Assembly (NCBI RefSeq): GCF_002868735.1
Contig: NZ_CP025613.1
Location: 620,001-684,000 of the forward strand
Reading direction: 5' to 3'
Length of the DNA stretch: 64,000 bases
From: Niveispirillum cyanobacteriorum
Lineage (GTDB): Bacteria; Pseudomonadota; Alphaproteobacteria; Azospirillales; Azospirillaceae
In this document: positions 1-64,000 of the stretch, in pieces
Position numbering within the stretch: the stretch's first letter is position 1
Layout: every line of letters starts with the position of its first letter
The notes under the pieces: model-generated
The model's database searches: none
What the model saw: only the letters and a program-made list of their open reading frames with translations
What the model was told of the DNA's origin: nothing
Made by a program: the position numbers and the translations under genes

Positions 1-252
1 GTGGTCGTACATGCGGTGGCCCTGCATATACATGAAGCGGCCATACCAGTCGCCCGCCTCCGGCACGCATTGCGGCCCCCAATGTGCCCACAGGCCGAGC
101 TTGGCATCGCGGAACCAGTCAGGGGTATGGTATCCGGCGGCCAAACTGTCCCAACTGGGTTGGAACAGAGATTCCCCATGGGCTTCGGCTGGCAGGGCCG
201 CCAGTCCGGCAGCCGGTATCGTCCCCAGGAGCTGGCGTCTCGTCAGCTTCAT
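1..252 (-). CDS. alpha-L-fucosidase, GH29 family (N-terminal 84 residues; runs off the left edge)
   Basis: The first 84 residues read in from the left edge. They start MKLTRRQLLG, a Tat-like twin-arginine signal, with a small-residue stretch and likely cleavage after PAEA near residue 24. The mature start contains DWFRDAKLGLWAHWGPQCVP followed by GDWYGRFMY, the hallmark beginning of the GH29 catalytic barrel (WFRDAKFGI.xHWG). GH29 enzymes release terminal alpha-L-fucose, a known decoration of plant xyloglucan. The gene is divergent from the GH3 gene, and the 227-bp gap between them carries two palindromic operator candidates, so both probably respond to the same sugar. The catalytic residues lie outside the window. 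The ATG at 252 is preceded by a GGGGGAAG Shine-Dalgarno. Confidence 0.85.
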   Translation of the reverse strand, partial: MKLTRRQLLGTIPAAGLAALPAEAHGESLFQPSWDSLAAGYHTPDWFRDAKLGLWAHWGPQCVPEAGDWYGRFMYMQGHRMYDH

Positions 253-310
253 TCCGTCGCTTCCCCCATCGGTCGCGCTGGTTTCACGCCATCACGGTGT
301 GACCAAGCTT

Positions 311-325
311 ATTTATCCGATAAAT
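311..325. promoter_or_regulatory. 15-bp palindrome, candidate GntR/FadR-type operator
   Basis: ATTTATC-C-GATAAAT is a perfect 7-1-7 inverted repeat between the divergent fucosidase and GH3 genes. Almost the same word (ATTTATAGGATAAAT) lies at 35963-35977 in front of the galactonate genes that are followed by a FadR-type GntR regulator. A shared regulator is inferred. Confidence 0.55.
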
Positions 326-352
326 CATCTATACACCCTTGCGCATACCCGT

Positions 353-366
353 TGATAGCGCTATCA
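353..366. promoter_or_regulatory. LacI-family operator candidate
   Basis: TGATAGCGCTATCA is a perfect 14-bp palindrome with the central CG step typical of LacI/GalR-family operators. It lies 127 bp from the GH3 ATG and 101 bp from the fucosidase ATG, where it could repress both. No LacI-family gene is in the window. Confidence 0.65.
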
Positions 367-479
367 TCGAATTAATAAAACAAACATCCGAAATCGTGAC
401 GGATGTGAATTCGGGGGAAACCGGGCACGGAAGACGGCCATCAACAAGGCCGTGCTGTCGCCCGCTGGGAAGGCTTTCG

Positions 480-3053
480 ATGAAGCTGCGCACCATCCTT
501 ATGGCCGGCATTGCCGGCGGCCTGTCGGCAAACATGTTCTTTGCCACCGGTATCATTGCCGGTTCGGTGCCGCCCGGCTCTGATGGCAAGGCCGGTATTG
601 CCGATCCTATGCGCTGGCCCATGGTGAAGGCACCGAAGCTGGCCGATGCCGCGACGGAAGCGAAGATCACCGCTCTGCTATCGCGGATGAGCGTGGAGGA
701 AAAGGTGGGTCAGATGATCCAGGCCGACCTTCCCTCGATCAAGCCGTCGGATTTGCGCGACTATCCGCTGGGCTCCGTCCTGGCCGGGGGCGACAGTGCA
801 CCGTTCAATGCGCCGGACCGGTCGGGCATCGGCCCCTGGGTCGATACTGCCCGCGCGCTGCGTGCCGTTGCCCTGGAACAACGGCCAGGACATGAACCAA
901 TTCCCCTGATCTTCGGCATCGATGCCGTCCACGGAAACAGCAATGTCGTGGGGGCCACGCTATTCCCGCACAATATCGGTCTGGGGGCCGCCAACGATCC
1001 CGACCTGATCCGGCGCATCGGTGCCGCGACGGCACTGGAAACGGCGGCATCCGGCATCGACTGGGCCTTCGCCCCCACCCTGGCCGTCCCGCAGGATGAC
1101 CGCTGGGGCCGCACCTATGAAGGTTATTCTGAAGACCCGGACCTTGTGCGCCGCTATGCCGGCGCAATGGTGGAGGGCCTGCAGGGCGCCTATTCACCGG
1201 CGGGCTCTGACAGCGCTGTCCAGAAAGGGCGGGTGGCCGCGTCGGCTAAACACTTCCTGGGGGATGGCGGCACCACCAACGGCATCGACCAGGGCGACAC
1301 TGCCGTTGGTGAGGATGATCTGATCCGTATCCACGCCGCAGGATATCCGCCCGCGCTTCAGGCTGGGGCCATGACGGTCATGGTCAGCTTCTCCTCCTGG
1401 CAGGGGGTGAAGATGCATGGCAACGGCACCTTGCTGAATGGCGTGCTGAAGGATCGCTGGGGTTTCGATGGCTTTGTGATCAGCGACTGGAACGGTCATG
1501 CCCAGGTGCCGGGCTGCAAGGAGGATGATTGCGTCGCTTCCGTGATGGCCGGGATCGACATGCTGATGGCGCCTTATGACTGGAAGGCGCTGTTCAAGAA
1601 CATGGTGGCGCAGGTCAAGGCCGGGACCATTCCCATGGCCCGCCTGGATGATGCCGTGCGCCGCATCCTGCGCGTGAAATTCCGCCTTGGACTGTTTGAT
1701 GCCGCCCGCCCGCTGGAGGGCAAGGGCGAACTGCTGGGCAGCGCGGATCATCGTGCCTTGGCACGGGAGGCAGCGGCCAAATCGTTGGTCCTGCTGAAGA
1801 ACCAAGGCAATATCCTGCCGCTGAAAGCCAACGCCAGGGTGCTTGTGGCCGGCAGCGGTGCCGATGACATTGGGCGGCAGTCGGGCGGGTGGTCTCTGTC
1901 CTGGCAGGGCACGGGGAACAGGAACAGCGACTTTCCCAATGCGCAGTCGATCTATGCGGGCTTGAAGGAGACATTGTCGGCACAGGGGGGCGAGGCCATC
2001 CTGTCCGTTGATGGCGCCGCCCGTAACAAGGTCGATGCCGCCATCGTGGTCTTCGGCGAGATGCCCTATGCAGAGGGGCAGGGCGATATACCGACCCTGG
2101 AATATCAGCCTGGCGACAAATCCGATCTGGCCCTGCTGAGAAGCCTGCGGGCGCGCGGCATTCCGGTAATTTCCGTGTTCCTGTCGGGCCGCCCGCTCTG
2201 GATCAATCCAGAGATCAATGCATCCGACGCCTTTGTCGCCGCCTGGCTTCCGGGTAGCGAGGGTGGGGCCATCGCCGATGTCCTGATCGGCGACAAGGCC
2301 GGCAAGCCGCGCCGCGACTTTAAGGGCCGTCTGTCCTTCTCCTGGCCCGCCAATGCGGCGCAGGCCGTGCTGAACAAGGGGCAGGCGGGATATGCGCCGC
2401 TGTTCCCGCTTGGCTATGGCCTTGATTATGCGGGCACATCCAAGGCCGCTGCCGTGCTGGCGCAACCCTTGTCCGAACAATCGGGCGTGTCGCCTGCTTC
2501 GGCCAATACCGACACCTGGTTCGCGCGGGGCCGCAACCCGGCGCCTTGGAAATTCACACTGCGGCAGGGGGCGGTGCAGGTGGCCGTTGGCAATGACGGT
2601 AGCACGGTGGCAGTGGGCGAGGCCTTGTCCCTGCGCCCCGTCGATGCCGGCGGGCTACAGGGGGCGGGGCGGGCGCTAACCTGGACGGGCAAGGGCGATG
2701 CGGCCCTGACCGTCACCGGCGGGCCGGTACTGGACCTGGACCGGCTGTCCCTGGGTAATGCCCTGCTGCTGGATTACCGCGTCGATCAGGCACCGGCGGG
2801 TCCCGTACGGGTCGCCATCGGGCAGGGCGCCGCCTTGGACCTGACGCCAGCCCTGGCCGCATCGCCCGTGGGGCAATGGCGGTCGGTGAAGCTGCGCCTG
2901 TCCTGTTTCAAGCAGGCGGGCGCCCAGCTGAAGGCGGTTGAGACACCTTTCACACTGGCCACGGGCGCACCCGCCGGCCTTTCCATCGCGACGGTCAGGA
3001 TCGTGTCGGATGTGTCCGATGCCATCTGTCCCGCCGCCATTGCACGTCCCTGA
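480..3053 (+). CDS. GH3 beta-glucosidase / exo-beta-glucan glucohydrolase, exported
   Basis: An 857-residue exported glycoside hydrolase of family 3. The ATG at 480 opens a signal peptide (MKLRTILMAG..., hydrophobic core to about residue 28); the upstream in-frame extension does not look like protein. Residues about 50-390 form the N-terminal barrel: FGIDAVHGN and the nucleophile segment FVISDWNGH, with the catalytic Asp at about 336. A C-terminal (alpha/beta)6 domain with the LVAGSGADDIG region follows, then an extra module of about 200 residues (720-857) as in ExoP-type exo-1,3/1,4-beta-glucanases. In this neighbourhood the likely job is removing beta-glucosyl units from the backbone of imported xylogluco-oligosaccharides in the periplasm. 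Exact linkage preference cannot be read from sequence. It is followed 84 bp later by the TonB-dependent receptor gene. Confidence 0.9.
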   Translation: MKLRTILMAGIAGGLSANMFFATGIIAGSVPPGSDGKAGIADPMRWPMVKAPKLADAATEAKITALLSRMSVEEKVGQMIQADLPSIKPSDLRDYPLGSVLAGGDSAPFNAPDRSGIGPWVDTARALRAVALEQRPGHEPIPLIFGIDAVHGNSNVVGATLFPHNIGLGAANDPDLIRRIGAATALETAASGIDWAFAPTLAVPQDDRWGRTYEGYSEDPDLVRRYAGAMVEGLQGAYSPAGSDSAVQKGRVAASAKHFLGDGGTTNGIDQGDTAVGEDDLIRIHAAGYPPALQAGAMTVMVSFSSWQGVKMHGNGTLLNGVLKDRWGFDGFVISDWNGHAQVPGCKEDDCVASVMAGIDMLMAPYDWKALFKNMVAQVKAGTIPMARLDDAVRRILRVKFRLGLFDAARPLEGKGELLGSADHRALAREAAAKSLVLLKNQGNILPLKANARVLVAGSGADDIGRQSGGWSLSWQGTGNRNSDFPNAQSIYAGLKETLSAQGGEAILSVDGAARNKVDAAIVVFGEMPYAEGQGDIPTLEYQPGDKSDLALLRSLRARGIPVISVFLSGRPLWINPEINASDAFVAAWLPGSEGGAIADVLIGDKAGKPRRDFKGRLSFSWPANAAQAVLNKGQAGYAPLFPLGYGLDYAGTSKAAAVLAQPLSEQSGVSPASANTDTWFARGRNPAPWKFTLRQGAVQVAVGNDGSTVAVGEALSLRPVDAGGLQGAGRALTWTGKGDAALTVTGGPVLDLDRLSLGNALLLDYRVDQAPAGPVRVAIGQGAALDLTPALAASPVGQWRSVKLRLSCFKQAGAQLKAVETPFTLATGAPAGLSIATVRIVSDVSDAICPAAIARP

Positions 3054-3137
3054 CCCGGCAGGCGGGGACGTTATTCAGGGGCATGGCGGTCACCATGCCA
3101 GTCACAGCCAAAGAAAACCGTAAGGGGGGATTTTGAG

Positions 3138-6116
3138 ATGAGTGGGAGCAAGGTCCGAAAGGGTATTTGCCGAGGCGCATCGCTGATCGCATTGACAGCG
3201 CTGTTTCCGGTGCAGGCGACGCTGGCCCAGACTGCCGACAATGGCGGTCAGCTTGAAGAAATCATTGTTACCGGCATCCGCGCGCAGGTGCAGTCGGCAC
3301 AGGCGATCAAGCAGAATGCCGAACAGCTGGTCGACAGCGTCACCGCCGTCGATATCGGCGCCCTGCCAGACCGGTCGGTGACCGAGGTTCTGCAGCGCAT
3401 TCCCGGTATCACCATCGGCCGCACCGCCAATGGCCGCGATGCCGACCGTCTGTCCATCGAAGGCAGCGGCGTGCAGATCCGTGGTCTGTCACTGGTCCGT
3501 GGTGAATTCAATGGCCGAGACAGTTTCGGCGCCAATAATGGCCGCGCCCTGGGGTTTGAGGATGTGCCGCCGGAACTGATGGCCGGGGTCGATGTCTATA
3601 AAAACCCGTCCGCCGACCTGATCGAGGGCGGCTTGGGCGGCGTGGTCAATCTGCGCACCCGCACGCCGTTCGACGCCAAGGGCCGCATCCTCGCCGGTTC
3701 CGTCGATTATTCCTACACCGACCTGCGCAAGGAAGCGAAGCCTTCCGGCTCCGTCCTTTATTCCGACCGTTGGGAAAGCAATAAGCTGGGCGAGTTCGGT
3801 GTACTGGTGGATCTCGCCTATTCCGAACTTTCCACCCGCGCCGACACCTTCTCTGTCAATGCCTATCGAGAGCGTGTGGGCGCCGACCCCAATGCCACCA
3901 ATAAACCCGGCAACTACATTGCCGGTGTGGCACCGGGCAAGACGGTCTATGTGCCCGATGGCTGGGGCTATCGTACCCTGGATTTCGAGCGTGAGCGTTT
4001 CGGCGTGGCCGGCGTGGTGCAGTGGCGGCCCGATGCACGCTGGGACATCACAGCGCAATATCTGCGCTCTGCCGCCGAACAGGCAGCGCTGGAACATGTG
4101 GTGGGCCTGAATACCGGATCGGCCAACGGTCCGGCGGCGGGCACCAGCTTCACCTATGATGATCGCGGCTATTTCATTAAGGGCACTATCGCCAATCAGG
4201 CCGATGGTACCGGCACGACCCAGGATATCGACCTGCTGGACGCCCGCTGGAACCGTCGTTATTCGACCACTGAAGATGCCTCGCTGAACATCAAGTTCAA
4301 CCCGAACGACCGCTGGTCGTTCAGCGGCGATGTGCAATATGTGAAGTCGAAGACCAAGGCCATCGACTTCACCCTGTTCGATGCCATGCCCGGCGGCACT
4401 GCCGTGCCGGCCTCCACGCTGGACCTGACGGGCGGGCTGCCTAAGGTCACGCTGTCCATCGCCGACAGCTACCGCAACAACCCCGCCAACTATTATTACA
4501 GCGCCGCGATGGACAACCATCAGCGCAATCAGGCGGACCAGTGGGCCGAACGCTTCGATACCGAATACACGTTTGACGATGACTGGCTGTCGTCGGCCCG
4601 GTTCGGGGTGCGCCATAACAAGCGCGAGGCTGTGACCCGCGACAGCAACTATAACTGGGGCTGGATCAGCCAGAACTGGACCGGTGCGGGCCTCGCCACC
4701 CTGGACAAGGCAGGGTCCAAGGTTCCCTATTACAGCTATGGCGATGATGACTTCATGCGCGGCGCCATTCAGCTGCCGGGCAACTTCCTGGTACCCGATG
4801 GCCGCCTGGCCAAGGATTATGTGAAGGGTGCCGCCGCCATCCGCTCGGTTCAGCTGGAACCAGATTGGGGAACGGGCTGGCGACCCTTCAATGGCGACTA
4901 CGAGGCACAGACCGGTGGTGGCGGCGGCGTGAACCGCCAGTCGGAGGAAACCTGGGCTGCCTATGGTCTTGTCCGGTTCAGCAATCAGGTGAAGCTGTTT
5001 GGTGAGGACAAGGATGTCGATGGCAATATCGGCCTGCGCTATGTCCATACCGAAACCAACGGCCAGGGCTTCTCGGTGGTACAGTCGGCCAGCTCGCTCA
5101 ATCTGGGGCCGGGTGCGGCGGCACAAGATCTGGCATTCCTGAACGGTGCGCGTTCCTCAATCGACGGTGGCCGGACCTATGACTACTTCCTGCCCAGCCT
5201 GAATGTGCGCGTGAAGCTGACTGACGAACTGCAATGGCGCTTTGCCGCCGGCAGCTCCATCGTGCGTCCCGACCTGCAGCAGCTGCAGGCGACAGCCAAT
5301 ATCTCCGCCGATGGCGGTCATCTGGTCAATGGCACCTGTCAGAGCGGGTCAGGCCCCGGCAATGTCACCAACTGTGTCTATCAGTTCAAGGGCAGTGCCG
5401 GTAACCCGGACCTGAAGCCCCTGCGTTCCAACCAGTTCGACACCTCACTGGAATGGTATTTCGCGCCGACCGGCAGCCTGACGGGCGTAGTGTTCTACAA
5501 GGACATCTACGACTTCATCACCAACACGCTGCAGACGGTGAAGTTCACCAATAACGGCGTGACCCGCGATGTCTTCGCGACCCGGCCTTACAATGCCGGC
5601 AAGGGCAGCATCAAGGGCTTCGAGCTGGCCTATTCGCAGTTCTATGATTTCCTGCCAGACCCGTTCAGCGGGTTGGGCCTGCAGGCCAACATCACGCATA
5701 TCGAGTCCAAGGGCACGCGCAACGCCGCCGTCAACCCGTTCGATGCCAACCAGCAGGCCAATGTCCAGGGTTCGACTAACCTGCCGCTGGAGGGCATGTC
5801 GAAATGGGCCTACAACATACAAGGCCTGTACGAGAAAGGCCCCCTCTCCCTGCGTCTGGCCTGGAACTGGCGTGAGCGTTACCTGCTCACCACCACGGCC
5901 GCGAATATCAATATTCCGGCCTGGGCAGATGATTACGGGCAGCTGGATGCCTCCGTCTTCTTCACCATCAACGACCATATCAAGGCCGGTGTCGAAGCCG
6001 CGAACCTGTCCAATTCCCGCACCAAGGTTCTGGTCGGGTTCCCGGGCAAGCTGACCATGCATAACTGGGTGGATGCCGACCGCCGCTACACCTTCGTGCT
6101 GCGCGCCACCTACTGA
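3138..6116 (+). CDS. TonB-dependent outer-membrane receptor (Caulobacter/Xanthomonas type)
   Basis: A 992-residue outer-membrane transporter. The signal peptide ends near residue 31 (ATLAQ). It is followed by a TonB-box-like EEIIVTGIR and the plug domain with LPDRSVTEVLQRIPGITI and GGLGGVVNLRTRTPFD, both hallmarks of the large TonB-dependent receptor subfamily of Caulobacter and Xanthomonas that imports plant glycans. The remainder alternates as expected for a 22-strand barrel and ends with an aromatic residue (RATY), the outer-membrane insertion signal. No N-terminal signalling extension for a FecI/FecR system is visible. Position among GH29, GH3, GH35 and GH31 genes argues for uptake of xyloglucan oligosaccharides; that substrate is inferred from context only. 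A strong terminator follows. Confidence 0.93.
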   Translation: MSGSKVRKGICRGASLIALTALFPVQATLAQTADNGGQLEEIIVTGIRAQVQSAQAIKQNAEQLVDSVTAVDIGALPDRSVTEVLQRIPGITIGRTANGRDADRLSIEGSGVQIRGLSLVRGEFNGRDSFGANNGRALGFEDVPPELMAGVDVYKNPSADLIEGGLGGVVNLRTRTPFDAKGRILAGSVDYSYTDLRKEAKPSGSVLYSDRWESNKLGEFGVLVDLAYSELSTRADTFSVNAYRERVGADPNATNKPGNYIAGVAPGKTVYVPDGWGYRTLDFERERFGVAGVVQWRPDARWDITAQYLRSAAEQAALEHVVGLNTGSANGPAAGTSFTYDDRGYFIKGTIANQADGTGTTQDIDLLDARWNRRYSTTEDASLNIKFNPNDRWSFSGDVQYVKSKTKAIDFTLFDAMPGGTAVPASTLDLTGGLPKVTLSIADSYRNNPANYYYSAAMDNHQRNQADQWAERFDTEYTFDDDWLSSARFGVRHNKREAVTRDSNYNWGWISQNWTGAGLATLDKAGSKVPYYSYGDDDFMRGAIQLPGNFLVPDGRLAKDYVKGAAAIRSVQLEPDWGTGWRPFNGDYEAQTGGGGGVNRQSEETWAAYGLVRFSNQVKLFGEDKDVDGNIGLRYVHTETNGQGFSVVQSASSLNLGPGAAAQDLAFLNGARSSIDGGRTYDYFLPSLNVRVKLTDELQWRFAAGSSIVRPDLQQLQATANISADGGHLVNGTCQSGSGPGNVTNCVYQFKGSAGNPDLKPLRSNQFDTSLEWYFAPTGSLTGVVFYKDIYDFITNTLQTVKFTNNGVTRDVFATRPYNAGKGSIKGFELAYSQFYDFLPDPFSGLGLQANITHIESKGTRNAAVNPFDANQQANVQGSTNLPLEGMSKWAYNIQGLYEKGPLSLRLAWNWRERYLLTTTAANINIPAWADDYGQLDASVFFTINDHIKAGVEAANLSNSRTKVLVGFPGKLTMHNWVDADRRYTFVLRATY

Positions 6117-6155
6117 TTTTCACGGTCCCCATGCCCCTCCCAGGGCTGGAAACTT

Positions 6156-6191
6156 CCGGACCGGTGGCAACACCGGTCCGGGCTTCTTTTT
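6156..6191 (+). terminator. Rho-independent terminator after the TonB-dependent receptor
   Basis: A perfect 11-bp stem CCGGACCGGTG/CACCGGTCCGG with a GCAA loop is followed by GCTTCTTTTT. It probably sets lower expression of the downstream halogenase and glycosidase genes relative to the receptor. Confidence 0.85.
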
Positions 6192-6260
6192 CTTCTGGCA
6201 ACAGACTGTGTTACCGTTATCGCAGACGCCGCAAAGGCGCAGATGGCAGGGGGAGGAGGG

Positions 6261-7778
6261 ATGATGCAGACAAAGCCTCTGGACATCACCATCGTCGGCG
6301 GTGGCACCGCCGGGTGGATGACGGCTGCCCTTCTGGCCAAGGCCACCAAGGGGCGTCTGGGCCGCATCACCCTGATTGAATCCGCCGAGATCGGCACGGT
6401 TGGCGTGGGCGAGGCCACGATCCCGCCCATCCAGTTCTTCAACCAGTTGCTGGGCATTGACGAGCGTGACTTCGTGGCGCGCACCCAGGCCAGTTTCAAG
6501 CTGGGCATCGAATTTCGCAACTGGACCCGCACCGGGCACAGCTACATCCACCCGTTCGGCAGCTATGGCGCCAATATCGATGCCGTATCCTTCCATCATT
6601 ACTGGCTGCGTGCCCGCGCGCTGGGGGACACAACCGATATTGGCGATTATTGCCCCGCCATCGTGGCGGCGCGACAGGGGCGTTTCGCACCGGAAATCCC
6701 ACAGGGGCCGGCGTCGGCCCCGCTTCTGTCCTACGCCTATCATTTCGACGCCGCTCTTTACGCCGCCTACCTGCGCGATTTTGCAACGCGCCTGGGCGTG
6801 ACGCGGATTGAAGGACGGATCACGGGCATCCGGCAGCGTGCGGAAGATGGCTATATCAGCAATCTCGACCTTGCCGATGGCGGCAGCGTCGGGGGTGACC
6901 TGTTCATTGACTGCTCCGGCTTCCGCTCTCTGCTGCTGGGTCAGACGCTGGGCGTGGGGTTCAAAGACTGGAGCCGCTGGCTGCCCTGCGACCGCGCACT
7001 GGCGGTCCCTTGCGAGGGCGGGCGGGAGATCACGCCCTATACAAGGTCCACCGCCCACACTGCCGGCTGGCAATGGCGCATCCCGTTGCAGCACCGGATC
7101 GGCAATGGCCATGTCTACTCGTCGGCCTTCATGGCGGATGAGGAGGCGGAGGCGCTGCTGCTGGGCCATCTGGATGGCCGCCCCCTGGCCGATGCCCGGC
7201 CTTTGCGCTTCACGGCGGGGCGGCGGGACAAGGCCTGGGTTCGCAATGTCCTGGGCGTCGGGCTTGCCGGCGGGTTCCTGGAACCGCTGGAAAGCACCTC
7301 GATCCACCTGATCCAGACGGCCCTGTTCCGTCTGCTGGCCCTGATGCCCACTGATGTCCGGGACCAGGCGACGCGGGACGAGTTCAATCGGTTGAGCGAG
7401 ATCGAGTATGAGCAGATCCGCGACTTCCTGATCCTGCATTACAATGCGACGGAACGGGACGACAGCGACTTCTGGAACTATTGCCGCACCATGCCGATCC
7501 CCGACAGTCTGCGGCACAAGATCGACCTGTTCCGCGCCCGTGGCCGCGTCGCCCGCTTTGATGGGCAGTTGTTCGCGGAGGCCAGCTGGCTTGCGGTGTT
7601 CCTGGGCCAGGGGGTAGACCCGGTCGGGTACGACCCGATGGCCGACATCATGCCGGCGGCGGAGTTGCAGCAGCGCCTGTTCCGTCATCGTGACTATGTG
7701 CAGCGGGCGGTCGCCACCATGCCGGCACACCGCGATTTTATCGACCGTCATTGCAAGGCGCCGGCCACCGCCGCCTGA
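6261..7778 (+). CDS. flavin-dependent halogenase (tryptophan-halogenase family)
   Basis: A 505-residue FAD-dependent halogenase-like protein. Visible hallmarks are the FAD-binding GGGTAGW near residue 13, VGVGEATIP at about 48, a Lys at about 80 (ASFKLGI) matching the catalytic lysine of PrnA/RebH, the family signature WQWRIP, and LESTSIH carrying the catalytic Glu. Tryptophan halogenases chlorinate or brominate indoles using FADH2. Homologues next to TonB-dependent receptors are common in Caulobacter, Brevundimonas and Xanthomonas (for example BrvH), and their native substrates are mostly unknown. I chose the ATG at 6261, just after GGGGGAGGAGGG; the next ATG at 6264 has even better spacing. 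A partner flavin reductase is not in the window. Its role in a glycan locus is unexplained. Confidence 0.9.
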   Translation: MMQTKPLDITIVGGGTAGWMTAALLAKATKGRLGRITLIESAEIGTVGVGEATIPPIQFFNQLLGIDERDFVARTQASFKLGIEFRNWTRTGHSYIHPFGSYGANIDAVSFHHYWLRARALGDTTDIGDYCPAIVAARQGRFAPEIPQGPASAPLLSYAYHFDAALYAAYLRDFATRLGVTRIEGRITGIRQRAEDGYISNLDLADGGSVGGDLFIDCSGFRSLLLGQTLGVGFKDWSRWLPCDRALAVPCEGGREITPYTRSTAHTAGWQWRIPLQHRIGNGHVYSSAFMADEEAEALLLGHLDGRPLADARPLRFTAGRRDKAWVRNVLGVGLAGGFLEPLESTSIHLIQTALFRLLALMPTDVRDQATRDEFNRLSEIEYEQIRDFLILHYNATERDDSDFWNYCRTMPIPDSLRHKIDLFRARGRVARFDGQLFAEASWLAVFLGQGVDPVGYDPMADIMPAAELQQRLFRHRDYVQRAVATMPAHRDFIDRHCKAPATAA

Positions 7779-7812
7779 GCCTTATCCGCACCCGCCCCCG
7801 AACGGAGCCGTG

Positions 7813-9435
7813 ATGCCTGTTTCCCGCTTTTCCCGCCTGCTGGCCGTCGGTCTGCTGTCGCTTGCCCTCTCCACCGGCCCGGCCCTGGCCGCCGATGCCC
7901 CGCTGCCGCGTATGGTCAGCGAACAGGGGCGCCATGCCCTTCTGGTTGATGGCAAGCCATTCCTGATCCTGGGCGCGCAGGTCAATAATTCCAGCAATTA
8001 TCCCGCCGCCTTGCCCGCTGTCTGGCCGGCAGTGAAGGAGGTGGGGGCCAACACGCTGCAGGTGCCCATCGCCTGGGAACAGATCGAGCCCAAGGAAGGG
8101 CAGTATGATTTCAGCTTTGTCGATCACCTGCTGGATCAGGCCCGCGCCAACAACGTGCGGCTGATCCCGCTCTGGTTCGCGACCTGGAAGAATAACGGCC
8201 CGAACTACGCGCCCGCCTGGGTCAAGCTGAACAATGACCGCTTCCCGCGCGTAGTGGAAGCCAAAGGCATCATCCGCAATTCCCTGTCGCCACATGGCAA
8301 GGAAACGCTGGAGGCCGACAAACGCGCCTTCGCCGCCCTGATGCGCCACCTGAAAAAGGTGGACCCGCAGCGCACGGTGATCATGGTGCAGGTTGAGAAT
8401 GAGGTTGGCACCTATGGTGCCATCCGCGACCATGGTCCGACGGCGGAAAAGCTGTTCAACGGCCCGGTTCCCGCCGACCTGATCAAGGCCATGGGCAAGA
8501 AGCCGGGCAAATGGCGGGATGTGTTCGACAAGGACGCGGACGAGTTCTTCCACGCCTGGCATATCGGCCGCTTCTGCGACGAGGTGGCGGCGGCGGGGAA
8601 GCGGGAATATGACCTGCCCATGTATGTGAACGCCGCCCTGCGTGACCCGTTCAAGGACCAGGACCCCTATACCTATTCCGCCGGCGGGCCGACCTGGAAC
8701 GTGCTGGATATCTGGAAAGCGGCGGCGCCCGGCATCGATTTCCTGGCGCCCGACATCTACATGGCTGAGTACGCCCCCTATGTTACGACGCTGGAACAAT
8801 ATGGCCGGCCCGACAATGCCCTGATGGTGGCAGAGATGGGCAGCAAAGCTGTCTATGCTCGCTACCTGTTCGCGGTGCTGGGCCGGCAGGGTATCGGGTA
8901 CAGCCCGTTCGGCCTGGATTATACCGGCTACGCCAACGCGCCCCTGGGTGCGGAAAAAATCACGCCGGAAACCCTGGCCCCGTTCACGCTTGCCTATCGC
9001 GCCGTCACCCCCATCGCCGACCTGATCGCCGAGAAAAGCCTCAAGGGCAAGGTCTGGGGCGGGGCAGAGCCGGAAGCCGTGCATGCCGAACAGATCACCC
9101 TGGGTGATGCGCCCTGGAAGGTGGAACTGTCCTATGGGCTGGGTCAGTTCGGGATGGACAAGCCGCCCGGCAACCCCGTGCCCAAGGGCGGGGCCGTGAT
9201 CATCGAAATGGCGAAGGATGATTACCTGATTACCGGCGTGCATGTTCGTGTGGATTTCCAGAGCATGCGCGATGGCCGTGGCCGCATCTTTGACCGGGTA
9301 GAGGAGGGGCGGTTTGTCAACGGCTCCTGGGTCGTGGACCGGGTGTGGAATGGTGACCAGACCGACTACGGGCTGAACCTGACCGACCGCGCGCAAATCC
9401 TGCGCGTCACACTGGCAACATATCCGACCAAGTGA
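7813..9435 (+). CDS. GH35 beta-galactosidase, exported (Bgl35A-like)
   Basis: A 540-residue enzyme with a clear signal peptide (MPVSRFSRLLAVGLL..., cleavage near ALAAD). The barrel carries IPIAWEQIEPKEGQYDF-type GH35/GH42 features. The acid/base motif VENEVGTYG has its Glu at about 197, and the candidate nucleophile is Glu 341 in MVAEMGSKA. The C-terminal third resembles DUF5597, found with bacterial GH35 enzymes such as Cellvibrio japonicus Bgl35A, which removes galactose from xyloglucan side chains. The start at 7813 is preferred because the signal peptide begins there. It lies 34 bp after the halogenase and 54 bp before the GH31 gene, probably in one transcript. Galactose released here could feed the galactonate genes near 36 kb. 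Confidence 0.88.
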   Translation: MPVSRFSRLLAVGLLSLALSTGPALAADAPLPRMVSEQGRHALLVDGKPFLILGAQVNNSSNYPAALPAVWPAVKEVGANTLQVPIAWEQIEPKEGQYDFSFVDHLLDQARANNVRLIPLWFATWKNNGPNYAPAWVKLNNDRFPRVVEAKGIIRNSLSPHGKETLEADKRAFAALMRHLKKVDPQRTVIMVQVENEVGTYGAIRDHGPTAEKLFNGPVPADLIKAMGKKPGKWRDVFDKDADEFFHAWHIGRFCDEVAAAGKREYDLPMYVNAALRDPFKDQDPYTYSAGGPTWNVLDIWKAAAPGIDFLAPDIYMAEYAPYVTTLEQYGRPDNALMVAEMGSKAVYARYLFAVLGRQGIGYSPFGLDYTGYANAPLGAEKITPETLAPFTLAYRAVTPIADLIAEKSLKGKVWGGAEPEAVHAEQITLGDAPWKVELSYGLGQFGMDKPPGNPVPKGGAVIIEMAKDDYLITGVHVRVDFQSMRDGRGRIFDRVEEGRFVNGSWVVDRVWNGDQTDYGLNLTDRAQILRVTLATYPTK

Positions 9436-9489
9436 GGGGCGAAGGCCCCCTCCAACGACATTGGCAGTTTGTTAGGGAGATAGAGACGC

Positions 9490-12390
9490 ATGAAATTCCG
9501 ATCCATGATGCTGGCCCGTGCCGCCCTGTTGCCGCTGTTGCTGCTGGCCGGGTGCGATGGCGGGCCCAAATCCGGCAATGACAAAGTGGCACAGGCCGTC
9601 CAGCCGGGTGCCGTGCAACAGACCCAGGATGGTCTGGTCGCCACCCTGTCATCCGGCCCGGTGAAGAAGCTGCGTCTGCAGGTCATCAATGACCGCACCA
9701 TCCGCGTCACGGCGGTACCGACCGACAGCCTGGATATCCCGGCCAGCCTGATCACCGTGGCCAGCCCCGCCAATGGTGGCTTTACGCTGGAGCAGGATGG
9801 CAAGGTCGCCCGGCTGAAGACCCCGCAACTGACGGCGGAACTGACGTTGGCCACCGGCACCGTCCGCTTCCTGGACAAGGCGGGCAACCCACTGCTGGCC
9901 GAGAAGGACCGGGGTACCATCGCGCCTGTGAAGGTGCTGGACCGCGACTATTACACAATCAGCCAGACCTTCAACCCCGGCAGCGATGAGGCGTTTTATG
10001 GCCTCGGCCAGCATCAGAATGGGGTGCTGAACTGGAATGGCGAAGACCTGCGCCTGGCCCAGCACAATATGGACATCGCGGTTCCGTTCGTCGTGTCCAG
10101 CCGCAATTATGGCGTGCTGTGGGACAATAACTCCATCACCCGGTTCGGGGTGCCGCATGACTATGCCGATCTGGATGGCACGCTGAAGCTGTTCGACAAG
10201 GACGGCAAGGAAGGGGCACTGACCGCCACCTATACCAAGGATGGCGAGGCCAAGCTGGTTCGGCGCGAGGCCAAGATCGACTGGCGCGACCTGGATGATC
10301 TGTTGAACTGGCCCGCGGAAGTGGGCGGCAACCGCCGCCCCGACAAGACCCGCGACACGCCGGGTCAGAAGGTCACCTGGGAAGGCAAGATCAGCACCGA
10401 TAAGGCAGGCACCCACAAGTTCCAGCTTTATTCATCGGGCTATGCCACCGTGTTTGTCGATGGCAAGGAAGTCATCCATCGCTGGCGCCAGAACTGGAAC
10501 CCCTGGTTCCATAATTTCGAGGTGGCGCTGGAAGCCGGCAGGCAGCATGACATCCGCATCGAATGGCAGCCCGATGGCGGCTATATCGGTGTGTCGCACC
10601 AGGACCCGCTGCCGGATGCCGAGCGCCACGCCCTGACCCTGTCATCGGAGGTTGCCAACGCGTTGGATTACTATGTCATCGCGGGTGACGATATCGACGG
10701 CGTCATTGCCGGTTACCGGCAATTGACGGGCAAGTCGGTGATGCTGCCGCGCTGGGCCTATGGTTTCTGGCAGAGCCGGGAGCGGTACAAGACCCAGGAT
10801 GAAGTGGTCGGCACCGTCAAAGAATACCGCAAGCGCGGTATCCCGCTGGATAACATTGTGCTGGACTGGAACTATTGGCCTGAGGATGCGTGGGGCAGCC
10901 ACGACTTCGACAAGGCCCGTTTCCCCGATCCCGCCGGCATGGTGCAGGAGGTTCACAAGCTGAACGCCCGCTTCATGATCTCCGTCTGGCCGAAATTCTA
11001 TCCCAATACGGAGCATTACAAGGAGCTGGACGCCAAGGGCTATATCTATCGCCGCAATGTGGAGAAGGGGGAGCGGGACTGGATCGGCGAGGGCTATCTG
11101 AACGCCCATTATGATCCCTACAGCCAGGAGGCGCGGGACATCTATTGGCGGCAGATGCGCGACAAGCTGAACGTGCTGAAGGTCGATGCTTGGTGGCTGG
11201 ACAACACCGAACCGGACGTCCATTCCAACCTGCCGATCGAGGAGGTGAAGCTGCGCATCGGGCCGACGGCCATGGGGCCGGGGGCAGCCTACTTCAACTC
11301 CTACCCCCTGATGCAGACCAAGGCGGTGTATGAGGGCGAGCGCCGCGATGATGGCGGGCAGCGCAGCTTCATCCTGACCCGGTCGGGCTTTGCCGGACAG
11401 CAGCGCCATGGCATGGCGGTCTGGTCGGGCGACGTGGTGTCCCGCTTTGTTGATCTGGAACATCAGATCGCGGCGGGCATCAATACCTCGCTGTCAGGCC
11501 TGCCCAACTGGACAACCGATATTGGCGGCTTCGCGCTGGAAAAGCGGTTCGAGGCACAGCCGATGAAGGCCGAGGATCAGGCGGAATGGCGCGAGTTAAA
11601 CCTGCGCTGGTTCCAGTTCGGGGCGTTCAGCCCGCTGTTCCGGTCGCACGGGCAGTTCCCACTGCGCGAGATCTACAATATCGCGCCGGAAGGGTCGGAT
11701 GTGTACCAGTCAATGGTCTGGTACACCAAGCTGCGTTATAGCCTGCTTCCCTATATTTACACCCTGGCCGGCGACACCTGGCACAAGGACGGGACCATCA
11801 TGCGCGCCCTGGCGCAGGATTTCCCCGCCGATGCCAAGGTGAAGGATCTGGGCACACAATATCTGTTTGGCCCCAGCATCCTGGTGTCCCCCGTCTATAC
11901 ACAGGGCGCCACCACCAAGGCCGTCTATCTGCCCGCTGGCGCCAACTGGGTGAATTTCTACACCGGTGAAAAGCTGACGGGTGGGCAGGAGGTGACGGTG
12001 GATGCACCGTTGACCCGCATTCCGCTGTTTGTGCGGGAAGGGGCGATCATCCCGACCGGCCCGGCGGTACAGTCCACGGCGGAGAAGCAGGACGGTTCGC
12101 TGCTGATCAATATCTATGCCGGGGCCGATGGTTCCTTCGACCTGTATGAGGATGAAGGCACCACCTATGGCTATGAAAAGGGTGAGTTCAGCCGCATCAA
12201 GCTGTCCTGGAACCAGGCCAGTGGCGAACTGACCATCGCCGACCGCCAGGGTTCGTTCCCCGGCATGCCGGAAAAGCGCACCATCCGTGTGCGTTGGATC
12301 GACGGCCAGAACACCAAGGCTGCTGACTTCAACGTTAAGGGTGAGCGCGAACTGGTGTATGACGGCAAGCAGGTTATCGTGAAGCGTTAA
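9490..12390 (+). CDS. GH31 alpha-xylosidase lipoprotein with PA14-like insert (Xyl31A-like)
   Basis: A 966-residue lipoprotein: MKFRSMMLARAALLPLLLLAGC has a lipobox with the acylated Cys at about 22. The N-terminal GH31 sandwich is interrupted around residues 230-375 by a PA14-like segment (KISTDKAGTHKFQLYSSGYA ... FVDGKEVIHRW), an arrangement described for C. japonicus Xyl31A. The barrel has the nucleophile motif VDAWWLDNTEPD (Asp at about 571) and the acid/base VWSGD (Asp at about 648). This combination is typical of alpha-xylosidases acting on the non-reducing-end xylose of xyloglucan oligosaccharides. The GGTCAGGGAGATAG-type leader lies upstream of the ATG at 9490. A strong terminator follows, so the halogenase-GH35-GH31 run probably ends here. 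Confidence 0.92.
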   Translation: MKFRSMMLARAALLPLLLLAGCDGGPKSGNDKVAQAVQPGAVQQTQDGLVATLSSGPVKKLRLQVINDRTIRVTAVPTDSLDIPASLITVASPANGGFTLEQDGKVARLKTPQLTAELTLATGTVRFLDKAGNPLLAEKDRGTIAPVKVLDRDYYTISQTFNPGSDEAFYGLGQHQNGVLNWNGEDLRLAQHNMDIAVPFVVSSRNYGVLWDNNSITRFGVPHDYADLDGTLKLFDKDGKEGALTATYTKDGEAKLVRREAKIDWRDLDDLLNWPAEVGGNRRPDKTRDTPGQKVTWEGKISTDKAGTHKFQLYSSGYATVFVDGKEVIHRWRQNWNPWFHNFEVALEAGRQHDIRIEWQPDGGYIGVSHQDPLPDAERHALTLSSEVANALDYYVIAGDDIDGVIAGYRQLTGKSVMLPRWAYGFWQSRERYKTQDEVVGTVKEYRKRGIPLDNIVLDWNYWPEDAWGSHDFDKARFPDPAGMVQEVHKLNARFMISVWPKFYPNTEHYKELDAKGYIYRRNVEKGERDWIGEGYLNAHYDPYSQEARDIYWRQMRDKLNVLKVDAWWLDNTEPDVHSNLPIEEVKLRIGPTAMGPGAAYFNSYPLMQTKAVYEGERRDDGGQRSFILTRSGFAGQQRHGMAVWSGDVVSRFVDLEHQIAAGINTSLSGLPNWTTDIGGFALEKRFEAQPMKAEDQAEWRELNLRWFQFGAFSPLFRSHGQFPLREIYNIAPEGSDVYQSMVWYTKLRYSLLPYIYTLAGDTWHKDGTIMRALAQDFPADAKVKDLGTQYLFGPSILVSPVYTQGATTKAVYLPAGANWVNFYTGEKLTGGQEVTVDAPLTRIPLFVREGAIIPTGPAVQSTAEKQDGSLLINIYAGADGSFDLYEDEGTTYGYEKGEFSRIKLSWNQASGELTIADRQGSFPGMPEKRTIRVRWIDGQNTKAADFNVKGERELVYDGKQVIVKR

Positions 12391-12398
12391 GCATAATG

Positions 12399-12447
12399 GC
12401 GTAGGTCAGGGTGTGGGCTGTTGCCCCCGACCTGACCTACGCTTTTT
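12399..12447 (+). terminator. Rho-independent terminator after the GH31 gene
   Basis: A 12-bp perfect stem GCGTAGGTCAGG/CCTGACCTACGC, with inner GGGC/GCCC pairing, is followed by TTTTT. Confidence 0.9.
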
Positions 12448-12459
12448 CAGGGGATTACC

Positions 12460-13167
12460 ATGAACCGCCGCCACCTGCTTGCCACCGCTCCGCTGTTACC
12501 AATGCTGGCCGTGACACAGGCGGGTGCTGCGGAGCCGGTGCAGGCGCTGGACTGGGCCAATCGCGCCCGCTATGCCGCCGCCAACACCGCCGACAAGGCG
12601 CTGCCCGCCGACAAGCGGCGCGTGGTCTTCATGGGGGACAGCATTACGGAGAACTGGGCGCGCCCCGAACATGACGGAGCATTCTTCCCCACACACGGCT
12701 TCATCGGCCGCGGAATTTCCGGGCAGACAACGTCACAGATGCTGCTGCGCTTCACGCCCGATGTGCTGGAACTGGCCCCGCGCGCCGTCCATATCCTGGC
12801 CGGCACCAACGATGTCGCCGAAAATGGCGGCACCTATGACCCGGCCCTGACCCATGACAATCTAGCCGCCATGGCGTCGCTGGCCAAGGCAGCGGGGATA
12901 AAGGTCTTCATCGGGTCGGTGCCGCCCGCGCGTGATGTCTATTGGCGCAAATCGGTGGGTGACCCGACGGAACGTATCCTGGCACTGAATACCTGGATCG
13001 CCGTCCTCTGCCGTGACCAGGGCCACACCTATATCGATTACTGGCCGGTCCTGGCCGATGCGAACAAGGGCCTGAAGGCGGAACTAGGCCTCGACCCGGT
13101 GCATCCCAACCGCGCCGGCTATCTGGCCATGGGGCCGGTGGCGCTGAAAGTTTTGGCTGGTATTTAG
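12460..13167 (+). CDS. SGNH/GDSL-family hydrolase, exported; probable carbohydrate esterase
   Basis: A 235-residue protein beginning MNRRHLLATAPLLPML, a signal peptide cleaved near residue 27. SGNH blocks are easy to see: block I VVFMGDSITENW (Ser 61), a GISGQTT glycine block, block III LAGTNDV, and block V DPVHPNRAGY with the catalytic Asp and His. Members are often acetylesterases acting on sugars. Placed directly behind GH31 and GH35 genes, deacetylation of xyloglucan is a reasonable inference. Platelet-activating-factor acetylhydrolase-like annotation is equally common for this fold. It has its own start region after the terminator, and its stop overlaps the convergent VOC gene by 4 bp. 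Confidence 0.85.
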   Translation: MNRRHLLATAPLLPMLAVTQAGAAEPVQALDWANRARYAAANTADKALPADKRRVVFMGDSITENWARPEHDGAFFPTHGFIGRGISGQTTSQMLLRFTPDVLELAPRAVHILAGTNDVAENGGTYDPALTHDNLAAMASLAKAAGIKVFIGSVPPARDVYWRKSVGDPTERILALNTWIAVLCRDQGHTYIDYWPVLADANKGLKAELGLDPVHPNRAGYLAMGPVALKVLAGI

Positions 13168-13574
13168 GCAGGCGCCTTCAGTTCCACATTGTTGCCCTCC
13201 GGATCGGTCAGGTAGATCGACAGCCCTTCGCCGCCCGCTCCATACCGCTCCCCCGTGGTGCCGATACTGACGCCATGGGCGGTCAGGTGGGCGCGGATGT
13301 CCGCATCGTCGAAGCGGCTGATCTCCAGGCAGAAATGCTCAAGGTTCCGGCCCTCTACGCCAGGGCCGGCGCCGCCCATGCGGCCAAGAGTGCCATCCAG
13401 CGGCACCAGATCGATCAGGCTTCGCCCTGCGCGCAGCTGATAAAGCCCGATCTCCGCCTGCACCTTCTCCAATGAGCAGCCCAGGACATCGCGGTAGAAG
13501 CCGATCATCCGTTCGACATTTCGTACCCGCAGGACGATATGGTCCAGCCCCAGAAGGTCAAAAGGCGGTGCCAT
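13164..13574 (-). CDS. VOC-superfamily protein (glyoxalase/bleomycin-resistance fold)
   Basis: A 136-residue two-module VOC protein. It opens with LDHIVLRVRNVERMIGFYRDVLGC, the standard first beta-alpha-beta module with a metal-ligand His. It later has LEHFCLEI (second His) and ends LTDPEGNNVEL with the Glu ligand. Such proteins are metal-dependent lyases, dioxygenases or resistance proteins, and substrate cannot be told from sequence. I use the ATG at 13574, preceded by GGAGAG, rather than an upstream alternative start whose translation looks random. It converges on, and overlaps, the SGNH gene. Confidence 0.85.
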   Translation of the reverse strand: MAPPFDLLGLDHIVLRVRNVERMIGFYRDVLGCSLEKVQAEIGLYQLRAGRSLIDLVPLDGTLGRMGGAGPGVEGRNLEHFCLEISRFDDADIRAHLTAHGVSIGTTGERYGAGGEGLSIYLTDPEGNNVELKAPA

Positions 13575-13736
13575 CACAACTCTCCACATGCCTGGATACA
13601 GCCACTTAGGTCGTCCTACACTTGATCGCCTCGTTGGGCCCATCAAGGGGATAGAGTCTGTTTAATGGAAGTGATTGGGAGACAAAGCATCAATTCATAA
13701 ATGTTGATGACAGGATATCATCTTCTAGAAACGGCG

Positions 13737-14342
13737 CTACAGAACGCGGCCTGATCCCAGGCCGTCGATGGCTGCCCGGCATTCGCTGTCCTCCAGCAGC
13801 CGTGCGGACAGCAGACCATCGGCATCCGCCCCTGCCAGTACCGCCGCACCCGGCGGCGGATCGAACACCCGGACCATGCCCATCACCTGTGTCGCGGGCT
13901 CTCCCGCCCGCACCGCCACGGGCAGCAGCAGCCGGTTGAATCCGCGCCAGCCCTTGCCCACCGGCACCAGAAACCCGCGATAGAGCAGGGGAAGGCCGCC
14001 ATCCAAGGTGCGGTGGAACAGGGCGCTGCGGCCCGGCACGCTGTGCGGTGCGATCATTTGATCCAGGAACTGGCCGGTCCCGTCATTCCCGAACAGATCG
14101 CGCATCCGCGTGCCCGACAGGCGGCAGCGCAGCCGGTCGCCCAGCCGTTCATAGATGAACATGAAGGGCAGGATCGACCGGGGCAGGTCGCACGGGTCCA
14201 TCTGTGCCCGCGCCGGCAAGGCACCGCCATTGGCGGCACGGGCCTGACACCAGTGGCGCAAGAGGGCCAGCATCCCGCGATCTGTAGTCAGGGCCGCCAG
14301 ATCCGCATCGATAGTGTTTTCCCAACCCGGCTGCATGCCCAT
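13737..14342 (-). CDS. PAS-domain protein (PAS_5-like family)
   Basis: About 201 residues with no signal peptide and no output domain. The core, LLRHWCQARAANGGALPARA followed by DLPRSILPFMFIYER and LSGTRMRDLFGNDGTG, is the pattern of a family found widely in Rhodospirillales and related alphaproteobacteria and classified as PAS_5. Its function is unknown; presumably a sensor or partner domain acting in trans. The start is uncertain: an in-frame TTG lies at 14360, and ATGs at 14342 and 14336. I chose 14342 as the first ATG; AGGG precedes it closely. About 160 bp of non-coding DNA separates it from the VOC gene. Confidence 0.75.
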   Translation of the reverse strand: MGMQPGWENTIDADLAALTTDRGMLALLRHWCQARAANGGALPARAQMDPCDLPRSILPFMFIYERLGDRLRCRLSGTRMRDLFGNDGTGQFLDQMIAPHSVPGRSALFHRTLDGGLPLLYRGFLVPVGKGWRGFNRLLLPVAVRAGEPATQVMGMVRVFDPPPGAAVLAGADADGLLSARLLEDSECRAAIDGLGSGRVL

Positions 14343-14469
14343 CCCTGTATGTCTTAGCAACAGCTTATGCGCGAGCAGGGCGTGTCAGCAAACAAACAAT
14401 CAAGCAGGCGACGCGGCGGGCCAGCGTGATAGGATCATCATGACGGCCCGTTCCTGCCCGAGGATGAAG

Positions 14470-15018
14470 ATGATCCGCCGCTTTCCCCTGTCCTGCCTTG
14501 CCCTGTCGCTTCTGCTGGTCCTGCCGGGCTGCCTGACCCCGCGCTGGGCGCAGCCGGTGAACCCTTTCATGAATGATGACAGTGACCGGGGACGCGCCGC
14601 GCTGAAGGCCAGGGACTATGTCATGGCGTTGGAGTTCTATGGCAGGCTGGTGGACGAGGACCCCGAAAACATGACGGCCCGGTATCAGCTTGCCCTGGTC
14701 AATCAGGAGGTCGGGCGCCTGGACGACGCTTACGGCCTTTATCGTATCGTCTATGTATCCGGCAGCGAGGATGACACGCCGCTGCTGAATGGCGGCAGCA
14801 CGGAGGAGCCATTGTTTCAGTCCGCCGAACGGCAATTGATGCTGTTGAGTGGCCGGCTGGGCAAGGACACGGAACTACGCGATATGCAGGCCGAACGCGC
14901 CCGCCGCATCGCAGCGGAACAGGCTCAGAAGGAAGCCGCCAAGAAAAAGGCGGAGCAGGAGGGGGCACCCGCCGCCACCGGCTGTTCCATCCGCAATATC
15001 GGTATCTGCCCGCATTGA
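14470..15018 (+). CDS. TPR-containing lipoprotein
   Basis: A 182-residue protein with a lipoprotein signal, MIRRFPLSCLALSLLLVLPG, with the lipid-modified Cys directly after it. Two TPR-like helical pairs follow (RGRAALKARDYVMALEFYGR and MTARYQLALVNQEVGRLDDA), then a charged coiled-coil-like tail rich in Ala, Glu, Lys and Gln. It resembles small lipoproteins that assist outer-membrane or secretion assembly (TadD/PilF-like), but no secretion genes are adjacent. The ATG at 14470 has GAGG six bases upstream and places the lipobox correctly; ATGs at 14464 and 14440 are also in frame. Confidence 0.7.
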   Translation: MIRRFPLSCLALSLLLVLPGCLTPRWAQPVNPFMNDDSDRGRAALKARDYVMALEFYGRLVDEDPENMTARYQLALVNQEVGRLDDAYGLYRIVYVSGSEDDTPLLNGGSTEEPLFQSAERQLMLLSGRLGKDTELRDMQAERARRIAAEQAQKEAAKKKAEQEGAPAATGCSIRNIGICPH

Positions 15019-15044
15019 CCGGCGGACACGGAGACTTTCAGGCC

Positions 15045-15251
15045 TTATTCGGCGGCAATGGCCGGGGCCATGTGAACGTCGCAATTAGCCGCCTTGGTTT
15101 CGCCCACCATCTCCCGGATTGTGGTGAAGCAGCGGCCACATTGCGGGGTCTTGCCACAGGCCTTGAACACACTGGCTATGCTGCTGGCCCCGTCCTCAAC
15201 AGTCCGGCGTACCGTCTTGCAGTTGATGGCATTGCAGATGCAGACATACAT
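15045..15251 (-). CDS. bfd: bacterioferritin-associated ferredoxin
   Basis: A 68-residue [2Fe-2S] protein: MYVCICNAINCKTVR provides the CxC pair, and the second pair is CGKTPQCGRC. This is the Bfd fold, which reduces and mobilises iron stored in bacterioferritin. No bacterioferritin gene is adjacent. The upstream AT-rich region carries two 7-1-7 inverted repeats of the alphaproteobacterial Fur/Irr kind (15297-15311 and 15327-15341), consistent with derepression under iron limitation. The ATG at 15251 is used; an upstream in-frame TTG adds four residues of no value. Confidence 0.9.
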   Translation of the reverse strand: MYVCICNAINCKTVRRTVEDGASSIASVFKACGKTPQCGRCFTTIREMVGETKAANCDVHMAPAIAAE

Positions 15252-15296
15252 GATCGGTGCCAAACCTTGGACCAGTGTGTGATGATCATTAGTTAC

Positions 15297-15341
15297 TGCA
15301 AATCAGTCGCATATTCCAGAAGAAAATGCGAATGCATCGCA
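15297..15341 (-). promoter_or_regulatory. two Fur/Irr-like boxes upstream of bfd
   Basis: TGCAAAT-C-AGTCGCA (15297-15311) and TGCGAAT-G-CATCGCA (15327-15341) are 7-1-7 imperfect inverted repeats sharing the TGCRA...TYGCA ends of alphaproteobacterial Fur boxes. Their starts are exactly 30 bp apart. They lie 46-90 bp before the bfd ATG on its upstream side. Confidence 0.5.
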
Positions 15342-15405
15342 GGTGCGACATGCAGCCATAATAATTTCCATAATGAATATTATCGATTTTTTTTGTTGTA
15401 GGGGG

Positions 15406-15869
15406 GTGGATTCTATTTTGAAGTGCGACTCCCCTTTATAATCAGATGGTTAGCAATGGAGGCTGCCATGGGAGAGCACTATTCGCACCTGAGTTTGGCG
15501 GAACGGCGCCGGATTGACGAGATGTTCCAGGCGTCGATCCCAGTTCGGGAGATTGCGGCGCGGCTTGGCCGGCATCGCGGGACGATCCATCGTGAGATCA
15601 ACCGGAACTTTTACCACACCTCTTTCCGGGACCGGTTTGGCAACGACTACCGTGGTTACTTCTGCATGACGGCAAATGCGATGGCCAAGCATCGGCGGCG
15701 ATCTGGCCGGGTGAAATTGCTGCGGCATCCGGCCCTTCTGGCGCATGTGGTGGCGAAGCTGCATTCGGGCTGGCCAACGCGGCAGAAGCGTTCAGCAGCA
15801 AGCTGGCTGCTATAAAGCGAAATGATTACAATGCACTGCAACCAAGTCGCACTTCAGTGTGAATCCAAC
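15406..15869. mobile_element. internally deleted IS30-family element (464 bp)
   Basis: Both ends carry matching inverted terminal repeats: GTGGATTC...GAAGTGCGACT at 15406-15430, and its complement AGTCGCACTTC...GAATCCAAC at 15845-15869. The inner 11 bp are identical and there is one indel. Between them is only the first third of an IS30-type transposase gene. Full-length IS30 relatives are about 1.0-1.2 kb, so most of the interior has been lost while the ends remain. Such a remnant could still be mobilised in trans. Short target duplications cannot be assigned confidently. Confidence 0.75.
15468..15815 (+). pseudogene. truncated IS30-family transposase (N-terminal fragment)
   Basis: A 115-residue remnant. 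Its start, YSHLSLAERRRIDEMFQ, and the helix-turn-helix IPVREIAARLGRHRGTIHRE are the classical IS30 DNA-binding domain. The similarity continues to VAKLHSGW, where family members normally read on into PEQIA and the DDE catalytic domain. Here it switches to an unrelated PTRQKRSAASWLL and stops. The catalytic domain is absent, so the product cannot transpose, although it could bind the element's ends. GGAGG lies six bases before the ATG at 15468. The break point near 15770 marks the internal deletion. Confidence 0.85.
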
Positions 15870-15893
15870 GATACCAACAAAGTCGCCGCCCCC

Positions 15894-16598
15894 TTATGAC
15901 AGCCACTTCCTCAGCGCCTCGTTGAAATCAACGGGTTCCTCTGCGGGTGCCATGTGGCCGGCCTGCTCGATAATCGACAAACGCGAACCCGTAATCGCCG
16001 CTGCGATGTCCTGATGCTGATCAACCGGCGACCAGCGGTCATCGCGACCGACGATCACGGCGGTGGGACAGGTGATTGTGGGTAGGACCGGTGCCGCATC
16101 AGGACGGTTCAACAGGGCGTTGATCTGGGCCTCATAGATGGCCACGCCGGCATCGACGCACATAGCCCGCAAGCTAGCAAAGAGTTCCAAGTCATCGGCA
16201 TGGGACGGTCCGATCATCGGTGGCAGCCACTGATCAATCATCGCCCCCGCCCCGGCACTACGGCCCAGGTCACGCAGGGCAAAGCGCTTTTCGGCTTCTC
16301 CGGGGCGGACCGGATGCACGCCTGTATCGGCCAGGGCCAGGCGCGCCACCCGTTCCGGTGCGCGCCGGTAAAGTTCCAGCGCAACCCGCGCGCCCATCGA
16401 ATGGCCCAGCAGGGCACACCGTGCGGGCATGCGGGCCAGGACATAGTCAACCATGGCCTCAATATTGTCGGCCCCGCCATAAAAGCCATTGATACATTGG
16501 CCTTCGAAGGCACGGATCTGATGGCCGAACATCCGGCTGTCACACATCAGTCCGGGCAGGATGACCAGCGGCGCGTCACAAACGACAGGGGCAGACAT
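15894..16598 (-). CDS. alpha/beta-hydrolase
   Basis: A 234-residue cytoplasmic alpha/beta-hydrolase. The triad is visible: nucleophile Ser 67 in LLGHSMGARVALE, acid in VGRDDRWSP and His in EQAGHMAPAEEP. The oxyanion strand is LVILPGLMCD. Similar proteins are esterases, thioesterases or carbon-carbon hydrolases, and specificity cannot be stated. It is the last gene of a same-strand run with the photoactive yellow protein and the p-coumarate ligase-like gene, 113 bp after the latter. A part in chromophore supply or thioester turnover is possible but only suggested by position. It abuts the IS30 remnant. The ATG at 16598 is preferred over an upstream TTG. Confidence 0.8.
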   Translation of the reverse strand: MSAPVVCDAPLVILPGLMCDSRMFGHQIRAFEGQCINGFYGGADNIEAMVDYVLARMPARCALLGHSMGARVALELYRRAPERVARLALADTGVHPVRPGEAEKRFALRDLGRSAGAGAMIDQWLPPMIGPSHADDLELFASLRAMCVDAGVAIYEAQINALLNRPDAAPVLPTITCPTAVIVGRDDRWSPVDQHQDIAAAITGSRLSIIEQAGHMAPAEEPVDFNEALRKWLS

Positions 16599-16711
16599 TG
16601 GCAATCCTTTACGGGTTTACACTGCAAGTGATGGCACATTGGCGCCGCCCGCCGCTAATCGCTTTTGCCCCTCGCCGATAAGCTTTGGCTAACCGTCACC
16701 TGCCCGTTCTT

Positions 16712-17932
16712 TTACCAATCGCTCAGCTTGCCAAGCGCTGATGTCGGCAAGGCGGGTCCGAAGGTCCAGCTTTTAGGCCTCTCCTCAGGCTGCAAATTCA
16801 TCGTTGCCCAGTCAGTCAGGCGGGCTTGCAGGCATTCAATGTCCTTGGTGCTCACCGGCACGATAAAGGCTTTCAGGCGCAGACCGTCGCTGATCGTCAT
16901 GGACCGCACGACCGCCTCGGTCACATCGGGGTGCTGACGCAGGCAGGCTGCCACCTGTTCAGGAAAGACGTTGACGCCCCCCACCTGTACCGCGCTATCG
17001 CGACGGCCCCGCAGGCGGAACTGCCCTTCTCCCGATAGCTCCACCCGGTCAAGCAGGTCTTGCCCCTGCCCTTGCCAATCCCGGTCAAGCCGGCTACCGT
17101 CCGCCGATATGGACAATCCCTCCAGTAGAGTGAACGGCTCATCAGGGCGGCAGCGCCAGCCGATGCCCGCCGTCTCGCTGGAACCGTAAATCTCTGTCAG
17201 CGACAGGCCCCGTCCGATCAGTTCCGCGAAAAGGTCGGGCGCAAGCGGCCCGGTGGAACATAGTCCGGCCCGGCCCGTCAGGTCGGCGGGGCCGGTGCGC
17301 GCGATCAAGGCCCATTGTTCGGGAACGGCCACCAGCAGGTCACCTGCTTCCATCTCCGCTGCCACCCGGCCCGGCATGCGTCCGCGCGCATCCACGAAGG
17401 ATATGTCGAGAAAGCGGGGCAGCAGAATGGTGAACAGAAAGCCGTATATATGATGGCACGGCACCATCCCGATCACCCGCCGCACCGGCCCCAGGTGCCG
17501 GGCCTGCGCCCGGATTTCGGCCTCAAGCCCGGACAGCGCGTGACGGCAGGGCTTTGGCGTGCCCGTGCTGCCGGACGTGTGAAAGGTCAGCTCCGCATCG
17601 AAGACCGACAGGCCACGGGCCGCAATCTGCGTCCAATCGCCCAGACGGCGATGCATCAGCAGATAGTCCTCGATCCCTGAACGGTGGAGGTGCAGCGCTT
17701 CCGTCAGACCGGTCGCCACTGTCACCAGTTCCAGGCTGTCCATGCCAAGGCCACCGGGACCGATTTCCATATCCTGCTGCCAACCGGCGGGTGGCGGCAA
17801 GCGTTCGCCAGGGCGAAGTCGGACAAGATCACCTGCGACCTTATCAGCGATGAAGCGCTGCAGGCTGTCCCCAGCCTGCCACCAAGGAGCGGTTTCCGCA
17901 TCGGTGCGCGGTACTGCAAGCGTCGATGTCAT
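16712..17932 (-). CDS. compact AMP-forming acyl-CoA ligase, probable p-coumarate ligase for PYP chromophore
   Basis: A 406-residue adenylate-forming enzyme. The P-loop-like TSGSTGTPKP sits at only about residue 120, the aromatic segment MVPCHHIYGFLF follows, and ETAG in YGSSETAGIGW marks the A5 region. Near the end come RGRRDSAVQVGGVNVFP (hinge) and the C-terminal lysine region. 4-coumarate ligases are usually 500-550 residues with the P-loop near 190, so the N-terminal half is strongly reduced. Instead, residues about 55-105 contain GLGMDSLELVTV, which looks like a phosphopantetheine attachment site of an acyl-carrier domain. The gene starts 26 bp downstream of the photoactive yellow protein stop. 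Activation of p-coumarate to its thioester for attachment to PYP is the natural inference. The ATG at 17932 follows GGGGGTGG; a GTG at 17941 is less likely. Confidence 0.8.
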   Translation of the reverse strand: MTSTLAVPRTDAETAPWWQAGDSLQRFIADKVAGDLVRLRPGERLPPPAGWQQDMEIGPGGLGMDSLELVTVATGLTEALHLHRSGIEDYLLMHRRLGDWTQIAARGLSVFDAELTFHTSGSTGTPKPCRHALSGLEAEIRAQARHLGPVRRVIGMVPCHHIYGFLFTILLPRFLDISFVDARGRMPGRVAAEMEAGDLLVAVPEQWALIARTGPADLTGRAGLCSTGPLAPDLFAELIGRGLSLTEIYGSSETAGIGWRCRPDEPFTLLEGLSISADGSRLDRDWQGQGQDLLDRVELSGEGQFRLRGRRDSAVQVGGVNVFPEQVAACLRQHPDVTEAVVRSMTISDGLRLKAFIVPVSTKDIECLQARLTDWATMNLQPEERPKSWTFGPALPTSALGKLSDW

Positions 17933-17958
17933 GGAAACCACCCCCGGTGAAAGACGGC

Positions 17959-18348
17959 TCAGAGCCGCTTCACGAAGACCCAGTAGCTGTCGCCAACCAG
18001 GGCCTTCTTCATATGAACCTTCACCTTGGTGGGCTTCATATTATAATCGAACGTGTACTCGATCATCGTGTTCAGATTGCCGGACTTCACGCCGGCATCA
18101 AAGGCACCCTTGAAGGCGGCGGTGTTGGTGCAGGGGGCCACTTCTGTAAAGAAGCTCTTGCCAATCACGGCCTTAGGGTCGCGCCCGGTGATCGCCCCTT
18201 CAGCGGCATTATATTGCAGGATGCGGCCTTCCGAATCCAACTGCACAGCGCCGAAGGCCAAGCCATCGATCTCGGTGGACGACATTTTCGACATGACATT
18301 CTCAATGTCAGCCTTGCCGAACTCGACGAGTTGGAAATCATTCAACAT
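17959..18348 (-). CDS. pyp: photoactive yellow protein (blue-light photoreceptor)
   Basis: A 129-residue PAS-fold photoreceptor, nearly collinear with the Halorhodospira halophila protein with a +4 offset. The key residues are all present: Tyr 46 and Glu 50 in LQYNAAEG (chromophore hydrogen bonds), Thr 54 and Arg 56 in TGRDP, the chromophore-binding Cys 73 in EVAPCTNT, and Met 104 in [10 protein letters not shown]. The C-terminal [16 protein letters not shown] is essentially the canonical ending. The protein binds p-coumaric acid through a thioester at the Cys and photoisomerises under blue light. The next gene encodes the likely ligase. No tyrosine ammonia-lyase gene is in the window. AGGACA precedes the ATG at 18348. 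Confidence 0.97.
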
Positions 18349-18432
18349 GGTTTGCTGTCCTGTCCGATCATTGCCTGCCTGGAAAATCAGGCGTGCTGAG
18401 AACTGGCTCAGGACAGCTCTCCTTCAATGGGC

Positions 18433-18450
18433 ATAGGCATTATGGCCTAT
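18433..18450. promoter_or_regulatory. 6-6-6 inverted repeat upstream of the photoactive yellow protein gene
   Basis: ATAGGC-ATTATG-GCCTAT lies in the 106-bp gap between fghA and the photoactive yellow protein gene, 85-102 bp before the latter's ATG. It could be an operator or a weak processing hairpin; it has no T-run. Confidence 0.35.
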
Positions 18451-18454
18451 CCAA

Positions 18455-19291
18455 TTACAGCCGCGCGGCGTGCCAGCGAAGATGGTCTTCAATGAAGCTG
18501 GAGATGAAATAGTAGGAATGATCGTAACCTTCCTGCAGGCGCAGGGTCAGGGCGATCCCGGCCTTGGCGCAGACATCGGCCAGCAGTTGTGGGCGCAGCT
18601 GGTTATCCAGGAACCCGTCCGCCGTTCCCTGATCAACCAGGATTTCCGGCACCCGCGCCCCATCCTCGATCAGCGCCACGGCATCATGCCGACGCCATGC
18701 CGTCTGGTCACCGCCCAGATAGGCCGGAAAGGCTTTCTGTCCCCACGGCACCTGCGCCGGCGCCACGATGGGCGCGAAGGCAGAAATCGATTTGAACCGG
18801 CCCGGATAACGCAGGGCCACGGTCAGGGCACCATGCCCACCCATGGAATGGCCGGTGATGCCCTGCCGGCCCATGTCGACGGGGAAATGCGCGGCCACCA
18901 GGGCCGGCAGTTCTTCCGTCACATAGGTCCACATCTTGAAATGCGGTGCCCAGGGTGCCTCCGTCGCATCAACATAGAAGCCCGCCCCCTGGCCCAAGTC
19001 CCAGCCGGCATCATCGGCCACGCCCTCGCCACGTGGGCTGGTGTCGGGGCAGACGATGATAAGGCCCAGTTCCGCCGCCCAGCGCCGAAACTCCCCCTTC
19101 TCCGTCACATTCGCATGGGTGCAGGTCAGGCCCGACAGGTACCAGACGACGGGGCAATTGGCCCCGCCGAGCGCCTGTGGCGGAGTGAAGACGCTGAACA
19201 CCATTGGCGTGCCGGTGGCGGTGGAGGTGTGGCGATACACAGCCTGCACGCCGCCATGGGACCGGGTAGTGGAGACGGTTTCAAGGGTCAT
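18455..19291 (-). CDS. fghA: S-formylglutathione hydrolase
   Basis: A 278-residue esterase-D-type hydrolase. Visible are WYLSGLTCTHANVTEKGEF (the family oxyanion region), nucleophile Ser 149 in GITGHSMGGHGAL, DQGTADGFL with the acid, and EGYDHSYYF with the catalytic His. It cleaves S-formylglutathione to formate and glutathione, the second step of glutathione-dependent formaldehyde removal. Its ATG at 19291 follows the adhC stop after only two bases (TGATCATG), so the two are cotranscribed and probably translationally coupled. Confidence 0.95.
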   Translation of the reverse strand: MTLETVSTTRSHGGVQAVYRHTSTATGTPMVFSVFTPPQALGGANCPVVWYLSGLTCTHANVTEKGEFRRWAAELGLIIVCPDTSPRGEGVADDAGWDLGQGAGFYVDATEAPWAPHFKMWTYVTEELPALVAAHFPVDMGRQGITGHSMGGHGALTVALRYPGRFKSISAFAPIVAPAQVPWGQKAFPAYLGGDQTAWRRHDAVALIEDGARVPEILVDQGTADGFLDNQLRPQLLADVCAKAGIALTLRLQEGYDHSYYFISSFIEDHLRWHAARL

Positions 19292-19293
19292 GA

Positions 19294-20403
19294 TCAATAG
19301 ACCACAACGCTGCGGATGCTCTCACCTGCATGCATCAGGTCGAAACCCTTGTTGATCTCTTCCAGGGTCAGGACGTGGGTGATCATCGGGTCGATCTCGA
19401 TCTTGCCCTGCATGTACCAGTCAACGATCTTCGGCACGTCGGTGCGGCCACGCGCGCCGCCAAAGGCCGACCCCTTCCAGACGCGGCCCGTGACCAGCTG
19501 AAACGGACGCGTCGAAATCTCCTTACCGGCCTCCGCGACGCCGATCACCACCGACACGCCCCAGCCACGGTGGCAGGCCTCCAGCGCCTGACGCATCACG
19601 ATCGTATTGCCCGTGCAGTCGAACGTGTAGTCAGCACCACCCTCGGTCAATGCCACCAGATGCTGGACGATATCGCCCTCGATCTTCTGCGGGTTGACGA
19701 AATGGGTCATGCCGAAGCGCTGACCCCATTCGGCCTTGCGGTCATTGATATCGACGCCAATGATCTTGTCGGCCCCTACCATGCGGGCCGCCTGGATGAC
19801 ATTCAGGCCGATCCCGCCCAGGCCGAAGACCACCACATTGGAACCCGGTTCCACCTTGGCCGTATTGGTCACGGCACCGACGCCCGTGGTCACGCCGCAG
19901 CCGATATAGCAGGAGGACTGGAACGGCGCGTCCTCCCGGATCTTGGCGACCGCGATTTCAGGCAGGACCGTGAAGTTGGAGAAGGTGGAGCAGCCCATAT
20001 AGTGATAGATGGGCTGGCCCTTATAGCTGAACCGCGTCGTGCCGTCGGGCATCAGGCCCTTGCCCTGCGTGGCGCGGATGGAGGTGCACAAGTTGGTCTT
20101 GCGCGACAGGCAACTTTTGCACTGTCGGCATTCCGGAGTGTACAGCGGAATGACATGGTCGCCGGGCTTCAGGCTGCTGACCCCTGCCCCCACTTCGCGC
20201 ACAATCCCGGCCCCTTCATGGCCCAGGATAGAAGGGAAGATGCCTTCGCTGTCGAACCCGTCCAGCGTATAGGCATCGGTGTGGCAGATGCCCGTCGCCA
20301 TGATCTCGATCAGCACCTCGCCCGCCTTCGGGCCTTCCAGGTCCAGTTCGACGATTTCCAGCGGCTTCTTGGCCTCGAAAGCGACGGCGGCGCGGGTCTT
20401 CAT
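19294..20403 (-). CDS. adhC: S-(hydroxymethyl)glutathione dehydrogenase / class III alcohol dehydrogenase
   Basis: A 369-residue zinc alcohol dehydrogenase of class III. Catalytic zinc ligands are Cys 40 ([11 protein letters not shown]) and His 62 (GHEGAGIV); structural zinc cysteines fall in the cluster [15 protein letters not shown] at about 92-106. The Rossmann motif is [11 protein letters not shown]. The ending ([13 protein letters not shown]) is typical of glutathione-dependent formaldehyde dehydrogenases (FrmA/AdhC). It oxidises the spontaneous formaldehyde-glutathione adduct with NAD+. It forms an operon with fghA and is divergent from a LysR regulator that is the obvious candidate for its control. 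Confidence 0.95.
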
Positions 20404-20505
20404 GGCGGTCTTATCCGGTCAGGGGTCATAAAAGGGTTCGCCCGGCGAGGGTCGCACGGACAGGTCGGAGGCGACAATAGCTTGAAAGCCCTGGCAACGA
20501 TCATG

Positions 20506-20519
20506 CATTTTGGCAAATG
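20506..20519. promoter_or_regulatory. LysR-type operator candidate between adhC and the LysR gene
   Basis: CATTT-TGGC-AAATG is a 5-4-5 inverted repeat (nested in ATCAT...ATGAT) in the 139-bp divergent intergenic region, 24 bp before the LysR ATG. Its size fits LysR-family boxes and would allow autoregulation. Confidence 0.45.
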
Positions 20520-20542
20520 ATTATTGCTGTGTGAGAACAATC

Positions 20543-21421
20543 ATGGGCTCCTGGGACGGGATCGACAGTTTCATCGCCGTCTGTGAAACGGAAAGTTTTT
20601 CCGCCGCGGCAACCCGCCTGGGCGTCTCCACCTCCCATGTCAGCCGGGAGGTGGCACGGCTGGAGGATCGGCTGCAGGTCCGCCTGCTCTACCGCACCAC
20701 GCGCCGGGTCAGCGTCACCGATGCCGGGCGCACCTTTCTGGAACGCTGCCGTCGGCTGGTGGAGGAACGGGAGGAAGCGTTCGCCACCGTCAGCGAAAGC
20801 GACGGTGCCGCGCGCGGCCATCTGCGCCTCACCTGTTCCATCGCCTATGGCGAACGCTTCATAGTGCCCCTGGTCAACCGCTTTCTGCTGACCCATCCGC
20901 AACTGTCGGTCACCATCGATCTGACCAACCGGCTGACCGATCTGGTGGGTGAAGGGTTCGATCTGGCGGTGCGAACCGGCACCAGCCTGGATGACAGCCG
21001 CCTGATCGCCGTACGTCTGGCATCACGCCGCCGCTATCTCTGTGCCGCACCCGCCTATCTGGAACGGCATGGTCCACCGGGCAGCCTGGATGATCTGGCC
21101 CGCCACCAATGCCTGATGGGCACCGCTGATCTCTGGCATTTCGAGGATCAAGGCCGGCAGGTCTCATTCCGGCCCGGCGGCAGCTGGCGTTGCAACAGCG
21201 GATTTGCCGTGCTTGACGCCGCACGCCAGGGCCTGGGCTTATGCCAGCTACCGGACTTCTATGTGGAAACGGAACTGGCGACCGGAACATTGGTCAGCCT
21301 TCTGGACCATCACCGCCCGCCGGACGAGGGGATCTGGGCGGTTTATCCCCATCGCCGCCACCTGTCGCCCAAGGTTTCGCTGCTGGTGGAGTACCTGAAA
21401 TCCCATGTGGGTCGGCTGTGA
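20543..21421 (+). CDS. LysR-family transcriptional regulator
   Basis: A 292-residue LysR regulator. The N-terminal winged helix-turn-helix is ETESFSAAATRLGVSTSHVS followed by REVARLEDRLQVRLLYRTTR. The effector domain begins with GHLRLTCSIAYGERFIVPLV, of the CrgA/PA-type subfamily that often senses small toxic organics. It is transcribed away from adhC-fghA, suggesting control of formaldehyde detoxification. I take the ATG at 20543; upstream TTG and GTG codons are in frame but the added sequence is not conserved-looking. Confidence 0.88.
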   Translation: MGSWDGIDSFIAVCETESFSAAATRLGVSTSHVSREVARLEDRLQVRLLYRTTRRVSVTDAGRTFLERCRRLVEEREEAFATVSESDGAARGHLRLTCSIAYGERFIVPLVNRFLLTHPQLSVTIDLTNRLTDLVGEGFDLAVRTGTSLDDSRLIAVRLASRRRYLCAAPAYLERHGPPGSLDDLARHQCLMGTADLWHFEDQGRQVSFRPGGSWRCNSGFAVLDAARQGLGLCQLPDFYVETELATGTLVSLLDHHRPPDEGIWAVYPHRRHLSPKVSLLVEYLKSHVGRL

Positions 21422-21454
21422 CATTTATAGGGAGTACCACCCAAACATCAGCCA

Positions 21455-21482
21455 CTTTTGATAAAACATGGTCTAATATAAT
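21455..21482 (+). promoter_or_regulatory. possible sigma-70-type promoter for the hybrid kinase
   Basis: CTTTTG, 16 bp, then TATAAT, 56 bp before the kinase ATG. The -10 is a consensus match and the -35 is poor. Confidence 0.35.
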
Positions 21483-21538
21483 AGTAGAAACAGAGTCCTA
21501 GGACCATCGGCAGGATTGACGGAAAAGTCCGGTCGCTG

Positions 21539-23155
21539 ATGATGGCACGTCTTCTCCCCATTTTCCGCGGGAAACCCGACTTGACCGGCACCATGCAGCA
21601 TCTGACCGCCGATAGTCTGGCGGGGGAACGGCACCTGCGCGTGCTGATCGAAAGCGTGCATGACTACGCCATCTATATGGTTGACCCCAACGGCATCGTA
21701 GTCAGTTGGAATGGCGGAGCGCAGCGCTTCAAGGGCTATCGCGCCAGTGAAATCATCGGCCAGCATTTCTCACGCTTTTTCCGGGCGGAGGATGTGCGTG
21801 ACGGGCTTCCCGCCCGCGTGCTCGCCACAGCACTTACAGAGGGACGGTTTGAGGCCGAAGGCTGGCGCGTGCGCAAGGATGGTGGCCATTTCTGGGCCAG
21901 CGTGGTGGTCGAACCGGTGCGTGACGACGACGGGACCCTGATCGGTTTCGCCAAGGTCACCCGCGACATCACCGAACGCCGTCAGGCGCAGCAGGCGCTG
22001 GAGGAAGCGCGCGAGGCCCTGTTCCAGGCACAGAAGCTGGAAACCGTGGGTCGGCTGACCGGTAGCGTGGCGCATGATTTCAACAACCTGCTGCAGGTGA
22101 TCGGCAACAGTCTGGAACTGGTTTCCGCCCGCCTGCCCCCGGACCTGCCGGATGTGCAGCGCCATATGGCGACGGCGCGGTCGGCGCTGGAAACCGCTGG
22201 GGCCGTCACACAGCGGCTTCTGGCCTTTGCCCGGCGTCAGCCATTGCAGCCCGAAGCCGTCGATCTGAACGCTCTTGCCCGTGGCATGGCCGACCTGGTC
22301 CGCCGGTCGGTGGGGGAGGATGTGCTGCTGCGCCTTGATCTGACCGACGATATCTGTTCCGCCTGGGCCGACCCGCATCAGGTGGAAAGCGGTATCCTTA
22401 ACCTCGCCGTCAATGCCCGTGATGCCATGCCCAACGGCGGTACCCTGACCATTGCCACCCGCATGCGCCATATCGACCGTGCCGCCGCCGCCGCTAACGA
22501 GGTGGAGGAAGGCGAGTATGCCAGCCTATCGGTGGCCGATACCGGTATCGGTATGTCGGCGGAGGTGCTGGCCCGCGCCGTCGAACCCTTCTTCACCACC
22601 AAGCCCGTTGGCCATGGCACTGGCCTGGGCCTGTCGCAACTGTACGGGTTTGCGCGGCAATCGGGTGGCTTCCTGACCCTGGATAGCCGGGAGGGATACG
22701 GGACGAAGGTGACCCTGCTCCTGCCCTGTCATACCGAATCAGCTGCCGAGCCAGCGGTGGAGAAAGGGCCGGCGGCGGAGCCCGAAGCCCCGTCATCGAT
22801 CTACCGCCTGCTGCTGGTGGAGGATGAGGTGCTGATCCGGCTTGTCCTGGCCGAGGCGCTGGAGGAACAAGGGCATGTGGTGCATCAGGCAGGCAATGCC
22901 GATGCGGCCCTGGACATCCTCTCGGACCATCCGGACATTCAGTTCCTGGTGACCGACGTCGGCCTGCCCGGCACCAATGGACGGCAATTGGCGGAACTGG
23001 CGCTGGGCCGATGGCCGGGGCTGAAAGTGTTGTTCCTGACCGGCTATATCGACCGGGCCGACACCTCCCGCCTGCCCCCCGGCACCCAGATGCTGACCAA
23101 GCCGACCAGCATCGATGCCCTGCTGGCCAAGCTGCGGCAGATGGCGGCGGGATAG
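21539..23155 (+). CDS. PAS hybrid sensor histidine kinase with C-terminal receiver
   Basis: A 538-residue soluble hybrid kinase. The PAS domain spans about residues 30-150 (HDYAIYMVDPNGIVVSWNGG ... ITERR). HisKA has the phospho-acceptor His 179 in GSVAHDFNNLLQVIG. HATPase motifs are NLAVNARDAMP (N box), DTGIGM (G1) and GTGLGLSQ (G2). A REC domain at about 420-538 has VEDE acidic residues and the phospho-acceptor Asp 473 in VTDVGLPG. The HDFNNLL signature places it in the HWE-adjacent/NtrB-like class common in alphaproteobacteria. There are no membrane segments. No cognate output regulator is adjacent, so its target is unknown; the photoactive yellow protein lies 3 kb away. Confidence 0.92.
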   Translation: MMARLLPIFRGKPDLTGTMQHLTADSLAGERHLRVLIESVHDYAIYMVDPNGIVVSWNGGAQRFKGYRASEIIGQHFSRFFRAEDVRDGLPARVLATALTEGRFEAEGWRVRKDGGHFWASVVVEPVRDDDGTLIGFAKVTRDITERRQAQQALEEAREALFQAQKLETVGRLTGSVAHDFNNLLQVIGNSLELVSARLPPDLPDVQRHMATARSALETAGAVTQRLLAFARRQPLQPEAVDLNALARGMADLVRRSVGEDVLLRLDLTDDICSAWADPHQVESGILNLAVNARDAMPNGGTLTIATRMRHIDRAAAAANEVEEGEYASLSVADTGIGMSAEVLARAVEPFFTTKPVGHGTGLGLSQLYGFARQSGGFLTLDSREGYGTKVTLLLPCHTESAAEPAVEKGPAAEPEAPSSIYRLLLVEDEVLIRLVLAEALEEQGHVVHQAGNADAALDILSDHPDIQFLVTDVGLPGTNGRQLAELALGRWPGLKVLFLTGYIDRADTSRLPPGTQMLTKPTSIDALLAKLRQMAAG

Positions 23156-23156
23156 T

Positions 23157-23280
23157 CGGCGTTTCGCTGGCCAATCCTGCGAAACGCCGTCAATTACCCT
23201 GCATATCGACAGATCGCCGCCTTCCGATCGGCGGCGCCGGGCGGCACCATTCCCCGTAAACACCTTTCGGGAAACGGGGA
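23157..23280 (+). other. structured leader with two hairpins before the saccharopine dehydrogenase-like gene
   Basis: The 130-bp gap holds a 10-bp perfect stem CGGCGTTTCG/CGAAACGCCG (23157-23189) and, immediately before the start, TCCCCGT/ACGGGGA (23251-23280). The second stem's right arm includes most of the GGGGAG Shine-Dalgarno for the ATG at 23286, so it could mask the ribosome site. There is no match to a lysine riboswitch that I can recognise. Confidence 0.4.
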
Positions 23281-23285
23281 GCAAT

Positions 23286-24356
23286 ATGAAGAACATCCTG
23301 CTGCTGGGCGCCGGTAAGATCGGCATCGCCATCACCCTGCTGCTGCGCCGCACCGGTGATTACGCCGTGACGGTCGCCGACCACAGCGCCGATGCCCTGA
23401 AGCGGTTCACCGACCTGGGCGTGGACACGGTGCAGTTGGACATTAATGACGGTGCCGCCCTGCGCAAGACCATGGCAGGCAAGTACGCGGTGCTGAACGC
23501 CCTCCCCTTCCACACCACCTCCACCGTCGCCTATGGCGCCTATGATGCCGGCATCCATTATTTTGACCTGACCGAAGATGTGGCCAGCACACGCGTGGTG
23601 AAGGAAGTGGCCGCCAAGGCCGGCAGCGCCTTTGTCCCGCAATGCGGTCTGGCCCCCGGCTTCGTCTCCATCGCCGCCCATGGTCTGGCCGCCGGCTTTG
23701 ACAGTCTGCGCGATGTGCAGCTGCGCGTCGGCGCCCTGCCCCGCTATCCCACCAACGCCCTGAAATATAATCTGACCTGGTCCACCGACGGTCTGATCAA
23801 TGAGTATCTGAACCCGTGCGAGGCGGTGCAGGATGGCAAGAATGTCGAACTGCCGCCCCTGGAAGATCTTGAGGAGTTTGTGCTGGAAGGTGTCGCTTAC
23901 GAGGCGTTCAACACCTCGGGCGGCCTGGGTTCTTTGACCGAGACCTTGGCCGGCAAGGTGGAGAACCTGACCTACAAGTCAGTGCGCTATCCCGGCCACT
24001 GCGCCATCATCAAGCTGCTGGTGGAGGACCTGCGTCTGGCCCGCCGCCGTGACCTGCTGAAGGAAGTGCTGGAAGAAGCCCTGCCCATCACCATGCAGGA
24101 TGTGGTGCTTGTCTTCTGCACCGTCAGCGGCAAGCGTCATGGCCGCCTGGAACAGGAAAGCATCGTCCGCCACATCCATGGCGAGGAAGTCGAAGGCCAT
24201 TTCCTGTCGGCAATTCAGATGAGCACGGCCGCCGGCATCTGCGCCATGCTGGACCTGCAAGCCACCGGTCACCTGCCGTCCAAGGGCTTCGTCCGTCAGG
24301 AGCAGATGCCGCTGGACCTGTTCCTTTCCAACCGTTTCGGAAAGGTCTATGCGTGA
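23286..24356 (+). CDS. saccharopine dehydrogenase-family protein (lysine catabolism)
   Basis: A 356-residue NAD(P)-dependent dehydrogenase. The N-terminal Rossmann motif is ILLLGAGKIGIAI, then ADHSADAL and the family segment LNALPFHTTSTVAYGAYDAG with YFDLTED. FVPQCGLAPGFVSIAAHGLA is the usual core of saccharopine and lysine-6-dehydrogenases. Its length fits a stand-alone enzyme giving L-2-aminoadipate-6-semialdehyde, either from saccharopine or directly from lysine (lysine 6-dehydrogenase); sequence alone does not separate these. The next gene encodes the dehydrogenase that would oxidise the semialdehyde, so both act in lysine degradation to aminoadipate. No lysine-ketoglutarate reductase is nearby, which slightly favours lysine 6-dehydrogenase. 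Confidence 0.85.
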   Translation: MKNILLLGAGKIGIAITLLLRRTGDYAVTVADHSADALKRFTDLGVDTVQLDINDGAALRKTMAGKYAVLNALPFHTTSTVAYGAYDAGIHYFDLTEDVASTRVVKEVAAKAGSAFVPQCGLAPGFVSIAAHGLAAGFDSLRDVQLRVGALPRYPTNALKYNLTWSTDGLINEYLNPCEAVQDGKNVELPPLEDLEEFVLEGVAYEAFNTSGGLGSLTETLAGKVENLTYKSVRYPGHCAIIKLLVEDLRLARRRDLLKEVLEEALPITMQDVVLVFCTVSGKRHGRLEQESIVRHIHGEEVEGHFLSAIQMSTAAGICAMLDLQATGHLPSKGFVRQEQMPLDLFLSNRFGKVYA

Positions 24357-24360
24357 GGCG

Positions 24361-24393
24361 AACCGGGGGAGGGTGCAGCAACCTCCCCCGGTT
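24361..24393 (+). terminator. intercistronic hairpin / partial terminator
   Basis: A perfect 12-bp stem AACCGGGGGAGG/CCTCCCCCGGTT with a 9-nt loop, followed only by TCT. It is likely to attenuate or protect message between the two lysine genes. Confidence 0.6.
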
Positions 24394-24443
24394 TCTAAAA
24401 AGCACAAACACGCAGCGTCCATTCCACACCGGAGTCACACCCC

Positions 24444-25946
24444 ATGTCCGCCACCGCCGCCCTTCTGGACCGTCTTGGCATCGCTCATCTCGTCACGGAG
24501 GGGGATATCGTCTCTCGCTCCCCCATCGATGGCTCCCGTTTGGGGGCCGTGAAGGCTCATAGCGCCGCCGAGGTTGATGCCGTATTGGCCCAGTCCGCCG
24601 CCGCCTTCAAGGCCTGGCGCACCGTTCCCGCCCCCCGCCGGGGCGAACTGATCCGTCTGTTTGGTGAGGTACTGCGGGAGCACAAGGCCGACCTGGGCGC
24701 TCTGGTGACGCTGGAGGCCGGCAAGATCGTTCAGGAAGGCCTGGGCGAGGTGCAGGAGATGATCGATATCTGCGACTTCGCGGTGGGCTTGTCGCGGCAG
24801 TTGCACGGTCTGACCATCGCGTCCGAACGCCCCCGCCACCGCATGGTGGAAACCTGGCAGCCGCTGGGCCCTGTCGCCATCATAACCGCCTTCAACTTCC
24901 CAGTGGCCGTCTGGGCCTGGAACGCGGCCCTGGCATTGGTCTGCGGCGATCCGGTGATCTGGAAGCCATCGGAGAAGACCCCGCTGACGGCCCTGGCGAC
25001 CCAGGCCCTGTTCGAAAAGGCCCTGGCCCGCTTCGGTGACGCTCCCGAAGGATTGTCCCAACTGCTGTTTGGCCTGCGTGAAGTGGGCGAACAGATCGCC
25101 GCCGATCCCCGCGTGCCCCTGGTCAGCGCCACCGGCTCCACCCGCATGGGTCGCGAAGTCGCTCCAGTGGTCGCGAAGCGCTTTGGCCGTTCCATCCTGG
25201 AACTGGGCGGCAACAATGCCATGATCGTGACGCCGTCGGCGGACCTGAGGCTGGCCGTGCGCGCCATCCTGTTCGCCGCCGTCGGCACCGCCGGTCAGCG
25301 CTGCACCACCCTGCGCCGCCTGATCGTGCATAATGATTGCTATGACAAGGTCGTGTCGGCGGTGAAGACGGCCTTTGCCGCCATTCAGCCGGGTGATCCG
25401 CGCCATGCGGGCACCCTGATGGGTCCGCTGATCGACAAGGCCGCCTTTGATGCCGTGACCAAGGCGCTGGATGCCGCCAAGGCCCAGGGTGGCACCGTCC
25501 ATGGCGGTGGCCGTGCCCTGGCCGACACCTTCCCCGATGCCTGGTACGCCTACCCTGCCATTGCGGAGATGCCGGCCCAGACGGAGATCGTAAAGCACGA
25601 GACCTTCGGCCCCATTCTCTATGTCCTGCGCTACAGCGACTTCGAGGAAGCCGTGGCCATGCAGAACGACGTGCCGCAGGGCCTGTCGTCCAGCATCATC
25701 ACACGCGACCTGCTGGAGGCCGAGCGCTTCCTGGCCCCCGATGGCTCCGACTGCGGCATCGCCAATGTCAATATGGGCCCCAGCGGTGCTGAAATCGGCG
25801 GTGCCTTCGGTGGTGAGAAGGAAACCGGTGGTGGCCGCGAAAGCGGTTCGGACAGCTGGCGGCAATATATGCGCCGCCAGACCTCGGCCATCAATTACGG
25901 CACCTCCCTGCCGCTGGCCCAGGGGATTGAGTTCCCGGAGCTGTGA
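24444..25946 (+). CDS. amaB: L-2-aminoadipate-6-semialdehyde dehydrogenase (ALDH7 family)
   Basis: A 500-residue aldehyde dehydrogenase. Visible motifs are TAFNFPVAVWAWN with WKPSEKTPLTA (NAD site), LELGGNNAMIV with the general-base Glu, and catalytic Cys 287 in TAGQRCTTLRRL. The ALDH7 ending EIGGAFGGEKETGGGRESGS followed by DSWRQYMRRQT is diagnostic of antiquitin-type enzymes (AmaB/Pcd). They oxidise aminoadipate semialdehyde/piperideine-6-carboxylate to L-2-aminoadipate. It pairs with the preceding saccharopine dehydrogenase-like gene and is followed by an Lrp regulator. GGAG precedes the ATG at 24444. Confidence 0.92.
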   Translation: MSATAALLDRLGIAHLVTEGDIVSRSPIDGSRLGAVKAHSAAEVDAVLAQSAAAFKAWRTVPAPRRGELIRLFGEVLREHKADLGALVTLEAGKIVQEGLGEVQEMIDICDFAVGLSRQLHGLTIASERPRHRMVETWQPLGPVAIITAFNFPVAVWAWNAALALVCGDPVIWKPSEKTPLTALATQALFEKALARFGDAPEGLSQLLFGLREVGEQIAADPRVPLVSATGSTRMGREVAPVVAKRFGRSILELGGNNAMIVTPSADLRLAVRAILFAAVGTAGQRCTTLRRLIVHNDCYDKVVSAVKTAFAAIQPGDPRHAGTLMGPLIDKAAFDAVTKALDAAKAQGGTVHGGGRALADTFPDAWYAYPAIAEMPAQTEIVKHETFGPILYVLRYSDFEEAVAMQNDVPQGLSSSIITRDLLEAERFLAPDGSDCGIANVNMGPSGAEIGGAFGGEKETGGGRESGSDSWRQYMRRQTSAINYGTSLPLAQGIEFPEL

Positions 25947-26011
25947 TAGGATGCAGGGCGGGTGGGTAACCATCCGCCCCGACCTGTATTCCCGTTCTAC
26001 CAAGGCCCCCA

Positions 26012-26455
26012 ATGGACGCCACTGACGCTCAACAGGATGCCGTTGATACGGCCCTGCTCGCCCTTCTGAAGGCCAATGCCCGTGAACCGGCGGCATCGCT
26101 GGCGCGTAAATTGGGGCTGGCCCGGTCGTCGGTGCAGGCCCGCATCGCGCGGCTGGAACGGTTAGGTATCATCCAGGGCTATACGCTGCGTCAGGATCCG
26201 GGCAGCAGTCGGCTGATCCGCGCCTATGTCCTGCTTTCCACCAACCCCAAGATGCTGTCCCGCATCGTGGCGGAGGTGAAGCGGATCACGGAGGTGGAAA
26301 GCCTGTCCGCTATCTCCGGCACCTACGACATGATGGCCGTCATCGCGGCCCAGTCGGTTCAGGATATCGACCGCGTTCTGGACCTGCTGGGTCAGGTCCA
26401 GGGTATCGAACGCACCATGTCGTCCCTGGTCCTGTCGGATAAATTCAGGCGATAG
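26012..26455 (+). CDS. Lrp/AsnC-family transcriptional regulator
   Basis: A 147-residue feast-famine regulator. The N-terminal helix-turn-helix is REPAASLARKLGLARSSVQA; the RAM effector domain contains VESLSAISGTYDMMAVI. It probably senses an amino acid, and its position right behind the lysine degradation genes suggests lysine or aminoadipate and local control. Its stop overlaps the convergent flavoprotein gene by 11 bp. Confidence 0.9.
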   Translation: MDATDAQQDAVDTALLALLKANAREPAASLARKLGLARSSVQARIARLERLGIIQGYTLRQDPGSSRLIRAYVLLSTNPKMLSRIVAEVKRITEVESLSAISGTYDMMAVIAAQSVQDIDRVLDLLGQVQGIERTMSSLVLSDKFRR

Positions 26456-27230
26456 AACGCCGGGCGAGAACCGCCACCAAATGAGCGCGATACGCTGCGT
26501 CGGCATGCATGTCGCTGTTCAGGCCGTCTGCATCCAGCACCAGCCCGTCCAACGCATCGGCACTGAACCGCCCGGTCAGCGCCGCCTCTGCCGCGTCCCA
26601 CCGGAACACCGATGCAGCGGCCCCCGTTACCGCCACCCGCACCGCGTCGCCACGCTGGGCGACGAACACGCCCGCAATGGCATAGCGGCTGGCCGGATTG
26701 GGAAATTTGGCATAGCGGGCATGGGACGCTGCGGGGAAGAAGACGGATGTCACGACTTCACCGGGCAGCAACGCCGTCTCAAACAGACCGGTAAAGAACT
26801 GCCCGCCTGCGATATCCCGCCGGTCGGTGCGGATGACCGCATCCAGCGCCACAACCGCCGCTGGATAATCCGCCGCCGGATCGGCATTGGCGATGGACCC
26901 GCCGATGGTCCCGCGGTTGCGCACTTGGGGATCGCCGATATGGGCCGCCAGATCGGCCAGCCCCGGCAACACCGCGCGAACCACATCGCTACCGGCCACG
27001 GCGGCATGCGTCGCCATGGCCCCGATGCGGACCCCGTCCCCCTCCGCCGCAATCTCCCGCAATCCGGGAACGGCGGACAGATCCACAAGGGATGTCGGCA
27101 TGGCCAGGCGCTGCTTCAGGGTCGGGATCAGGGTCTGGCCCCCGGCCAGGGCCTTGGCATCCTCATCCCCCGTCAACAGTTCGACCACATCGGACAGGGT
27201 GGCGGGACGGTGATAATCGAACCCGTACAT
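26445..27230 (-). CDS. FAD-binding (medium) subunit of a xanthine dehydrogenase/CO dehydrogenase-type enzyme
   Basis: A 261-residue flavoprotein subunit. Hallmarks are AGGQTLIPTLKQRLAMP and GDPQVRNRGTIGGSIANADP, the two FAD-binding signatures of CoxM/XdhA-type subunits, then a C-terminal CO_deh_flav_C-like domain. It would pass electrons between FAD and the [2Fe-2S] subunit encoded four bases upstream. Unusually, no molybdopterin large subunit gene flanks the pair: the next gene downstream is Lrp on the other strand, and the next upstream is a peptidase. The ATG at 27230 is preferred over a long unsupported upstream extension. Confidence 0.88.
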   Translation of the reverse strand: MYGFDYHRPATLSDVVELLTGDEDAKALAGGQTLIPTLKQRLAMPTSLVDLSAVPGLREIAAEGDGVRIGAMATHAAVAGSDVVRAVLPGLADLAAHIGDPQVRNRGTIGGSIANADPAADYPAAVVALDAVIRTDRRDIAGGQFFTGLFETALLPGEVVTSVFFPAASHARYAKFPNPASRYAIAGVFVAQRGDAVRVAVTGAAASVFRWDAAEAALTGRFSADALDGLVLDADGLNSDMHADAAYRAHLVAVLARRSIA

Positions 27231-27234
27231 GGCC

Positions 27235-27714
27235 TCACCCTTCTCGCATGGCCTGCGCGCCGGCGCGCACGGCCTTGACGATATTCTGATACCCGGTGCA
27301 GCGGCAGAGATGGCCCTCCAGACCGTCGCGGATCGTCGCCTCCTCCAGGTCAGGCGCCGTGCGGGCCAGCTCAATCGCCCCCATCACCATGCCCGGCGTA
27401 CAGAACCCGCATTGCAGACCATGGTGCTCCCGGAACGCCGCCTGCATCGGATGCAGCGCCCCGTCCTGGCCCGTGATCCCCTCAATGGTCAGCACGTCGG
27501 TCCCATCGGCCTGAACCGCCAGCACCGCACAGCTTTTCACTGACGCCCCATCCAGATGCACCGTGCAGGCCCCGCACTGGCTGGTATCACACCCGATATG
27601 GGTGCCGGTCAGCCCCAACTCATCCCGCAGCAACTGCGACAGCAGCAGACGCGGGTCCACCTCCCGGCTCAACCGGACGCCATTGACGGTCAGGGTAATC
27701 GCGACGGACATCAT
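27235..27714 (-). CDS. [2Fe-2S] (small) subunit of a xanthine dehydrogenase/CO dehydrogenase-type enzyme
   Basis: A 159-residue iron-sulfur subunit with both cluster domains: plant-type ferredoxin cysteines in [16 protein letters not shown], and the helical domain [10 protein letters not shown] ... [11 protein letters not shown]. Such subunits accept electrons from a molybdenum hydroxylase active site and hand them to the FAD subunit. The ATGATG start at 27714 follows a GGGGGC stretch. The gene is divergent from the S9 peptidase across 172 bp. The large catalytic subunit must be elsewhere, or these subunits serve another partner. Confidence 0.9.
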
Positions 27715-27886
27715 GCCCCCATCAATCTCTTGGCCCTTATCTGTGCCGCCGTTGGTCACTGCGTCAAGCGGCTGCATACCCCGACACAATTGTCACCGCT
27801 TCGTAACAGGCTTGTTACAGCCCTATCGGGCTACCCCCATCGCTGGCATCCTGCGCCCCAAAATCCTGTCGGACGGAGGATAAGAA

Positions 27887-29944
27887 ATGCGTTTTGGGTC
27901 TTTCGCGCGTGTGGGTCTGCTGCTGGGGGCGGCGTCGGTGGCGTTTGCCGCGCCGGTCATGGCCCAGGAAAAGAAGGTGATGACCGCCACGGACATGTGG
28001 GGGCTGAAGCGGGTAGCTTCGCCCGCCCTGTCACCTGACGGCAAGGCAGCCGTCGTGTCGGTTTCCGTCTTCGACTTGAAGACGGATAAGCGCGCCGCCG
28101 ACCTCTGGCTGTTTCCGGTCGATGGCGGCCCGGCGCGGCAACTGACCACCGATCCGGCGGCAGAAGCCGATGCGGTGTGGAGCCCGGATGGCAAATACAT
28201 TGCCTTCACCGCCAAACGCGACGATGACAAGGCCCCGCAGATCTATGTCCTGCCCGTCGGCGGGGGTGAGGCCAAGCGGGTGACGACTGTCCCCACCGGT
28301 GCCCGCACGCCGAAATGGCTGGCCGATGGTAAGGGCCTGGTCTTCATGAGCCGCGTCTGGACCGACCTGTCCACCTGGGATGATCAGGCCAAGCGCCTGA
28401 AGGACCGGGAAGAGACCAAGATGACGGCCAAGGTCTGGGACAAAGCGCCCATCGCCTATTTCGACCATTATCTGGACGACCGCGAAAACCATCTCTATGC
28501 CACCGACATTGATGGTGCCGCCCCGCGCGCCATTACGCTCGGCTCCGGTGTGTCGGTGCAATATAACGAAGGCGGCGCGCCGTTCGATATCTCGCCCGAC
28601 GGCAAGGAAATCGCCTTCCCGGTCAATGTCGACAAGGTCGGCAACCGCCCCAATATCGACCTTTTCACCATCGCCGTGGCCGGCGGTGCTGCCACCAACA
28701 TCACGCCTGACAACAAGACCGGGCCAGACAGCAACCCCGTCTATTCGCCCGACGGCAAGTCGCTTGCCTATAATCAGCGCACCATTTTCGGCTTCTATGG
28801 CGAAAATGCGAAGCTGATGGTGCGCGACCGGGCCACGGGTGCCACGCGCAACATCACCGACGGATTTGACCGCTCGGCCAGCGACTTCTCCTGGACAGAT
28901 GACAGTGCCGCGCTTTATGGCGCGGTCGATGATGCCTCCGTCCAGCGTGTCTATCGCTATGATCCCAAGGGTAAAGACAAGCCGCGCCGCATCACCGATG
29001 GCTCCACCGGCGACGTGACCGATGTGGAAGTGGCCGGCAAATCGCTGGTGGCCCTGCGCCAGTCGATCAGCGCGCCCGCCGAACTGGTTGCCATCGACGC
29101 GAAGTCCGGCAAGGTCCGCGACATCTCTGCCGCCAATGCCCAGGCCCTGGCCGGGTTCCAAATGGGCAAGGTGGAAAGCGTCACCTACAAAGGCGCCAAT
29201 AACGCCGACATCCAGATGTGGGTGGTCTATCCGCCCAATTTCGATCCGACGAAGAAATATCCCGCCATGATGCTGGTCCATGGCGGCCCGCATAATGCCA
29301 TCACCGATGCTTTCAGCTACCGCTGGAACGCCCAGGTCTTCGCCGGCTGGGGCTATGTTGTCACCTGGCATAATTTCCACGGGTCCAGCGGCTTTGGTCA
29401 GGCCTTTACCGACAGCATCAATCCCGAATGGGGGGAGGTGCCCTATCAGGACACGATGAAGGCTGCCGACTGGCTGGCCGCCAAGCCCTTCATCGACAAG
29501 GACCGTATGCTGGCCGCCGGTGCGTCTTATGGCGGTTACCTGACCAGCTTCATCCTGGGCCGCGAACATCCGTTCAAGACGCTGGTCATCCATGCCGCCG
29601 TCTATAATCTCTATACCCAGTACGCCGCTGATTTCAGCGGTTCTCAGGCGCGGTTCAAGGAGTTCTGGGACGATCAGGCCAATATCGCCCGCAATTCCCC
29701 GCATATGCAGGCCGGCAAATTCAAGACGCCGACCCTGGTCCTGCATGGCGAACAGGATCTGCGCGTGCCCATCAATCACGGTATCGAGCTGTTCAACACC
29801 TTACAGCGCCGGGGCGTGGAAAGCCGTCTGGTCTATTTCCCCGACGAGAACCACTGGGTCCTGAAGCCGCAGAACAGCGTCTTCTGGTACAGTGAGGTGG
29901 AGCGCTGGACCAAGGCGCATGTGACGCCGGGACCGGCCAACTAA
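27887..29944 (+). CDS. S9-family prolyl oligopeptidase / dipeptidyl aminopeptidase, exported
   Basis: A 685-residue exported serine peptidase. The signal peptide is MRFGSFARVGLLLGAASVAF, cleaved near VMAQ. The N-terminal half is a TolB/DPP-type beta propeller with repeated SPDGK motifs (LSPDGKAAV, SPDGKYIAF, SPDGKSLAY). The C-terminal alpha/beta-hydrolase domain has VHGGPHNA (oxyanion), nucleophile Ser 547 in GASYGGYLTSF, the acid near HGEQDLRVP, and His in DENHW. It degrades short peptides in the periplasm. It appears monocistronic, with its own terminator. Confidence 0.92.
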   Translation: MRFGSFARVGLLLGAASVAFAAPVMAQEKKVMTATDMWGLKRVASPALSPDGKAAVVSVSVFDLKTDKRAADLWLFPVDGGPARQLTTDPAAEADAVWSPDGKYIAFTAKRDDDKAPQIYVLPVGGGEAKRVTTVPTGARTPKWLADGKGLVFMSRVWTDLSTWDDQAKRLKDREETKMTAKVWDKAPIAYFDHYLDDRENHLYATDIDGAAPRAITLGSGVSVQYNEGGAPFDISPDGKEIAFPVNVDKVGNRPNIDLFTIAVAGGAATNITPDNKTGPDSNPVYSPDGKSLAYNQRTIFGFYGENAKLMVRDRATGATRNITDGFDRSASDFSWTDDSAALYGAVDDASVQRVYRYDPKGKDKPRRITDGSTGDVTDVEVAGKSLVALRQSISAPAELVAIDAKSGKVRDISAANAQALAGFQMGKVESVTYKGANNADIQMWVVYPPNFDPTKKYPAMMLVHGGPHNAITDAFSYRWNAQVFAGWGYVVTWHNFHGSSGFGQAFTDSINPEWGEVPYQDTMKAADWLAAKPFIDKDRMLAAGASYGGYLTSFILGREHPFKTLVIHAAVYNLYTQYAADFSGSQARFKEFWDDQANIARNSPHMQAGKFKTPTLVLHGEQDLRVPINHGIELFNTLQRRGVESRLVYFPDENHWVLKPQNSVFWYSEVERWTKAHVTPGPAN

Positions 29945-29955
29945 GCTGACGATCC

Positions 29956-29986
29956 AAGGGCGGGGCCGAAAGGTTCCGCCCTTTTT
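29956..29986 (+). terminator. Rho-independent terminator after the S9 peptidase
   Basis: AAGGGCGG/CCGCCCTT stem with a 12-nt loop, running directly into TTT. Confidence 0.8.
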
Positions 29987-30114
29987 GCTGGTGGATTATT
30001 TCTCCAGATGAAATAATGAACTGCCCAGTCAGCGGATTAACGTCACCACCTTCATGATCCATTCTCCCCTGGAAGGCCGGGACCGCCGGCCCCATGAAAC
30101 CAGGGATCAGAACC

Positions 30115-30723
30115 ATGAAGCTCCATTACCATCCCCTGTCGGGCAATGCCCACCGCGCCCGCCTGTTCCTGTCGCTGCTGGCCCTGCCGCATGAACTTGT
30201 AGAGGTCGATCTGATGGCCGGCGCGCATAAGCGCCCGGAATTCCTGGCCCTGAACCCGTTCGGACAGGTGCCGGTGCTGGAGGATGGCGACGTGGTCATC
30301 CCCGAAAGCACCGCCATCCTGATTTATCTGGCAAAGAAGCAGGGCGGGGCCTGGCTGCCGGAGGATGCGCAAGGTGCCGCCGCTGTTCAACGCTGGCTGG
30401 CCGTCGCATCGGGTGAAGTGGCCTATGGCCCCGCCGCCGCCCGCCTGATCAACCTGCTGGGTGCCAAGTTCAACGCAGAGGAAGTGATCGCCCGCGCCCA
30501 CACCCTGCTGGCCCGACTGGAGGCACATCTGGATGGCCGCGACTGGCTGGTCGGCACCCGCCCGACCATCGCCGATATCGCCATCTATTCCTACGTGGCG
30601 CGCGCGCCGGAGGGTAATGTCGATCTCGTGGCCTATCCGCGCGTCAAGGCCTTTCTAGCCCGGATCGAGGGGCTGCCCGGCTTCGTGCCGTTCGTATCCA
30701 CGCCCGTGGGTCTGTCCGCCTGA
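30115..30723 (+). CDS. glutathione S-transferase family protein
   Basis: A 202-residue GST. The N-terminal thioredoxin-fold domain begins [20 protein letters not shown], and the glutathione-binding segment is [20 protein letters not shown]. The C-terminal helical domain has [17 protein letters not shown], the N-capping box region. Substrate is unknown. It is the first gene of a same-strand run with the PNPOx-reductase fusion (30 bp downstream) and a SnoaL-like protein, suggesting a shared electrophile or oxidative-stress role. The ATG at 30115 has AGGGATC upstream; an earlier ATG at 30094 lacks a ribosome site. Confidence 0.88.
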
Positions 30724-30752
30724 CCCGGTACCCCAAAGCGATGGAGGGGATG

Positions 30753-32798
30753 ATGACCGGCAAACTGCCCGTCTGGCATGAAGGTGAAACCGCGCTTCAG
30801 GAAAAGTTGGGCGTGGCCGCGCGGATGCAGGATGTGGGGAAGCGGGTGATCCGCGACTTCATGCCCCAGCAGCATCGCGACTTCTATGCCCAGGTCCCTT
30901 TCATCGTGGCCGGGTCAGTGGATGACAGGGGCGATGCCTGGGCCACGCTGCTGGCTGGTGGGGCGGGGTTCATCACCTCGCCCACCGCCACACGGCTGGA
31001 TATTCAGGTGCCGGTGAACCCGCAGGACCCGGCCAGTTCCGGCATGAATACCGGTGACGCCATCGGTCTGCTGGGGATCGAACTGCACACCCGCCGGCGC
31101 AACCGCGTCAACGGCATCATCCGTGCGGCCCATCCCGGCCTGCTGCGGTTTGAGGTGGATCAGAGCTTCGGCAATTGCCCGCAATATATTCAGCTGCGCG
31201 ACGTCGCCTTAGCCCGCGACCCCACCGAGCCCTTCACGGGTGACGTGCGGGAGGGCGACCAGATCGACGCTAATGCCCGCGCCGTGATTGAGGCGGCGGA
31301 CACGTTCTTCGTCGCCTCCTACGCCGATCGGGGTGGGCACCGTCAGGTCGATGTTTCCCATCGCGGCGGCAAGGCGGGCTTTGTGCGTGTCGGTGATGAC
31401 GGCACCCTGACCATCCCGGATTTCGCCGGCAACCTGTTCTTCGCGACCCTGGGCAATATCCTGCTGAACGGCAAGGCGGGGCTGGTCTTTGTCGATTTCA
31501 CGACCGGCGACATGCTGCACATGACGGGTGATGCCGCCCTGATCCTGGACGGGCCGGAGATTGCGGCCTTTCAGGGGGCCGAACGGCTTTGGACCTTCCG
31601 CGCCCGCCGCGTGGTGCATCGCCCGGCGGCCCTACCCCTGCGCTGGTCTTTTCAGCCACAGGGCTGGTCACCCAATTCCCTGATGACGGGTGATTGGCAA
31701 CAGGCGGCGGACCGGCTGCGAGCCGCCGACCTCTCCACGCAATGGCGTCCCTTCACGGTGGCCCGTATCGTGGAGGAGTCGGCGACCATCCGTTCCTTCC
31801 ACCTGCTGCCCGCCGACGGGGCTGGTCTGCTGCCGCATCTGGCGGGACAACATCTGCCCATCCGCCTGACCCTGCCCGGCAGCGACAAGCCACTCATCCG
31901 CACCTACACCCTGTCGGTAGCGCCGTCTGATGGCTATTACCGGATCAGCGTTAAGCGTGACGGCCTGGTCTCCCAGTACCTGCACGACCATGTCCGCCGG
32001 GGTGACCGGATTGAGGCCCGCGCGCCCGCCGGTGCCTTCACCATCAATGCGAGCGAGCAGCGGCCAGCCGTGCTGCTGGCCGCCGGGGTTGGCATCACGC
32101 CCATGCTGGCCATGCTGCGCCACGTGGTTTACGAGGGGCTGCGCACCCGCTCCATCCGCCCCACCATCCTGTTCCAGGCCGCCCGCAGCACGGCCGAACG
32201 GGCATTCGATCGCGAACTTTCCGATCTGGTTGCGGCAGCGGGCGGTGCCGTGCGGGTCATCCGGGTGTTAAGCGATCCCGACGATGCCATGCAGGGCCGC
32301 GATTATGATGTCGCGGGCCGCATCGACACCGCCCTGCTGAAGCAGCACCTGTCCTTCAACGATTATGATTTCTACCTCTGCGGCCCACCCGCCTTCACCC
32401 AGGCGCAGTATGACGGTCTGCGCGCCTTAAGCGTCGCCGACCACCGCATCCATGCCGAAGCCTTCGGCCCCTCCTCCTTGACCCGTACCACCGACAGCGC
32501 CAAGCCGGCGACACCGCAGCCACCGCCCGCCACCACCCCGGTCCCCGTGGCCTTCACCGCCTCGGCCAAGGAGGCGCGCTGGACACCCGGTTCCGGCACC
32601 TTGCTGGAACTGGCGGAGGCACGCGGCCTGTCCCCGGAATTCAGCTGCCGTGGCGGCACCTGCGGCAGTTGCAAGACCAGGCTGCTGGCCGGTGCCGTCA
32701 GCTACCTCAAGGAACCCACCGCCCCGCGCGCACCTGATGAAGTGCTGATCTGCTGCGCGGTCCCCAGCGGTGATCAACCCATACAACTCGACCTCTGA
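30753..32798 (+). CDS. three-domain fusion: PNPOx-like flavin domain, FAD/NAD(P) reductase, plant-type ferredoxin
   Basis: A 681-residue fusion. Residues about 1-320 form a pyridoxamine-phosphate-oxidase-like split barrel (FIVAGSVDDRGDAWATLLAG, GDAIGLLGIELHTRRRNRVNG). Residues about 335-570 form a ferredoxin-reductase module with IRTYTLSVAPSDGYYRISVK (FAD), LLAAGVGITPMLAML (NAD(P)) and YLCGPPAF. The last 85 carry a [2Fe-2S] ferredoxin with CRGGTCGSCKTRLLAG and a distal Cys in LICCAVPSG. A Pro/Thr-rich linker (TPQPPPATTPVP) precedes the ferredoxin. The layout suggests NAD(P)H-driven reduction of a substrate bound at the split barrel. Neighbours are GST, a SnoaL-like protein and LysR. ATGs at 30741 and 30750 are alternatives; GGAGGGG best serves 30753. 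Confidence 0.85.
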   Translation: MTGKLPVWHEGETALQEKLGVAARMQDVGKRVIRDFMPQQHRDFYAQVPFIVAGSVDDRGDAWATLLAGGAGFITSPTATRLDIQVPVNPQDPASSGMNTGDAIGLLGIELHTRRRNRVNGIIRAAHPGLLRFEVDQSFGNCPQYIQLRDVALARDPTEPFTGDVREGDQIDANARAVIEAADTFFVASYADRGGHRQVDVSHRGGKAGFVRVGDDGTLTIPDFAGNLFFATLGNILLNGKAGLVFVDFTTGDMLHMTGDAALILDGPEIAAFQGAERLWTFRARRVVHRPAALPLRWSFQPQGWSPNSLMTGDWQQAADRLRAADLSTQWRPFTVARIVEESATIRSFHLLPADGAGLLPHLAGQHLPIRLTLPGSDKPLIRTYTLSVAPSDGYYRISVKRDGLVSQYLHDHVRRGDRIEARAPAGAFTINASEQRPAVLLAAGVGITPMLAMLRHVVYEGLRTRSIRPTILFQAARSTAERAFDRELSDLVAAAGGAVRVIRVLSDPDDAMQGRDYDVAGRIDTALLKQHLSFNDYDFYLCGPPAFTQAQYDGLRALSVADHRIHAEAFGPSSLTRTTDSAKPATPQPPPATTPVPVAFTASAKEARWTPGSGTLLELAEARGLSPEFSCRGGTCGSCKTRLLAGAVSYLKEPTAPRAPDEVLICCAVPSGDQPIQLDL

Positions 32799-32813
32799 CC
32801 CCGGAGAAGCCCC

Positions 32814-33278
32814 ATGTCCCGTCCCCCGCTGCCCCCCTTCACCGAACAATCCGCCATCGAGAAGGTGCGCCTGGCCGAAGATGGCTGGAACAGCCGCGAC
32901 CCGGCCAAGGTGGCGCTGGCCTATACGCCCGACACGCGCTGGCGCAACCGTGCCGAATTCCTCAATGGTCGGGCCGAAGCCGAGGCCTTCCTGACCCGCA
33001 AATGGAACCGGGAGCTGGAATACCGCCTGATCAAGGAACTCTGGGCCTTCACCGGCAACCGTATCGCCGTGCGCTATGCCTATGAATATCGCGATGACAG
33101 CGGCCAATGGTACCGCGCCTTTGGCAATGAGAATTGGGAGTTTGCAGAGGATGGCCTGATGCAGGCCCGCCACGCCAGCATCAATGAACACCCGATCACA
33201 GAGGCCGACCGAAAATTCCGTTGGCCGCAGGGCCGCCGGCCTGATGACCATCCGGGCCTGAGCCATTTCGGGTTCTGA
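32814..33278 (+). CDS. SnoaL/NTF2-like protein (DUF1348 family)
   Basis: A 154-residue protein of the DUF1348 family. It has an NTF2-like cone fold predicted from [35 protein letters not shown] and [20 protein letters not shown], ending [13 protein letters not shown]. The family has no established reaction; homologues are often encoded beside LysR regulators and oxidoreductases. It lies 15 bp after the fusion reductase, certainly in the same transcript, and the next gene is a LysR regulator. Confidence 0.85.
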
Positions 33279-33350
33279 GGGGGCTTGCCCCCCACCCTCC
33301 CAAACTCTGCTATGCTATCCCTCCCCCAAACCCCCACGGAAGGGACAAGG

Positions 33351-34244
33351 ATGGATCGCTGGCAGGCCATGCGCATCTTCGTGAAGGTCGCGGAGACGGC
33401 CAGCTTTGCCGAGGCGGCGCGCCAGTTGAACCTGAGCGCGCCCGCCGTCACCCGCGCCATTGCGGCGCTGGAGGAAACCATCGGTGCGCGCCTGTTCGTG
33501 CGCACCACCCGTTCGGTGAAGCTGACGGAGGGTGGGGGGCGCTACTTGGAGGATTGCCGCCGCATCCTGTCCGACATTGTGGAGGCAGAGGCCGCCGCCG
33601 GCGGTTCCTATGCCACCCCCGCCGGCACCCTGTCGGTCACGGCCCCGCTGCTGTTCGGGCAGATGCATGTTCTGCCCATCCTGCTGGATTACATGGATAC
33701 CTACCCCGCCGTGGCGGTACGTACCCTTTTCATCGACCGGTCGGTCAACATCATCGATGAAGGCGTCGATATAGCCCTGCGCATCGGACACCTGCCGGAC
33801 AGCGCCTTCACCGCCATCCGTGTGGGTCGCGTGCGGCGGGTCATCTGCGCGTCCCCGGCCTATCTGGCGACGCATGGGGACCCGAAACAGCCAACCGATC
33901 TGCATGAACACCGCATCGCCGCCCCCACCAGTGCCTGGGCCATCCATGAATGGCGGTTCCGGGGGGATCAGCGCCTGACGGTTCACCCCGCCCTGCAATG
34001 CAACACAAACGAGGCGGTGATCAGTGCGGCCCTGGCTGGCTGGGGCCTGACGCGCGTGCTGCATTACCAGATCGGCCCCGCCCTGGCCGAGGGACGGCTG
34101 CGCATCGTGCTGGCAGAGCATGAGGAGGAGCCGGTTCCCGTTCATATCCTCTATCCGGAGGGTCGGCATGCGCCCGCCAAGGTCCGCGCCTTTGTCGATA
34201 TGGCGGTCGACCGGTTACGCGCCAACCCGCTGCTGAACGGGTAG
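33351..34244 (+). CDS. LysR-family transcriptional regulator
   Basis: A 297-residue regulator: MDRWQAMRIFVKVAETASFA and EAARQLNLSAPAVTRAIAAL form the helix-turn-helix of the CrgA-type subgroup. The effector domain starts GTLSVTAPLLFGQMHVLPIL. It follows the GST, fusion reductase and DUF1348 genes on the same strand and is their likely regulator. AAGGGACAAGG precedes the ATG at 33351. Confidence 0.88.
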   Translation: MDRWQAMRIFVKVAETASFAEAARQLNLSAPAVTRAIAALEETIGARLFVRTTRSVKLTEGGGRYLEDCRRILSDIVEAEAAAGGSYATPAGTLSVTAPLLFGQMHVLPILLDYMDTYPAVAVRTLFIDRSVNIIDEGVDIALRIGHLPDSAFTAIRVGRVRRVICASPAYLATHGDPKQPTDLHEHRIAAPTSAWAIHEWRFRGDQRLTVHPALQCNTNEAVISAALAGWGLTRVLHYQIGPALAEGRLRIVLAEHEEEPVPVHILYPEGRHAPAKVRAFVDMAVDRLRANPLLNG

Positions 34245-34299
34245 CGGGACTGCCCCACCCTTGCTACCCTGCCGATATAACAAACGGGGAAACGCAGGG

Positions 34300-35841
34300 A
34301 TGAACGCCAGGGCACTGATCCTTATTGCACTGTTAGCGGTACCGAACGCCGTCGCCGCAGATGCCCCCCTGGCCCGGACAGAAGCGGGGGCGGTGCGCGG
34401 CCTGACCGCCGATGGTGTGGACAGGTTCCTGGGTATCCCCTTTGCGGCCCCACCCGTGGGTGACCTGCGCTGGCGGCCCCCGGCCCCTGCCGCCGCCTGG
34501 AGCGGCGAACGCCCTGCCATCACCTATGGCGCCGACTGTGCACAAAAGCCCTTTATCGGCGATGACGCCCCGCTGGCGACCATTCCGGCGGAAGATTGCC
34601 TGTTCCTCAATGTCTGGCGTCCCGCCGGGGCGGCTGGCAAAAGCCTGCCGGTCATGGTCTGGATCCATGGCGGCGGCTTCGTGAATGGCGGCACCTCCCC
34701 CGCCATCTATGACGGGTCGCAGATGGCGCGCGATGGGGTGGTGGTGGTCAGTGCCAATCACCGACTGGGCCGGTTTGGTTTCTTCGCCCATCCCGCCCTG
34801 ACGGCGGAGGCGGCGGGCGGCCCCACTGTCAATTTCGGCTTCATGGACCAGATCGCGGCCCTGCGCTGGGTCGCCGCCAATATCGCGTCTTTCGGTGGCG
34901 ATCCGTCCAATGTCACTATCTTCGGGGAAAGTGCCGGCGGGGAATCGGTCAATGTCCTGTTGACCACACCGCTGGCTGCCGGCCTGTTCCACAAGGCCAT
35001 CGCCATGTCGGGCGGGGGGCGGAACACGCTGCTGCCCTCCCCCGGTTTCAAGGAAGGGGAGGCAATCGGCACCCTGTTCGCCCGCAACCAGGGGATTGAA
35101 GGTAGTGGGCCGGAAGCGCTGGCCGCCCTGCGTGCCTTGCCGGCGGAACGGCTGGTGGGTAACCTGAACCTTGCCACCCTGGGCGGCACAAAGGATTATT
35201 CCGGTCCCGTGATGGGGGTGCAGTCCATGCCCGACGAACCGCTGGCCCTGATGCGGGCCGGCAAGGCGGCACGGGTTCCCTACATGGTCGGCGCCACCAG
35301 CGATGATGGCTGGCATGAGGGGGGCAGCAAAGAGGATGTGCTGTCCCGCTTCGGCCCCCTGCGGGAGGAGGCGGCGCGGATTTACGATCCCAACGGCACC
35401 GACACGGCGGAAAAGGTGGGCCACCGCGTATCGGGTGACGCCATCTTCATCGAACCCGCCCGCGCCACAGCCCGCGCTATGGCAACGCTGGGCGTGCCCG
35501 TCTATCACTACCGTTTCTCCTATGTCGCCGAACGCATGCGCGACCGCTGGCCCGGCACACCGCATGCCAAGGAACTGCCCTTCGTATTCGACCATGTCCT
35601 GCCCCGCTACGGCAGCCGCACGACATCGGCAGATCTGGCCATGGCGCCCCGCCTTCGTGCCTACTGGACCCACTTTGCCAAGACGGGCGTCCCCGCTCCC
35701 GCTGGTGATCCCGCGGCCCCCTTGTTCACTGTGGGGCAGGAAAAACTGATTGATTTCAGCAATGACGGGCCGGTCGTGACGCCCGATCCGTTGCGGGCCC
35801 GCCTGGACCTGACCGAACGGCGGCTGGACGGGCGGCCATAA
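34300..35841 (+). CDS. type-B carboxylesterase, exported
   Basis: A 513-residue exported esterase. The signal peptide is MNARALILIALLAVPNAVA. Type-B signatures: EDCLFLNVWRP, oxyanion loop MVWIHGGGFVNGG, nucleophile Ser 211 in IFGESAGGES, and the His in GTPHAKELPFVFDH. These enzymes hydrolyse short acyl esters, including acyl decorations on sugars or phenolics, but specificity is not readable. It is followed by a GC-rich hairpin and then the galactonate operon. A galactonate connection is not evident. Confidence 0.9.
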   Translation: MNARALILIALLAVPNAVAADAPLARTEAGAVRGLTADGVDRFLGIPFAAPPVGDLRWRPPAPAAAWSGERPAITYGADCAQKPFIGDDAPLATIPAEDCLFLNVWRPAGAAGKSLPVMVWIHGGGFVNGGTSPAIYDGSQMARDGVVVVSANHRLGRFGFFAHPALTAEAAGGPTVNFGFMDQIAALRWVAANIASFGGDPSNVTIFGESAGGESVNVLLTTPLAAGLFHKAIAMSGGGRNTLLPSPGFKEGEAIGTLFARNQGIEGSGPEALAALRALPAERLVGNLNLATLGGTKDYSGPVMGVQSMPDEPLALMRAGKAARVPYMVGATSDDGWHEGGSKEDVLSRFGPLREEAARIYDPNGTDTAEKVGHRVSGDAIFIEPARATARAMATLGVPVYHYRFSYVAERMRDRWPGTPHAKELPFVFDHVLPRYGSRTTSADLAMAPRLRAYWTHFAKTGVPAPAGDPAAPLFTVGQEKLIDFSNDGPVVTPDPLRARLDLTERRLDGRP

Positions 35842-35846
35842 AAAAA

Positions 35847-35871
35847 GCCCGGCCCCTATTCGGGGGCCGGG
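35847..35871. terminator. GC-rich hairpin after the carboxylesterase gene
   Basis: CCCGGCCCC/GGGGCCGGG with a 6-nt loop is preceded by a run of seven A. On the plus strand no T-run follows, so termination there is probably weak. Read on the minus strand the hairpin is followed by seven T. Confidence 0.6.
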
Positions 35872-35962
35872 TCCATCAGGATCAAGTCTTATGGGAGGGT
35901 GGTCCAACAGGGTTCCGCGCCCGAGGAAGGGGAAAGCGGTATCGTCACCACACCGGTCCTTT

Positions 35963-35977
35963 ATTTATAGGATAAAT
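35963..35977. promoter_or_regulatory. candidate operator of the galactonate operon
   Basis: ATTTATA-G-GATAAAT, followed by C, differs by two central bases from ATTTATCCGATAAAT at 311-325, which is also followed by C. It lies 105-119 bp before the dgoK ATG. The FadR-type regulator encoded at the end of this operon is the likely ligand. Confidence 0.55.
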
Positions 35978-36081
35978 CTGATCAGTCAAGCCTGCGGTCT
36001 TTGCAGTCGCGAAAATTATCATATATATCCGAAGCACGCTCAGGGATCAGCTCAACGACCCTTCCACCGGGGGAAAACCAT

Positions 36082-37011
36082 ATGCGACGCGGGCCATTCA
36101 TTGCCGGCGACTGGGGTACCAGCAATCTGCGCCTGTGGCTGTGCGCGGACGATGGCACTGTGCTGGACCGGGCGGAAGGGCCAGGTGTGGCCGCCGCCAC
36201 GGGCCGGCTGGAAACCGTGTTTCTTTACGCGACGGGGACCTGGCGCGCGGCCCATGGCCCCCTGCCCACCCTGATGTGCGGCATGGTCGGCTCCACCATC
36301 GGCTGGGTCGAAGCGGCATATCATCCCTGTCCCGCCGATGTACGCTCACTGGCCACCGGCCTGACCCGGTTCACCGCCGCCGGGACGGAGATAGCTATCG
36401 TGCCGGGTCTGTCGACGCGCACCGCCCTGGACGCGCCCGACGTGATGCGCGGGGAGGAGACGCAGATCCTGGGCGTACTGGCAAGCAGACCAGAGTTGGC
36501 CGAGGGCCACCATCTGCTCTGCCTGCCCGGCACCCACGCCAAATGGGCGCTGCTGAATGATGGGCGGGTGGAGAATTTTCAGACCGGCTTCACCGGCGAA
36601 CTATTCGCCCTGCTGCGGCAGCATAGCGTGCTGGGCCGGGGTACCGACGGCTTGCAGCCGCAGGTGGGGCCGGCCTTCACCCTGGGCGTTGAACGCGCCT
36701 TGTCGGGGATCAGCCTGTCACACCTGCTGTTTCAGGCGCGGTCGCGGCAATTGCTGGACGGTATGAATGCACAAGATGCCCTGTCCTTCCTGTCCGGTCT
36801 GGTCATCGGGGGTGATGTCGCGGGCGGACTCGCCATGATGGCCGGCCTGCCCGACACGCCGGTGATCCTGGTGGCCAGCCCGGCCCTGATCCAATCCTAT
36901 CAGGCTGCCCTGTCCGTCGCGGGACGGGGCGGCATCGGCCTTGATGGCGGTGACCTTGCCCTGGCGGGCCTGCTTTCCATCCGCGCCGCAACCCTTGCCG
37001 GAAACCTGTGA
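36082..37011 (+). CDS. dgoK: 2-dehydro-3-deoxygalactonokinase
   Basis: A 309-residue sugar-acid kinase. The beginning, FIAGDWGTSNLRLWLCADDG, is the phosphate-binding DWGTSNLR signature of DgoK. MRGEETQILG and LLCLPGTHAKWALL are the other family blocks. It phosphorylates 2-keto-3-deoxygalactonate, the second-last step of the De Ley-Doudoroff route for D-galactonate or galactose. The ATG at 36082 is chosen because the DgoK motif starts seven residues later. It overlaps dgoA by one base (TGATG), so the two are coupled. Confidence 0.93.
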   Translation: MRRGPFIAGDWGTSNLRLWLCADDGTVLDRAEGPGVAAATGRLETVFLYATGTWRAAHGPLPTLMCGMVGSTIGWVEAAYHPCPADVRSLATGLTRFTAAGTEIAIVPGLSTRTALDAPDVMRGEETQILGVLASRPELAEGHHLLCLPGTHAKWALLNDGRVENFQTGFTGELFALLRQHSVLGRGTDGLQPQVGPAFTLGVERALSGISLSHLLFQARSRQLLDGMNAQDALSFLSGLVIGGDVAGGLAMMAGLPDTPVILVASPALIQSYQAALSVAGRGGIGLDGGDLALAGLLSIRAATLAGNL

Positions 37012-37643
37012 TGACCCATCCGCTCGCCCATTTCCTGACCGAAAGCCCACTGGTCGCCATTCTGCGCGGCGTCACGCCCGATACGGTGCTGGCCATCGGA
37101 CAGGCGCTGTTCGATGCCGGCTTCCGCGCCATTGAGGTGCCGTTGAACAGCCCGGACCCGTTCGACAGCATCGCCATTCTGGCCCGGCATTTCGGTGACA
37201 CCTGTCTGGTCGGCGCCGGCACGGTCCTGACACCGGAAGCGGTGGAAAAGGTGGCGGCGGCGGGCGGCCGGCTGATTGTCACCCCCAATACCGATCCTGC
37301 GGTCATCACCCGCGCGGTGGAACTGGGCCTGCTACCCATGCCCGGATTCGCCACCGCGACAGAGGCCTTTGCCGCTATCAGGGCCGGCGCGCGGCACCTG
37401 AAACTGTTCCCTGCCGCCACCTATGGCCATGGCCATATCAAGGCCCTGTCGGCGGTGATGCCGATGGATGTGAAGCTGTATGCCGTTGGCGGTGTCGGGG
37501 CGGACAACCTGTCTGTCTGGCGCTCGGCGGGCGTGGCCGGCATTGGCGTCGGCAGCGAAATCTACAAGCCGGGCCTGACGGCAGATCAGGTTGGCATCCG
37601 GGCACAGCAGATTATATCGGCTTGGTGCAGGACAGATGATTGA
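37011..37643 (+). CDS. dgoA: 2-dehydro-3-deoxy-6-phosphogalactonate aldolase
   Basis: A 210-residue class I aldolase of the KDPG/KDPGal family: LVAILRGVTPDTV, FRAIEVPLNSPDPF (with the general-base Glu), LVGAGTVLTPEAV, and the Schiff-base Lys in HLKLFPAATYG. It splits 2-keto-3-deoxy-6-phosphogalactonate into pyruvate and glyceraldehyde-3-phosphate. NSP instead of the NTP-type KDPG signature, and the dgoK neighbour, favour the galacto enzyme. Its start overlaps the dgoK stop; a GTG one codon earlier is possible. Confidence 0.93.
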   Translation: MTHPLAHFLTESPLVAILRGVTPDTVLAIGQALFDAGFRAIEVPLNSPDPFDSIAILARHFGDTCLVGAGTVLTPEAVEKVAAAGGRLIVTPNTDPAVITRAVELGLLPMPGFATATEAFAAIRAGARHLKLFPAATYGHGHIKALSAVMPMDVKLYAVGGVGADNLSVWRSAGVAGIGVGSEIYKPGLTADQVGIRAQQIISAWCRTDD

Positions 37644-37749
37644 TATCGTTGTCTTGCCTTTATCTGCCGGCTGCTGAATATGCTATTGGGCACGAATGAT
37701 CAGGGGGCACCGCCGGGGTGGGGGGTGACCGAAGGGGGAGCGGAAACGC

Positions 37750-38490
37750 ATGAGCGTGAATGAACGGGGCTTGCGGGCGGAATCCGGCCGGAACTTCACC
37801 TATGGCATTCTGCAGCAGCTTGGCGTCGATATTGTTACCGGTACCTACGGCCATTCCAATCCGTTCCCGACGGAGGCGGAACTGTGCAAGCGGCTGGGCG
37901 CCAGCCGGTCGGTCTTGCGCGAAGCAGTAAAGATGCTGACGGCCAAGGGCCTGCTGAAGGCCCGGCCACGTCAGGGCACCTGGATTGAGCCGGAGCGTAA
38001 CTGGAACCTGCTGGACCCTGATGTGCTGCGCTGGCTGCTGGAACGGAAATTTTCGCCGGCCCTGCTTCTGGAATTCACCCAGGTGCGCCTGGCCATCGAA
38101 CCGGTGGCGGCGTCGCTGGCCGCCCGTCATGCTGATGAAAAGGCAAAGGCCGCCATCCGGGCGGCAATGGCCCGCATGCAGGCGGCTGAACTGGGCGATG
38201 ATGACCCCCTGACCTCCGACATCGCCTTCCATGTAGCGGTGCTGGAGGCGACGGGAAACCGGTTCTATGCGCAGTTGCGTGATATCATCGATGCGGCCCT
38301 GCGTACCTCCATCCGCCTGACCAATCGCCGCAAGGGCGTGCGGTTGGCCAGCGTCGCCGACCACCAGAAGGTGGCTGACGCCATCAATGCCGGTAACGCC
38401 GAGGAAGCTGCGACCGCCATGCGCCACCTGATCGTGGAAGCGATGACCTTGATCGAGAACGCGATTGCCACCGGTGAACTATCGGATTGA
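37750..38490 (+). CDS. FadR-type GntR transcriptional regulator (DgoR-like)
   Basis: A 246-residue regulator. The winged helix-turn-helix (FPTEAELCKRLGASRSVLRE, AVKMLTAKGLLKARPRQGTW) is followed by an all-helical FCD effector domain with LDPDVLRWLLERKFS, SDIAFHVAVLEATGN and the metal-ligand histidines typical of sugar-acid sensors such as DgoR and UxuR. It lies 106 bp after dgoA with its own GGGGGAGCGG ribosome site, and probably represses the operon in the absence of galactonate. The palindrome at 35963 is the likely site. A strong terminator follows. Confidence 0.88.
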   Translation: MSVNERGLRAESGRNFTYGILQQLGVDIVTGTYGHSNPFPTEAELCKRLGASRSVLREAVKMLTAKGLLKARPRQGTWIEPERNWNLLDPDVLRWLLERKFSPALLLEFTQVRLAIEPVAASLAARHADEKAKAAIRAAMARMQAAELGDDDPLTSDIAFHVAVLEATGNRFYAQLRDIIDAALRTSIRLTNRRKGVRLASVADHQKVADAINAGNAEEAATAMRHLIVEAMTLIENAIATGELSD

Positions 38491-38555
38491 TGAAAGGGGC
38501 TTAACGCCACCATCTCCGCATCGGCTCTTAACAATCGCGCGGGTTCAAGTGTTTT

Positions 38556-38595
38556 ATATGGCCTCCCCGGCATGGGTCGGGGAGGCCATATTTTT
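38556..38595 (+). terminator. Rho-independent terminator after the galactonate operon
   Basis: A perfect 13-bp stem ATATGGCCTCCCC/GGGGAGGCCATAT with a 10-nt loop ends in TTTTT. Confidence 0.92.
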
Positions 38596-38612
38596 CTAGC
38601 CCCAACAGCCCC

Positions 38613-40133
38613 TTACAGCGGCTTGATGCCCTGCCCATAATTGAATACCGAATCCCGGTCATACTTGGTTTTCACCTCCCGCAACCGGGTCAGGTTCTCC
38701 CCATAATAAGCCTTGGCCCAATCATCCAGCGTGGGGTCAGGGAAGTTCTGATAGGCACCGACAGCGGAGAATGTCCGGTTGGTCAGTGCATAGAAATCCT
38801 TCTGCCAGGTCAGATTGTCATTGATCAGGCCCTGCGGGTCCGTCGGCTGCCACCAGTTCATCTCCACCGAGAACAGCCAGTCATTGCCGCGATGGACATA
38901 GGCCGTGGCGTCGGCCCGCATGTCGTTGCAGGCCCCGCCCGTCTGGAAGAACTTATAGGCGACGGGCATGGAGGTGCCGGGCTGCAGGCGACCGGCATCG
39001 AACAGGGTCTGTACCCCATCGCGGCTGATCCGCGATGCCTGCACATAGCTGGACTTCTCCTGGTAATAGTAGGGGTAGGTTTCTTCGGCCAGATAATCCT
39101 GCGCCACCCAATAGGGGATGTCCTCATGGACCCACACCTTCTGGGCCGTCTCCCATAGCGGGCCGAACATGTCCTTCAGGGTCTTGCCCTTAGTCTTATG
39201 CAATTGCGCCAGGATCGACACTTCGCTGCCGATACCCTGGCAGCGCTGCTGGATGCTGGGCAGGGTGACATTGATCTTGCTGCCAAACGTATTGGGCATA
39301 TTGGGCAGCCGGGTCAGCAGCGCATGCAGAACATCGGCCTGATTGTCCGTCCATTTCAATTGACAGACCGACACGGTCTCGGCGGGGAAGGTGCGCAGCA
39401 GGAATTCGGTATTGATACCGAAATTACCGCCGGCCCCGCCCCGGCAGGCCCAATACAGGTCGCTGTCATTCTTGGCATCGGCCTTGTGGATCTTGGCATC
39501 CGCCGTCACAACGGTGGTGCCAGTCAGCAGATCGGACGCAATGCCGTACATCCGCATGCTGAACCCGATGCCGCCGCCCAGCAGGAAACCCGCCGCCCCC
39601 ACGGCATCGCAACGGCCATGGGTGATGGTAAGGCCCGCCCGTTCCAGGTCCTTATAGACCAGGGCGTTGCCGGTGCCGCCCTTGACGCGGACGATGCCTT
39701 CCTTCTTGTCCACCACCTCCACGCCGGCCATCAGCGACATGTCGATCAGCAGACCGTTGGTGGAGGAATAGCCGGCATAATTATGCCCGCCCGACCGCAC
39801 AGCAAAGGGCAGCCCCTGCTGCTGCACCCAGTTCAGGGCTCCTTGCACATCCTCCGTCTTCAGACAGCGGGCAATGCCCATGGGCAGGGTGTTGTAGCGC
39901 AGGTTGTTGGGTCGGCAGACATCGTTGAAAAACGGGTCCTGCGGGCGCAGCACGCCGCCGCTGACCCGGCTGGCCAGGTCGCTCCAGGCCGATACCGGCG
40001 GGCAGGCATTGGCCGGCGTGGCCGCGCGCGCCGCACCCCAGGGCATGGAGGCAGCCAGCGGCGCCACCGCCGCGAACTTGCCCGCCCCGACCAGGAAATT
40101 GCGACGAGACGGCTCGATATTGCGCAGCATCAT
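38613..40133 (-). CDS. Tat-exported FAD-linked oxidoreductase, berberine-bridge/oligosaccharide-oxidase type
   Basis: A 506-residue flavoprotein. Its twin-arginine signal is PSRRNFLVGAGKF with cleavage near AARAA. The PCMH-type FAD domain has RSGGHNYAGYS with His 117 and GRCDAVGAAG with Cys 175, the two residues that bind FAD bicovalently in berberine-bridge and gluco-oligosaccharide oxidases. The C-terminal BBE motif is YYGENLTRLREVKTKYDRDS. Such enzymes oxidise sugar C1 hydroxyls or alkaloids with O2. A secreted sugar oxidase next to galactonate genes would make sense but is inference. GGAGGGA precedes ATGATG at 40133. A perfect 20-bp palindrome lies upstream. Confidence 0.88.
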   Translation of the reverse strand: MMLRNIEPSRRNFLVGAGKFAAVAPLAASMPWGAARAATPANACPPVSAWSDLASRVSGGVLRPQDPFFNDVCRPNNLRYNTLPMGIARCLKTEDVQGALNWVQQQGLPFAVRSGGHNYAGYSSTNGLLIDMSLMAGVEVVDKKEGIVRVKGGTGNALVYKDLERAGLTITHGRCDAVGAAGFLLGGGIGFSMRMYGIASDLLTGTTVVTADAKIHKADAKNDSDLYWACRGGAGGNFGINTEFLLRTFPAETVSVCQLKWTDNQADVLHALLTRLPNMPNTFGSKINVTLPSIQQRCQGIGSEVSILAQLHKTKGKTLKDMFGPLWETAQKVWVHEDIPYWVAQDYLAEETYPYYYQEKSSYVQASRISRDGVQTLFDAGRLQPGTSMPVAYKFFQTGGACNDMRADATAYVHRGNDWLFSVEMNWWQPTDPQGLINDNLTWQKDFYALTNRTFSAVGAYQNFPDPTLDDWAKAYYGENLTRLREVKTKYDRDSVFNYGQGIKPL

Positions 40134-40222
40134 TCCCTCCCCAAGGATATTATCGCTTAGGTTTATAAGGGCATATGCGCAATCGCGTCAACGTGGTGAT
40201 ATGACTTATTAGATTTCTGGGC

Positions 40223-40242
40223 TTATTCCGGTACCGGAATAA
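40223..40242. promoter_or_regulatory. perfect 20-bp palindrome upstream of the flavin oxidoreductase
   Basis: TTATTCCGGTACCGGAATAA is fully self-complementary and lies between dctD (ends 40249) and the flavin oxidoreductase (ATG 40133). It could be an operator for the latter or a terminator for dctD; with GTAC as loop the stem is 8 bp, and only short T tracts flank it. Confidence 0.55.
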
Positions 40243-40248
40243 TTTTCC

Positions 40249-41574
40249 CTACCGAAAAGTCTCTATTTCGATCTCGAAACGTTTCAACTTGTCATAAAGG
40301 GTTTTCTTAGGAACGGCCAATGCCTCCGCCGCCGCCGGCACATCGCCCTTCTGGTCGGTCAGGGCGGCCATGATCAACTGGCGTTCAAACGCCTCCACCT
40401 GCGCCGCCAGCCCAACCGCATCTGCTCCTGCACCTAGCAAGGCCGGCAGACCCAACGCCATACGGTCCGCGACATTGCGCAACTCGCGGACATTGCCGGG
40501 CCAGTTATGGGCCAGCAGCGCCTGACGATCCGCCGCTGGCACCAGCGGTGGCGGCGTGCCAAGCCGGTCACTGGCCGTCAGCAGGAAATGGTCCAGCAGC
40601 ATGGGGATATCCTCGCGCCGCTGCCGCAGCGGCGGGATCGACAGGGGCACGACGTTGAGGCGGAAATACAGATCCTCCCGGAACCGCCCCTGCTTCGACA
40701 GCGCGCCCAGATCCTCCTTCGTCGCCGCAACGAAGCGGATATTCAGGGCAATGGAACGGTTGGAACCCAGCCGTTCCACCCGCCGGTCCTGTAACACGCG
40801 CAGCAGCTTGACCTGGGCCGCCATCGGCATGCTTTCGATCTCGTCCAGGAACACCGTACCGCCATCGGCGAATTCCAGTTTGCCGATGCGGGTCTTGGCG
40901 GCCCCGGTGAAGGCCCCTGCCTCATGCCCGAACAGCTCACTTTCCACCATACTGTCGGGGATGGCCCCGCAATTGATGGCAACGAACGGTTTGGCGGCGC
41001 GCTTGGAAAACTGGTGCAGGGCGTGGGCCACCATTTCCTTTCCGCTGCCCGTCTCGCCCAGGATCAGAACGTCTGCCCCCGTATCCGCCACCTGCCGGAT
41101 CAGCTTTTTCACCGCCATCATGCCACCCGACCGGCCCAGCAGGGCGGCGTCCAGCCCATCCTGCTGCACCAGTGCCTGACGCAGCGCCCCCACCTCCGCC
41201 ACCAGCCGGCGTTTCTCCAACGCGCGGTTGACGGTGGTGACCAACCGCTCGGACGCAAACGGCTTCTCAATGAAATCATAGGCGCCGTCGCGCATGGCCC
41301 CCACCGCCATGGCAATATCGCCATGCCCCGTCATCAGGATGACGGGCAGCCCCGTATCCAAAGCCACCGCCGCCTTCAGCAGCGCTAATCCATCTATCCC
41401 CGGCAGCCGTACATCGGTGATCAGGACATCCGCCCCCTCCCGCTGCAAGACGTCCAGCGCCGGTTCCGCCGCCGCAAAGCCACGCACCGGCAGGTCGGCC
41501 AGTTCCAGCGCCTGCTCCACGCCCAACCGGACAGAATCATCATCCTCCACCAGCAGGATGCGCGGTACGCCCAT
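40249..41574 (-). CDS. dctD: C4-dicarboxylate sigma-54-dependent response regulator
   Basis: A 441-residue NtrC-family activator. The receiver has ILLVEDDD and phospho-acceptor Asp 54 in LITDVRLPG. The AAA+ domain has Walker A LGETGSGKE, the sigma-54 contact loop ELFGHEAGAFTGA, Walker B GGTVFLDEIES and the RFREDLYFRLNV arginine region. The Fis-type helix-turn-helix is AAAEALAVPKKTLYDKLKRF. With the adjacent DctB kinase it activates dctA from a sigma-54 promoter, and such a promoter is present at 45788-45803. It starts three bases after the dctB stop. Confidence 0.92.
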   Translation of the reverse strand: MGVPRILLVEDDDSVRLGVEQALELADLPVRGFAAAEPALDVLQREGADVLITDVRLPGIDGLALLKAAVALDTGLPVILMTGHGDIAMAVGAMRDGAYDFIEKPFASERLVTTVNRALEKRRLVAEVGALRQALVQQDGLDAALLGRSGGMMAVKKLIRQVADTGADVLILGETGSGKEMVAHALHQFSKRAAKPFVAINCGAIPDSMVESELFGHEAGAFTGAAKTRIGKLEFADGGTVFLDEIESMPMAAQVKLLRVLQDRRVERLGSNRSIALNIRFVAATKEDLGALSKQGRFREDLYFRLNVVPLSIPPLRQRREDIPMLLDHFLLTASDRLGTPPPLVPAADRQALLAHNWPGNVRELRNVADRMALGLPALLGAGADAVGLAAQVEAFERQLIMAALTDQKGDVPAAAEALAVPKKTLYDKLKRFEIEIETFR

Positions 41575-41577
41575 GCC

Positions 41578-43347
41578 CTAAACCCCTTCTGCCGCCGGCA
41601 GGTCGATGCTGAAAACCGCCCCGCCTTCCGGCCCGTTCGCTGCGGTCAGACTACCATCATGGTCGCGGATGATGCTGGCCGAAATCACCAGGCCTAAGCC
41701 CAGCCCAACCCCCGGCGGCTTGGTCGTGAAAAACGGCTCGAACAGATGCGGCATATGGTTATCGGCAATCCCCGGCCCCGTATCCGCCACGCGCAAAAGC
41801 ACCCGCTCCCCTGCCACCTCCCCAGACACCATCACACGCCGCACCTCCTGCCCCGTCACAGCGTCCAGCGCATTGCCGATCAGGTTGACCAACACCTGTT
41901 CCAGGCGCAGCGGGTCACAGCGCACGGCCAGCCCATCGGCCAGATCCAGCACGATCTCCGCCCCCACCCGCCGCATTTTTTCGGCCAGCAGGGTCAGGGC
42001 ATTGTCGGTGGCGCCTGCCACGGCCACATCCTCCGGCCGGTTGTCCGACCGCCGGGCAAAGGTGCGCAACTGTCCGGTAATCCGAGCCATCCGTTCCGTC
42101 AGGCCGGCGATGTGGCGCAAATTTTCCTCCACCCGGTCCAGCTTGCCGCGTTCCAGGAACGCCGCCGCATTGTCGGAAAAGGTGCGCAGGGCCGCCAGCG
42201 GCTGGTTCAACTCATGCGTAATGCCCGCCGATAGCTGGCCTAAGGCCGCCAGCTTGGCCGCCTGCACCAGATCATCCTGCGCCCGGCGCAAATCCTCGTT
42301 GGCGGCTACCAGCTCGGCTGTGCGCGCCGTCACCTCCCGCTCCAGTGCTGCCGCTGACCGTTCCCAGGCCCGCCTGGTCCGCCGCCGCTGCCGCCAGTAA
42401 AGCCAGCCCAACAGGCACAGCGCCGCCACCCCCACCCCGCCGACACGGCCCACATCGCGGGCCATCTGCACCCCGTCCAGGCTCGACAGAAGGTAAAGCC
42501 GCCAGGGCGTGCCCTCCACCGCACTATCGCTGGCCAGATAGGTCACCGTAGCGCCCGCCAGCGTCACCGTCCCGTCGGCACCGGGCCGCCAGTCCAGCCC
42601 GCGCAGCGCCACCCCCTCATATTGTCTCGTATCGGCCAGCCGCACCTTCTCCGCATCCGACAGCGGCACCAGTGTGCGAAAGGTCCAGTCAGGTACCGAT
42701 GACAGGATCACCACGCCATTGCCATCCACAACCAGGATACGGTCCGACAGCCCGGCCCAGCTTTTCTCAACCGGCGCCAGCGACACTTTGACGACGGTGA
42801 TACCGAGCGTCAGCCCCCCCTCCTCCAGGGCGCGGGCGAAATAATGGCCCGGTTCCCGGCTGGTGGTGCCCACGCCATAAAACCGCCCCGCCCCGCTGGC
42901 CAGCGCTTCGCGGAAATAGGGGCGATAGGCAAAGTTGCGGCCCACGAAACTGTCCGCCTGCCGCCAGTTGCTGGCCGCCAGCGTCGTGCCGCCCGTATCC
43001 ATCAGGTACAGCGCCGCCGCCCCCGTCCGCGCCGCGATCTGCTCCATATAGATATTGGCCGCCTCGGTCGCCGCCGGATCATCCGGGCTTTGCAGGGCGG
43101 TGCGCAGGGTGCGCGACAGGCCCAGGATGGCGGGCGTCGTCTCATGCCGCGTCAACTCGCTGCGCAGGCCCGCAATCAGCAGGTCCCGCCTCGGCCCCGC
43201 CTGATCCAGCAGCGCATCCCGGCTGATCCCCGCCGCCAGCTTCCCGCCGGCCCAGGCCAGGACAAGCGCCAGCAGGGCGAAGCCCAGCCCGGTGATCAGG
43301 CCGGTCCCGACCCGTCCCGGACGCGGTGTAGAGGGGGCAATAGTCAT
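41578..43347 (-). CDS. dctB: C4-dicarboxylate sensor histidine kinase
   Basis: A 589-residue membrane kinase. The first membrane helix is LITGLGFALLALVLAWAGG. A periplasmic double-Cache sensor follows (FVGRNFAYRPYFREALASGA, a typical DctB ligand-pocket segment), then a second helix (VGGVGVAALCLLGWLYW). The HisKA phospho-acceptor is in GITHELNQPLAALRTFSDNA, and the HATPase domain has LVNLIGNALDAV, DTGPGI and GLGLGLVISASI. It senses succinate, fumarate or malate and phosphorylates DctD. The start is not certain; the ATG at 43347 places the first helix near residue 15, while an in-frame ATG at 43413 would add 22 residues. Confidence 0.9.
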   Translation of the reverse strand: MTIAPSTPRPGRVGTGLITGLGFALLALVLAWAGGKLAAGISRDALLDQAGPRRDLLIAGLRSELTRHETTPAILGLSRTLRTALQSPDDPAATEAANIYMEQIAARTGAAALYLMDTGGTTLAASNWRQADSFVGRNFAYRPYFREALASGAGRFYGVGTTSREPGHYFARALEEGGLTLGITVVKVSLAPVEKSWAGLSDRILVVDGNGVVILSSVPDWTFRTLVPLSDAEKVRLADTRQYEGVALRGLDWRPGADGTVTLAGATVTYLASDSAVEGTPWRLYLLSSLDGVQMARDVGRVGGVGVAALCLLGWLYWRQRRRTRRAWERSAAALEREVTARTAELVAANEDLRRAQDDLVQAAKLAALGQLSAGITHELNQPLAALRTFSDNAAAFLERGKLDRVEENLRHIAGLTERMARITGQLRTFARRSDNRPEDVAVAGATDNALTLLAEKMRRVGAEIVLDLADGLAVRCDPLRLEQVLVNLIGNALDAVTGQEVRRVMVSGEVAGERVLLRVADTGPGIADNHMPHLFEPFFTTKPPGVGLGLGLVISASIIRDHDGSLTAANGPEGGAVFSIDLPAAEGV

Positions 43348-43559
43348 GGCCGACCCAGGATAGGGTGCAGGCCAGCGGCCCGCAAGGCCACACCATACGG
43401 CCCTGGCACGCATGACACCGGGGGCAATTTCCAATCGTGCAGACGTGACCGGTAACAACAGATATTATACATTTCCATTATTCCGCCGTTAATAATTGGC
43501 GTGACAGGCTGACCCTGCCTCACCCGGAGGCCCCTGACAGTAGGAAAGGAGTTCGCCTC

Positions 43560-44318
43560 ATGCGTGCAACCTCCATAATCCTTCCCGCCCTGGTCACCGC
43601 CCTGTTCCTTCCCGCCACCTCCCCCGCCCTGGCCCAGATGGCACCACCCCCGGTCACCGATGACGTCAACCTGTCCTTGCAGGTGGAGGATTGGGTAAAG
43701 GCGGAAACGGCGCGCGTCATCCTGGTTGTCGATCTGGCGGGTCAGGCCGGCGGGGTGAACCGCGCCGACCTGTTGAAAACCGCCGCCGCCATCGCCGACC
43801 GCACCGACTGGCGCGTCATCGCCATGGACAAGGTGTCCGACAGTGCCGGCCTGGACCGCTGGCGCGCCATGCTGGAAACCCGCCTGCCGGAGGGGCGGCT
43901 GGCCGGCCTCGCCGAACGGGCCAAGCGCGCCAGCAAGCCCGGACAGCAGGTACGCATCGCTGCCGTGCGGTTTGAGCCAACCCTGCAAGAGATGGAGGCC
44001 GCCCGTTCCGCCCTGCGCGTCAAGCTCTATGCCCGCATCAAGGATGAGATTGCCCTGCTGCAGCAAACCTTCCCCGACCGCCGCTACCGGGTACAAAGTC
44101 TTCGCTTTAACGAGAACAGCGGCGGCTACCGCGACGCCGCCCCACCGCCGCCGCCGCCCTTCATCCCGCCGCCGGAAATCCAGATGATCGGCGACCCCAT
44201 CCGCACGGAAGTCATCGAGGAGGTCGCCCCGGCGAACGAAAGCGGTAGCGGGCAGGAAGATAAAATGATCGTGCAGGCCATGGTGTCACTGGGCGCCTTC
44301 GCCGGCCCCACACAATGA
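43560..44318 (+). CDS. exported protein of unknown function
   Basis: A 252-residue protein with a clear signal peptide (MRATSIILPALVTALFLPAT, cleavage after ALAQ). The body is a mixed alpha/beta domain with QVEDWVKAETARVILVVDLA and a regularly charged segment TLQEMEAARSALRVKLYARI. A proline run (PPPPPPFIPPPE) follows, then a short acidic tail. I do not recognise the family. It sits between dctB (divergent) and dctA (convergent), which may mean nothing. AGGAAAGGAG lies just before the ATG at 43560. Confidence 0.7.
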   Translation: MRATSIILPALVTALFLPATSPALAQMAPPPVTDDVNLSLQVEDWVKAETARVILVVDLAGQAGGVNRADLLKTAAAIADRTDWRVIAMDKVSDSAGLDRWRAMLETRLPEGRLAGLAERAKRASKPGQQVRIAAVRFEPTLQEMEAARSALRVKLYARIKDEIALLQQTFPDRRYRVQSLRFNENSGGYRDAAPPPPPPFIPPPEIQMIGDPIRTEVIEEVAPANESGSGQEDKMIVQAMVSLGAFAGPTQ

Positions 44319-44324
44319 AACGAA

Positions 44325-44356
44325 AAGGCCCCTCTCCCGGCGGGGAGAGGGGCCTT
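44325..44356. terminator. bidirectional terminator between the unknown exported gene and dctA
   Basis: A 14-bp perfect stem AAGGCCCCTCTCCC/GGGAGAGGGGCCTT with a GGCG loop. The four A before it give a U-run for the minus-strand dctA transcript. Confidence 0.85.
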
Positions 44357-44368
44357 AGCACTTAACCC

Positions 44369-45712
44369 TCATTCTGCCGGGGCCAGAACGGCGCGCGGAC
44401 GCTCCACCGCCTCTTCAATCCCGGTCGGGTTGGCCAGTTCGGCCTGCATCTTGGCCGTATCCAGCGCGCCTTCCCACTTGGCCACCACCAGCGTGGCAAC
44501 ACCATTGCCGATCAAGTTGGTCAGCGCACGCGCCTCCGACATGAACCGGTCAACGCCCAGGATTAGGGCGATGGACGCCACGGGGATATGGCCCACGGTG
44601 GCCAGCGTGGCCGCCAGCACGATGAAGCCCGACCCGGTCACCCCGGCCGCACCCTTGGAGGTCAGCAGCAGCACCGCCAGAATGCCCAGTTCCTGCCAGA
44701 TGGTCAGATCGGTATTGGTGGCCTGGGCCAGGAAGATGGCGGCCATGGTCAGATAGATGCAGGTGCCATCCAGGTTGAAGGAATAACCGGTCGGCACCAC
44801 CAGACCCACCACCGACTTTTCCACGCCCAGCTTGTTCAGCTTGGCCATCAGGCGCGGCAGGGCGCTTTCCGAGGACGAGGTGCCCAGCACGATCAGCAAC
44901 TCTTCACGGATATAGCGGATGAAGCGGGTGATGGAGAAACCACAGACCCGCGCCACAACGCCCAGCACGCCGAAGATGAAGATCAGGCAGGTGGCATAGA
45001 ACGCCGCCATCAACTGCCCGAGCGAGATCAGCGTATCGACCCCGTACTTGCCGATGGTAAAGGCCATGGCGCCAAAGGCACCGATGGGTGCCACCTTCAT
45101 CAGGATACCGACAATCTTGAAGAAGATGCCCGAGGCCTGATCGATCAGGTGCAGCATGGGCCGGCCCTTGTCACCCAGGCTTTGCAGGCCAAAGGCAAAC
45201 AGGATGGCGATGAACAGCACCTGCAAAATCTCCCCCTCGGCAAAGGCGCCGACGACGGTGGTGGGGATGATATGCATCAGGAAGGCGACGGTCCCCTGCT
45301 CCTGCGCCTTGGCGGCATAGGACGCGATGGACTTGGTGTCCAGGGTGGCGGGATCGACATTCATGCCGGCCCCCGGCTGCCAGACATTGACAATCACCAT
45401 GCCCAGAACCAGGGCGATGGTCGTCAAAACCTCAAAGTAAATCAGGGCCTTGAACCCAACCCGCCCCACCTTCTTCATATCCTCCATGCCGGCAATGCCA
45501 TGGACCACGGTCAGGAAGATGATGGGCGCAATCAACATCTTGATCATCTTGATGAAGGCATCGCCCAGCGGCTTCATGCTTTCACCCACCGACGGGTAGA
45601 AATGCCCCAGCGCGATGCCGACGGCGATGGCCACCAGCACCTGCACATAAAGGCTCTGATAGAACTTCTTCGGCGCCGCCGGGTTGGCGGCGATGCTGGC
45701 ACCCTGGGCCAT
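44369..45712 (-). CDS. dctA: C4-dicarboxylate:cation symporter
   Basis: A 447-residue inner-membrane transporter of the glutamate/dicarboxylate family. Visible signatures are [20 protein letters not shown], the serine-rich re-entrant loop [15 protein letters not shown], and [20 protein letters not shown] with the cation-site NLDGT motif, in about eight membrane helices. It imports succinate, fumarate and malate. The gene is controlled by DctB/DctD encoded nearby on the same strand but not contiguous. A sigma-54 promoter lies 76 bp upstream of the ATG. Confidence 0.95.
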
Positions 45713-45787
45713 GTCGCTTCTCCCAATTAATCCGTGTCCGCCGGGTTGGGAGGCCGCATAGCCCCGTCCCGCCTTCAGGGGCCTATA

Positions 45788-45803
45788 GGCATGTGCTGTG
45801 CCA
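45788..45803 (-). promoter_or_regulatory. sigma-54 promoter of dctA
   Basis: On the minus strand, TGGCACAGCACATGCC matches TGGCAC-N5-TTGC with correct GG-N10-GC spacing, 76-91 bases before the dctA ATG. It is the expected target of DctD. Confidence 0.8.
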
Positions 45804-45855
45804 GGGGGCGGGGTGATGGGGAATCAAGGGGTTGGCGCGGGGTGGGGGCGGGATT

Positions 45856-45873
45856 TGTCTGGATTTCCAGACA
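45856..45873. promoter_or_regulatory. 7-4-7 dyad, candidate DctD upstream activating site
   Basis: TGTCTGG-ATTT-CCAGACA is a perfect inverted repeat about 60 bp upstream of the sigma-54 -24 element, a typical enhancer position. That DctD binds it is inferred. Confidence 0.55.
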
Positions 45874-45975
45874 GGGGTAGTGGGGTTTGTGCGGGATTTC
45901 GGACGGGGGCATTGATGCTGCCCCTTCAACATCGCCCCGGCACTTCCGCGCCCTCTCCACCGCACTCCGCTGCCT

Positions 45976-46005
45976 CCCCCGCGAAAGCGGGGGTCCAGGG
46001 GCCAC
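45976..46005 (+). repeat. REP-like palindromic repeat, copy A
   Basis: CCCCCGC-GAAA-GCGGGGG followed by TCCAGGGGCCAC. Same architecture and orientation as the copy at 47827; lies at the left side of the AT-rich island. The rest of 45874-46168 holds nothing else I can identify beyond AT-rich sequence before the next gene. Confidence 0.7.
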
Positions 46006-46168
46006 ACGCTCTACTTGTCAGCCTCAATGACCGAATGAGGATAAAGTTGCCTAAACTGATTTTTTAAGAGACTAACCTTAGTGACTACCATTACAATTCA
46101 CATTGTCTACGTTTCTTCTGCACCAACACAACGCTGAAAAACCAAGTATCAAGTCGCAGGTATTAATT

Positions 46169-47800
46169 ATGAATGAAGAATCCAAATCATGGAAAATGCC
46201 CGACAATAATCCATGGTATATACTTGCCACCCTACACAATAAACACCATCCTGCCAACGAAAGGCAAGACCTCAATCGTAAAACCTGGAACCGTTATTTC
46301 GCTAGTTATTTAAATGAAGAAGAGCGCCACAACATAAGCAAAATTATTCCACTGGATGAAACGATAGCATATGATGATAATGAACTACAGGAAATACAAA
46401 ATATTTTTCAAAGTAAATTAAATGACAACAATAGCGAACTGCCCGATGTCCGCAAAACAATAGATTTTTCTGGTCTTTTGTTTATAAATGATATACAATT
46501 TTCGGGATTTATATTCCTTTCATGTGATTTTGGCAATTGTCTATTTGAAGGAAATATAGATTTTACAAAATCATTGTTCATGCACGAAATTAGGTTCGAG
46601 GCTGCTGAATTTAGAGTGGCCCCCAAATTCCAAGAAGCAATTTTTCTTCAGTATACATACTTTACCGATACAGAATTTTCAAAGGGTTTTGATTTCAGGA
46701 AATCTGAATTCAAGGCCCCCGTAAGTTTCAAGAGCATTAAAGTTGAAGAGAACGCAGACGCCCGATTTGGGGGTGCCAGATTTTTTCGAGAAGTTGATTT
46801 CACTGAATCTAAATTCGGTGGAAATTTATTTTTCGGGAAAGCAGAGTTCGTCGGTCCATCTTCATTCTACGAATGTGAATTTTCTAAATATGGAGCCAAC
46901 TTCAGTGGCGCTATTTTCTCGATATGCGCTGATTTCCGAAAGTCAAAGTTCAAAGGTGATGTATTTTTCTCTAATGTTTACTTCCCTAGTATAGTCGAAA
47001 GCAACCCCTCGGAGCACTCCCCACCCTGGCCAATACATAGCGATACATTCTCCGGCTACATCTACCTTGATGGTGCAGAATTCTTAGGTACCGCTTCATT
47101 CAAGGAGACAAAATTCTTAGGTAACTCAAGATTCCAAAATGTCATTTTTAGGAATAAAGCCGACTTTCATAAAGCAAATTTTTGTAGCTCTGTTGATTTT
47201 ACAAACAGTGAGCTGAAAGGCCCCACCGACTTCGACGGCTGTCAGTTCAAAAAGTCTCCACCCCAACTCGCCGGGGCCACGCTACATCCCCGCACCAACT
47301 GGCGGCGAGTGATTTGGCCGCAACTGACGGGATTGCGGACTGATGAGGTAGAGAACCTTACTGATGCCTACAGCTGCCTCAAACTGGAGATGGATAAGCA
47401 AAAGCGACATCATGATGAACTCATGTTCTTTTCAAAGGAATTGGAGTGCCGAAAAGTAGAGTTAGGCAAAATAAGGGGTTTTCCGATTTCGCTGTATGAG
47501 TGGACTTGCGACTATGGCCAAAGCATAATACTGCCATTACTTTGGCTATTTGACCTTACCCTTCTTGGTTGGAATGTGATAATGTCAGCGTATATGCTCG
47601 AAATCACTTGGGACAAGGCCCTATTGGCCAGTTTAGTGAACTCTCTTGGTAGCTTTGGGGTTCGCAAGGAGCTTATGGAGAGCCTACCAAAACCCGCTTC
47701 TACTGGGATGCAATTCTTCCTTATGATCCAGAGTATAATTGCATTGATCCTCCTCTTCCTTATCGGCCTTGGCCTGCGCAACCGATTCCGCATGAAGTGA
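46169..47800 (+). CDS. pentapeptide-repeat protein with C-terminal membrane segments, AT-rich and probably acquired
   Basis: A 543-residue protein. After an N-terminal helical region, residues about 95-370 contain degenerate pentapeptide repeats with Phe at the centre (IDFSGLLFI, FSGFIFLSCDFGNC, ADFRKSKFKGDVFF, ADFHKANFCSSVDF), predicting a right-handed quadrilateral beta helix. A charged segment, KLEMDKQKRHHDELMFFSKE, then SLYEWTCDYGQSIILPLL leads into two or three hydrophobic helices and a basic end (LGLRNRFRMK). This repeat-plus-channel-like layout is known for uncharacterised membrane pentapeptide proteins. Base composition is far more AT-rich than the surroundings up to about 47250, a sign of transfer. 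A TTG at 46103 is an alternative start. Function unknown. Confidence 0.85.
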   Translation: MNEESKSWKMPDNNPWYILATLHNKHHPANERQDLNRKTWNRYFASYLNEEERHNISKIIPLDETIAYDDNELQEIQNIFQSKLNDNNSELPDVRKTIDFSGLLFINDIQFSGFIFLSCDFGNCLFEGNIDFTKSLFMHEIRFEAAEFRVAPKFQEAIFLQYTYFTDTEFSKGFDFRKSEFKAPVSFKSIKVEENADARFGGARFFREVDFTESKFGGNLFFGKAEFVGPSSFYECEFSKYGANFSGAIFSICADFRKSKFKGDVFFSNVYFPSIVESNPSEHSPPWPIHSDTFSGYIYLDGAEFLGTASFKETKFLGNSRFQNVIFRNKADFHKANFCSSVDFTNSELKGPTDFDGCQFKKSPPQLAGATLHPRTNWRRVIWPQLTGLRTDEVENLTDAYSCLKLEMDKQKRHHDELMFFSKELECRKVELGKIRGFPISLYEWTCDYGQSIILPLLWLFDLTLLGWNVIMSAYMLEITWDKALLASLVNSLGSFGVRKELMESLPKPASTGMQFFLMIQSIIALILLFLIGLGLRNRFRMK

Positions 47801-47826
47801 TCCGCGGCCCCAAGCGCCCCCTTCAT

Positions 47827-47856
47827 CATCCCGGCGAAAGCCGGGACCCAAGGGCC
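47827..47856 (+). repeat. REP-like palindromic repeat, copy B
   Basis: ATCCCGGC-GAAA-GCCGGGA then CCCAAGGGCC, in the same orientation as copy A. It lies 27 bp after the pentapeptide gene. Confidence 0.75.
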
Positions 47857-47913
47857 GAGCGCCCGACCTCGACACAGCGTTGGCCTGGGACAGGTGGATT
47901 GGCCTGATCCCGT

Positions 47914-47943
47914 GGCCCCTGGGTCCCGGCTTTCGCCGGGATT
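47914..47943 (-). repeat. REP-like palindromic repeat, copy C (inverted)
   Basis: GGCCCCTGGGTCCCGGC-TTTC-GCCGGGAT is the reverse complement of the copy B unit. B and C form a converging pair, the usual BIME-like arrangement. The rest of 47801-48154 shows no gene; it carries the leader of the helicase gene. Confidence 0.75.
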
Positions 47944-48154
47944 ACGAGAAGGCGACGCATAAGGAACCACCACCCCACCGCACCCCTGCCCCCCGCCTTC
48001 CGCCCTTGTCGCAGCGCACAAACCCATGCGATAAGGCCCCCATAACGCAACATTCTGGAACCGCCGCCCCATCGGGCCGCCACCGTTCCGGTGGTGCTTA
48101 TGGTGTCCGGCTGCATCCTGCGCCGGGCCGGTTACTAAGGTTACGTTTCCTCAC

Positions 48155-49777
48155 ATGCTTGATTTCAATGGTCTGGGGCTGCTGTCCCCGCTTTCCGCCG
48201 GCCTGTCCGCTGCCGGCTACACCACCCCCACCCCCATCCAGGCGCAGGCCTTGCCCGCCGCCCTGGCGGGCCGTGACGTGCTGGGTCTGGCCCAGACGGG
48301 CACCGGCAAGACGGCGGCCTTTGCCCTGCCCGTCCTGCAGGCCCTGGCCAAGGCCGACAAGCGGGCGCGGGCACATTATCCGCGCGCCCTGATCATGCTG
48401 CCCACGCGTGAACTGGCGCTGCAGGTCGGCACCGTTTTCGACCTGCTGGGCATTCAACTGCCCTTCACCAATGCCGTGGTGCATGGCGGTGTGTCGATCA
48501 ATCCGCAGATCAAGGCGCTGGCAGCGGGGGTCGATATCCTGATCGCCACGCCGGGCCGCCTGATCGACCTGATGGATCAGGGAAAGTGCAAGCTGGACAA
48601 TGTCGTTCTGTTCGTCCTGGACGAGGCGGACCGCATGCTGGACATGGGGTTCCTGCCGGCGGTGAAGAAGATTGTGGCAAAGCTGCCCAAGGCGGGCCGC
48701 CAGACCATGTTCTTCTCCGCCACCATGCCCAACGATGTGTCGGGCCTGGCTGAAAGCCTGCTGCATGATCATGTCCGGGTGGAGGTGACGCCGCCCGCGA
48801 CCACGGTGGAGCGCATCGACCAATCGGTGATCCATCTGGACATGGCGCAGAAGGCACCGACCCTGGTGAAGCTGCTGTCCGATCCGACGGTGGAAACCGC
48901 CATCATCTTCACCCGCACCAAGCATGGCGCCAATAAACTGGCAGCACAGTTGGCGGGTGCTGGCCTGGAGGCTGACGCCTATCACGCCAACAAGTCGCAG
49001 AATGCCCGCGAACGCGCCCTGGATGCCTTCCGCGCCGGCAAGACCCGCGCCCTGGTCGCCACCGACATTGCGGCGCGCGGCATTGATGTGGATTTGATCA
49101 CCCACGTCTTCAACTATGACCTGCCGGAAGTGCCCGACGCCTATGTCCACCGCATCGGCCGCACGGGCCGCGCGGGCCGGGCCGGCACCGCCGTCTCGCT
49201 GGTCACGCCCGCCGACCGTCCGCTGCTGAAGCAGATTGAGAAGGTGACGCGGCAGTCGATCCCGCGCCACCCGATGGAACCCGCCGCCGCTGCAATCCTG
49301 CCGCAGTTGAAGCCCGAACGCCCGCCGCAGCCGCAACCCAAGCGCGGCAACCGGCCCAAGCCGGCGGGCAAGCCGGGTGAGCGCAGCAACCAGAGCCGCC
49401 CCGGTCGTCGTGGACAGCCGCCGCGTCAGGGCGAGGCCAATCGTAACGACGCGCCGCGCACGGATGCGCCGCGTGCGGACGCTCCCCGCGCCGACGGCAC
49501 CGCCGCACCATCCGCCCGTCCGCAGCAACCCCGTCCCCAGGGTCCACGCCCGCAGGGCCAGCAGGGACAGCGTCCGCAGGGTCAGGGACAGCGCCCGGCC
49601 CAGCAGGGCAAGCCGCAGCAGCACTCTCGCCCCGCCGCCAAGCAGACCGCCGATAACCGCCCTGCCCGTGACGGTGCCGGCAAGCCGCAGCGTCCCCAGC
49701 GCCCGGCACGCGATGGCGCAGACGCTGCCAGCGGTGACTGGACGCCCGATTTCCTGCGCCGTCCCGCGCGGGGGTAA
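48155..49777 (+). CDS. rhlE: DEAD-box RNA helicase, RhlE type
   Basis: A 540-residue helicase. Motifs in order: Q-motif (PTPIQAQALPAAL), I AQTGTGKT, Ia PTRELALQ, II VLDEADRML, III SATMP, IV IIFTRTKHGA, V ATDIAARGIDVD, VI HRIGRTGRAGR. Residues beyond about 385 are a low-complexity basic tail rich in Arg, Pro, Gln and Ala, with repeats such as DAPRTDAPRADAPRADG and PQGPRPQGQQGQRPQGQGQR, likely to bind RNA non-specifically. RhlE proteins remodel structured RNA in ribosome assembly and mRNA decay. The long repeat tail is GC-rich and probably variable in length between strains. Confidence 0.93.
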   Translation: MLDFNGLGLLSPLSAGLSAAGYTTPTPIQAQALPAALAGRDVLGLAQTGTGKTAAFALPVLQALAKADKRARAHYPRALIMLPTRELALQVGTVFDLLGIQLPFTNAVVHGGVSINPQIKALAAGVDILIATPGRLIDLMDQGKCKLDNVVLFVLDEADRMLDMGFLPAVKKIVAKLPKAGRQTMFFSATMPNDVSGLAESLLHDHVRVEVTPPATTVERIDQSVIHLDMAQKAPTLVKLLSDPTVETAIIFTRTKHGANKLAAQLAGAGLEADAYHANKSQNARERALDAFRAGKTRALVATDIAARGIDVDLITHVFNYDLPEVPDAYVHRIGRTGRAGRAGTAVSLVTPADRPLLKQIEKVTRQSIPRHPMEPAAAAILPQLKPERPPQPQPKRGNRPKPAGKPGERSNQSRPGRRGQPPRQGEANRNDAPRTDAPRADAPRADGTAAPSARPQQPRPQGPRPQGQQGQRPQGQGQRPAQQGKPQQHSRPAAKQTADNRPARDGAGKPQRPQRPARDGADAASGDWTPDFLRRPARG

Positions 49778-49785
49778 AATGGTTT

Positions 49786-49809
49786 GGGAGGGTGATCCCT
49801 CACCCTCCC
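49786..49809 (+). terminator. hairpin after the helicase gene
   Basis: A perfect 10-bp stem GGGAGGGTGA/TCACCCTCCC with a TCCC loop, eight bases after the stop. It has no T-run, so it may be a processing or weak terminator structure. Confidence 0.5.
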
Positions 49810-49896
49810 GACCGCTGACTTCCGTGCCATACCCTGCTATACTCTGCGCGGTAAAGCTCGGACCCTGTCCGAATGACAGGCCGCTCACCCGGCTCC

Positions 49897-49976
49897 ATGC
49901 AACACACCTGTGTTTTATGTTGCATCCTGTTGCACGAACGCGGCAGGGGTGGCGTTTTGGTAACTGAATTACCAAA
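49897..49976. promoter_or_regulatory. nested inverted repeats upstream of pyruvate kinase
   Basis: In the 326-bp gap before pyk are ATGCAACA-N13-TGTTGCAT (49897-49925), enclosing AACACA-CC-TGTGTT, and TTTGGTAA-CTGAA-TTACCAAA (49956-49976). A third small palindrome GGGGAT-CAA-ATCCCC lies at 50001-50015. The 8-5-8 repeat is the best operator candidate, 128 bp before the pyk ATG. No other gene is seen in this gap. Confidence 0.5.
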
Positions 49977-50103
49977 CTGACGTTGAATTCTTGTAACTGG
50001 GGGGATCAAATCCCCTGCGAACCATGCTATAAGGCATGGGAACGAACGGGCGCGTCTGTGCCCGCATAAGATTATCGCACCACCAGAGCATCAAGGATCG
50101 CCC

Positions 50104-51516
50104 ATGCGCCGCCACCGCCACGCCAAGATCGTCGCCACCGTCGGCCCGGCCAGCAATACGCCGGAAAAGCTGAAGGAGCTGTTCCTGGCTGGTGCCGACG
50201 TGTTCCGTCTGAATTTCAGCCACGGCACCCATGAGGACCATGCCAAGGTCCACGCCGCCATCCGTGCGCTGGAAAAGGAAGTGGGCCGTCCCATCGGCAT
50301 CCTGCAGGACCTCCAGGGCCCCAAGATCCGCATCGGCACCCTGACCGCCGGCAAGGAAGATCTGGTGAACGGGGAGAAGGTGACCTTCGTCCTGGGTAAG
50401 GAACCGGGCGGCAAGGACAACATCCCCCTGCCCCATCCGGAGATTTTCAAGGCCATCATGCCGGGCCAGGACCTGCTGATCGATGATGGTCGCGTGCGGG
50501 TGCGCGTGCGCGGCGTCAGCGATGACAAGATCACGGCAGAGGTGATTGTCGGCGGCGTCATCTCCAACCGCAAGGGCGTCAACCTGCCCGGCACCGCCCT
50601 GGACCTGTCACCCCTGACGGAGAAGGACCGCGCCGATCTGGCCTTCGGTCTGTCGCTGGGCATGGACTGGATCGCGCTCTCTTTCGTGCAGCGCCCGTCC
50701 GACGTGATTGAGGCCAAGGCCCTGATCGGCGACAAGGCGGGCCTTGTCTCCAAGATCGAAAAGCCGCAGGCGCTGGAGAAGATCGAGGATATTATCCGCC
50801 TGTCCGACGCCATCATGGTGGCACGCGGCGACCTGGGCGTGGAAATCCCGCATGAGGATGTGCCCGGCCGTCAGAAGGAATTGGTCCGCGCCGCGCGTCT
50901 GGCCGCCAAGCCGGTGATCGTGGCCACCCAGATGCTGGACAGCATGGTGGCCAGCCCGACCCCGACCCGCGCAGAGGCGTCCGACGTCGCCACCGCCGTC
51001 TATGATGGTGCCGATGCCGTCATGCTCTCCGCTGAAAGCGCCTCTGGCCAATATCCGGTGGAAGCCGTATCGATGATGAGCCGCATCATCGCCAGCACGG
51101 AGCATCACCCGACATACCGCCCCATCATCACGGCGCTGGAGCCGGAGGTGGACCACACCCCGTCGCATGCCGTCGCCGGCGTGGCCGCCGATCTGGCCGG
51201 CACCATCGATGCCGCCGCTATCTTCGCTTATACGTCCAGCGGCAATACCGTCGCCCGTATCGCCCGCAAGCGGCCCGATGTGCCGGTGCTGGCCACCACC
51301 CCGCATGTGGGTGTGGCCCGCCGTCTGGCGCTGGTCTGGGGCGCACACGCCATCCATTCCGGCGATGTCGGGACATACGAGGAGATGGTGGACCGCGCCC
51401 GCACGCTTGCCGTGAAGGAAGAGTTCGTGCGGCCGGGTGAGCGGATCGTCATCGTCGCCGGCATCCCCTTTGGTCAGTCGGGCAGCACCAACAATCTGCG
51501 CATTGCCAAGATCTGA
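50104..51516 (+). CDS. pyk: pyruvate kinase
   Basis: A 470-residue type II-like pyruvate kinase. Visible features are KIVATVGPAS and VFRLNFSHGTHEDH (substrate and ADP site), the B domain between about residues 70 and 165, and the catalytic/metal segment IMVARGDLGVEIPHEDVPGR with ATQMLDSMV. The C domain ends GSTNNLRIAKI. It converts phosphoenolpyruvate and ADP to pyruvate and ATP, which the pyruvate-producing Entner-Doudoroff and galactonate routes complement. It appears monocistronic. Confidence 0.96.
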   Translation: MRRHRHAKIVATVGPASNTPEKLKELFLAGADVFRLNFSHGTHEDHAKVHAAIRALEKEVGRPIGILQDLQGPKIRIGTLTAGKEDLVNGEKVTFVLGKEPGGKDNIPLPHPEIFKAIMPGQDLLIDDGRVRVRVRGVSDDKITAEVIVGGVISNRKGVNLPGTALDLSPLTEKDRADLAFGLSLGMDWIALSFVQRPSDVIEAKALIGDKAGLVSKIEKPQALEKIEDIIRLSDAIMVARGDLGVEIPHEDVPGRQKELVRAARLAAKPVIVATQMLDSMVASPTPTRAEASDVATAVYDGADAVMLSAESASGQYPVEAVSMMSRIIASTEHHPTYRPIITALEPEVDHTPSHAVAGVAADLAGTIDAAAIFAYTSSGNTVARIARKRPDVPVLATTPHVGVARRLALVWGAHAIHSGDVGTYEEMVDRARTLAVKEEFVRPGERIVIVAGIPFGQSGSTNNLRIAKI

Positions 51517-51530
51517 TCGTACAAATTACG

Positions 51531-51562
51531 ACCGCCTCTTCTTCGCCGGGGGGGCGGTTTTC
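51531..51562 (+). terminator. Rho-independent terminator of pyk
   Basis: ACCGCC/GGCGGT stem with a GC-rich loop followed by TTTC. Confidence 0.7.
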
Positions 51563-51631
51563 TTGGGCTGCTAAGCCCTACCCCCGTTGCACAGCGCCAG
51601 TCACAGGCGCATAATCAGTGCCTAAGCCAAA

Positions 51632-51660
51632 AAGAAAGCCGGCTGCGAGACGCAGCCGGC
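51632..51660 (-). terminator. Rho-independent terminator of the Crp-family gene
   Basis: A 10-bp perfect stem GCCGGCTGCG/CGCAGCCGGC with a 3-nt loop; read on the minus strand it is followed by TTTCTTTTT. Confidence 0.8.
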
Positions 51661-51681
51661 CAGAGATGAAGGGAGCCTCAT

Positions 51682-51722
51682 AAGGAGGTAAAGTCCCTGA
51701 CCGTTGCCCTTATGCAACGGTC
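51682..51722 (+). other. orphan Shine-Dalgarno-like AAGGAGGT beside a 9-bp hairpin
   Basis: AAGGAGGT (51682-51689) is followed by GACCGTTGC/GCAACGGTC (51699-51722). No convincing reading frame follows. The 321-bp gap 51517-51837 otherwise holds the two terminators. A small RNA is conceivable but unsupported. Confidence 0.3.
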
Positions 51723-51837
51723 AAGTCACTTTCTTATAGCCCTTCACGAGCCGTTTGAAAAGCAAAAAACGTGTCCGAAAGGCTACACTCGGCAAATTTC
51801 ACATTCCGACCCCTTGCGTAGGGCGGGACGCTGCCCC

Positions 51838-52566
51838 TCAATCGCCGCGCACCTCTTCCACCATTTCCTCCAGCCGCTCAAAGTCCGGAACGACCAGACT
51901 GTTGCCCTGGCGGATGACGATGTTATCGCGCGACAGGTCGCTCATCACCCGCGCCACCGTTTCCCGGGTGGTGGATACGCGCGACGCGATGTCGGAATGG
52001 ATGGGCACGGGCGTAATCTCAGCCTTGCCGTCCGGGCGCAGGCCAGCCTTGGCCAGGCGCAGCAATTCAGCGTGGACGCGGTTGTTGGCGCCGAGCGTGG
52101 ACAGATCCATAATGCGGCCCGTGGAGGCGCGCACGATCTGGGTCAGGCGGTGCATGACCTTGGCGGCCACTCCCGGATGGTTTGTCGCCGTCTCCAGAAA
52201 CAGGCGCGGCGACATGAAGGCAACCTGCGTTTCGGTCAGCGCCACGATACTGGCAGACCGCGGCCCCCCATCAATGGCCGACAATTCGCCCAGATAACCA
52301 CCGGCATCGATATCATCGAAGGTGATCTCGCGTCCCGACAGGGAGTAGTTCACGACGCGGACCCGCCCCTCCACGATCAGACAGACGTCGCGGCTGTCAG
52401 ACGACCGGTCCACAATCTGTTCATGGGGATGGAAGTGGCGCCAGCTACACTGGCGCGCGATAGCGGCACGCGCTTCCGGCGTCAGGCTTTGCAACAGTTC
52501 GATCCGGTCGAGATTAGCGTTATGGGCGTCGCTCACGTCGTCTATCCGGGCTTGGGATACGGTCAT
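51838..52566 (-). CDS. Crp/Fnr-family transcriptional regulator
   Basis: A 242-residue regulator. The cyclic-nucleotide-binding jelly roll contains GGYLGELSAIDGGPRSASIVAL, which keeps the Glu, Arg and Ser that bind the cAMP phosphate in Crp. There is no N-terminal Fnr cysteine cluster. The C-terminal helix-turn-helix is SDIASRVSTTRETVARVMSD. A cAMP- or related nucleotide-responsive role is likely; targets are unknown. It is divergent from the DUF502 membrane protein and has its own terminator. Confidence 0.9.
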   Translation of the reverse strand: MTVSQARIDDVSDAHNANLDRIELLQSLTPEARAAIARQCSWRHFHPHEQIVDRSSDSRDVCLIVEGRVRVVNYSLSGREITFDDIDAGGYLGELSAIDGGPRSASIVALTETQVAFMSPRLFLETATNHPGVAAKVMHRLTQIVRASTGRIMDLSTLGANNRVHAELLRLAKAGLRPDGKAEITPVPIHSDIASRVSTTRETVARVMSDLSRDNIVIRQGNSLVVPDFERLEEMVEEVRGD

Positions 52567-52648
52567 CGGAATGTATATCTAGGCCGTTCGCCTGCAAACC
52601 GCTACGGTTACATCCTTGTTTTTGCAGCAATGGCGGATGGAGACCAGC

Positions 52649-53341
52649 ATGAGCGGAACCGATGGCGGGGAAGAACGGCGAGGCCGGGCGCGGTTTGCGG
52701 GCCTGCACCTGACGCTGGCGGCCCGGCTGAAGGCCTATCTGTTCACCGGCATCCTGGTTACCGCCCCAATTTCCATCACGCTGTATCTGGCCTGGCTGGT
52801 CGTGGACGGGGTCGATAATCTGGTCGACAGCCTGTTGCCAGCACCCTATCACCCTGATCAGTTGCTGCCTTTCACCCTGCCTGGGCTGGGCCTGCTACTG
52901 CTGCTGATCTTCCTGATCCTGGTGGGCATGGTCTCGGCGGGGGTCGTCGGCAATCTGCTGGTGCGACTCGGTGAGGCGCTGGTGGGCCGGATGCCGGTGC
53001 TGCGCGGCATCTATTCGGCGGTAAAGCAGGTTTTTGAAACCGTGCTGGCCCAGAAGTCGGACGCGTTTCGGGAAGTGGTGCTTGTGGAGTTTCCCCGTCC
53101 CGGCGCCTGGGCCATTGCCTTTGTAACCGGCGGCACCAAGGGCGATCTGCAGCAGGCCCTGGGCGGTGGCGATTGGGTCAATGTCTTCGTGCCCACCACC
53201 CCCAACCCCACCTCTGGCTATCTGATGTTCGTGCCGCGCGATCAGGTGAAGCCGCTGGCCATGAGTGTGGAGGATGGGTTGAAGATGGTGGTGTCCGGTG
53301 GGCTGGTCGGGCCGGAGGAGGCGACGATAAAAGCACCCTGA
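52649..53341 (+). CDS. DUF502 family inner-membrane protein
   Basis: A 230-residue protein of the DUF502 family. The first membrane helix is in LKAYLFTGILVTAPISITLY, the second in LPGLGLLLLLIFLILVGMVS. Then come GRMPVLRGIYSAVKQVFET and VLVEFPRPGAWAIAFVTG with NVFVPTTPNPTSGYLMFVPR, the conserved cytoplasmic part. The family is widespread and uncharacterised in bacteria, with plant relatives (LCV-like) in membrane processes. The ATG at 52649 is preferred because GGAG stands seven bases upstream; a TTG at 52616 and an ATG at 52637 are also in frame. Confidence 0.88.
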   Translation: MSGTDGGEERRGRARFAGLHLTLAARLKAYLFTGILVTAPISITLYLAWLVVDGVDNLVDSLLPAPYHPDQLLPFTLPGLGLLLLLIFLILVGMVSAGVVGNLLVRLGEALVGRMPVLRGIYSAVKQVFETVLAQKSDAFREVVLVEFPRPGAWAIAFVTGGTKGDLQQALGGGDWVNVFVPTTPNPTSGYLMFVPRDQVKPLAMSVEDGLKMVVSGGLVGPEEATIKAP

Positions 53342-53444
53342 TGCGCGCATAAACATCTGCCTCATTCTTGCTTTGATTGAGATTGCCCTACGCCAGACGC
53401 ATAGGTCATATTACTGCCCTTATCCAAGATAGAGGAGGGGGCAG

Positions 53445-55406
53445 ATGGGACAGGACCGGAACATGTGGCGCGGGGGCGCCGCCTTCATCGGGGCGGGCCT
53501 GCTGCTGACGGCGTGCGGCAGCGTGTCAGCGGAACCGCCGCGCCTGTTGAAGGCACCGTCGGTGTTGAAGTCGGACGAACAGAAGCCGCGCGATCAGGAA
53601 AAGCCCCAGGGCTATAACCTGCTGTCGCTGGGCGCCCTGAACGCCGCCATTCAGCAGGGCCGTGAAATCCACTATGTCCTGCCCATCAAGTATACGGACG
53701 GCACAATCTATAACCCGTCGACAGGCAAGAATGACAAGGTACGGCTGCGTTCCTATGGCGATCAGTTCCTCGCCCCGATGATCCTTATGGAACCGGGGCA
53801 GACGGTGCGCATCAGCCTGTTGAACCAGTTGCCGGCGGAACCGAACTGCAAGATTGATCCGAAGACGGGCAAGCCCTACGCCACCAACAAGCCGCACTGT
53901 TTCAACAACACCAACCTGCACAGCCATGGTCTATGGGTTTCCCCAACCGGCAACAGCGACAATGTCCTGCTGAATATCGAGCCGGGGGTGAATTTCCAGT
54001 ATGAGTATAATGTGCCGGAAGATCACCCCGCCGGCACCTTCTGGTACCACCCGCACAAGCACGGCTCCACCTCCATCCAGGTGGGCAGCGGCATGGCGGG
54101 TGCCCTGGTGATCAAGGGCAGCCGTGCGCCAACGGAACTGTCGAATGGCGATCTGGACACGCTGTTGCAGCCGGTGACGGCCAATGCCGATTTCGCATCG
54201 CAGGTGATGCTGATCCAACAGCTTCCCTATGCCTGCTTTGATGACCAGGGCAACATTGAGAAGGACGCCAAGGGTCAATGGGTCTGCAAGGATGACCAGA
54301 TTGGCAAGGTGGAGAATTTCGACGCGCAGTTCGACCCCAAAGCCTGGTCACAGAGTGGCCGATTCACGATGTTCAATGGCGTTGTCCGTCCGCAGATGGA
54401 AGCCAAAACCGGTCAAATGTATCGCTGGCGTCTGATCCATGCCGGGGTGGAAGAGACAATCAATCTGCGCATCCGCAAGATGGGACCGAAAGCGCCGGCC
54501 ACCGGTCTGGTGAAAACCGTAAAGGCCGCATCGGACGAAGTGGCGAAGGCCTGCACCGGTGCAGAGGTCAAACAATATGAGGTGGCGACCGACGGCCTGA
54601 CCCGACCGCAGGTCTTCACCAAGAAGGTCAACAACCTGCAACCTGGTTACCGCAGCGATATCCTGGTCGTACTGCCCGAAGCCGGACGCTATTGCGTCTA
54701 TGATGACAGCAATGGCAAGGATGAGGTTTCAGGCGAGGATAGCCCCAAGATCATCGGCTTCATTGAGGCAACAGGTGAAACGGTGGCCGACACCGACGCC
54801 GTGGTGAAGGCCAAGCTTCTGGAAGGAGCCGCGCGCCTGCAAGGGCCGGTGCGGGACATCGTGGTCAGCGACATTAATGCCGATCTGAAGCTGACCAAGT
54901 ACGTGCCGCACCCGACCATCACGGACGCGGAGATTGCCAAATGGGGCCAGCCGGACATCCCCATCACGTTCAACATCGATATCCAACCCAATCAACCCAC
55001 GCGGTTCACAGTCAATGACAAGGAATATGACCCCGCGGTGGTGAATCAGACTCTGATCCTAGGGACGGCCCAGCAATGGATCCTGATGTCGAAATTCGTG
55101 AACCACCCGTTCCACATCCATGTGAACCCGTTCCAGGTCGTGTCGATCCGGAAGAAGAATCCCGACGGCACGCCAGGACCGGAATGGACGGACGGTATCT
55201 ATGCGGGCATGCAGGGAACGTGGAAGGACACGCTGATCACCGACCCCAACGCCATCATCACGGTCCGAACCCGCTATAATCGCTATATCGGTGAGTTCGT
55301 CCTGCACTGCCACATCCTGGACCACGAGGATAAGGGCATGATGCAGAATGTGCAGATCGTCCTGCCCGGCGCCGACGGCAAGGCAGCGGCGATGGGGCAT
55401 CATTAA
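53445..55406 (+). CDS. multicopper oxidase, lipoprotein-like signal
   Basis: A 653-residue multicopper oxidase. The signal AAFIGAGLLLTACGSVSA has a probable lipobox (Cys at about 25). All copper motifs are present: NLHSHGLWVSPTGNSDN and FWYHPHKHGSTS in the first cupredoxin domain, and FVNHPFHIHVNPFQV plus FVLHCHILDHEDKGMM (type 1 and trinuclear ligands) in the last. The GMM after the final cluster supplies an axial Met. Its length and insertions in the middle (residues 240-420) exceed CueO-type enzymes, so metal oxidation or phenol oxidation are both possible. GAGGAGGGGG precedes the ATG. Confidence 0.93.
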   Translation: MGQDRNMWRGGAAFIGAGLLLTACGSVSAEPPRLLKAPSVLKSDEQKPRDQEKPQGYNLLSLGALNAAIQQGREIHYVLPIKYTDGTIYNPSTGKNDKVRLRSYGDQFLAPMILMEPGQTVRISLLNQLPAEPNCKIDPKTGKPYATNKPHCFNNTNLHSHGLWVSPTGNSDNVLLNIEPGVNFQYEYNVPEDHPAGTFWYHPHKHGSTSIQVGSGMAGALVIKGSRAPTELSNGDLDTLLQPVTANADFASQVMLIQQLPYACFDDQGNIEKDAKGQWVCKDDQIGKVENFDAQFDPKAWSQSGRFTMFNGVVRPQMEAKTGQMYRWRLIHAGVEETINLRIRKMGPKAPATGLVKTVKAASDEVAKACTGAEVKQYEVATDGLTRPQVFTKKVNNLQPGYRSDILVVLPEAGRYCVYDDSNGKDEVSGEDSPKIIGFIEATGETVADTDAVVKAKLLEGAARLQGPVRDIVVSDINADLKLTKYVPHPTITDAEIAKWGQPDIPITFNIDIQPNQPTRFTVNDKEYDPAVVNQTLILGTAQQWILMSKFVNHPFHIHVNPFQVVSIRKKNPDGTPGPEWTDGIYAGMQGTWKDTLITDPNAIITVRTRYNRYIGEFVLHCHILDHEDKGMMQNVQIVLPGADGKAAAMGHH

Positions 55407-55413
55407 GGGATTG

Positions 55414-55451
55414 GGGGGTATGCTGTCGGCCAAGACTGACAGCATACCCCC
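55414..55451. terminator. bidirectional terminator between multicopper oxidase and RND pump
   Basis: A perfect 14-bp stem GGGGGTATGCTGTC/GACAGCATACCCCC with a 10-nt loop, midway between convergent genes. T-runs are weak on both sides. Confidence 0.7.
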
Positions 55452-55456
55452 ATCCT

Positions 55457-58400
55457 TTAATCCACCTCTTTTGGCGCCAGCAGCAGGTACATGGCCGGCG
55501 TCACCAAGCGTGACAGGACGGTGGACGACACCAGGCCGCCGATAATGACGGCGGCCAGTGGGGAATAGAGACCGGACCCACCCAGTGCCAGAGGCATCAG
55601 CCCGCCAATGGCCGTGACGGAGGTCAGCAGCACGGGCAGGAACCGCACCTCCCCCGCCTCCTCAATTGCGGCCTTCAGCGGGGTGCCCGCGCGGCGCAGC
55701 TGGGTCGTGAAATCGACCAGCAGGATCGAATTCTTGATCTCAATCCCGATCAGGGCGATGAAGCCGATCACGGCCGTAAAAGACAGGGTGTAACCCGTCA
55801 CAAACAGCGCCACCATGCCGCCAATGATGCCCAGCGGGATGACGCCGGCCACCACGGCGGTGGTCGCGAAACTGCGGAATTCCAGGATCAGCACCGCCAT
55901 GATGCCGAACATGGCCACCAGGATGGCACCCGACAGGCCGGCAAAGCTTTTCGACCGCGTCTCCGCCTCCCCGCCCGTCATCAGCCGGTAGCCTGGCGGC
56001 AGGCCCAGGGCCGACAATTGGTCACCGATGGCGCGGGTGACGCGGTCGGTATTGTGGCCCGTGGCCGTGAAAGCAGTGATGGTGACGGCGCGTTCGCGGT
56101 TAAACCGGTCGATGCGGGCCGGGCTGGTGATGAAATGCGGGTCGCTGATGGCCGACAGGGGCACAGCGCCTGCCGCACCCGGCACACGGATATCACCCAG
56201 CACCGACAGTTCATGCCGCCCCTCCATGGGCAGGCGCAGGGTGACGGGGTAATCGTCGCCATCGCTTTCCCGATATGTCGCCACCGCCTCCCCCGATAGG
56301 GACAGGCGCACGGCACGGTCCACGGCACCCGCCGGCACGCCCAGAACACCGGCCTTATCCAGATCAATCCCCAGATCCAGGTCTGTGCGGTCGAGGCGCA
56401 GCGGGTTGACCACGTCGCGGGAACCAGGCGTACCCTCGATGATCGAGGTCACCTTGGCCGCCAGCTCCTTCAACACGGGCAGTTCCGGGCCCAGGATGCG
56501 CACGGCAATGGGTGCTTCGATGGGCGGGCCATTCTCAAACACCCGCACAATGATCTGGGCACCGGGATATGCGGCCAGCCGGGCGCGCAGCTTGTCCAGT
56601 TCCGCCGTGCTCTGCCGGCCCTTCCATTCCGTCAGGCCAACAAAGATGGCGCCGTGCGTGGGGTCATCCTCCCGCGGGGTGATGTTGTAATAGATGCGGG
56701 GATTACCATGCCCGGCATTGGCCATGACAAAGCGCACATCCGGCATCCGCTTCACCTGTTCCTCAACGAACGCCACAGCCTTGTCCGTCTCCGCCAGGGG
56801 CGCGCCGTCGGGCAGGTCGATCTCGATCAGGAATTGTGGGATGTCGGCGGACGGAAACAGGCTGAACCCGATGCGCGGCACCAGGGCGATGGAGCCGGCA
56901 AACAGCAGCGTGGCGATCAGGACAGTGATGCCGGGCCGTTCCAGCGCCCGGTGCAGGATGGGGCGATAGACGGCATGGATGGCGCCCATCACCCATTGCA
57001 GGGCCTTGTTCCCCTCCGGGTCCTCATGGCGCGACAGAATACGCGCCGCCAGGAAGGGGATCATGGTCAGCGCCACGAACAGCGATGCCGCGACGGTGGC
57101 CAGGACGGAAACGGGCAGCGACTTTATGAACTTGCCCGACCCTTCGGGCAAAAACATCAAGGGCAGGAAGGCCAGCAGCAGGGTGGCGGTACAGCCCAGG
57201 ACGGCAACCGCGATCTGCCGTGTGCCCTCAATCGCTGCCTCTTCCCGGCTTTTGCCCATGCGCAGATGGCGGGCGATATTCTCCGTCACCACGATACTGT
57301 CATCAACCAGAAGGCCCAGCGACAGGACGAAGCCGGCAATGGACAGTTGGTTCAGGGTGAAGCCGGCGAACTGCAACACCGTCACGCCGATGGCCAGTGA
57401 CAACGGAATGGCCAGCATCACCACCAGCGAGGCGCGGAAGCCCAGCGGGATCAAGGTGATCAGCACCAACCCCAGCGCAATGGCGAAATCGCGGAACAGA
57501 GCCGACAGGCGCTTGGCCACGTTCTCCGACTGATCGAAGCCGCGCTCCAGCTTGATAGTGGATGGCAGCGACCGCTCAAACTCATCCAGCGCAGCATAGG
57601 CATTCTTCTTGAGCTCGAAGATGTTCTGCCCCGGCTTCTGATTGGCGGTAACGAACACTGCCCGCTTGCCGTTGAAACGCGCAATATGGTTGGCCTCATC
57701 GGCCGCCCAGGTGACATCCGCCACATCGTGCACCCGCACTACGCGGCCATCCGCGGCGCGGACCACGGTGTTGGCGATATCGTCCAGCGTGTCGAAATCG
57801 CCCTCTGTCTTCACCGTGAAGCGGCGTTCGCCGGCATGCAGGGCACCCAGGGGTACGGCCGCCCCTTCGGCCTTCAAGGCATCGGCCACCGCCGTAACGG
57901 GCAGGCGCAGTTCGGCCAGCCGCCCGGCATCAACGGCGACACGGACTTCCGTCCGCTCCTCCCCCCAGATCTCGCTTTCCCAGACGCCGGGGACCCGGTC
58001 GATAATGTCGCGCAGGTCATCAGCCCGCTTACGCAGTTCCAGGGCGGAAACGCCATCCCCAACCAGTGCCACCTGCATGAAGTTGGTCAGGGCGGTGTTG
58101 AACTTCTTCACCTCCAGCCGGACAAGGCCGGCGGGCAGGGTCGGGCGGATGGCATTCACCTCCCGCACCACCTGGTCGTATTTGCGTTCAGCGTCACTGG
58201 ACCAGTCGAACTCCACCGTGATCACGGCAACGCCGTCGCGGGTGCGAGAGGTAATCTTGTTGATGTCGTCCAGGCTGTCGATGGCATCTTCCAGCGGGTC
58301 GGTAACCTGCTTTTCCAGGTCAATCGTATCGGCACCGGGCAGCACGGCCACCACCAGGATGGTGGGAATGGGAAAGCTGGGGTCTTCTGCACGCGGGATG

Positions 58401-58495
58401 GACAGAAGGGAGCTGACGCCCATGGCGGCCAGCATGGCGAACAGCACCAGCGTGAATTGCCACTGGCGCACGGAAAAGGCGGCGACATTGCCCAT
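55457..58495 (-). CDS. RND-family efflux transporter, inner-membrane subunit
   Basis: A 1012-residue RND pump. The N-terminus MGNVAAFSVRQWQFTLVLFA, the porter signature SIPRAEDPSFPIPTILVVAV, the proton-relay helix with GLLVDDSIVVTENIARHLRM and the second-repeat GIEIKNSILLVDFTTQLR are all in place. This is the HAE1-like subgroup (SIPRAEDP) often exporting lipophilic drugs or solvents. It is encoded three bases after the adaptor gene, and both are divergent from a TetR repressor. No outer-membrane channel gene is in the window, so a shared TolC-type partner is assumed. Confidence 0.94.
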   Translation of the reverse strand: MGNVAAFSVRQWQFTLVLFAMLAAMGVSSLLSIPRAEDPSFPIPTILVVAVLPGADTIDLEKQVTDPLEDAIDSLDDINKITSRTRDGVAVITVEFDWSSDAERKYDQVVREVNAIRPTLPAGLVRLEVKKFNTALTNFMQVALVGDGVSALELRKRADDLRDIIDRVPGVWESEIWGEERTEVRVAVDAGRLAELRLPVTAVADALKAEGAAVPLGALHAGERRFTVKTEGDFDTLDDIANTVVRAADGRVVRVHDVADVTWAADEANHIARFNGKRAVFVTANQKPGQNIFELKKNAYAALDEFERSLPSTIKLERGFDQSENVAKRLSALFRDFAIALGLVLITLIPLGFRASLVVMLAIPLSLAIGVTVLQFAGFTLNQLSIAGFVLSLGLLVDDSIVVTENIARHLRMGKSREEAAIEGTRQIAVAVLGCTATLLLAFLPLMFLPEGSGKFIKSLPVSVLATVAASLFVALTMIPFLAARILSRHEDPEGNKALQWVMGAIHAVYRPILHRALERPGITVLIATLLFAGSIALVPRIGFSLFPSADIPQFLIEIDLPDGAPLAETDKAVAFVEEQVKRMPDVRFVMANAGHGNPRIYYNITPREDDPTHGAIFVGLTEWKGRQSTAELDKLRARLAAYPGAQIIVRVFENGPPIEAPIAVRILGPELPVLKELAAKVTSIIEGTPGSRDVVNPLRLDRTDLDLGIDLDKAGVLGVPAGAVDRAVRLSLSGEAVATYRESDGDDYPVTLRLPMEGRHELSVLGDIRVPGAAGAVPLSAISDPHFITSPARIDRFNRERAVTITAFTATGHNTDRVTRAIGDQLSALGLPPGYRLMTGGEAETRSKSFAGLSGAILVAMFGIMAVLILEFRSFATTAVVAGVIPLGIIGGMVALFVTGYTLSFTAVIGFIALIGIEIKNSILLVDFTTQLRRAGTPLKAAIEEAGEVRFLPVLLTSVTAIGGLMPLALGGSGLYSPLAAVIIGGLVSSTVLSRLVTPAMYLLLAPKEVD

Positions 58496-58498
58496 GGC

Positions 58499-59548
58499 TC
58501 ACTTCCCCGCCGGTGCGATGCTGATGGCGCTGCCGGGCCGCAGATAGGCACCACCGGCAGAGACCACCCGTTCACCTTCCACAAGACCAGCCGCGACCAG
58601 CAGGTCGGCGCCACGCAGGCCCGCGACCTTCACCTGCCGCCGCTCCACCGTCTTGCCATCGGCCTTCACGACATAGAGCGTGGCCAGATCGCCAAACCCT
58701 TCGATGACGGCAGATGCCGGCACCGCCAGCGGCGGAGCGGCACCACCGGGTCGGGGGGCGATATGCAGGGTGACGATGCGCCCGCTGGACAGGAAGCCCG
58801 GCGCATCCGGGAGCGTCACCTCCACGTCGAAGACACCGGTGCCCGTCGCGCTCTTGGCTGCAATACGGGTGACATGGCCTGTCAGCTTGCCTTCTGGCAG
58901 GTCGAGATCAACACTGTTGCCGGTGGCGATGCGGGCCACGTCACGGTCGGACAGGCCGGCCCGCACGATCACCCCGCTTTCACGGTCCCCAATGACCAGC
59001 GCCGTGGTACCGGCGGGCACGATCTGCCCCGGTTCCAGCGGCCGTGCCAGCACCACGCCATCGGCGGGGGCCGAAATCTCCGACAGGCCACGGTTGAAGG
59101 CGATGGCGTCACGGTCGGCCTGTGCCGTGTCCAGCGCGGACTTGGCGGCATCCACCCGCGCCTTTTCCACAAAACCCTTGGCAACCAGCGGCAACAGTCG
59201 GTCGAGATCCTGCCGCGCCTTGGTCACACGGGCTTCCGCCGCGCGCAGCTGCGCATCCACCTCCGTCACCTGAATGCGCGCCAGCCGCTGACCGCGTGTC
59301 ACCGGGTCGGCGATATCGACCTGGAACCCCTCCACCTTGCCCGCCACCTTGAAGGAGAGCGGGATTTCCCGCTTGAAGGCGACGCTGCCGGTGGCCTTTA
59401 CCATCTGCGCCTCTGGTGCCGGACGGGCAACACTGACCGATACAGGCACGGGTGAGGCGGCCGTGGCTGCTTGCGCCGTTTCGGGATCGGCCTTGCCACA
59501 GGCGGACAGGGCAAGGACAAGGATCAGTGGGATGGACGCGCGCAGCAT
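58499..59548 (-). CDS. RND efflux periplasmic adaptor, lipoprotein
   Basis: A 349-residue membrane-fusion protein. MLRASIPLILVLALSACGKA gives a lipobox (Cys 17). Then come the biotinyl-lipoyl half-motifs (FKVAGKVEGFQVDIADPVTR ... EISAPADGVVLARPLEPGQI), a short alpha hairpin, and a beta-barrel domain ending in ADLLVAAGLVEGERVVSAGG. It bridges the RND pump to an outer-membrane channel. It is the first gene of the pump operon, and the operator-like repeat at 59558-59590 sits just upstream of its ATG. Confidence 0.93.
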   Translation of the reverse strand: MLRASIPLILVLALSACGKADPETAQAATAASPVPVSVSVARPAPEAQMVKATGSVAFKREIPLSFKVAGKVEGFQVDIADPVTRGQRLARIQVTEVDAQLRAAEARVTKARQDLDRLLPLVAKGFVEKARVDAAKSALDTAQADRDAIAFNRGLSEISAPADGVVLARPLEPGQIVPAGTTALVIGDRESGVIVRAGLSDRDVARIATGNSVDLDLPEGKLTGHVTRIAAKSATGTGVFDVEVTLPDAPGFLSSGRIVTLHIAPRPGGAAPPLAVPASAVIEGFGDLATLYVVKADGKTVERRQVKVAGLRGADLLVAAGLVEGERVVSAGGAYLRPGSAISIAPAGK

Positions 59549-59557
59549 GGCACACCT

Positions 59558-59590
59558 AACCTAACGCCGATAAGTTTACGGTGTTAGGTT
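59558..59590. promoter_or_regulatory. 33-bp inverted repeat, TetR-type operator of the RND operon
   Basis: AACCTAACGCCG...CGGTGTTAGGTT forms an 8-bp perfect outer repeat (AACCTAAC/GTTAGGTT), with CCG/CGG pairing inside, centred in the 89-bp divergent region. It lies 10 bp before the adaptor ATG and 48 bp before the TetR ATG, so it probably controls both. Confidence 0.75.
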
Positions 59591-59637
59591 TAGTGCGAAC
59601 GCGTTATAGGTCAATAGGGATTCTGAAGGTTGGTGGC

Positions 59638-60348
59638 ATGATTAACGAAAAAGGCGGGCGTGCAGTAAAACCGGCGAAGCGGACACGTCTTCCCGCTGCC
59701 GAACGGCGCGCGCAGATCCTGACCGTGGCCCGTGACCTGTTCGTGACGCAGGGGTTTGAGCATGCCAGCATGCGCCGCATCGCCGATGCTGCCGGCATTA
59801 CGCCCACCGCCATCTACGACCATTTCGCAGACAAGGAAGCGCTGCTGACCGCCATCGCTGCGGATTTCTTCGATGGTCTGGTGGCGGCCATGACGGTGCC
59901 GCCCGATGCGGCGACCGATCCGTTGGGCCTGCTGCGGCAATTGATGATCAATTATGTGCGCTATGGGCTGGCACATCCCAATGAGTACCGGCTGGTCTTC
60001 ATGACCAGCCTGTCACGCTTCGTGCCCACGCTGGGCCATCGCGGCCTGCCCTGCTCCGGCGTGGTGCCGGCGGAGGTGGCGCAGAAAACCGTCAAGGCCA
60101 TGCATTCCTTCGGCATCTTGCAGACCGGGATTGAGCGGCTGGTCGCCGCCGGCCTGCTGCGCGCCGACGACCCGGAAGGCTTTGCAGACAGCGTCTGGGC
60201 CATGGGCCACGGTATTGTCTCCCTGGTCATCACCAAGGGCGACAGCAACTTCACCCCCATCGACCGCTGGATCGATACATCCATCGGGATATTGATGGAG
60301 GGGATGCGGCCGCGTTACTCGACCCCGCCCCCCACCTCTTCCAGATAG
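59638..60348 (+). CDS. TetR/AcrR-family repressor of the RND pump
   Basis: A 236-residue TetR regulator. The helix-turn-helix region is ARDLFVTQGFEHASMRRIAD, AAGITPTAIYDHFADKEALL. The C-terminal ligand domain contains a TetR_C WHG-like segment (YVRYGLAHPNEYRLVFMTSL). It is divergent from the adaptor-pump operon, the standard arrangement for local repressors such as AcrR or TtgR, and the intergenic inverted repeat is its likely operator. Its 3' end overlaps the convergent gamma-carbonic anhydrase gene by 34 bp. The ATG at 59638 is used. Confidence 0.92.
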   Translation: MINEKGGRAVKPAKRTRLPAAERRAQILTVARDLFVTQGFEHASMRRIADAAGITPTAIYDHFADKEALLTAIAADFFDGLVAAMTVPPDAATDPLGLLRQLMINYVRYGLAHPNEYRLVFMTSLSRFVPTLGHRGLPCSGVVPAEVAQKTVKAMHSFGILQTGIERLVAAGLLRADDPEGFADSVWAMGHGIVSLVITKGDSNFTPIDRWIDTSIGILMEGMRPRYSTPPPTSSR

Positions 60349-60863
60349 ACCTTCGCCATTTCCGCATAATGCGGGGCGATGGACATCTGCATTCGGATGT
60401 CGTCCTCGGTCAGGGGGCGCAGGAACTTCGCAGGGCTGCCGCCCCACAACTCACCGGCCTTCACCCGTTTGCCCGGCGTGACCAGGGCACCGGCGGCGAC
60501 CATAGCGCCTGCCTCCACCACGGCCCCATCCATGACGCAGGCCTTCATCCCAATGAACGCCCCATCTTCCACCACGCACCCATGCAACAGGGCCAGATGG
60601 CCGACGGTGACATTGTCACCGATGGTCGTGCTGAACCGTTCACGGGTGCAGTGGACGACGCTGCCGTCCTGGATGTTGCTGTTACGGCCGATGCGGATGG
60701 CATTGACGTCACCACGAATGGTGACGCCGAACCACAGGTTTGTCCCAGCCCCGATCTCGACATCGCCGATGACGGTAGCATTAGCCAGGAACACCGACGG
60801 GTCGATGATGGGCAGCTTGCCCTTGAAGGGCAGGATGGTGGGGATGGGGCGCGTATGGATCAC
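60315..60863 (-). CDS. gamma-carbonic-anhydrase-family hexapeptide protein
   Basis: A 182-residue left-handed beta-helix protein. The hexapeptide rungs run through VFLANATVIGDVEIGAGTNL, TIRGDVNAIRIGRNSNIQDG, SVVHCT and TVGHLALLHGCVVEDGAFIG. The three zinc/iron-ligand histidines (VVHC, GHLALLHG) are all present. The family includes archaeal carbonic anhydrase Cam and bacterial YrdA/PaaY; many members have no proven activity. Its GTG start overlaps the argC stop (GTGA), so it is translationally coupled to argC, an unusual but compact pairing. Confidence 0.9.
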   Translation of the reverse strand: MIHTRPIPTILPFKGKLPIIDPSVFLANATVIGDVEIGAGTNLWFGVTIRGDVNAIRIGRNSNIQDGSVVHCTRERFSTTIGDNVTVGHLALLHGCVVEDGAFIGMKACVMDGAVVEAGAMVAAGALVTPGKRVKAGELWGGSPAKFLRPLTEDDIRMQMSIAPHYAEMAKVYLEEVGGGVE

Positions 60864-61921
60864 GGGAACACCGGAACCACGTCCAGGCCCAACGTCTCGT
60901 CAAACCCGTTCATGATGTTGAAATTCTGTACGGCCTGACCCGAGGCACCCTTCATCAGATTGTCGATGACGGAGACCAGGATGGCACGGCCCGGAATACG
61001 GTCGGCAAAGACATTGATGAGCGACAGGTTGGACCCGGCGACATGGCGCGTCTGCGGGCCGACACCGGGGGCCAGCACCTTCACGAACGCCTCTCCCGCA
61101 TAGGCCTTTTCCAGGCTGGTGCGCAGGGAAGCGACATCCACACCATCCTTCAGGCGGACATAGGTGGTGGCCATCATGCCCCGGTTCATGGGGATCAGGT
61201 GCGGGGTGAAGGCGATGCGGATATCGCCACGACCGGCGGCCCAACCCAGGCCCTGCTCAATCTCCGGTGCGTGACGGTGCGAGGCGATGCCATAGGCATG
61301 CATGCCTTCCGCCACCTCGCAATAAAGGCTCCCCTGCTTGGCATCGCGGCCCGCACCCGACACGCCCGACTTGGCATCGATAATGATGTCATCGGCGGAA
61401 ATCAGGCCATCCTTCAGCAGCGGTAGCAGCGGCAGCAGCGATGCCGTGGGATAGCAGCCGGGATTTGCGACCAGCCGGGCCGTAGCCACCTGTTCGCGCG
61501 CCACCTCCGACAGGCCATAGACGGCGGTTTCCTGCAGGTCCACGGCCTTGTGCGCGTGGCCATACCATTCGGCATAGGTGTCGACATTGAACAGCCGGAA
61601 ATCCGCCGACAGATCACAGACACGGACATGGGCGGGCAGACCGGCGATCACCTCCTGCGTGGTACCATGCGGCAGGCCGCAGAAGACGAAATCCACATCG
61701 TCCCAGTTCACATCGGCGATCTTGGTCAGGGCCGGCAGGTCATAGGGAGCCAGATGGGGGAACACGTCGGCTACCGGCTTGCCGGCTGCACGCTCCCCCG
61801 TCAGCGCCGTGATTCGGACACGTGGATGGCGCAGAAGCAATCGCATCAGCTCGGCACCCGTATAGCCGGAAGCGCCCAGAATGGCGACGCGGACGGGGGT
61901 GAAGGCGGAAGCGGTGCTCAT
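60860..61921 (-). CDS. argC: N-acetyl-gamma-glutamyl-phosphate reductase
   Basis: A 353-residue arginine biosynthetic enzyme. The N-terminal Rossmann motif is VAILGASGYTGAELMRLLLR. The catalytic Cys 156 is in LVANPGCYPTASLLPLLPLL, the family signature, and HRHAPEIEQGL holds the active-site His. It reduces N-acetylglutamyl phosphate to the semialdehyde with NADPH. Length matches type-1 ArgC. It lies between a GNAT gene 52 bp upstream and a coupled carbonic-anhydrase-like gene. Confidence 0.96.
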   Translation of the reverse strand: MSTASAFTPVRVAILGASGYTGAELMRLLLRHPRVRITALTGERAAGKPVADVFPHLAPYDLPALTKIADVNWDDVDFVFCGLPHGTTQEVIAGLPAHVRVCDLSADFRLFNVDTYAEWYGHAHKAVDLQETAVYGLSEVAREQVATARLVANPGCYPTASLLPLLPLLKDGLISADDIIIDAKSGVSGAGRDAKQGSLYCEVAEGMHAYGIASHRHAPEIEQGLGWAAGRGDIRIAFTPHLIPMNRGMMATTYVRLKDGVDVASLRTSLEKAYAGEAFVKVLAPGVGPQTRHVAGSNLSLINVFADRIPGRAILVSVIDNLMKGASGQAVQNFNIMNGFDETLGLDVVPVFP

Positions 61922-61973
61922 CTTACTGCGATCTCCTGGTCAAAGATGGGTGCCCCACACTGGCACCCGTCCG

Positions 61974-62435
61974 TTACAAATACAGCTTCATGCCCTCATG
62001 CGAAGCATCAAAGCCAAGGCGCTGGTAGAACCTGTGCGCATCGGTCCGCCGCTTGTCGGTGGTCAGCTGCACCATGCCGCAACCACGGGCGCGGGCCATA
62101 TCCAGGCAATTTTCGATCAGAATGGCACCCAGCCCCTTGGAGCGCAGATTGGACGCCACCCGCACCGCCTCAATGGTGCAGCGACGCATACCCTTGCGGC
62201 CAAGGCCCCGCGCATAGTTCAGCTGCGCCATGCCCACCACACGACCATCCAGGTCCAAAATCAGGATTTCGGCATTGGGGTCCAGGATGATCTCATCCCA
62301 CGCCTCGTAATAGGGCTCCAGGTCAGCGGCCCCTTCCCGCCCCTGGCCCAGCATGTCGTCGGTCAGCAGCGCAACCATCTCCGGCACGTCGCGGCGCTGC
62401 GCCACACGGACCACGACATCATCCTTGATCGACAT
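61974..62435 (-). CDS. GNAT-family N-acetyltransferase
   Basis: A 153-residue GNAT. The core has VVGMAQLNYARGL, then the acetyl-CoA-binding loop VASNLRSKGLGAILIENCLD (R/Q-x-x-G-x-G/A type), and ends RRTDAHRFYQRLGFDASHEG, the usual alpha4-beta7 signature. The substrate is unknown. It is transcribed toward argC, 52 bp upstream, raising the possibility of a link to N-acetylated arginine intermediates, but this family is too generic to conclude that. Confidence 0.88.
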   Translation of the reverse strand: MSIKDDVVVRVAQRRDVPEMVALLTDDMLGQGREGAADLEPYYEAWDEIILDPNAEILILDLDGRVVGMAQLNYARGLGRKGMRRCTIEAVRVASNLRSKGLGAILIENCLDMARARGCGMVQLTTDKRRTDAHRFYQRLGFDASHEGMKLYL

Positions 62436-62581
62436 GCATTCCCCCTGAAAGCCAGAGTGCCATCATAGAGCGCAAGGGGGCGGGATCGAACCTATTTCGC
62501 ACGTTGGCTGCGGTTGAAAAAGAAAGGCGCCACACCTGATTACAGTTAATTGCAACCAGACATGACGCCTTCTCATTCTTT

Positions 62582-62618
62582 CGTGGCTGAAGGGGACGGA
62601 TAGGCCGTCCCCGCCACG
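62582..62618 (+). other. long stem-loop immediately before a Shine-Dalgarno
   Basis: CGTGGC-TGAA-GGGGACGG-ATAGG-CCGTCCCC-GCCACG forms two stacked perfect stems with a 4-nt bulge. The GGAGGAGG ribosome site follows at once. It may control the small gene at 62630 or act as part of a small RNA. Confidence 0.5.
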
Positions 62619-62629
62619 GAGGAGGTAGG

Positions 62630-62707
62630 ATGGTCAGACATCCGAAAACCCTCCGCCTGCATCTCCGGTTTCTGGGCGTTACCCTGAAGCTGGAGATTTG
62701 CTGGTAG
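62630..62707 (+). CDS. possible 25-residue small protein or leader peptide
   Basis: A short reading frame, MVRHPKTLRLHLRFL then GVTLKLEICW, has a near-perfect Shine-Dalgarno (GGAGGAGG, five bases before the ATG). It is bracketed by strong hairpins at 62582-62618 and 62716-62745. The peptide is basic with alternating hydrophobic residues. I do not recognise it. It lies in a 449-bp gap between the GNAT gene and the MFS gene, where no other gene is seen. Confidence 0.4.
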   Translation: MVRHPKTLRLHLRFLGVTLKLEICW

Positions 62708-62715
62708 GAAGGAAT

Positions 62716-62745
62716 GTCCTGGCGGTGTTCGCGCACCGTCAGGAC
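62716..62745 (+). other. 12-bp hairpin after the small reading frame
   Basis: GTCCTGGCGGTG/CACCGTCAGGAC pairs over 12 positions with one G-U pair and a TTCGCG loop. No T-run follows, so it is not a classic terminator. Confidence 0.5.
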
Positions 62746-62884
62746 GCCTCCACATATACGCGAAATCACCCCGCCTTTCAACGCCACTACCGCGCGCGGC
62801 CCAGCGTTGCAGGAAGCGCCCTTAACGGATCGCAAGGCCGGGGCGCATAGTTTCCGCCTGTCGCCCGTCACCTGCCCCGGTCCC

Positions 62885-64000
62885 ATGTCCGACGCTTCCC
62901 CGGTCGATCAGCCGACCAGCCCCTTCGCCTATACCCCCTATCGGCTTTACTGGTTTGCCCGCATCTGCGCCATTCTGGCGTTGCAGATGCAGATCGTCGC
63001 CACCGGCTGGCGCGTCTATGACGTTTCGGGCAGTGCCATGGCGTTGGGCTTCATCGGGCTAGCGGAGTTTCTGCCCTCCATCCTTCTGGTCCTGGTCACC
63101 GGCCATGTCGCCGACCGGTTCGACCGGCGGCGCGTGATCAACGTCTGCCAGGGGCTGGAAATCGTCGCCATGCTGGTACTGTGGCTGGCGCTCTGGGATG
63201 ATAATACAAAGGCGCTGTGGCCGGCCTTCCTGTCGGTCACCATCCTGGGAACCGCCCGCGCGTTTGAGATGCCAGCGGCGGCATCGCTGGTCCCCAATCT
63301 AATCCCGCCCGCCATCTTCCCGCGCGCGGTGGCGCTGAATTCATCGGCTTGGCAAGGGGCCTCCATTGTCGGGCCGGCGCTGGGCGGGCTGCTTTATGGC
63401 TTTATCGGCCATTGGGTTTTCGCGCTGTGCGCCCTGTTGTTCATGGTCGCCTTCATTCTGGTCCGGTTCATCAAGCTTCCGCCCAAGTCAACGCCGGCGG
63501 CGGTGAAGAAGGTCAGCCTGGAAACCCTGTTCGCGGGCTTCCGCTTCATCTGGAGCAAGCCCATCGTACTGGGCGCCATCTCACTGGACCTATTTGCGGT
63601 GCTGCTGGGCGGCGCGACGGCGCTGCTGCCAGTGCTGGCCAAGGACCAGTTCGATGCTGGCCCCGTCATGGCCGGCATCCTGCGCGCTGCCCCGTCGGTC
63701 GGTGCGCTGGTGACAGGGCTGATCCTGGCCTTCTGGCCCGTGCGGCGGCGGGTGGGCCGGGTGCTGTTCGTCTGCGTCGCGGCCTTCGGTGTGGGCACCA
63801 TCATCTTCGGGTCCACGACATCCGCCGTCGTGGCCGGCATCGCTCTGATCGTCATGGGCGCGGTGGATATGGTCAGCGTCTTCATCCGCCAGTCGCTGGT
63901 GCAATTGGAAACGCCCGATGACATGCGCGGCCGCGTCAGCGCCGTTAGCAGCCTGTTCATCGGCGCATCCAACCAGTTGGGCGAGTTTGAAAGCGGCCTG
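62885..64000 (+). CDS. MFS transporter, EntS/MFS_3-like (372 codons; runs off the right edge)
   Basis: An open frame of 372 codons to the window edge starts MSDASPVDQPTSPFAYTPYR. Membrane helices alternate with short loops. The MFS motif A region is GHVADRFDRRRVINVC after helix 2, and ATALLPVLAKDQF lies in the second half. The layout matches the MFS_3 group, which includes the enterobactin exporter EntS and many multidrug or macrolide-type exporters. About 30-60 C-terminal residues are expected beyond the edge. No siderophore genes are adjacent, so substrate is open. Confidence 0.88.
   Translation, partial: MSDASPVDQPTSPFAYTPYRLYWFARICAILALQMQIVATGWRVYDVSGSAMALGFIGLAEFLPSILLVLVTGHVADRFDRRRVINVCQGLEIVAMLVLWLALWDDNTKALWPAFLSVTILGTARAFEMPAAASLVPNLIPPAIFPRAVALNSSAWQGASIVGPALGGLLYGFIGHWVFALCALLFMVAFILVRFIKLPPKSTPAAVKKVSLETLFAGFRFIWSKPIVLGAISLDLFAVLLGGATALLPVLAKDQFDAGPVMAGILRAAPSVGALVTGLILAFWPVRRRVGRVLFVCVAAFGVGTIIFGSTTSAVVAGIALIVMGAVDMVSVFIRQSLVQLETPDDMRGRVSAVSSLFIGASNQLGEFESGL

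Follow-up and report, generated by a model that had tools for sequence, protein, structure and literature searches.

A predicted acyl-carrier-like domain in the p-coumarate ligase linked to photoactive yellow protein and a possible carrier route for its chromophore

Introduction

How does the p-coumaroyl chromophore of photoactive yellow protein (PYP) get from its ligase to the cysteine that holds it? PYP is a model photoreceptor and a prototype PAS protein, and holo-PYP has reportedly been produced by tandem expression of postulated genes, as the title of a 2003 paper by Kyndt has it. Passages in two published accounts state that the p-coumarate ligase (pCL) attaches p-coumarate to CoA (PMC12826048; PMC6273459). 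In one of them coumaroyl-CoA is said to react with apo-PYP, and a chromophore-attachment role is given to Cys69 of H. halophila PYP (passages in PMC12826048).

The DNA analysed here, a stretch of 64,000 nucleotides from Niveispirillum cyanobacteriorum referred to below as the window, raises the question in a particular form. A preliminary description made from the letters alone had pointed out, beside a PYP, a ligase of about 406 residues with its P-loop near residue 120 and, ahead of it, the segment GLGMDSLELV, whose serine (Ser66) resembled the attachment site of a carrier protein. Size, neighbour, P-loop and segment were all confirmed in the sequence, GLGMDSLELV being residues 61-70 of the protein. 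Whether such a ligase releases its product to CoA or could hold it on a carrier domain of its own is considered in what follows.

Results and discussion

The features of the locus are collected in Table 1. The open reading frame (ORF) holding the pCL gene, 16712-17941 (-), can be read as 409 residues from the GTG or as 406 from the ATG, and this ATG comes 26 bases after the stop of the pyp gene on the same strand. The match of the window PYP to TIGR02373 reaches 196.1 bits (cut-off 143.05), and the protein keeps the chromophore Cys73 together with Glu50 and Tyr46.

Table 1 Features of the pCL and pyp genes and of their surroundings in the window
Feature	Position	Strand	Basis or remark
pCL (PYP-linked p-coumarate ligase), 406 aa	16712..17932	(-)	ATG start at 17932; alternative GTG 17941
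Predicted N-terminal acyl-carrier-like domain, residues about 18-110	17603..17881	(-)	profile comparisons
Ser66 in the DSLE motif, proposed site for phosphopantetheine	17735..17737	(-)	conservation and TIGR02372 profile
P-loop TSGSTG of adenylation domain, residues 119-124	17561..17578	(-)	sequence
Lys402 near pCL C-terminus	16727..16729	(-)	invariant, 23/23 aligned sequences
PYP, 129 aa, presumed acceptor	17959..18348	(-)	TIGR02373 match
PYP Cys73 codon, chromophore attachment (Cys69 in H. halophila PYP)	18130..18132	(-)	role from PMC12826048
Short ORF with HTH_38	15423-15815	(+)	
Alpha/beta hydrolase	15894-16604	(-)	
Putative esterase and zinc alcohol dehydrogenase	18455-20403	(-)	

The best NCBIfam match of the window pCL was TIGR02372, 4-coumarate--CoA ligase, which we take to be the 'PYP type' model; its description names a CoA ligase and does not mention a carrier domain. 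The score of 300.7 bits is below the curated cut-off of 334.7 and, among 385 genomes of the class, no match exceeded the cut-off and six had E <= 1e-40. The window pCL was therefore filed as a PYP-linked relative of TIGR02372 and not as an equivalog hit. Residues 25-406 of the 409-residue reading match positions 6-385 of the 386 in the model and, as the profile is thus covered nearly end to end, the compact N-terminus is the norm of this ligase family and not peculiar to the window gene.

The remainder of the protein has the hallmarks of the ANL enzymes: an AMP-binding domain (PF00501, 47.3 bits, cut-off 29.9), a P-loop and a C-terminal domain with a conserved lysine. PF13193 is also matched (29.1 bits, cut-off 24.5). 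Among the 23 aligned pCLs, Gly121 and Lys402 are identical in all and Ser120 in 22; Lys402 is presumably the A10-type catalytic lysine. PF00501 is matched only from position 168 of 384, and the usual ANL region before the P-loop is absent, the stretch there in pCL giving no match to the N-termini of nine ANL enzymes of the window genome (P 0.76; see below).

Relatives were collected by genome searches, which gave matches in 6 of 385 genomes of the class, 12 of 59 near relatives and 3 of 398 genomes of the phylum, the window genome itself being among the matches of each. Three narrower searches gave matches in 3 of 9, 2 of 200 and 5 of 64 genomes; only one of the five in the last reaches the N-terminal region. 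Two named contigs supplied further relatives, as did 15 matching plasmid records (9 of them over at least 80% of the query); the plasmid matches H4 and H8, which to judge by their rows duplicate H3 and H7, were left out. The set used for conservation comprises 23 P-loop-bearing sequences, the window counted. A1, the alignment of the N-terminal domain, has 21 rows, the near-copies L003 and L035 having been dropped. L017 and L028 represent a single locus of one organism, and L017 was used in the alignment; L011, a fragment without the N-terminus, was left out of the counts. Also excluded from the conservation set was L025 (1318-2640), a distant relative from another genome of the same class. It has neither the DS motif nor the P-loop, there is no PYP in its 4.1 kb, and it is perhaps a retired or repurposed copy.

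PYP was found in the flanks of 23 of the 25 ligase loci searched (the window counted, L017 and L028 being the same place), and at a 24th locus, L022 in genome G271, it lies about 1.6 kb off on the same contig. The 23 loci yielded 27 PYP matches near ligases, some of them only 27-33% identical to the window PYP. The chromophore Cys and the Glu are present in all 27, and the Tyr in 26, with Phe in its place in the remaining one. Among the 385 class genomes PYP occurs in eight (E <= 1e-25), and the six with a ligase (E <= 1e-40) are all within these eight. Divergent PYP homologues (29-32% identity) with the chromophore Cys kept were seen at L029 (5279-5668), L033 (7639-8007) and L034 (2321-2683); they lie near pCL and diguanylate cyclase genes and carry the public annotation 'phosphonate transporter', which looks like a naming error. 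Around one ligase gene, at L027 (400-3895; genome G888), 4.1 kb contain four stretches resembling PYP, and each of these has the chromophore Cys.

An aryl-polyene-like cluster, with ketosynthases and free acyl carrier proteins (ACPs), was not found among the tested neighbours of the window pCL, which were PYP, hydrolases, an alcohol dehydrogenase, a LysR regulator, a sensor kinase, a glyoxalase-like protein and a PAS protein. In the flanks of 24 relative loci, which often extend over about 1.5 kb, the alpha/beta hydrolase seen just downstream of the pCL gene recurs once, at the close relative L003, and so it is probably not a fixed partner of pCL. The short ORF on the opposite strand has a helix-turn-helix (HTH_38) like that of transposases and is probably the remnant of an insertion sequence. 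Directly upstream of pyp are genes for a putative esterase, seen also at the close relatives L003 and L004, and for a zinc alcohol dehydrogenase, seen also at L004. As a guess, they may serve glutathione-linked formaldehyde removal.

The preliminary description had taken the GLGMDSLELV segment to be carrier-like, and profile comparisons agree, with matches that extend beyond the motif. A search of 177,635 PDB sequences with A1 (hmmsearch) gave 92 matches at E <= 10, the best at 8.2e-5. Of the best 60 of these 92, 51 are named acyl carrier protein and seven more (PigH, four NDUFAB1 rows and two SDAP rows, all of which we take to be carrier proteins) were counted with them; the two non-carriers are lysozyme-DCN1 chimeras (E 0.39-0.40). 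The best alignment spans profile positions 39-93, continuing through the region after the motif. When the domain was compared by hhalign with an ACP/PCP set of 33 sequences (two bad rows removed: L052, truncated, and L060, in the wrong frame), the local match had a probability of 86 and P 4.9e-6, and the global alignment ran over 89 columns with P 7.7e-6. A smaller set of six ACPs gave a probability of 50 and P 1.6e-4, and 30 fully column-shuffled controls gave probabilities of at most 0.4.

The signal in Pfam is fainter. When the members were searched one by one, PP-binding was the only family matched more than once, weakly and by 6 of the 21 members (best E 0.009). Neither the window pCL nor its domain matched PP-binding (PF00550) at E <= 10, and a search of the whole window genome for PP-binding found four places, in frames of 78-115 residues located away from pCL, with the window pCL gene not among them.

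How much of the similarity lies in the motif was seen from shuffling and masking. With the eight motif columns fixed and the flanks shuffled, none of 299 shuffles reached the observed local score (33.9, against a mean of 23.5, sd 2.1 and a highest value of 32.4; one of the 300 shuffles gave no local score), and one of 300 reached the observed global score, an outlier value of 129 that was retained in the count. Masking the motif made the ACP match vanish, both with the larger set before its two bad rows were taken out (P 0.17 local, 0.11 global) and with the set of six, so in these profiles the DSLE motif is the main carrier signal and the flanks are an addition. A DSLE motif present by chance alone is disfavoured by the flank-shuffle test, although the motif-masked profile detects nothing.

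The domain matched neither the N-termini of eight aryl-polyene-type ligases (P 0.78) nor those of nine ANL enzymes chosen from the window-genome set as full-length (P 0.76). The two sets of N-termini do show a match to one another (P 1.5e-5) and none to ACPs (P 0.48 and 0.40). On these values a remnant of a normal adenylation N-terminus was rejected, and the earlier suggestion that the segment is not part of a normal adenylation domain is supported. AlphaFold gave a mean pLDDT of 36.0 for full pCL as a single sequence and of 46.7 for residues 17-116 with two close relatives (three sequences), values too low for a usable model.

From the profile comparisons, residues of about 18-109 are very probably a distant homologue of ACPs. 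The domain is accordingly best described as a putative distant homologue working like an ACP, and not as a member of PF00550. Discrete ACPs of that family have the Asp-Ser-Leu motif and a flanking pattern that is also found in the pCL domain; they stand alone, whereas the carrier-like domain of pCL is fused ahead of the ligase and has no PF00550 match.

The pattern of conservation points to the same serine. Asp65 and Ser66 are identical in all 23 aligned P-loop-bearing sequences (Leu67 and Trp100 in 22), and within residues 15-112 they are the only positions that never vary. A1 spans members with 21-88% identity to the window domain, and there too no columns other than D and S are invariant. 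Across these 23 sequences, then, the pCL family has the ACP-type Asp-Ser-Leu attachment motif, with its Ser invariant. The first 119 residues of pCL score 44.0 bits against positions 6-103 of TIGR02372. This score fell by 4.1 bits on changing Asp65 to Ala, by 3.5 for L67A, 2.8 for W100A and 2.4 for S66A, and moved by +0.6 to -1.0 bits for Ala changes at five other sites. As the changes at D65, S66 and L67 lower its score, the sequences behind NCBI's model seem to favour the same DSL motif.

The idea put forward at the outset, of p-coumarate held on this particular enzyme, is thus partly supported, and altered in scope. Its ACP-like segment and its serine, invariant in the relatives, stand; the compact carrier-like layout, which had been presented as special to the window enzyme, is instead a trait of the PYP-linked ligase family, as the coverage of TIGR02372 indicates. 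The preliminary description had also held that its reading would fall if the segment were common to all known PYP-linked ligases and its serine unmodified. The segment is indeed common to those sampled, modification of the serine being the other half of that argument.

The catalytic half leads to a type of ligase of which one member is reported to load a carrier protein. In a two-sequence comparison, residues 115-405 of pCL are 31% identical to a ligase ORF of Cupriavidus metallidurans (E 2e-26). This ORF runs about 125 residues beyond the ligase; two free ACP genes (NCBIfam) lie upstream of it, with one other reading frame between, and the cluster was read as being of the aryl-polyene type. 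TIGR02372 scores 99.1 bits against the Cupriavidus ligase, and this match begins only at profile position 98, from which it follows that the ligase has no carrier part. A maximum-likelihood tree with 47 rows gathers the 23 pCLs in a single group (99/100); a moderately supported branch (88/94) sets them, with eight aryl-polyene-type ligases, apart from 16 other ANL enzymes of the window genome (18 AMP-binding matches less the window gene itself and L096, for which no reading frame was obtained). The eight are not one group in the tree, some rows are long, and the label 'aryl-polyene-type' denotes similarity only for L041-L043 and L081-L084. In this tree the catalytic half of pCL groups with, and would be related to, the AMP ligases of aryl-polyene type.

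Two such enzymes, the AMP ligases of aryl-polyene and xanthomonadin biosynthesis, are informative here. ApeH, of the ligase type that came out nearest to pCL, according to a passage in PMC8253772 adenylates 4-hydroxybenzoate (4-HBA) and loads the ACP 'without the formation of an intermediate CoA-thioester', and ArcT is described in part of PMC3949708 as active with 3-HBA. Their catalytic half is akin to that of pCL; unlike pCL, the aryl-polyene AMP ligases have their ACPs as separate genes and keep an ANL-like N-terminus. FlxY of the flexirubin pathway is described as a bacterial 4-coumarate ligase, poorly related to plant 4CL, that yields coumaroyl-CoA in vitro (passage in PMC3992019). FlxY and pCL are both bacterial 4-coumarate ligases, and are likened here by description and not by sequence.

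The fusion, the similarity to ACPs, the invariant Asp-Ser pair, the intact ligase motifs and the nearness to PYPs that keep their Cys can all be read from the sequences compared, and they suggest how the enzyme may work. On balance, pCL is likely to be a two-domain enzyme, composed of an acyl-carrier-like domain (residues about 18-109) and a short AMP-forming ligase without the usual ANL N-terminal part, that loads and delivers the chromophore itself. A host phosphopantetheinyl transferase (PPTase) would put 4'-phosphopantetheine on Ser66. The ligase domain would adenylate p-coumarate, and the p-coumaroyl group would then be moved onto the phosphopantetheine thiol, either in cis or between the two members of a dimer. 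The carrier domain would present this thioester to apo-PYP, and the chromophore cysteine would take the p-coumaroyl over by trans-thioesterification. Loading in cis may be strained, as the sequence leaves just a few residues between the carrier domain and the P-loop strand. Of these steps, phosphopantetheinylation of Ser66 is the one to be expected with good confidence, while carrier-held delivery of p-coumarate to PYP is favoured less strongly; self-loading with direct hand-over would leave little or no need of free coumaroyl-CoA.

The window genome has two genes of the PPTase family, read as one AcpS-like and one Sfp-like. It has one aromatic ammonia lyase (L036, G000:C3:86167-87534), which was read as a histidine lyase, although a HAL-like enzyme acting on tyrosine is possible. 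A dedicated tyrosine ammonia lyase seems to be absent from this genome and, as the sole aromatic lyase found reads as a histidine lyase, p-coumarate may be taken up by the host.

The strongest alternative, although an unlikely one, is that pCL is an ordinary CoA ligase. Free p-coumaroyl-CoA would then load PYP, and the ACP-like domain would be a fossil, a scaffold in place of the ANL N-terminal subdomain, or a dock for PYP, and unmodified. CoA is stated as the acceptor in passages of the published accounts (PMC12826048; PMC6273459), FlxY gives coumaroyl-CoA in the part of PMC3992019 referred to above, and a short ANL-type chain without the long N-terminal part does exist (PDB 4gs5, 358 aa, matched from residue 40). 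A scaffold, however, would need no invariant Asp-Ser, yet these are the domain's only two invariant residues, and the single relative without the DS motif, L025, is also without a P-loop, albeit this is one case. Tandem expression, if done in E. coli, would not separate the CoA route from the carrier route, since the controls to the PPTase gene search show that this host brings its own PPTase genes.

Distinctly less probable again is that both routes operate. The holo-enzyme would load its own carrier, and free CoA or pantetheine would also be accepted, giving coumaroyl-CoA as a side product or second donor. With such a relaxed choice of acceptor, the reports of CoA and the conservation of a carrier motif would no longer be at odds, but ApeH, a related type of ligase, is reported to skip CoA in the passage quoted (PMC8253772). 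A diverged normal adenylation N-terminus with a coincidental DSLE, already strongly disfavoured, is highly improbable, for although the window domain alone has no Pfam match and ACPs are lost to the profile once its motif is masked, the P values are 0.76-0.78 to ANL N-termini against 4.9e-6 to carriers, 58 of the best 60 of 92 PDB matches are carriers and the columns beside the motif contribute to the match (0 of 299 shuffles locally).

Conclusions

The arrangement proposed for pCL has partial precedents. In NRPS A-PCP didomains and in carboxylic acid reductases an adenylation domain loads a carrier on the same chain. There the carrier follows the adenylation domain, whereas the carrier-like domain of pCL stands in front, and the product goes on to an assembly line or to reduction and not, as proposed for pCL, to the cysteine of a protein. 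Adenylation and carrier on one chain are therefore known already. What appears to be new is a carrier ahead of a shortened ligase, putting a chromophore on a protein; neither this nor a description of a carrier domain in pCL was found in the open-licence literature, among the matches listed.

The chances are about even that this holds wherever the ligase family is used, that is, that a self-loading carrier enzyme installs the PYP chromophore and passes the p-coumarate thioester straight to the cysteine. If true, a prosthetic group would here be attached to a protein by way of a carrier protein, and the textbook route by free coumaroyl-CoA would be replaced. Production of holo-PYP would then need a PPTase, a need that heterologous expression in E. 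coli could have masked, and the evolution of PYP would be linked to pigment (aryl-polyene) pathways. Delivery of the chromophore would be direct and guided by protein, and this would point to a reason for a dedicated ligase to accompany pyp.
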